Below are positions 1-30,534 of a stretch of DNA of 30,534 nt, in pieces. The stretch is from contig NW_001865059.1 in assembly GCF_000002865.3 (NCBI RefSeq), positions 424,941 through 455,474 on the forward strand, written 5' to 3'. The notes beneath the pieces are model-generated. The model made no database searches, was not told the DNA's origin, and saw only the letters and a program-made list of their open reading frames with translations. Each line of letters starts with the position of its first letter. Position 1 is the stretch's first letter. Both the position numbers and the translations under genes were made by a program. Source of the DNA: Monosiga brevicollis MX1 (taxonomy: Eukaryota > Opisthokonta > Choanoflagellata > Craspedida > Salpingoecidae).

Positions 1-3000
1 AAACCGTCCTCGACCCGAGGAACGCTTGAAAGCTTTGGTGGCTATCGTAACAGCCGTGATGCTGCACTAGCGGATTCGTTTGGTCGCGCTCGCCAACCAC
101 GTGAACGCACTGGCAGCTCCCGCTACGACGATCGCTCCGCCTTTGATGCTGATCTTTGGGATGATGTCAATGAACAGGGTGATTTTGATGCCAATGGTAA
201 TTTCCGACCCACTCGTGCCCAAGAGGCTGAGCGTGCGGCTGCCGGCGCTCCGGCACCCCCACCCGGCCTTCGGCCCTCAGCTCCCACTCTGAGCCTACAG
301 GATGTCAAGTGGGTTTACCTTGATGATCAATTCCAAAAGCAAGGACCGTTTGAAGGCGCGCGCATGCAAGACTGGTTCAACAACAACTACCTGCGCGACG
401 ACCTCATCTTGCAACGCGAGAGCGACACAATGTACACCACCCTGGGTGCTATCCGCGACATCTCCGACGCTCACAAAACGAATCCTTTTAGTCTGCCCGT
501 GCCCGACACTCTTTTCAACATGCCCGACCCCAATATCAACGAAGCCAAACGCCTTGAGCAGGAACGCCTCGAGCAACAGGAACGCCTGCAACAGGAACGT
601 CTCGAACAAGAGCGCCTCGATCGGGAGCGTCAGGCTACGGCTGCCGCCGAGGCGGCCGCCCGGGAAGAGGCTGAACGCGAACGCAAGCGCCTGGTTGAGC
701 AAGAGCAGCAGCGCCTGGTTGAGCAAGAGCGTCTCCAAAAGCAACTCGAACAGCAGCGTGCTGAGCAAGCTTGGGCGGAGCAGGAGCGTGCTCGCGTGGA
801 CCGTGAAGATCTCGAGCGTGAACGCATTCGCGCCGAGCAGGAGGCCAAGGCCAAGGCCGCTGCTGCGGCTCAGGCTGCTGCCGTCAACATTCGCCCCATG
901 GGCGGTGACTCACCCAATCTCATGCCAATGGATCCGGCCCAAGCAGTGTTGCGCGAGCGACTTAGTATTCTTGAGCAGCAGAAAACCCAGCTGGCCAGTG
1001 AACGTCAGGAGCTTCATCGCCTCGCCGGTCAATACCAGGAGCGCATGGGAATGTTGAAGAACATGTACCACCAGGTGCGCGCGCATCTGGAAGCGGCTCA
1101 GGCCCGTCAGGATGCCAATGAAATCCAGCAACTCCACGAACGCGCCACCCAAATCAGCGAGCAGGCCAATCAAATCCGCTCCCAATACACCCAACTGCAG
1201 GAGCGCGACGACAACATTCTTCAACGCTCCCGTCAACTTGAGGAAGAGGAGGCCCGTTTGCGCATGGGCACGGTGTCATTGCCCTCATCGGCAGCTCCGG
1301 CTCGCACCCCAAGCCCCGAGCCCCCAGCTTCAGCCCCAGTTGGCGTTTCTGATTCAAAGTCGACTGCTCCGGTTGGTCAGAACCCGGGCGAAGCGGCCGC
1401 TGCAGGCGAGCCGACTGAGAAGAAGGCAGGTGGCAAGTCTGGCCCCGCCAAGGGCAAGGATAAGGATGCCAAGGTGGCCGCCAAGGGTAAAGACAAGGAT
1501 GCCAAGTCCACTAAGACCAAGGCCAAGGCCAAGGTTGAGAAGGAGGAGGCTAAGAGCAGTGCTTCTGCGTCCAAGTCCAAGTTCTCGCTCTTGGATATTC
1601 AAGCCGAGCAGATGGAGGCCTCGCGCCAGGAGCAGGAGCTTCGCGCAAAGGAAGAGGCCGAGCGTCGTGCTCAGGATGCCTTGGTCAAGACTGTGTCCTC
1701 CAAAACCACGCCTACAAAGGCCCGACACTCCAGCTGGGGGGCTCCCCCCACTCCCTCTTCCGCGGCCAGCCTTCGCGACATTGAGGAGCAGGAACAGCGT
1801 GTAAGTGGTCTATCGTGATCTGCCCGAAAGCCGATGAGCGCCTCTTTTTGCACACACTCCATGTTGGATAGTGTTGCAAGTACACGTCCTTTCTCTGTGG
1901 ATAGTCGTGGGTCCGCTCACTGTGTCTTACCCTTGCTCCTTTGATGAACATAGCGTCTGGCTGAGCGCCGCAAACAAGAGGATGTCATTACGCAACAACA
2001 CATTGCGGCTCGCAATGCCGCTCTTGCCTCAGCGGCCAGCCAGCAAGCCACTTTGCCCAAAGTGTGTTGGTGGTCGTGCTTGGCCTCTGCTTCGCGTGCA
2101 CACTACTTCGTGCAACTCATGTATCACCGCTGCTTTATAGGGTGGTTGGGCCTCAAACCCTGGTTCCGCACCTTCTTCCCCTGCAGCCTTCAACACCAAG
2201 GTGAGTGGCACACGGATTATATCTATACCAGTGCTCGTGCCGATAGCTCATGATATGCGGGTTTGGGGCTTGGGTTTATGCTGTTGTTGTTGTTGTTGTT
2301 CTTTTAAACTTTTAGCCCAAGTCGTTGGCCGAAATTGCCGAGGAGGAAGAAGCTGCCCTCCGCAAGCGTCAAGCGCAAGAGCAAAAGCGTATGCAGCAGC
2401 TGCAACAGCAGCAGCAAGCGGTGGCAGCGGCCACGCCTCGCTCTCCGGCTCCAGCCAAGCTCCCTCCGTCCTCTGGATGGGCTCAAAAGGCTTCCGCTGG
2501 TGGCTCACGCGCCTGGGGAGGTGCTGCCCCTGTGGCCACAACTGCTCGTCCCGCGGCCGCTAGTGCCGCGGCACCCAAGAAGGCCGTTAAGGTGCATAAG
2601 GATGACGCAGATTCCTTCTGGATGTCTGCTGGCCAAGACTCGGCCGCAACGAGTGGCAAACCCAAGGGCTCCAAGTGCGTGTGCTTTCCTGTACTTTGCT
2701 CAACCTAACCCTCGTTGTTGATTCTTGTTTGCCGAACCGACGTGGCTCCGGCATCAGCTGTTGCGGCTCACACTTTTTTTTTTCTGCTGCCGGTCCATCT
2801 ATAGGTCGTCAGCGGCTCCTGTGGCTGCCGGCATGCAGGTTGGCACAAGTTTGGCCCAGGTCCAGCCCTCTTTTTTGGCTTGGTGCAAGAAGGAGCTTGT
2901 CAAGATTGTCAACACGGAGGTGGATCCGGAGACCTTTGTATCCTTCCTCCTAGATATCGGCTCAACATCCGAGGTGATTGATTATCTGTCGGAAATGTCG

Positions 3001-3255
3001 AGCAAGCCCGACCAAGTTCGCAAGTTTGCCCATGAGTTCATGAAGAACCGTGTGTCCGCCATGAGCGGCACCGTCGCCAAGGGCATTGTCAAGCCCAAGC
3101 CGCCCATGGACGACAGCTGGGAGCAGCAGGCCAAGGCTAAGAAGAAAACCAAGAAGAAAAAGCAGTTCCAGAAGCTTGACAACAGCCTGCTTGGCTACAA
3201 CGTGACGGCCGGCTCCGCCCCCAACCGTGGCGAGATTGACTTTGACTACAAGTAA
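1..3255 (+). CDS. GIGYF: GIGYF-type GYF-domain adaptor, 5'-truncated
   Basis: The coding frame is open from base 1, so the N-terminus lies outside the window; the stop is TAA at 3253-3255. Exons are 1-1800, 1954-2061, 2141-2200, 2316-2674 and 2805-3255 (925 residues in view, all phases close). A GYF domain lies at about window residues 101-160: W-V-Y-L-D-D, then QGPF, then M..W. It is preceded by a D/W-rich strip ending GDFDANGNF, resembling the strip before GYF in animal GIGYF. A long Q/E/R coiled coil (about 180-290) and a K/A-rich region follow. The K-S-L-A-E-I-A-E-E-E-E motif opens exon 4. The last exon holds the GIGYF-type helical tail with W-C-K-K-E, T-F-V-S-F-L, a lysine run and S-L-L-G-Y. 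Known family role: with the cap-binding protein 4EHP, cytoplasmic repression of mRNA translation and mRNA decay. The 4EHP-binding N-terminus cannot be checked here. Odd point: the GYF tripeptide reads N-Y-L. Confidence 0.9.
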
Positions 3256-3548
3256 ATGCTGCTATGGCATGCTGTATGGCCGGTTGTGTGCAGATCAATC
3301 ATTCATTTCGGGACAAGTATCGATGGGCATGGTTCCACCATCCATCCTGTAAAGTTTGCCCTTTCCCTCCCCGCTGATTGGTGGCTGTGCGTGCTTCGTC
3401 ACGATACACGGTGGCGTCAATTATTCTTGATTCTCGACAAGAAGAGAGGCAGATCAAAGGTGACACAGAATTGAAATCAAATTCCAACTTTCTTTTCTTT
3501 TTGCATTCACTCTCTCCAACAGGAATGAGTTTAGAATGGCATGATGCC
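3256..3548. other. Convergent intergenic spacer
   Basis: This 293-nt spacer separates the 3' ends of the GIGYF gene (+) and the GH3 gene (-). I see no gene in it and no AATAAA on either strand. It must hold both 3' UTRs or their overlap. Confidence 0.6.
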
Positions 3549-6500
3549 TCAAAACTCGCTTCCCTCTAATCGCAGGACAAAACGTGTCAGCTCTTCGGGA
3601 GCACCAGCACGCGGGGGTGCCACTCCCCCAACAAACACGTCATAGACACCTTCGGGATATTCAAGCTCGCCGTGGGCGTTCGCCAATTGCAGGGGGCTGA
3701 GCACAATCTCAAGCTTGATGCGCTCCTCCGCACTGGTCTTCAATTCACCTGTGGAACCCATCGGCGATCTCACAATGAGTTCTTATAACATTCATTCAGC
3801 ACGCCAAGATGGAAGGCATGAGCTTCAACAAACAAACCGGTTTTGGTAAAGGCCAGGAGCTGGCGCAAGGGGATCGAGGGATAGCGCTCTTGAAGAGCCG
3901 TGGTTTGGCGCAGACGAGCATACACTTGCACAACCTCCTTGCCGGCCCGTTTTCCGACATTGCGCACGGTCACCTCAAGCTTGAGTTGCGGCTTCAGGTT
4001 CTCGGTCAGGTTGAACGTGAGCGGTGCCATGGTAGCCGCCGCATATTCAAAGCGGGTGTAACTCAGGCCAAACCCAAAGTCGTGCAATGGGTCGTTTTGA
4101 AAGTATCTGCCAGCCAGGGAGCAACGTCCGCCAATTCAGATTGCAAGAGATCGGGCAGTCGACGGGAAAACCATCGAGTACGCAAACAAGTGAGAGCGGG
4201 GCCAGAGATATCGCCAAGTGATTGCGTACCGATACGTGCGTCCCGGGAAATCGGACATTGTCATGGACAAAATGTCAGGTAGGTCCTCGTCAGAAGGAGG
4301 TACGAGATATGGCAAGCGACCCGAAGGCGAAACCTTGCCAAATATGATATTCGAAACGGCCGTGCCTGCATGTTGGCCGCCATACCTATTGTCAACATCA
4401 CGTTTTAAGTGAGGGCAGCGGACCTGGAATTGGTGAAGCTGGCGGTTTCCAAGGAGTGCCCAGGGCCGTGCAGGGCGGTGCCTTTGCGCATATCCTACCA
4501 GGCTTCGAGCAATGCTGCAGAGCGCTCCGCTACGATGGGGCTGGCGACAGGGCCGCCATTGACATAAATGGTGATGACGCGCGTGTGAGCTGAGAAAATG
4601 CTCTCCGCCAGCTCTTTTTGAACGCCTGCCGTGCAAAGTAACCATGATCCGCCCAAGCATCAGATGAGGTTGGGCACTTTGTGGCCGACCAAGGCGCTGT
4701 CCGCATCTGAATCAAAGATATCGAGGTCAAGGCGGGAAGTACGGCGTATGATACCCGGAAGGCCGATAGATTCTCGGTCGTGGCCTTCGCATTCAGCGTT
4801 GTGGTAAGGCGTGTTGGCATGCTCCGTACACACGTGCAAGCCCAAGACCAGGAACACCACATCTGCTTGACGCGCCGCCTCAACGGCAGCCTGTGGATTT
4901 ACGAACACGCGAGTTATAAGTGGTGGGCCGCAAAATGAAGGGTTGCTACACGAACGCCATCTAAAGCATTTGCAGCACACCATCACATAGCACGGACCGG
5001 GATGCGTGATGTGTCGTTGCTTTCAATGTCGCAGCCCTCCTCAAAAGTGAACGTCACGTTGTTGGTGGCGAGCGTTGTGGACAGGCCTGCCACATGCCAG
5101 CACAAACTGAGTTTTGAACGATGTACCAAGCCAGCCGTGTTGCCAGAAAACGCCATGCCACATTGTTGCAGATTGGCACGCTCAAGGGGCACGCCCGTGT
5201 GATACCTTCGAGAATATTGACGAAACGGCATTGGGAAGAACCAGCGGGGACGTCGTTGCATGCAAAATAGTTTCCAAACAGGTCCTACACAAACCAGATA
5301 CAAGCAAGCGCCCGGACTCGTTAAAGAAGGTGAGCGGGCGAGAAGAGATAAATTACCAATCGCTTGCCTGCGTATCGTTGGCACTCGGACCGATGATTGC
5401 CACGTGCTTCAGCGAGGCCAGATCCAAGGGCAACACGTCTTGCGAGTTCTTGAGCAGCACGAGCGATTCCTACAAGGCACGTTCATGTTAATCGCAGCGC
5501 GACCTCAGGTGAGTTTGACTACAGGAACGCCGCCGCAGGCTGTATCGAAAAGGGCAGACACCACGCCCACCTCGGCCACGCGTAGATTGAGAGCCTGATG
5601 CACCGGTGAGGAGATGTTGCGCTCGTCATATGAGGAGAATGGCACGAGCTCATCCGGATCAAACTCGCCGGTGCGAAGACGAAAGGTGAAGAGCCGTTCT
5701 GCGGAGGTACGCAGGGCCTGTTCAGTGACAAGGCCATGCTCGTAGGCGTCGTGCAGCTCCAAGTAAGCCGGTCCAGAATTCAGGTCAACACCGGCGTTCA
5801 ATGCCGCTGCAGCGGCGTGAATCGTGTTGGTTGAGTAGTTTTGCTCCGAAACGAAGAAGACAATGGCGTCCGAGTCTGAAGTGAAGAATCCATCAAAGCC
5901 CCACTCATTGCGCACAATCAGATCCAGCATGGGACTGGCGCACATGGGATAGCCGTTGACACCATTGTAGCTGTGGGGCAGTGTGCGTGATGCAAGCGCC
6001 GACGTCATGGAAAGCGGTTTGCACACGTTGGTCGCACGTGCACGCAGACATGCGATCCAGCAGATGTGAACCGCCTTGTGAGTTGTAAGAATGACAAACC
6101 TGCACATCAAGCTAGTAGCGCGGCCCTCCTGCACCACGGCCTTGAAGGCAGGGAAATATGTTTGACGCAGATCCACCATGCTGATGGTTGGATCAAACGA
6201 CAAGCGTGGCGGCGTCTTGTCCAACGAGTATGCGACGAAATGCTAGCAGCCGCATGCAAAACACAGAGGCTGATGATCAGCAGATGTCGCCATGGCTCGG
6301 CCGCCTGCGAGCACTGTCAAACCTTGGGGGTGGCGCCCAAAGCGAGGTAGTCGGCGCTATCCGGCAACGTTTGTAGGCCTATGATCAGGCGGAAAGTTGC
6401 AGGCGCAATGGCCCGTTGTTGACACGACGATGAAAAAGGCATGCGATTGCCGGGAGCCACCGAGGGTGGGGCGATTTTTAAACGCATCGTGAGACATACC

Positions 6501-7783
6501 CTTGACAATGGCAACGCCAAGCGTGCCGGTCAGCACCGGATCTTCACCATAGGTCTCTTGTCCGCTATAGAAAGTCCGCACGCCGTTGTTGTGAAAAGAC
6601 GAGATTACATTGATTGATCATGCAAATGTCGGTGGGCACAGCTACTTAACGACCAGACGAGAAGCCTTACCGCCCCCAACGAGGATCACTACGGCCAAAG
6701 TGGGCAACAAAAACAGGCAGATGTTGCCACCCATAGGCGAACGCGATGGGCATCGAGAGATGTTAGCCGAGGAAGCATGAGAGCATCCAACATTGTCAAG
6801 ATCAAGTCTGAAGCTAGCATGGGCGGGGGGAGGGGGTTGGTGTGCAGAGTAACATGCCCATACCGAAAGATGTTGATATTTGGACCCCTATGCGTTGGTA
6901 GAGCGTGCGTAGCAGACAGCACCGACATGCATTAGACGAACGATTTGGCTTGACTAATGTGCTAGACTCGTGACCAGCGACTTGCCAAACGTTGAGGCCG
7001 TAATTCATTGGCACATCGCCGTTTGCGGTTTTGTTGATGTTGTATTTAGCCCGCTGTTCCACGGCACCGACGCGGCCTGTGCAGCGTAAAACCGGTCAAA
7101 AGTGAGGAGACCGTAGCCACCAGAGAAACAAGGACTGAGCCTGCCGTGAGACACTCGCATGCATCTTACCGATGGCAGTCAGCAGCTCGGTGCTCCAAGT
7201 TGCGGCCAAGCCTAAAAGCCCATCGTCGGTGAAGCAGGACAACAAGTACATGGTCGCAGTAAAAGAAACGGCACAGCCCACGAAGAGCACATCAGACCAA
7301 GACGAAATCTGTGCACGATTTATCTGGGAAATGGGCCAAGACTAAGGCGGCTACTACCGACCGATGGCCTGGGGAAACATGGTGGCAATGCCGTTGTCCA
7401 CCAGCCCGTGCAAAAAGTTGTTGCGCCAATCATAAGAAGGAACCCCCAGCCGCTCAATGGCTGGCGCTGCCGTGTCAAAGTTTGTCGAGAGCTGCATGGA
7501 CACCTCCTTGATTGTCATGTTCTATCCACAAGCCAGCACATCAGAGCCACGTCCGCGTTGAGCCGGCCAGCTCGCCCACAATGCTGAATAATTCGGCTGG
7601 GAGGGCCATGGGAAGGTGCAGAGTCGCGCTGCGTTGACGTACGTTCACGAGCAGGGCCACACGCTCGCTCAAGGGAAGGGTTGGATCAAACCATGGCAGA
7701 TCGTGCTTGGCCGTGGCTCGTCGCTGCGCCCGGCAGCAGGCCACCAACAGCGCCACGACGGCGAGGCCACACAGCGCACGCAT
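3549..7783 (-). CDS. Secreted GH3 beta-xylosidase/beta-glucosidase
   Basis: Eighteen exons (minus strand): 7783-7643, 7521-7362, 7211-7170, 7076-6986, 6887-6864, 6688-6671, 6564-6500, 6378-6323, 6242-6100, 5970-5571, 5469-5368, 5284-5206, 5086-4998, 4890-4755, 4625-4499, 4385-4230, 4106-3838, 3748-3549. They sum to 2298 nt, or 765 residues, usual for GH3 xylosidases. The start opens a signal peptide (M-R-A-L-C-G-L-A-V-V-A-L-L-V). Family motifs in order: LPWFDPTLPLSER; R-L-G-V-P-S-Y-D-W; G-P-N-I-N-I-F; R-D-P-R-W-G-R (153-159); GQETYGEDP; K-H-F (199-201); T-S-D-S-D with the probable nucleophile D279; L-V-L-L-K-N; EGHDR near 505-509; GRTYRY; FGFGLSYTRFEY opening the C-terminal FnIII-like domain (about 620-765). 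The family hydrolyses beta-linked xylosides or glucosides, outside the cell or in the food vacuole. Exact substrate is unknown. Two introns use GC donors and one exon is only 18 nt. Confidence 0.93.
5285..5367 (-). other. Second GC-AG intron in the GH3 gene
   Basis: The donor is CAG|GCAAGC and the acceptor GTGTAG|GACC. It joins G-P-S-A-N-D-T-Q to D-L-F-G-N-Y with the spacing normal for the family. The next GT (GTAATT, 15 bases downstream) is in a phase that destroys the following conserved stretch. Confidence 0.75.
6888..6985 (-). other. GC-AG intron in the GH3 gene
   Basis: The donor reads TTTG|GCAAGT on the minus strand and the acceptor CATAG|GGGTCC. Only this junction joins G-L-N-V-W to G-P-N-I-N-I-F in frame; nearby GT sites give the wrong phase. 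GCAAGT is the usual consensus of GC donors. Confidence 0.8.
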
Positions 7784-7900
7784 CCTTTTCGTTCCCGACT
7801 GTCTCAGCCCTAGTCCCCAAGCCCACCCAGACGGCCGAGCAAGCTCCTCTCCCTGCCAAGCGACGCGTCCTGGCCTTGCCTTCGCGCTCTCGATCTCGAT

Positions 7901-7957
7901 CTCTCTCTCTCTCGCGCGCGCGCACACACACACTGAGCCGGGTTCTCACACACACAC
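7901..7957. repeat. CT/CG/CA dinucleotide tract
   Basis: A run of CT repeats passes into CG repeats and then CA repeats, with a second CA run at 7945-7957. It begins about 120 nt upstream of the GH3 start codon. The alternating CG/CA part (7912-7933) is of the purine-pyrimidine type that favours Z-DNA. Confidence 0.85.
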
Positions 7958-8134
7958 TTGTTGTTGACAACAGGCGCAAGATCAACAACTACAATAACTC
8001 TCTACATTTCAGCATCAACTATACCCGACTTTGTAGCCAATTGTTAAGCCTTGCTGTGGAAAACGACATAAACTTCAAAGAAAGCGACAATAACCATTTT
8101 TCTCAATCTTAAAAGGTGTCCGCCGTTATGCTGA

Positions 8135-8140
8135 TTTATT
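8135..8140 (-). terminator. Candidate poly(A) signal of the SAM-SH2 gene
   Basis: AATAAA on the minus strand, about 210 nt after the stop at 8348. It is the only canonical hexamer I found in this spacer on that strand. Confidence 0.5.
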
Positions 8141-8163
8141 GCTGGAGCCATTTATGATGGGAG

Positions 8164-8185
8164 GGTGGTGGTGGTGGTGGTGGTG
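8164..8185. repeat. (GGT)n microsatellite
   Basis: Seven GGT units in the presumed 3' UTR of the SH2 gene. Confidence 0.85.
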
Positions 8186-8347
8186 CCTGGCTGTGTCCAG
8201 TGTCCGGTTGACTCGGTTGGAAGAGGAGGAGGGAGGTATGTCGGAAGAAGAAGAGGGAGTCTTGTCTTGAATGAAACAAACCGTAAAAGGAAAAATAAAT
8301 GGGAGAGAGGACGTGCGCCGCAAACAGGTTATTTGCTCCGCTCTTGT

Positions 8348-11300
8348 TTACTGCCGCAGGACCACGGGCAGGCTCGTGTTGGCGGGACGACTGTGGTAGT
8401 TGATGAGCTCGGAAAGGGTTTGGCACACAGGGCTGCCTGGAATATAGATACCTAATGGCGCCCGCAACCACAAGAACCCCCCAAATCATGACTCGTGATG
8501 GCCGAGTTGTCTCAATGGTGGCCTTCTGTATTTCACTGTGGACGCATCTTGACTGCCGACCCAATCACGTACCTTTTTTATGTTGCTGCAACACTGGAAA
8601 GTAGAGGAGCTCACGCGCCGTGCGAAGCACCAACGTCGCTACATGCACGGATGACATGCCTTGGGGTTGGGTTTGCAGATCGGGGTCGCGCACGATAAAA
8701 CTCCCCTCTGGTGAAAGTGCCAGCATGGCCTCATGATCGTGGGACGGCTGATGAATACGACACCAAGACTGGTTTTTGGCTTTGCCATCCAGCCATTTGG
8801 CCTCGGCAGAAGCCAGTGAAGGTTTCAGATCTGGTGCCGAGTACCGATGATACGATTGCAGCCGTGGGGCTAGCAACACCGGCTGCACTAATGCAGTGCC
8901 ATGGCTCGAGCGGCGCCGGCGCGCCGGCCGCGGTGCAGCCTGTCGCGGGACACGCACAACCCGTGCTGCGGGCCTGTTCTTCTTCAGTGCCAAACGCTGT
9001 GTACCCAGCTCAAAGTTGGACGCCCTTCGCGGCTCGCGTGGAGGCTCAACTCGTGCCGCGCTCTCATATAGGCTATGCGTGGAGCCAGTGTTCAAGGTGT
9101 TGAGTCGAGTCAGCGACGAACTCGTGCTGCTTGGCCCGCTGGTCAGCCCCTGCCGTGCGTGATTCAAGGTCTCGTAAGTGGATGAGGAAGGCACGCGGCC
9201 TCGAGGCTGGAGCACCACGCTGGCGAAGGGGGCCGGTGAGCTACGCGAGGACGAGTCGAAGAACGAGTCGGGCACAATGAGAGGCGAGATGAGAGGCGAA
9301 GACGGCTGGGCGTAATACTGCACAAGCTCCTCAAGACTGCGAAAGCGCAATCGCGGATCAGAGTCAAAGTGAATGCCAGGTCCATAGAGCGAGCCCGAGG
9401 GAACGACCACCAGCTCATCCCAGAAGCGGCCGAGGGCCTTGTAAGTGAGGGCAAAGCAGGCTGGATTGGACTCGCTGCGTCGAATGATAAAGGCACCGTC
9501 CGGACAGTGATCCAGCTCTTGAATGGCCGCGCTGCGTGGCTTGCCGGCCTGATACCAATACCAATCACTGACAGCCGGTATTTCCACCCGCTCGACACTG
9601 TTGGCAAAGGCGACGCTCCGTTCAATCCGCGCAGGGTCGGTTTTTGAACGCTTCTGAAAGAATGGATGGCGAGTGTTTTTGAGAATTGGCTTGATTTCGC
9701 GCACCGTGAGTGGTGCCTCGCCGGCTCCATTCGTTGTGCCGTGCAAAGAAGTGGAGCGCTGAATGTCACGCCCCCCTCCAGGCTGACCCGGGCCCACCAT
9801 GCTTGATCGACCCGCCGCTGAGGCGGTTCCGTGCATGGAGCTGCTCCGCCGGGCTGGATCAGCGCGCACGAACAACGATGGGGCTGAGACTGCCTTGATA
9901 TCCTGTAGGCGAGCCGGACGGTTGGTGGCCCGGGTAGGTAGGTCAGCCGGATCGTTGCTCTGGCTACGTGAACGGCGCCGAGCGCCGCGTCGCCGCGCCA
10001 TGGGCGAGTGTGGGGGCGTTGAAGTTGCCGTAGCCGGTGCAGAGTGCCCAGGCTCTGCGGCGAGCACGGCATTGCTGTCCGATCGTTCCCTTTCTTGGGA
10101 TGGGTGAGGCTCGAGCCGCTCGTCCGAAGGAGGCTGTAACAGGGGGCGCTGAGTTTGTTTTCGAGACACCGGCTGCTGCAAAACGTTGCTCACGCCCGGC
10201 GGCGTGAGCTGGACGGCTTCGAGACGCGCCGGCATGAGACAGTCGTTGCGGGCCAGCGGGCAGAGCAGCAGTTGTCGAGCCCGGCTTGAAGGCTGGGACA
10301 AGGTCTGGACAAGGCGTGACAAGGTCTTGTAGTGTTGGCTGCTCGCACGCACCACGCACACCGCTGGGCGGGGGCGACTACGAGAAGCGCTAAAAGCCAT
10401 GATGGATTCGGTCTCCAGCCGGCCGTGGACGACGTAGGTCAGAACAAAATACCCCAGCTGGGCGCCGTGTCGGATGAAAAAGGTGCCATCTGGGCACTTG
10501 CGCAACAAGGCCGTAGCGCGCTGCACTGCAAGGGGTGCCTCCAGCCACCAGCGAGCGCGCCAGCCCTCGGGGATCAGTGTGCTGAGGAGCTGTGGCATGT
10601 CCTGTGGAGACAGCTGCAGGGAGTGTTGGCCTCGATCCGAAAAGCCCAGATCAACAGACCCGCGCCGCGCGCGCTCATCCACCAAAGTAGTGAGATCCCC
10701 TGGCGTGTAGGTCAGCTTGACCGGCAGTTCCTCGGCGCGGGCGCGCAACTGCTCGAGGAGCGCGGCCAGCGATTCATGGTAATTCTCGTGACCGTGCAAG
10801 CAAATGCCCAGCGGGCTCATGTCAATCAGGGCAAAGCCGACTTGACCACCGTTCAGATAGACCACCTCACAGGGCTCACGTCCGGCATCGTCTGCACGAC
10901 GGGAAGTGACTTGGTGCAGGCGTGCGGCGGGGTCCTTGACCTCGAGATGCCAGGGCGGCCGCAGTCGCACAAAGTAGCAACCATCCCGTTCGTAGCGCAA
11001 GACGGCCTGACAGCTCTCCGTGTCCAGTTCGCCCACAAACCATGCTGGCGGGGAGTCGCCAGATCCGGTTTGCCGGTGAGAGGCATCGGCATCGAGCGTC
11101 AAGGAGTCGGCCAAGGCCGCGTGGTCAAAGGCACCCACTGAGAGGCACACATCTTCAGCCACGTCGGACAAGGGCAAGGGATGGTGGCGATAATATTCAA
11201 CCAAGACCGCAAGGCGACTGAAGGCGGGGCCATCTGCATAAAGACGAAGACCTTGGAATGCGACAAAGATGGGAAGCTGTTCGATGCGCTCTTCGGCCAC

Positions 11301-13066
11301 GGCCACGGTGAGAAGGAGGCGGCTACTACGGGCACCACTCGAGCCCGGTACAGTGATGCCAAAGGCACCACGCTGGGCTCGCTGGCGGACAAGATCTTGC
11401 ACCACGTGCCGCGACGCCTGATCGTTAAAGTAGTTGCCCCGAAGAGCCTCCTCGTCAATAAAGGGCACGTAAGAGGATTCGTCCGCTTGGGCCCCCTCGG
11501 CGGCCTGGAGCAGGGTTTTGGTATGCCGATTCGCTGATTGCAGACTATCAATGAGCAGATCGTGTTTGCGCTCGTGCTCTCCCAGGTTGTTGGGGTCGGT
11601 GGGCAGTGAGGCTCTGGGCCGGCTGACAAAGTCGGGATCCGTGTCCAGACGTCGACGACTAGCGCCATTCAATGGGGCTGGGGAGTGCCGGCCCACCTGT
11701 TGAGCGTTGAAGTTGTGACTGTTCTTGTTGTAGGTGGAGAGATCAGCAGTGTCAAAAGTGGTGCGTCGGGCGCGTGGGCCTTTGGAAACGGTGCTGTACA
11801 GCGCGTGCAGATCGCGGACCGATGGGGATGGGCTCGAGTCGGAGCTGCGGTTGATATCCTGATACGAATCGACGTCACCGCTTTCAACGCTGCTGTAGCG
11901 GGGACGCCGGCCACGTGATGAGTTGTCTTGAAGAACTTTGGCCTCGCCAGGGCGTTGGCTTTCTAGGCCGGGCGCCACCTCATGGATCTGGGCGTAGACC
12001 GGGTCAAAGTCCAGCATGTCACGAGAGTTTTGCGAAGGTTCCAAAGGGTTTGGTGCGTTATTGAGCAGGGGCGAACTTTGCGAGGCGTGCAGAACCGGCA
12101 CACGCTGCTGAGCGGCTACTATGGATACGCGCGGGCCGTGGTCGGGCGAGGATTGGACAACAATGCGCAACTGCTGGATGTTGTGCAGGAGCAGCCGCTG
12201 CTGGGATGGAGACTGGAAAGTGAGGGGGGGGGGGGGGGGGGGGGGAAAAAAAACCCCGAACCCCAGGAAAAATGACTTTTTGCCNNNNNNNNNNNNNNNN
12301 NNNNNNNNNNNNNNNNNNNNNNNNNNNNNNNNNNAGGAACACGGAACGCGAGGAAAAGTGACTTTGTGCATTGGCAGTGATACAAGGCACCGAGCCGGCT
12401 GGACGAGCACGTAACAAGCATGCCTTGAAAGAGCAAACCAACCTCGAGGCCCAGCCGCGTGAGGTCATCGGCGTGCAGCGCCAGCAGCCGATTACCATCG
12501 ATGCGATGCGCCTTGAAGGAGCGCTTGAGCTCGGACATGTGCACAGACTCGAGCCATCGACCCACGTCCCGCGTTGACCACTGTGATATATGTCATGAAA
12601 GGAGGGACAAGCATGCGAGTAAGGCATCGGCTTTGAGATCGTGCAAGCACGTTGACAGAGATATGGGTGCGCCGGCGCTGCCGCTTACGGTGACATGGGG
12701 TGTTTGCTATGATGGCAGACGAGATATAATTCAAGGGCCACATGGAAGCGGTCAGGGTGAGGCTGGGTTTGCATACGAGTGCCACTGGTGGGCATGCCGA
12801 GCATGAGCAAGGCTGAGGGGCACACACACCTTGTCTTGGGTGGAGATGCTTGCGGCTGAAGGCTGCGAGTAGCAAAGCGCATGCAGCCATGGAGGCGTGG
12901 TGAGATGAGCAGCAATGTGTGGTGCAATGTGCACCACAAACAACATCAAGCTAGATCATGGCATGTGTGTTACCTTGGCGGCGCCGGTGCGAGCCTCGGG
13001 ACTCTCGGGACGCGGCGGGGCAATGACGGCTGGCGAGGAATGGCGCGCTCGCCACCGCCGAAACAT
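8348..13066 (-). CDS. SAM domain plus five SH2 domains adaptor
   Basis: Exons (minus): 13066-12974, 12862-12830, 12580-12443, 12212-8573, 8451-8348; 4008 nt, 1335 residues. The start ATG at 13066 is the first in frame; the two short 5' exons rest on splice signals alone. A SAM domain (about 43-106) opens with W-S-T-R-D-V-G-R-W-L, has I-D-G-N-R-L-L-A-L, and is split by the gap-bearing intron before L-L-L-H-N-I-Q-Q-L. SH2-like units at about 348-433, 477-588, 643-740, 972-1066 and 1238-1335. The FLVR arginine is kept in units 2-5 (Y-F-V-R, F-F-I-R, F-I-I-R, F-I-V-R) but unit 1 has A-F-G-I-T. The last SH2 is completed by the final exon, which ends E-L-I-N-Y-H...L-P-V-V-L-R-Q. Tyr motifs Y-A-Q-I, Y-S-S-V, Y-S-T-V and Y-E-T-L lie in the linkers. 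No kinase or phosphatase domain is visible. Inferred role: multivalent phosphotyrosine scaffold. Confidence 0.85.
12224..12245. repeat. Poly(G) run beside the assembly gap
   Basis: Twenty-two G followed by eight A. It lies in an intron, just before a low-quality-looking stretch and the N run. Confidence 0.9.
12285..12334. other. 50-N assembly gap, probably false
   Basis: Exactly 50 N, the size often used as a placeholder. The gap lies in the intron between the two SAM exons (12442-12213). Its left flank repeats its right flank imperfectly, so little or no sequence may be missing. Confidence 0.95.
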
Positions 13067-14521
13067 GGCGGTGGACGGACAGCCCGAGAGCAGGGTGAGG
13101 ACACCTAAGATGGGCCGCTGGGGTCCTGATTTTGACAAGGAAGGAAGTGTGCGGCGAGAAGAGGGCCGGCAGCTGGCGAAAGAGCAGATCAGCCAGCTGA
13201 AGAGGTGACTGCGCGGAGGGGACCATCGACTTGTGCGGGCTGTGCGAGGCGCTGCGGATGGCGGGGTGAATGATAGGTTTGTGTGTGTGTGTGTCTGCGT
13301 GTGTCAGCAATCTGGGTGCTTGAATGATTCGGTGCAAACCGAGAGAGGAGTGCTGGGGTGGCGAATGCTCTGGCTGGTAGGGAGGATGAATGACTCAAGG
13401 GCTGAGATCCGTGCACGGCTGGAAAGATAAAAGGTATCGGGAAGGGCTGCTCGTTTGGAGCTGAATGGCAGCCCGCTCTGGGCTATATGGCTGATGGGGC
13501 ACACCAAGGTCGTGGTGGCTGCGGGAAGTGGTGAAGCTTCCTCCGAGCAAGGATGGACGGGGGGGAGGTAAGGATTGGGCACTCGCTTTCCGTTTCCATG
13601 AACGATGACCCTTGTGAGGGGGACAGTAGGCTGTGTGGCCTTGACACGGGATTGCCGCGCAACGGGCGCCGTTGGTAGGCAAGCGTTGCGTGAGTCAGGG
13701 ATTCGGGAGGGACGGAGAGGTGCGCTGGGTTGATGGGACAATACAAAAAAAGGCTTAGTTGAGCTTGGGGCAAGAACATGGGCAAAGCACGACTCCGACC
13801 ACAGTTGCTGTTCAGCAATCGTCGGGTCGCTCCACCCGAGGGAACGGCACAGCCCCCCGTTTCCTGTTTCCTGTTGTGGGGAGTGGGCTATGGTTGCGCT
13901 TGCATCTCTTGATGTGTCGTGAGTGGTTCAGGTGATGATGATGCCCGCCAGCGCCAGGCACGACCAGGCGCCACTGCATGCAGGCAAGCAAATGAAAGCC
14001 GTTGTAGACAGGTGTTGAGAAGATCTGTTGTATTTGGTTGTTGTTAACACCTGTTGTTGAATTGTCAATTCAGTTGGGGGCGCCAAACGAGTCACTCAAC
14101 AGCAAACCACGATCTTTCTAAGTTCCTTCACAAACCAAAATAGATCGTGGCATGTGTACTGCAATAAGTCGTATTTTTGCTTCATCAGCTCTTTCATCTT
14201 GCTCTTTTAAAAAATCATGACAGCAGTTTCAAACCGACAAACGTAGCGTCAACGTCGTCGCCCTCTCTCTCTGTGACGAGCGCGCGCAACCTGGACGGAG
14301 CTCATTTTTGGGCTGTCGAGTCAGGAGCGGCACTATACCGGCCATGGCAGGGGTGGAAGGGGTGGCATCATCATCATCGGTAGCAAGACCGGGCAGTGGC
14401 CATGAACGTGGCAGCTTGCGCGTCATGCACCCGGGTGACGAGATAGCCTCGTCCCTGTAAGTTGATGGATGGACGGCAGTGCTGGCATGCTTTCGATGGC
14501 AACGCAAGCGCTAGAGCGGGC
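13067..14521. other. Divergent intergenic region
   Basis: About 1.45 kb separate the SAM-SH2 gene (-) and the RUN-DysF-RH gene (+), so it probably holds both promoters. It contains a GT-rich tract near 13276-13305, a near-perfect palindrome at 14059-14071 and two 9-bp inverted repeats between 14008 and 14150. Open frames here have no family signal. Confidence 0.55.
14008..14150. repeat. Cluster of short inverted repeats
   Basis: ACAGGTGTT (14008-14016) pairs with AACACCTGT (14046-14054). GAATTG-T-CAATTC lies at 14059-14071. CCACGATCT (14107-14115) pairs with AGATCGTGG (14142-14150). All are perfect. A regulatory role is inference. Confidence 0.5.
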
Positions 14522-17500
14522 ATGCCGGCCGATGCGCGTCAGAATACCCTTGTATTGAAGCCACTTAACTCACCTGGCGCCCCTTACATGACCTTGCGTA
14601 GGGCGGGTGCTGCCGCGGTCGAGCCGCTGGATCCCCGCGACCCCTTGAACCGAATTCGCGAGCTGGTTCGTCTTGCAAGCAGCCGGAAGAAGAAAAAAAA
14701 AGTCGTCAACCCGTGGAACCTCACTCGTGCGCTCTGGTTTACCCCTGTCCTAGGAGCCGCAATATCGACAGCTGGTCATCGACCTCACGTCCTCCGTGGG
14801 AGCGGTAAGCTGCAACCGCTCACTTCACGTCTCCCATGCGGGAGATGGAAAAGAAGAATGCTCAACGCAGACCTGCACCTCCTCACGCGGGTTTCTTAAA
14901 TGACGATTCGCTTGCAGTATGCGCAAGCCATCAAGAATCCCAGTGCAGCTTTGCGCATGGATCATTTCCTGCACAATGACGGGCGCATCCAAGGCAATCT
15001 CCTCAAGATTTGTATGCATGGCATCATTTACCCCAAGCCTCTCTGGGGTGCAGGCCACAAGGCCGCCAGTAAAGCCTTTATCGCGGTTCTCAAAACTGTA
15101 CCTGCTCTTGCAGAACCTTTGTCTGAACCAAACCCATGCAAGGTCTGTGATGGGGCTGCTCTGCAACAGCCCAAGTTCACTTTGGCTCGCTCATCTCAGT
15201 CTCTCTCACCTTGTTGGAGCTTAGGCGTGTGCATCGCTGATGCTCCAAAAGTATGAAGTCCTGTCCCCGGTCTTCGCCGCCATTGAAGACTCGAGGGCCT
15301 ATTCACCCAAGGCCTTTTTAAAACAGCAAACTGCCCGTGAAATGATCCTGCACTGGCTCGTCGAAGGTACCTCTTCCCGTCCGTTTGGCTGACTGCTTGA
15401 CCTTCCCACGCCGACCTAGCAAGGGACGATCAACGGTGCTTGGCCTCACCTCCGCCCTGCTGGATGGCCCACAGTTGTTTTTTCCATGGCGGCGCACCGT
15501 CATGCCTTGGCACGAGTCACCGACCAGCCACCGACAGCCGCCCCGATTGACATGCCCGCTGTAGCTGAAATGCGCGACACGAGACTTCAGCCCCAACTCT
15601 CAGACGAACCCCTTTTCAATCGGCGTCGCGAGGACACCTTGCTGCCCGGCCAACCGCAACTACTCAAGCTCAAGAAGAAAGACAAGGGACGGAAGGCAAA
15701 GCGTTCTTCGGCCCCGCACCGCAAGCCAAAGGCTGACAGCGCCACCGCTAGTCCCTCCAGCCCAGCGCTGATTCATACCCCATTGTCTGAGCCTCAACCC
15801 GCAGCCTCAGCAACCACGCCTGCTTCAGAGGTGACCACAGTGGTGGCACCTGAGCAGACCTCATTGTTCTCATGCCCCGACAGCACAGCAATGCCCACCG
15901 ACGTGACAACCGATGAGAACTCGACAGCCGATGAGAACTTGACGGCAACCGAACCCAGTGTTGGCCATGTCGCCGCAGTCTCCGATTCAATTGTCCCGGC
16001 AGCCGCCGAGCTCCTCATGGATAACGTTCACAGTCTCAGTGCAGCACGAGATGATTCAGAGGTCGATCGAGATTCGCTGTGCCCGCCGTGCTCATTAATG
16101 TCGGCAGGACCCCCTGACAACATGGTTGCGTCTGATGCCATGGAACAAACCACACCTCGAGATGAGGCTCAGACTGTGGCTTCCGCTGAGGAGCCTGCCG
16201 AAACTTCCGAACATGCTCCCGAGGCTCTTGAAGGCCCTGAAGTACCGTACGAAGAGGAGCCCGTCGTAGCTTCCGAGGATCTTGCCAGCGCCGACACTTC
16301 TGTCCTGGAAGACAACAAAGTCGTTTCCGGTGCGCTCATTGACGAAGCTTTGACAGCCACCGAGCAAGACTCTGAAGTATTGGCACCGGAGGAGAAGTCG
16401 GATGCTCTATCAACTGCATTTGTTGCCATCACCAGCGAAGACCTGGAGCGCTTGACTGCTCGACAGCGGGAGGTCCAACAATGGGTTGAACAAAAAAACT
16501 TGGAGGTCAAGGTGAGATCGTTTACCCATTTGCCGTCCCTTTCTACGAAGGCTCGTGCACCCGACTACAACCTCACCTGCCCTGGACTCACACGCGCTTT
16601 GTTTGCTCGCTGGCTGCGCTGTTATACCCATGTTTAGACGATTGTCGTTGTCGAGAACCAGCGGCGTCGTCCTTTATGCACCGTTTACAGCTCGAAGCAT
16701 CTTGTTTTTCACGATCCGCCACCGTTTGCAACGATCCAAGGTTTATTTTGTGGTCAATCCCTTTCTGAGGTCTGTCTTGAAACAATTGTTGTTTGTTGCA
16801 CGCGACAAGAGATGCTATCGTTGAGCTTGAAGTCGTCAGCGTTGGTGTGACCCACCCTCATTTCGCGATTCGCTTGGGTGTGTGAAAGGTGGCGCCTGAC
16901 TTGCACTATGAGTGGTGCGATGACTGGAAGGTGGACTATACACATGCTGCCGTCGATGATGAGGTTGGTACGAATAGTATGGCCGTGATTATTTAGACCG
17001 ACCTCATCGCTCCCCCGGAACTGTGCAGGGCTGGCAATACAGCTACTCTTTCCGCGGGGACTTTGTCGATCAACGCACATACATGCGTTTTGTCCGCACC
17101 CGCCGCTGGAAGCGCCAGTGTGCGCGCACAGGCAAGGCTTCCTGTCCAACCGCTCCAGGCTGGCACCGAGCTTGTTCCATTTGTTTTTGTTTTGCTTTGT
17201 TTCGTTTTGTTTTTATTTGTTTTTTGTTTTCGTCACGATTATTGAACGACGGGCACTCCTTTGCTTACAAGATGCATCACCCCTTTGGGCGCCAAATTTG
17301 ACTCAAAAATAGGCGAGGGGGAGATGGCTATGCGCTCGCATAGCCTGTCTCGGACATTGTTCACCACTCACGTCGTGGAAACCTTGACTGATGCGTTCAA
17401 CTCTGTATTCCAATATCTGCTGGATCTGCCAGCCACACTCGAGAAGTACGAGCTCTATAACCCTCGCCACGGCACCTATCTTAACGGCCAGGCTGTCATG

Positions 17501-19198
17501 GATGCTGGCGTGGCTGATGCTATGACTCCGGCACATTTGGATGCGGAACTACTGGCCTTCTTACATGAAAACAACGACTCAAACTCAGAGCCAAATTCAG
17601 AGCCTTCAGGTAGGCAGCGGCGCCACGCTTCTTGCCTGTGCATGAATGAGTGATGATGACTTGTAAAATGGCGCGCCACTCCTAGTCCATCGCACCGTGT
17701 CCTTTGGCGTGGATGACCATGAGAACGAGGCAGAGGACGAGATGTTTTGCGACATTGACATCGACGTACTGTGTAAATGGGCCGACGCTCAAGTGCCCCA
17801 CCTAGCCAAGTCGCTGCTCCATGTCAAGGTATTCGGGCCCGTAGCCCTGTCGCAACCGTTGCCAGGCCGCCAGCGGTTGCTCATGGGGCGTCAATGTAAT
17901 TTGTGCAGGACGAAAAGCAGCTCGATTTTGAGGCAGTGAATCAACTGTTGGAAGCCCAAGACCGACGCTGCGCTGCCTGTCGCAACGACATTGTGGCCAC
18001 CGACAATGATTGGCAGCAATCTGCCCAAGTGTGCTTTTTTACTGGGCGCATTTATTGTCATGTGTGCCAGCGTGGCAACCGGGAGGTAAATTGGCTGACA
18101 CCAACCCAGCTTGCAATCAGACTTGCCAACGCCCCATCGTTATTTTGCCAAGCCATCCACTCACAAAGTTGCTGGCGTGCCTTGCCGATATCGTCTCCAC
18201 CTTCAAGATCATTCCGGCACGTGCGATCAATCTCTGTGACTTCACTTCGTTACCCGTGTCCGACAAAGCTGCTGCCGCTCTGGGCTTGCTCCAAATGGTT
18301 TGTGCTCTTCCTCGCTGATATGGGAAGATTCTGGGTTTATGACTCTCTTTTTTTTTTTTTTTTTTTTTGCTGAAGGAGGCTGCTGACATCATTGTGGGCT
18401 TGGTTTTCTTCACAGAAAAAGTTCTACGACGTAGATGACATCAACAAATCGCCTGGTCTGAAAGAACTCAACTCTGTGCAGGTCGGGGTCGCGTCTATTC
18501 TGCTTTGTGTCTAGTTTGTTGCTTTTAGGTTTATTTTTGGGTTTCGTTTGGAATTTTTTTGGCTTTTTGCTCAGCGTCGTCCGCATGTGGTCTTTGATGG
18601 TATCATATAGTTGCCAGAGTGGATTCTTCAACAATTGGCCCAATCCAAAGAAAAGATGCTGCCAGCCTTGGAAGAATGTGTACGCCTACGCAAACAGCTC
18701 TACGACCTTCTTGACCAGGTGAGCACGCAACTCGGAAATGAAACAGCCGACGCACTTGTTTCTCTAAGGTTTTGTAGGCGCATTTGGGTAGCTGCCCAAA
18801 AGCATGGTCTCAGTTGAGGTTGATTGGTGTGTCGATGGCTGCACCGATTCAAAACAGCTCATCTCCTACTCCCAACAGGCAAAATCAAAGGGGCAACTGA
18901 TCAAGGCGCAAGACGAACTCGCGCATGACCGTGCTTTTTATGGCCATGAGTACCTCTTTGACCTTGAAAAAAAGCCTAGTTGCTTTACTTTGAGCGATTT
19001 TGCGGAGCTTGGCAAGGCCCAGTCAGCCCAACACAGCAATCTCATGCATTTGTTGCGGAGTGCAAATGCCAAGGTAAACACAGTCTATGCAGACTCTGGC
19101 TTTTGTTTGCATGCTTGTTTTACGCTTCTCATCTTCGTTTTCAACCCTTTTGCGCTTGTTTTGAACGGCAGATCCAGGCTTGGATGCCCTCTCCGTGA
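14522..19198 (+). CDS. RUN-like, DysF and Rubicon-homology protein
   Basis: Exons: 14522-14665, 14754-14804, 14918-15142, 15225-15366, 15424-16511, 16638-16740, 16812-16840, 16889-16963, 17029-17131, 17313-17609, 17686-17828, 17909-18085, 18208-18297, 18416-18481, 18611-18718, 18879-19073, 19172-19198 (3063 nt, 1020 residues). Residues 48-187 look like a RUN domain (L-V-I-D-L-T-S-S-V; L-L-K-I-C-M-H-G). An acidic, disordered stretch runs to 550. DysFN follows (V-E-N-Q-R-R; D-P-P-P-F), then DysFC (Y-E-W-C-D-D-W-K-V-D; GWQYS; F-V-R-T-R-R-W-K-R). From 801 comes a Rubicon/PLEKHM/DEF8-type RH domain: C821/C824 and C850/C853, then IPARAINLCDF, D-V-D-D-I-N. Known role of RUN-RH proteins: late-endosome and autophagy regulation with RAB7. 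Ambiguities: start (14465, 14522 or 14588), the exon 4/5 and 9/10 junctions, and a 48-nt intron. The protein stops just before the usual distal Cys cluster. Confidence 0.75.
16841..16888 (+). other. Very short (48-nt) intron between DysF halves
   Basis: The donor is AGC|GTTGGT and the acceptor GTGAAAG|GTGGCG. Without it the frame meets TGA at 16881-16883. With it, the exon ending V-E-L-E-V-V-S joins V-A-P-D-L-H-Y-E-W in phase 0. Confidence 0.5.
18348..18368 (+). repeat. Poly(T) run in an intron
   Basis: Twenty-one T about 45 nt before the acceptor of exon 14 of the RUN-DysF-RH gene; it may serve as an extended pyrimidine tract. Confidence 0.8.
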
Positions 19199-19309
19199 GT
19201 GAGTTGACCAATCATGGGAGCCTCGAGTTGTCACGGATGAATTGTTGCGCTGCGCGCACTGGCTCTTTTACCTTGTTGTTGGTAGCATGTTAATCAATCG
19301 AGTTTTTCT
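19199..19309. other. Short convergent spacer
   Basis: Only 111 nt lie between the stop of the RUN-DysF-RH gene (+) and the stop of the prolyl hydroxylase gene (-). No AATAAA is visible on either strand, so the two 3' UTRs very likely overlap. Confidence 0.6.
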
Positions 19310-21628
19310 TCATGTGTTTCCAGGCCTCAAAGCCTGGGCCTTCAGCTTGATGACGCCTGATTTGGCAATATGTTTCACTGATAGCGTCGTCGCGTCCATA
19401 CCCAGGGCTTTGGCATCTAGCACTAGGGGGCTGCGCGTGCTCAAAGTTCCTGGTGCTTGAGATTTGACGGTTATAGATATATACTGCTCGTTGTCCACAT
19501 GAACCTCAACGGGCAAACCATCGGTGTCCACGCGCACAATGAGGGCGTCGTCGCTTTTTTGCACGCGATGGGACCAGGCTGTCGGAGTGTGCCCCGGACT
19601 GTCCGATGCGCTTTCGATAGGGCTGCCAACCGGGGCGGACACGGGTGTGGCTTCGTCGCGGCCGCTGTCAGACGTCATACCCAAATCTGCGGTGGTGGAT
19701 GCTGCTGCCGTAGTCGCGGCAGTCATGGCTGGCTTATTATGAGACGCGCCGCCTGTGGCAGCGGCAGCAATGACGTCACTGGCCATTGGCTCGTCTCTTG
19801 GGCTGTTCACCTGATTTTTCGCAGGAACCATCTGGGCCTGTGCCTGAGTGGCCTCGAACTTTTCAATCTCACGTCGAATTCGCTCTTCTTCAATCTGTTC
19901 TCACAACCATCATAAAAGCAGGCATTATTTCAAGAAAGTGAGGCCCAGGCCGTCTGTTGTATGAATACGCGCGCACTGGCCCATGCGATCGTTTGAGGGT
20001 AGGGCAAGAAGCCATGGGAGCGGGAATGACGGCTTGATTGGCGATGGATTTGTGGGACACGACATATGGTACCTGTTGATCCAACTCAAACGCTGTGCCG
20101 GCCGAAGCTTCGGCCTCTGCGCGTTCATCAGCATCATAGAACCAATGCGTGGCAGCAAACCTTGGCACGTTTGTTGGTAGCACCTCATGAGGTACGCGGC
20201 GGTCCGAAAAAAATATGACCATGGTGTTGGCTCGAGGAGGGATGGTGACGGCCTGCTCCACACTACCAGAGGGAGTGGGAGATGCCGAGGCTTCCGTCTC
20301 ATCGTCACTATCTGCGGGGGCTGCAGCGTGTTGATGTTCGTCCGGGGTCACAAAGAGGCGCACTTCACCACCATCCCCGGGTTGCCACTCTTCGTTGAGA
20401 TAAAAGAGGACGGTAAGCTTGCGGCCATTACGGTGCGGGTTGTCGCAGTGGCGAATGTAGCGGGTGCTGTTGCCGGGATAGCAAGTAATCATGGCTTCGG
20501 AACGCGACTCGATTCGCTGAAGCTCGGGTACGAACGCGGCAATGAGCTGCACGAGCGTGTTCATGCGACTGGTGAAGGCGCGGAGACCGGATCCCTGCCA
20601 GCAGCGTGGTTGACTACGGTCGGCTTGAGCGCTTTCTGTTGTGGGCGTGGGATCGGAAGCCGTCTCTTCTGTGATGGCGAGTTCAGCGCGCCCAGAACTT
20701 GAATCGTGACAGGGATCCTGATTGAACCATCCAACCTAAAAGCGTGCCGCAGTTCAAGCGAAGGAAGCAGGGGCAATTAGTCCTGAGCATTCCTTCGGGC
20801 CATGATGGCATGCCACACGGCAGTGCGTCACGTGTGTGGTAGAATTTTTGTCGGCTTGCAGGGCTAATCACAAACCTGATCACCGCGAACATGCCCGAGG
20901 ACATATTTGGTGTTTGCACCCGCTCGTCCACCTGCCAGCTGCCCCGGCTTGAGGTTGCCGTCACGGTGAGCAGATTTGACCTGCGGCCACGTGACCGAGG
21001 GAGCGTTAATGCGAATGAGCACCAGATGTACACCAGGGAAAAGGAAAGTGCTCAACCGACTGCACACCTCGTGAATGAATTGGCGCAGCACATGATCATC
21101 AAGGACGCGGTCAACAACAACGTAGTGCTGGCGTTGGAGCGTCAGCGCTAGGCCGTGGGCGTATTCCGCTACGTCAGGAGCTTCTGTCAGGAGCTGGGAG
21201 ACGTGGGCGTAGCGAGGACTAGTCGGCAACAAAGGCAAAATTTAAAAAAAAAAAAAAAAAAGTTGTTTGTGTGGTGGATGGTGCGTGTGCCAACTAGCGG
21301 GATGAGGGGCCGGGAGCTCAGTGGGGGAAGTGCGCACACACTTGGTACTGTCCAAGGCCAGGTCGTGTTGCCAGTGGGGCTGCTGCTTTGCTGCAGCGGC
21401 AGCAGCGGCAGCAGAGGAGGCCACGGGTGCTGGCTGAGTGCCTTGAAAGGCTTGTGCAATTTCAGTCAGCGCTGCAGCCATTTCTTCAACACAGCCCAGT
21501 TGTTGCCCCAGCTCCACGCACTGCAAGCCCCGACGCGAGCCAATTCGCACCGGGGGTGAGCACGCGATAGGTTTTCCATCGTGTTGTCTGGGAGCCCTAA
21601 TCGAGAGGATTTTTGCAGCCATGGACAT
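19310..21628 (-). CDS. EGLN: EGLN/PHD-type prolyl 4-hydroxylase with Hsp20/CS-like tail
   Basis: Exons (minus): 21628-21342, 21218-21068, 20980-20876, 20735-20073, 19894-19310; 1791 nt, 596 residues. Start is the first of two close ATGs (21628, 21622). The N-terminus is Ala/Gln-rich; no MYND finger is seen. The catalytic core (about 100-390) follows EGLN closely: Y-V-V-V-D near the start, D-G-N-L-K-P-G-Q-L, V-R-G-D, M-I-T-C-Y-P-G-N, the iron ligands H277 and D279 in R-H-C-D-N-P, H364 in D-R-R-V-P-H-E-V, and the 2-oxoglutarate-binding R373. An acidic insert (about 312-342) sits in the core. Exon 5 adds a short charged helix, an Ala/Thr-rich linker and a beta-rich region (517-590) resembling Hsp20 or CS domains. 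Family reaction: O2- and 2-oxoglutarate-dependent 4-hydroxylation of proline in cytosolic proteins (HIF-alpha in animals, Skp1 in protists). The substrate here is unknown; Skp1 is a reasonable guess. Confidence 0.88.
21244..21261. repeat. Poly(A) run (poly-T in the minus-strand transcript)
   Basis: Eighteen A on the plus strand inside intron 1 of the prolyl hydroxylase gene. Read on the minus strand it is a T tract about 25 nt before the acceptor. Confidence 0.8.
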
Positions 21629-21791
21629 GAACGTACTCGCTTTAACGCAGTATCCGGTGTTGATGATTTCGGCTGTGTCAGCGCCCTCTCGACCCCATCG
21701 AGTGCTTTTTTAAGCGCCTTGCGGTGTCGCTGGACCGATCAAGAGGTAGATCCAACGATGAGCCAAACACTCACTGCCACGCACGCACACG

Positions 21792-21807
21792 CACACACAC
21801 ACACACA
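21792..21807. repeat. (CA)8 microsatellite
   Basis: Eight CA units, followed by TATGTA. Confidence 0.85.
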
Positions 21808-21959
21808 TATGTACACCACATGCATGCCAATCCCTCATCCAGGAGTGCGATCGTGACGGCCCAGCCCACCCTGACCTCGCCCCCAAGACCCACCTGACCA
21901 CACGCCTTGATCAAGGCACTCCGTGCCTCGCGCCCCTCGCCCATTCTCCTTGCCAGCAG

Positions 21960-21961
<2 letters not shown>

Positions 21962-22019
<58 letters not shown>
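21962..22019. repeat. (GA)29 microsatellite
   Basis: A perfect 58-nt GA run in the shared upstream region. Together with the CT run at 22137-22154 it forms a potential inverted pair. Confidence 0.95.
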
Positions 22020-22022
<3 letters not shown>

Positions 22023-22136
22023 CGAGAGAGAAGAAAGAGAATAATGTCAGACCAATACATGTCAGACAAATCTATTGTCAGCATGTACCTGCAATGCATG
22101 CCTGCTTGCATACAATGGCTCTTCTTCTCTCTCTGA

Positions 22137-22154
22137 CTCTCTCTCTCTCTCTCT
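22137..22154. repeat. (CT)9 microsatellite
   Basis: Nine CT units within a longer pyrimidine-rich stretch from 22120. Confidence 0.85.
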
Positions 22155-22660
22155 TGTTGCCGATGCTGGTGAATCATGCTGTGACTCTTCTCACAAAACA
22201 AACCGAGCAGTGTGCATTGCAAGTGGCACACCCTGACACCCTGTTGCTACTTGTCGCTGTCACCAGATGCCCAGCCGTCCCCGTGCAACGTCGCAAAGAG
22301 CCTGGATCTGTTCTTGATAGATTAGCCCTCCTTTTCCATGGCCACTTCCCTCTTCCCTTTCTCCACTTGCCTCTGCCTGTCCAGAACATGAACCATAGAG
22401 CAAACGCCACGTCGGCGAGACTTGTCCGAGACCTTGATTAGAGTGTGCGCCCAACCTTGCCTTGCTCGCCAGCCTCTCTCTTCTTCCTGTGCTTCTTCTT
22501 TCTCGGCTCCCTTCCTCCGTCTGACCATCCGAGCTGCGACCAAGGTACGCGTCAGATTTGCATGACTTTCAAGTGGCCATGCCTGCACAAGTTGTCCATG
22601 TGACAGGCCTTGCACTCAATCCCACTGTACCACTTCACCGACGCGCACAAACACGCCAGA

Positions 22661-24177
22661 ATGGCTTTGCCAAAGCGTCGCCTCTCGACTGTTTCGCAGC
22701 TCTTCTCCGCGGCCGACCTCCATGAGGATCAAATTTTAGATTGCAATGCCCTGGCAGCGCTGCTCGTTCAGACAGGCACAGCCAATGCTGCGGTCAGTCC
22801 GCTGTACCAACGGCCCCTCTTCATCTGTCGCTACCCAGTTCTCCCAGCTCAACAACTTGCCCTGGTGCACTTGCCGCCCATCCTTTGGACCCATTCCATG
22901 GCATGAATTGTAGAATGCAGTCGACTTGGCAGCGGAAATTTTGGCCGACCTCGACGTCACACACCAGGGGCATGTGTCTGCGCGAGACTTTCTGAACAGC
23001 GCCGCTCAAAACTTGCCCCACATGGTCTCCGCGGTACGAACGCCCGCCCTCCCAAACACCTTGTCCACCTCGCCACCCCGGGCCCCTCCCCTTCCGCCTG
23101 CCTCGATGTAAATCTCAGCATACCTCGCAGCGCTCCTCTCGTCGCAGCTCGGCCACAAGGGGCGAGGCGCGTTCGACCTTTTTGTCAAGAGCCGACAGCG
23201 AATCGAGCACTTCTGCTCATGCTCGCCTTTTTAGCCGCCGCTCCAGTCATGGTCTGCTGCCCCCCGCCCCCCAACCGGATGCACCTCCAGAAGTGCACGC
23301 CATGGACTTTGATAAGCGACGGGTATGTCTTGAAAACACGCTGGCACCTACCTGCGCACCATCTCTTTTGTTTGCTACTTTATCGCCATCATCCCACGAT
23401 CTACCTTCGGGATCATCCCGTCTAACCCCGGCATCCCAACTCTTCCACGATCCTAGGCCATGTGGGAGATTTTTCTGCAAGCAGCGCATGAATCTCAGCC
23501 CAATCGCATCAGTCGTGCTGACATATATCGCCTCATCAACGACCATAGCCTGCTTGCTGCTTATGGTCTCAGCCCTTCCCAGACCAAGCATTTTGAGTTT
23601 GCCCCAATCGCCGTTGATGATATCTTTGCTCAGCTTGGCAAAAGGTGAGCCCTGCAACGAATCGTCATTGCCCTTCCTAACATTGCCCTCACCCGGCCCT
23701 TGCTTTCCGCTCCTCGGGACGGTCTGTTGCAGTGAAGAGGCAGATCTCGACTTTGATTGCTTCTGTGCCGCCTTTGCATCCCACTTTACCGTTCACGGCA
23801 ACGTGGTCTCGCCCGATCTGCTGGTTCGCGCGGAAATTCGAGCCCTTGTCAGCGCCAATTCCTCCCTTCAAGACCAAGTCTTGGACATGCGGAAGGACCT
23901 GGAACAGATTGCACATCAGGCTGAAACTCGAGAACTCGCTATTCGAGAGCAAACTGATCACCTCGAGGATACATATTCACAAGATGTCGAGGATTTGCAA
24001 AAGGAAAACCAAGTCCTCCGCTCAGAGAATGCGCGTTTGCGCCAGGTCTTAAAGGGTGCTGTTGCTTCCAGTGCCGCTCTTGACCAAGACATGAAGAACT
24101 ATAATCACCGCCTATCCACCCTGCACGTGAGTCAAGCTTGGTCATCGCCTGATCACCCTTTATTCCATGCTCGTTGT

Positions 24178-24219
<42 letters not shown>

Positions 24220-27095
24220 ACACGCCAATGGCATTGCGGGGCCATGGCGGCAAACTGAACCCAAACCCCACCTCACTGTTTGAGTCATCCACACAGGATC
24301 AATATGTGCACCGGTTGGATCACCCCTTGGCCTCCCCACATGGACACGACGCCTTTGGTCGCCTTCGTGATTGGTGTCGCCGGTCATCCAACCTGTTCCA
24401 AGACGGACACTGTGACTCGGCCGCCACACATGAATTGCTGGATGAGTTGGATGCCATTGAGCAAGACATTGGGCGTTGCCAATATGCCGGCTCGCCAGTC
24501 TTTGAGCGACAGAACAGTGGTCGCTTGCCCAGTATCAGCGAAGGTCGGGTTTCAGAGGCCCTTCCCGACCAGCTGGAGCGACTGGCTCACGACTACCGTG
24601 AACTGCAGGCTTGCAGCGAGCGCGACTTGCGTGACCTCTCTGCTCGCTATTCTATGGAGCTTCAGGAATTGCGCCACGAGCGCGACATGCTTCAAGAGCA
24701 ACTTGCTGACCTCAATGGTGAGACCATGCCGGCTGTGGCCCCGAGCACTGAGACTGATATGTTGGCCGCCGCGCAAGCGAATCTGGATGCTGTCATATTG
24801 GAACGGGACAAGGCCCAGGGTGACCTCCACGATGCCCAGCAACAAATATGTGACTTAGAAGAGCAGCTGAGGAGCTTACAGGCCGTACACCAGCAGGTCT
24901 TGGCTGACCATACAGAAGAGGATCGCGCTGCGTTGGAGCAAGTCGAGCAGCTTGAAGCTCTTTTGCAACAGGCACGCCGCGAGCTGCGCGAAAATCAGGA
25001 AGCTCACCGCCGGGAGATCGATATGTTAAAATTGGCACATGAGCACGCCCGTCGTCAATTAACCGATGAGTGGAGCCGCCGTATTCGAGAACTTGAAACG
25101 CAGCGTGCTCAGCAGCAACGGCTCGCGCAAAGTCGCCCATCCTCGGCCGCAACGAACTTGACCGCCAGCTCCTCATCGACTGGTGTGTATGGCCAGGTTA
25201 TTATCCTCCAGAAGGCTCGCGTCAACCTTAACGCCCTCTCCACCGTGGCCGCCCAACTGCAAGCCGATGTGCTGGACTGGCAGTCAACAACCCGTGAACT
25301 GATGGAACAAGCCATACAGAAGCTGGAGCATCGGGCGGCACTCGCACGTTCCACAGACGCGAGTGCCTTGGTCTGGCCGGCGTATGGTTTGGACTTGCTG
25401 GCGGAGCTGCAGCGCGAGCGCGAAGCACGATATCGCTTGGAACGACAACTGACGCAATTAGATACGGAGCATCGGCCAAGGAAGAATTTGACTGCGACCT
25501 TCACTGACCCCGTACCAAAACGCGCCGAGCCATTTGACGACTCTGCAACCCAGGCTGTGCGCATGAAGTCAGAAGATGGCAACCTCAATATCAATTTAGA
25601 GCAGAAAGATCTGGCTCTGGAGCTTCAACGAGACATTGAGCGGCATGCTACGCGGGAAGGCGAGCTGCTCCATCAATTGGCGAATGCAGACGATGCGCTG
25701 TCAACAGCGATTGCTTCTCAACCTGGCACGTCTCGTGCACCATCTATGACATCCGTGCCCAGCCTTAGCCAGCTTTCCTCGGCTCGCCCATCGCTCTCAG
25801 AAGCAATCGTCAACTCTGAGAGTAGAGGTGCCCTTACACAGCGGCTTTCACGCAGCTCCATGGCGCAGCAAGGCGAGCACATCATTGAGCTTTATAACCA
25901 GCTCAGAGAATCTCAAGGAGAAGTACAAGCCTTGCGTGCCGCACTGCAACGCATGGAACAAATGGGTTCGCAGAAGCAGCTGCACCAACAACAACATTCT
26001 CCTTCGCGGCAGCGTACAGGCAGCCTTCAGAAACACCAGGGCTCTGCACAGGACATCCCAAACGCTGTGGCTCGTGTTGGCGAACAAGTGCCACAAGCCT
26101 CAAGGAGTGAGTGGACGACCGTGGTGACACCCACAGAGTGGTATGTTCCTCAAAAAACGTGTGCAAAGGGCATCATAACTAGTCATGGTAGTTCAGCAGC
26201 AACGATTCGCCTTCCCTCCAGGGCGCTGGCCTCTGCTCAGGAAGGAGAAGTTGAGATCCAGCCCACGGACGCCCATAGTCAGCGTGCTACGTCGCCATTG
26301 AACGACAGACCCCGGGTGCCTGGAGCTCGATCCCACCCAAGAGACAAGACCACAGCAAAGCCTAGTCAATTCAACACGTCGGATTCTTACGTTGAGCCGG
26401 AATGGTCATCCACTTTGCTTCGTTCTGACAAGCGGCGTCTTCTTGACTTGATTGCGGAGCTGCGCGCTGAGCTTCACGACGCACGCACACGCGCACTGCA
26501 CGAGCAACAGCGTGCCGTGCGGCTTGAAGATGCAATGGACCGACAACACCGACGTCGGACGTCAAAAGAGGCTCGAGAACAAGGCACATTGCCTCACTTT
26601 CTGCAAGTCAACAGCAGTTCTAGGCCTCTCGACTGGTATGCTCTGCCACCAGGCTCGAGCCAGCGCTTCCAGAGTCCCGTCCGAAAGCGCAGCGTCAGCA
26701 GTGACAGACTCAAGGCACCCGGACAGCCCGTTAGGTCGCTCGCTGAACGCTCCTCAGCCGCCAATATCTACGGAGCCTGTCATTCAGTCGGCAATGTACA
26801 CAGGCAACCCGATGCCATTGGCAAGTCATCACAATACGAGCACGCATTTGATGCTTCCACGCCTCGACGTGCTCACACCTTGTCTCGTCTTCACAAGGGG
26901 GAGTTGCTCACCGCAGAGCAGCTTGACTTTGAAGGATGGGATGATGCGTCAGATGGTCATGGGCCAATAGAGTCGCCCGTGTCGCAGACAGCATCTTCAT
27001 CCGCATCGTTCGTTCCAGGTAGCAGCGAGGGTCTCATGCCACAATATCCAAAGCACACACTTGTGCAGCCTCGTCCCTCAAATACATGTAGATGA
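22661..27095 (+). CDS. EF-hand and long coiled-coil protein
   Basis: Exons: 22661-22792, 22914-23033, 23119-23322, 23457-23644, 23733-24126, 24297-27095; 3837 nt, 1278 residues, all phases close. The start has A at -3 and G at +4. Residues 1-44 hold a degenerate EF-hand. Residues 58-69 form a clearer loop (D-V-T-H-Q-G-H-V-S-A-R-D), though position 3 is Thr. Exon 4 (A-M-W-E-I-F-L...R-I-S-R-A-D-I-Y) and the start of exon 5 (E-E-A-D-L-D-F-D) look like further EF-type helices. Strong coiled coil runs from about 240 to 346 and 437 to 626, with shorter helices later, and the last third is Ser/Arg-rich and disordered. The plan of N-terminal EF-hands followed by coiled coil recalls ninein or Rab11-FIP3/4. 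I cannot assign either; a centrosomal or vesicle-tethering scaffold is inference. No membrane segment is seen. Confidence 0.8.
24179..24217 (+). repeat. 39-nt poly(T) run in an intron
   Basis: It lies in intron 5 of the EF-hand gene, about 80 nt before the acceptor at 24294-24296. The length should be treated as uncertain, as with any long homopolymer. Confidence 0.9.
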
Positions 27096-27126
27096 TCCTC
27101 GATACCATCCTATGTGGGAATGTGGG

Positions 27127-27149
27127 GTGTGTGTGTGTGTGTGTGTGTG
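27127..27149. repeat. (GT)n microsatellite
   Basis: About eleven GT units in the 3' UTR of the EF-hand gene, 30 nt after its stop. Confidence 0.9.
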
Positions 27150-27234
27150 CGTGTGTGCGTGTGTGCGTGGGTGTAAATGGTCGTGTGAATTGCGGGGCTG
27201 GTCGATGCTAAAACTGACTGATTGGACATGGCGC

Positions 27235-27240
27235 ATTAAA
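27235..27240 (+). terminator. Candidate poly(A) signal of the EF-hand gene
   Basis: ATTAAA, the common variant hexamer, 140 nt after the stop at 27095. Confidence 0.4.
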
Positions 27241-27403
27241 AATTCATTCATCAATTACGCTGGCTCTCTGACTGATACAACCTGTCTGCTTATCCGCTCG
27301 TCGGGGGCGCGTGTTCACGCCGCACCCAGATGAGAGGGGAAAAAATTCAGTACATTAAGAACAACAAAGAAAAAAAAGAAAATGTTGACGAGATTGCTTG
27401 AGC

Positions 27404-27409
27404 TTTATT
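27404..27409 (-). terminator. Poly(A) signal of the Thr-rich gene
   Basis: AATAAA on the minus strand, 79 nt after the stop codon at 27488-27490. Confidence 0.6.
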
Positions 27410-27487
27410 CAGGTACTTTGGAAAGAGAATATACAACACTGCAGAGCCTCGAACAGGCTCGGCAACAAGTACAGTGAATGAAATAGC

Positions 27488-30400
27488 CTAGGCAAAGCCA
27501 AGGTCAGCGCAAGTGCACTTGTGTGTTACCGAATCGCAGGCGTTGTCGAGGGCAATGTAGCAGTCAGTAACACCAGCAGCATTGACCAAGCCATCCACGT
27601 GGGCCAATTGGCTGTTGCCAAAGATGTACACAGTATTAAGTTGAGTCAGCGAAGAGAGTGCATCAATCTCGGTCAAAAGTGGGTTGTTGGTGATGAGCAA
27701 AAAGTCAACGCTGGTGAGGCCTTCTGTGCCAGCAAAGGTCGTCAATGCATTGTTGGACTGGACCGCCAGCTGGCCCCCGACAGAGGTAAGCCCACCCAGG
27801 CCGGTCAAACTCGTCAACATGGCATTGCTTTGAACTGTCATGTCCCCGCCGACGCTGGAGAGCAGGTCCAGACCGCTCAGATTCTTCAGAACAGAGTTGC
27901 CGCGGATGGTAAGTCCAAAGTCAACAGTTGTTAAAACGTCAGGCCCGTCCATCGTCTCCAAGTTGGTGCTGCCGCGAATCTCGAGCGATTGAACTTGACC
28001 CACGGTCGTCATGGAGGCAAGAGAAGACTCATCCACATCACAGGTATAGCCTGAGTAGCCGTTGGAAAAGGCAACGAAACCATCAATGTGGTAACGGCCG
28101 GCAATGGTCGCAGCAGCTTCGCTGAGTTGTGTGCTAGACCGACACAGGACATCACCGGTGTACGTCGGGTTGAGAGTGGTGGTTGAGGTGGTCGACGTGC
28201 TGGTCGTTGAGGTCGTCGAGGTTGTTGAGGTCGTTGAGGTCGTTGAAGTGCTCGTGGTAAACTCTGCAAGCCCAATGCTACCGCAGGTACATCCAACGCA
28301 GGCAGGATTGTTGGCGATCATGCAAGTTCCGGTAATGACCACACCGTTGAGCGCGGCAATTGACTCAAGATTCTGGTTATTGGTGATCTTCAAGTCGCCA
28401 TCAATGACCAAACGAGTTGCATCCAAGCCACTCAGATTGGTAAGCCCAGCCATGTCGGAGATGGTGAGAGTTTGAGTGCTGCTGAGCGCTGCGAGGGGCT
28501 CAAGACTGGTGATGCTCGGCTGGCCGTTGAGAGTCATGTAGCTCCCGACGTGCTTCAAATCTTGGAAGTACGAAAACACTGTGTCGGTCATTTCGCAGCC
28601 TGAAACAAGGCGCACGTAGCTGTCAATCACCTCAACATTCGTAACCAGGTACTGCACGGCGGGATGAGATGCAGGGTCGTTGCAAAATACTGGACCAGCG
28701 CGGGCCAACAGACTCGTAGTAGTTGTGCTCGTTGTCGTGGTGGAAGTGGTGCTCGTGGATGTGGTCGTGGTGACGGTTGTGGTGGTGGTAGGATCGGACA
28801 AGCCGATGCTGGCGCAGTCACAAGAGCCAACACAAGAAGGAAGAGTAGCAGGATCAATCAAGCATTGACCGTTAACTGTGATACCGTTCAAAGCCGCAAG
28901 AGAAGTCAACAATGGAAGGCCACTGATAGTCAAATCTCCAGTCACAGTGAGCATACTTCCGTTGAAGCCGTCCAGTGTCTCAAGGCTGTTCATTGACTCG
29001 ATGCTGAATGAACCAGCAATGTACTCAAGGCTTTCAAAGCCGCTGAAGTTTGACACAAGGTGGTTACGATCAAAGCTAACGTCACCCAGGACATCTCGAA
29101 GGTCGTGGAACTCGGCCAGAAAGCTTGGTGTAGCCTTGCAACCAGAAGTGATTGACAAAAAGCCATCCAGGATGTACATGCCGGGAATAACAGATCGGAG
29201 TGCATCTTGATTGGTGGGGTGGTAACAAATGATGTCCAGGTCAACGCGGGTGGACGTTCGGCTGGTAGACGATGTCGAGGAAGTCGAGGAGGTCGAGGAG
29301 GTCGAGGAGGTTGATGAGGTTGATGAGGTCGAGGAGGTCGAGGAGGTCGACGTAAACGTAGTAGTGGTGGGCTCAGCAGTGGTCGTGGTGGGCTCAGCAG
29401 TGGTAGTGGTGGTGGGCTCAGCAGTAGTGGTAGTGGTGGTAGGCTCAGCAGTAGTGGTGGTGGTAGGCTCAGCAGTAGTAGTGGTGGGCTCAGCAGTGGT
29501 GGTCGTGGTGGGCGCCACAGTAGTAGTGGTAGGCTCAGCAGTAGTAGTGGTAGTGGGCGCCACAGTAGTAGTGGTGGGCTCAGCAGTAGTGGTCGTGGTG
29601 GGCGCCACAGTAGTAGTGGTAGGCTCAGCAGTGGTGGTCGTGGTGGGCTCAGCAGTGGTGGTCGTGGGCTCAGCAGTGGTAGTGGTGGTGGGCTCAGCAG
29701 TAGTGGTAGTGGTGGTAGGCTCAGCAGTAGTGGTGGTGGTAGGCTCAGCAGTGGTGGTGGTGGTGGGCTCAGCAGTGGTGGTCGTGGTGGGCGCCACAGT
29801 AGTAGTGGTAGGCTCAGCAGTAGTGTGGTAGTGGGCGCACAGTAGTAGTGGTGCTCAGCAGTGGTGGTCGTGGTGGGCGCCACAGTAGTAGTGGTGGGCT
29901 CAGCAGTAGTGGTCGTGGGCTCAGCAGTCGTAGTGGTGGTGGGCGCCACAGTAGTAGTGGTGGGCTCAGCAGTAGTGGTGGTGGGCTCAGCAGTGGTGGT
30001 CGTGGTGGGCGCCACAGTAGTAGTGGTGGGCTCAGCAGTAGTGGTGGTGGGCTCAGCAGTCGTGGTGGTGGTGGGCTCAGCAGTAGTGGTCGTGGTGGGC
30101 TCAGCAGTAGTAGTGGTGGTGGGCGCCACAGTAGTAGTGGTAGGCTCAGCAGTGGTGGTCGTGGTGGGCTCAGCAGTGGTGGTCGTGGGCTCAGCAGTGG
30201 TAGTCGTGGTGGGCGCCACAGTAGTAGTGGTAGGCTCAGCAGTGGTGGTGGTGGTAGGCTCAGCAGTGGTGGTGGTGGTAGGCTCAGCAGTGGTGGTCGT
30301 GGTGGGCTCAGCAGTGGTGGTCGTGGTGGGCGCCACAGTAGTAGTGGTGGGCTCAGCAGTAGTAGTGGTAGGCTCAGCAGTGGTGGTCGTAGTGGGCTCA

Positions 30401-30534
30401 GCAGTAGTGGTGGTGGGCTCAGCAGTCGTAGTGGTGGTGGGCGCCACAGTAGTAGTGGTGGGCTCACCAGTGGTGGTGGTAGTGGGAGCCACAGTAGTAG
30501 TGGTGGGCTCAGCAGTAGTAGTGATGGTAGGGTC
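27488..30534 (-). CDS. Thr-rich stalk protein with three leucine-rich modules, 5'-truncated
   Basis: The gene enters from the right edge, so its start and any signal peptide are not visible. Reading on the minus strand, a long stalk of T-T-T-T-A-E-P and V-A-P-T-T-T-T units (30534 to about 29355) is followed by a Ser/Thr linker. Then come three related modules (about 29250-28800, 28690-28265, 28165-27488) separated by Thr/Ser-rich linkers. Each module opens with a Cys (I-I-C, V-F-C, V-L-C), has a second Cys 25-35 residues on, several leucine-rich turns of the type L-T-I-S/T-x-N..L..L, and closes with Cys pairs before I-G-L or L-G-F. They resemble Receptor-L domains. The end (C-T-C-A-D-L-G-F-A, stop) has no membrane segment, so the protein is probably secreted. 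The stalk is probably O-glycosylated, mucin-like. Three small deletions at 29824-29856 break the frame within the stalk. Binding partner unknown. Confidence 0.75.
29355..30534 (-). repeat. Thr/Pro-coding tandem repeat
   Basis: Near-exact units of about 21-45 nt, built from GCTGAG-CC-(ACC/ACT)n and GTGGCGCCC-(ACT/ACC)n on the minus strand, fill this stretch up to the window edge. They code the Thr-rich stalk. Copy number is probably variable and hard to assemble. Confidence 0.95.

Follow-up and report, generated by a model that had tools for sequence, protein, structure and literature searches.

A Monosiga brevicollis gene model pairing a DysF domain with a truncated Rubicon-homology domain suggests a membrane-docking adaptor

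The locus lies within a 30,534-nucleotide stretch of Monosiga brevicollis DNA, here called the window, which corresponds to C36:424941-455474 in the searched genome (39.5 Mb, 57 contigs). A 43-residue stretch encoded by the UNC18 gene of this genome agrees at all 43 positions with chain A of PDB 2xhe, a protein from M. brevicollis, in keeping with a choanoflagellate origin. Using splice sites and open frames, we assembled by hand a model of 17 exons on the + strand (14344-19198) that encodes 1031 residues. A preliminary description of the locus had placed its gene from 14754 onward, a span that holds 15 exons of the rebuilt model; the two exons added upstream (14344-14456 and 14602-14665) are tentative, supplying a start codon and a low-complexity N terminus in a splice-consistent manner that closes the frame. 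Exons 3-5 and the start of exon 6 (14754..15533) encode an N-terminal region, and the remainder of exon 6 (15534..16511) a long low-complexity linker rich in acidic residues, Pro, Thr and Ser, situated inside a 405-codon open frame. The DysF domain (aa 562-664) occupies exons 7-9 (16638-16769, 16889-16963 and 17029-17131). Downstream of intron 9, exons 10-11 (17313..17828) encode a linker with no Pfam match above cut-off, followed by the N-terminal part of a Rubicon-homology (RH) domain in exons 12-15 (17909..18718) and by the C terminus and stop codon in exons 16-17 (18879..19198), all on the + strand.

Searching the whole model against Pfam yielded two families above cut-off, RH_dom and Pex24p. 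Endonuclease_7, the third row of that search, was rejected as a weak or chance match, as were Ribosomal_S14, tRNA_bind_3, Cadherin_3 and AbiEi_4 in the model and its pieces, all of them below cut-off. The coding support for the model was assessed with a score trained on 52 open frames, shadow frames possibly among them. The model frame was the best of the three forward frames in 13 of the 17 exons, including the linker of exon 6 and exons 10-11; the misses were exons 3, 7 and 9, together with exon 17, whose stop codon was included in the scoring. A reverse frame outscored the model frame in exons 1, 7 and 17 and tied with it in exon 13.

The preliminary description had read the N-terminal region as RUN-like, an assignment (PF02759) that our searches did not bear out. 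Neither aa 1-247 nor two sub-stretches of it returned a Pfam match up to E 10, aa 1-247 had no NCBIfam match up to E 1, and a sequence search of the PDB with approximately aa 39-235 gave no match up to E 10. As a positive control, the same RUN model exceeded its cut-off in seven of ten rows elsewhere in the M. brevicollis genome (three of these seven only with neighbours in frame), and a divergent RUN domain from contig C31 reached 22.0 bits against a cut-off of 22 in the same kind of scan. Aligned with this C31 domain, the N-terminal region scored at shuffle level, with 222 of 500 shuffles as high in local and 288 of 500 in semi-global alignment. The region does contain an HG and a W-bearing stretch that look RUN-like by eye. 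Overall, a RUN domain is not supported by the sequence of this region, which may still adopt a diverged RUN fold. We found no relative of the region in prokaryotic genome contigs, a result that says little for a eukaryotic gene.

The DysF domain, by comparison with its profile and with solved structures, was located where the preliminary description had placed it (16638-17131). The model matched Pex24p (PF06398) over aa 534-659 with 28.4 bits, a modest margin above the cut-off of 26.8, and the isolated DysF region scored 30.5 bits. The alignment spans positions 205-358 of the 358 in the profile, the C-terminal (DysF) end, which is shared with the Pex30/Pex23 family and Spo73; it does not reach the N-terminal part, which in the Pex23/Pex30 peroxins is transmembrane. 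In a sequence search of the PDB, the closest solved chain was the N-terminal DysF domain of TECPR1 (8p5p, E 2.1e-5). The remaining nine of ten rows had E values of at least 0.096 and comprised ferlins, led by dysferlin at 0.096, and unrelated proteins; GID4 and adenylate kinase were set aside as chance-level matches.

We then transferred TECPR1 residues to the M. brevicollis protein through the 8p5p sequence alignment (33% identity over the aligned region), using the scaffold and site residues listed by Boyle et al. 2023, who mapped the TECPR1 sphingomyelin site (PMC10476172). The stacked Trp/Arg scaffold is largely preserved: six of seven mapped positions are identical (W118, W122, W138, R159, R161 and R165), W116 is replaced by Tyr, and an eighth scaffold residue, R167, falls beyond the alignment. 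Unlike the scaffold residues, those of the sphingomyelin site are identical at only 1 of 12 positions; the 11 altered residues include the mild changes K152 to Arg, L88 to Val, L89 to Phe and W154 to Tyr, and the M. brevicollis domain also differs from TECPR1 by the change of W77 to Arg. This divergence weakens the proposal, made in the preliminary description, of a role in damaged-membrane handling. A further difference from TECPR1 is that the model had no Pfam match to tectonin repeats up to E 10.

The tip of the M. brevicollis DysF domain is rich in arginine and aromatic residues (R570-R572, Y636, Y648 and F651). The Pex30 DysF domain is reported to bind phosphatidic acid via basic and aromatic tip residues, and TECPR1 to bind sphingomyelin with the same region and similar residues (PMC12101078). 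In general character, the tip corresponds to the phosphatidic acid-binding surface of Pex30; given the use of this region by TECPR1, phosphatidic acid is a candidate lipid, though not the only one.

The RH domain matched RH_dom (PF13901) with 43.7 bits (cut-off 28.1) over aa 852-948 (18029-18688), and its closest solved chain was Rubicon (6wcw, E 9.2e-7); the other of the two PDB rows, ING3 with an E value of 0.31, was considered chance-level. Based on these profile and structure-database matches, chance is no reasonable account of either the DysF or the RH assignment. Five cysteines of the first cluster (C832, C835, C853, C861 and C864) fall in columns that are invariant among the M. brevicollis protein, Rubicon and an RH paralogue on contig C54 (locus L031), and the domain shares IPAR-like and DF...VS motifs with Rubicon. 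The profile match stops early, at positions 2-93 of 206, so that of the RH domain previously outlined at 17909-19073 the first Cys cluster is well founded and the domain is not whole. A tblastn comparison with the C54 paralogue extended the likeness beyond the Pfam end (aa 822-973, 26% identity, E 1.3e-4), to about aa 973, after which the C terminus continues without a cysteine module. Consistent with this extension, only 6 of 500 shuffles equalled the alignment score of aa 923-1031 with the C54 paralogue; against Rubicon, the same residues scored at shuffle level, with 211 of 500 shuffles as high.

To number the PDB fragment of Rubicon, we fitted it to the published residues N821, M822, T825, K887, T911 and K916, for which one offset sufficed. 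Between residues 881 and 932, the C-terminal RH module of Rubicon has 11 cysteines; K887, T911 and K916 also lie in this module. This module, including the counterparts of these three residues, is absent from the M. brevicollis model. Looking for it in the three + strand frames of 18086-21000, we found five scattered CxxC motifs and no cluster; this interval also contains a minus-strand neighbour, an open frame running from 19900 down to a stop at 19310. K887, N821, M822 and T825 are described as Rubicon contacts to Rab7 switch II (PMC8102471), and T911 and K916, together with N821, as the positions matching the phospho-RAB7A triad of Pacer (PMC11090050). N821, M822 and T825 face E936, K937 and C945 in the 6wcw alignment, with none of the three identical in a part of the alignment that is of low confidence. 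With the Rab7-contact module missing and the mapped contacts changed, Rab7 binding is therefore not to be assumed. As modelled, the RH domain is truncated, comprising the first Cys cluster and the helical part and lacking the C-terminal module.

Both domains thus lie, above curated HMM cut-offs, in one gene model, as the preliminary description had anticipated, and whether they belong to one gene hinges on intron 9 (17132..17312), which is GC-AG as modelled and has GT-AG alternatives. The closure of phases across 17 exons had earlier been put forward for a single gene. While the model is splice-consistent, frame closure is weak evidence because, in the range of donor and acceptor positions considered, 35 GT/GC...AG pairs (14 with GT) keep exons 9-10 in frame without a stop. 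Two adjacent genes on the same strand would comprise a DysF-ending gene with its stop at 17299-17301, up to which the exon 9 frame stays open, and a small RH-type gene beginning at an ATG in exon 10, at 17324 at the earliest, where the first such codon has G at -3 and +4. This arrangement would be in keeping with the modelled GC donor and with the length of intron 9 (181 bp, the longest of 16), and tight packing does occur here, as the stop of the convergent minus-strand frame at 19310 is about 110 bp from that of the model. However, a split at the first ATG would leave 22 bp (17301 to 17324) for a 3' end, a promoter and a 5' leader, with more room only if a later ATG were used, and the gap is T-rich and intron-like in composition (39% T in intron 9, 41-48% in introns 13, 14 and 16 of the model). 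The gap also lacks AATAAA and ATTAAA, a weak argument because neither occurs soon after 19198 either. In our judgement, it is fairly probable that DysF and RH are encoded by one gene, and two genes are rather unlikely.

Considering all results, the best overall reading, to which we assign a probability of roughly 0.5, is a soluble membrane-docking adaptor encoded by one gene and combining DysF with a truncated RH domain, as seen in one species, M. brevicollis. The matches to both domains and the lack of the C-terminal RH module can be read directly from the model, whereas a single transcript, and the solubility, lipid type, partner, location and role of its product, are inferred. With its roughly 1031 residues, the adaptor would attach to a membrane via the arginine/aromatic tip of its DysF domain (R570-R572, Y636, Y648 and F651), probably by binding an anionic lipid rather than sphingomyelin. 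An acidic linker would connect DysF to the RH domain, whose first Cys cluster and helical part would bind a late endosomal protein partner. This partner is possibly a Rab7-class GTPase, or perhaps another protein, because a large part of the known Rab7 surface has been lost or altered. We favor the adaptor because DysF and RH both exceed Pfam cut-offs in one model, because the nearest solved chains are TECPR1 and Rubicon, because the DysF scaffold (6/7) and the first RH Cys cluster are kept, and because the Pex30 DysF domain is reported to bind phosphatidic acid by a basic/aromatic tip (PMC12101078). Counting against it are the need for a GC-AG pair or one of several weak-looking GT donors at intron 9, the exon 10 ATG that could begin a separate gene, the loss of the module carrying K887, T911 and K916 together with the absence of identity at N821, M822 and T825 (0/3), and a model frame that is best in only 13/17 exons, with DysF exons 7 and 9 among the misses. 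A bolder version, in which a true fusion of DysF and truncated RH acts as a coincidence detector for membrane lipid state (DysF) and an endolysosomal partner (minimal RH), is possible but doubtful.

Other accounts assign different weight to the two domains. The DysF domain could lead in a Pex30/Spo73-type protein of membrane contacts or lipid homeostasis, with RH as a worn remnant or a plain zinc fold without Rab binding; the matched Pfam family, Pex24p, would suit such a protein, as would the poorly kept sphingomyelin site (1/12) and the lost C-terminal RH module. We consider it unlikely, given that the nearest PDB match is TECPR1 rather than a peroxin (the PDB may or may not include a peroxin DysF) and that the intact first RH Cys cluster argues against simple decay. 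M. brevicollis has been reported to lack most PEX proteins (PMC8172628). The preliminary description had instead proposed a Rubicon/PLEKHM1-type RUN+RH regulator that gained DysF. Rubicon is indeed the best match of the RH domain, and the HG and the W-bearing stretch of the N-terminal region look RUN-like by eye, but RUN went undetected by a model that matches elsewhere in the genome, the similarity to an M. brevicollis RUN domain is at shuffle level, and the Rubicon part with K887, T911 and K916 is gone. In addition, one of the seven RUN matches above cut-off already lies on C54, some 3.4 kb upstream of a complete RH domain (possibly not in one gene). We regard the RUN+RH account as highly improbable.

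If DysF and RH do reside in one protein of a choanoflagellate, a close relative of animals, their fusion would suggest that the sensing of membrane state is functionally coupled to RH-type regulation. In the literature consulted, the two domains belong to different proteins of endolysosomal and autophagy systems, and we found no protein with both in the literature searched. Both domains are known, one of them being shortened here; their combination appears new, was seen in one species and may exist unannotated elsewhere. We know of no other protein that combines them. A true fusion acting as a coincidence detector would show the first Cys cluster plus helices to be a working RH unit and would connect two modules of autophagy and membrane repair in an organism closely related to animals; the truncated RH domain also offers a natural test of which RH part binds which partner.

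Finally, we looked for relatives of the protein. The DysF region had none in viral or prokaryotic contigs and the RH region none in viral contigs, which says little for a eukaryotic gene. Searching the genome with the Pex24p profile gave one row (E 4.1) and cannot exclude DysF paralogues, because it missed the DysF domain of this very gene, split over three exons. A search for FerI (ferlin family) gave no match, nor did its control, and a single tectonin match (C54:1196127) had no DysF visible by eye in its 3 kb. With the whole model as query, tblastn against its own genome found the model itself and the C54 RH domain. Unlike the truncated domain, the latter is full (profile 2-205, 203.9 bits), and its locus has no DysF match by tblastn; reading the frame by eye, we also noted a stretch preceding this RH domain that we take to be C1-like.

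Searching the M. brevicollis genome for the Rubicon-homology (RH) domain returned a full-length match on contig C54 (1612500-1621500; locus L031), with a RUN match lying upstream, as well as two loci, on C53 (L032) and C52 (L033), at which the domain was matched in pieces. Two weaker matches, on C26 and C25, both fell under the cut-off, and the latter looks, by eye, like a RING finger.

Within the window, the DysF-RH gene model has as its convergent neighbor a 2OG-Fe(II) oxygenase (19893-20735, minus strand; PF13640, 73.3 bits), which resembles a prolyl hydroxylase. Elsewhere in the window are an SH2 domain (53.9 bits) in a 1299-codon open frame on the minus strand (8568-12464) and a GYF domain (49.8 bits) in a 605-codon open frame on the plus strand (1-1815). 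The minus strand also carries a glycosyl hydrolase family 3 N-terminal domain (5508-6242; 33.3 bits) and a Receptor L domain (27491-29854; 38.4 bits), the latter accompanied by a weak leucine-rich match below the cut-off.

Introns 9, 13, 14 and 16 of the model contain T-rich tracts on the coding strand (39-48% T), and long T runs are also present at a further locus, L042.
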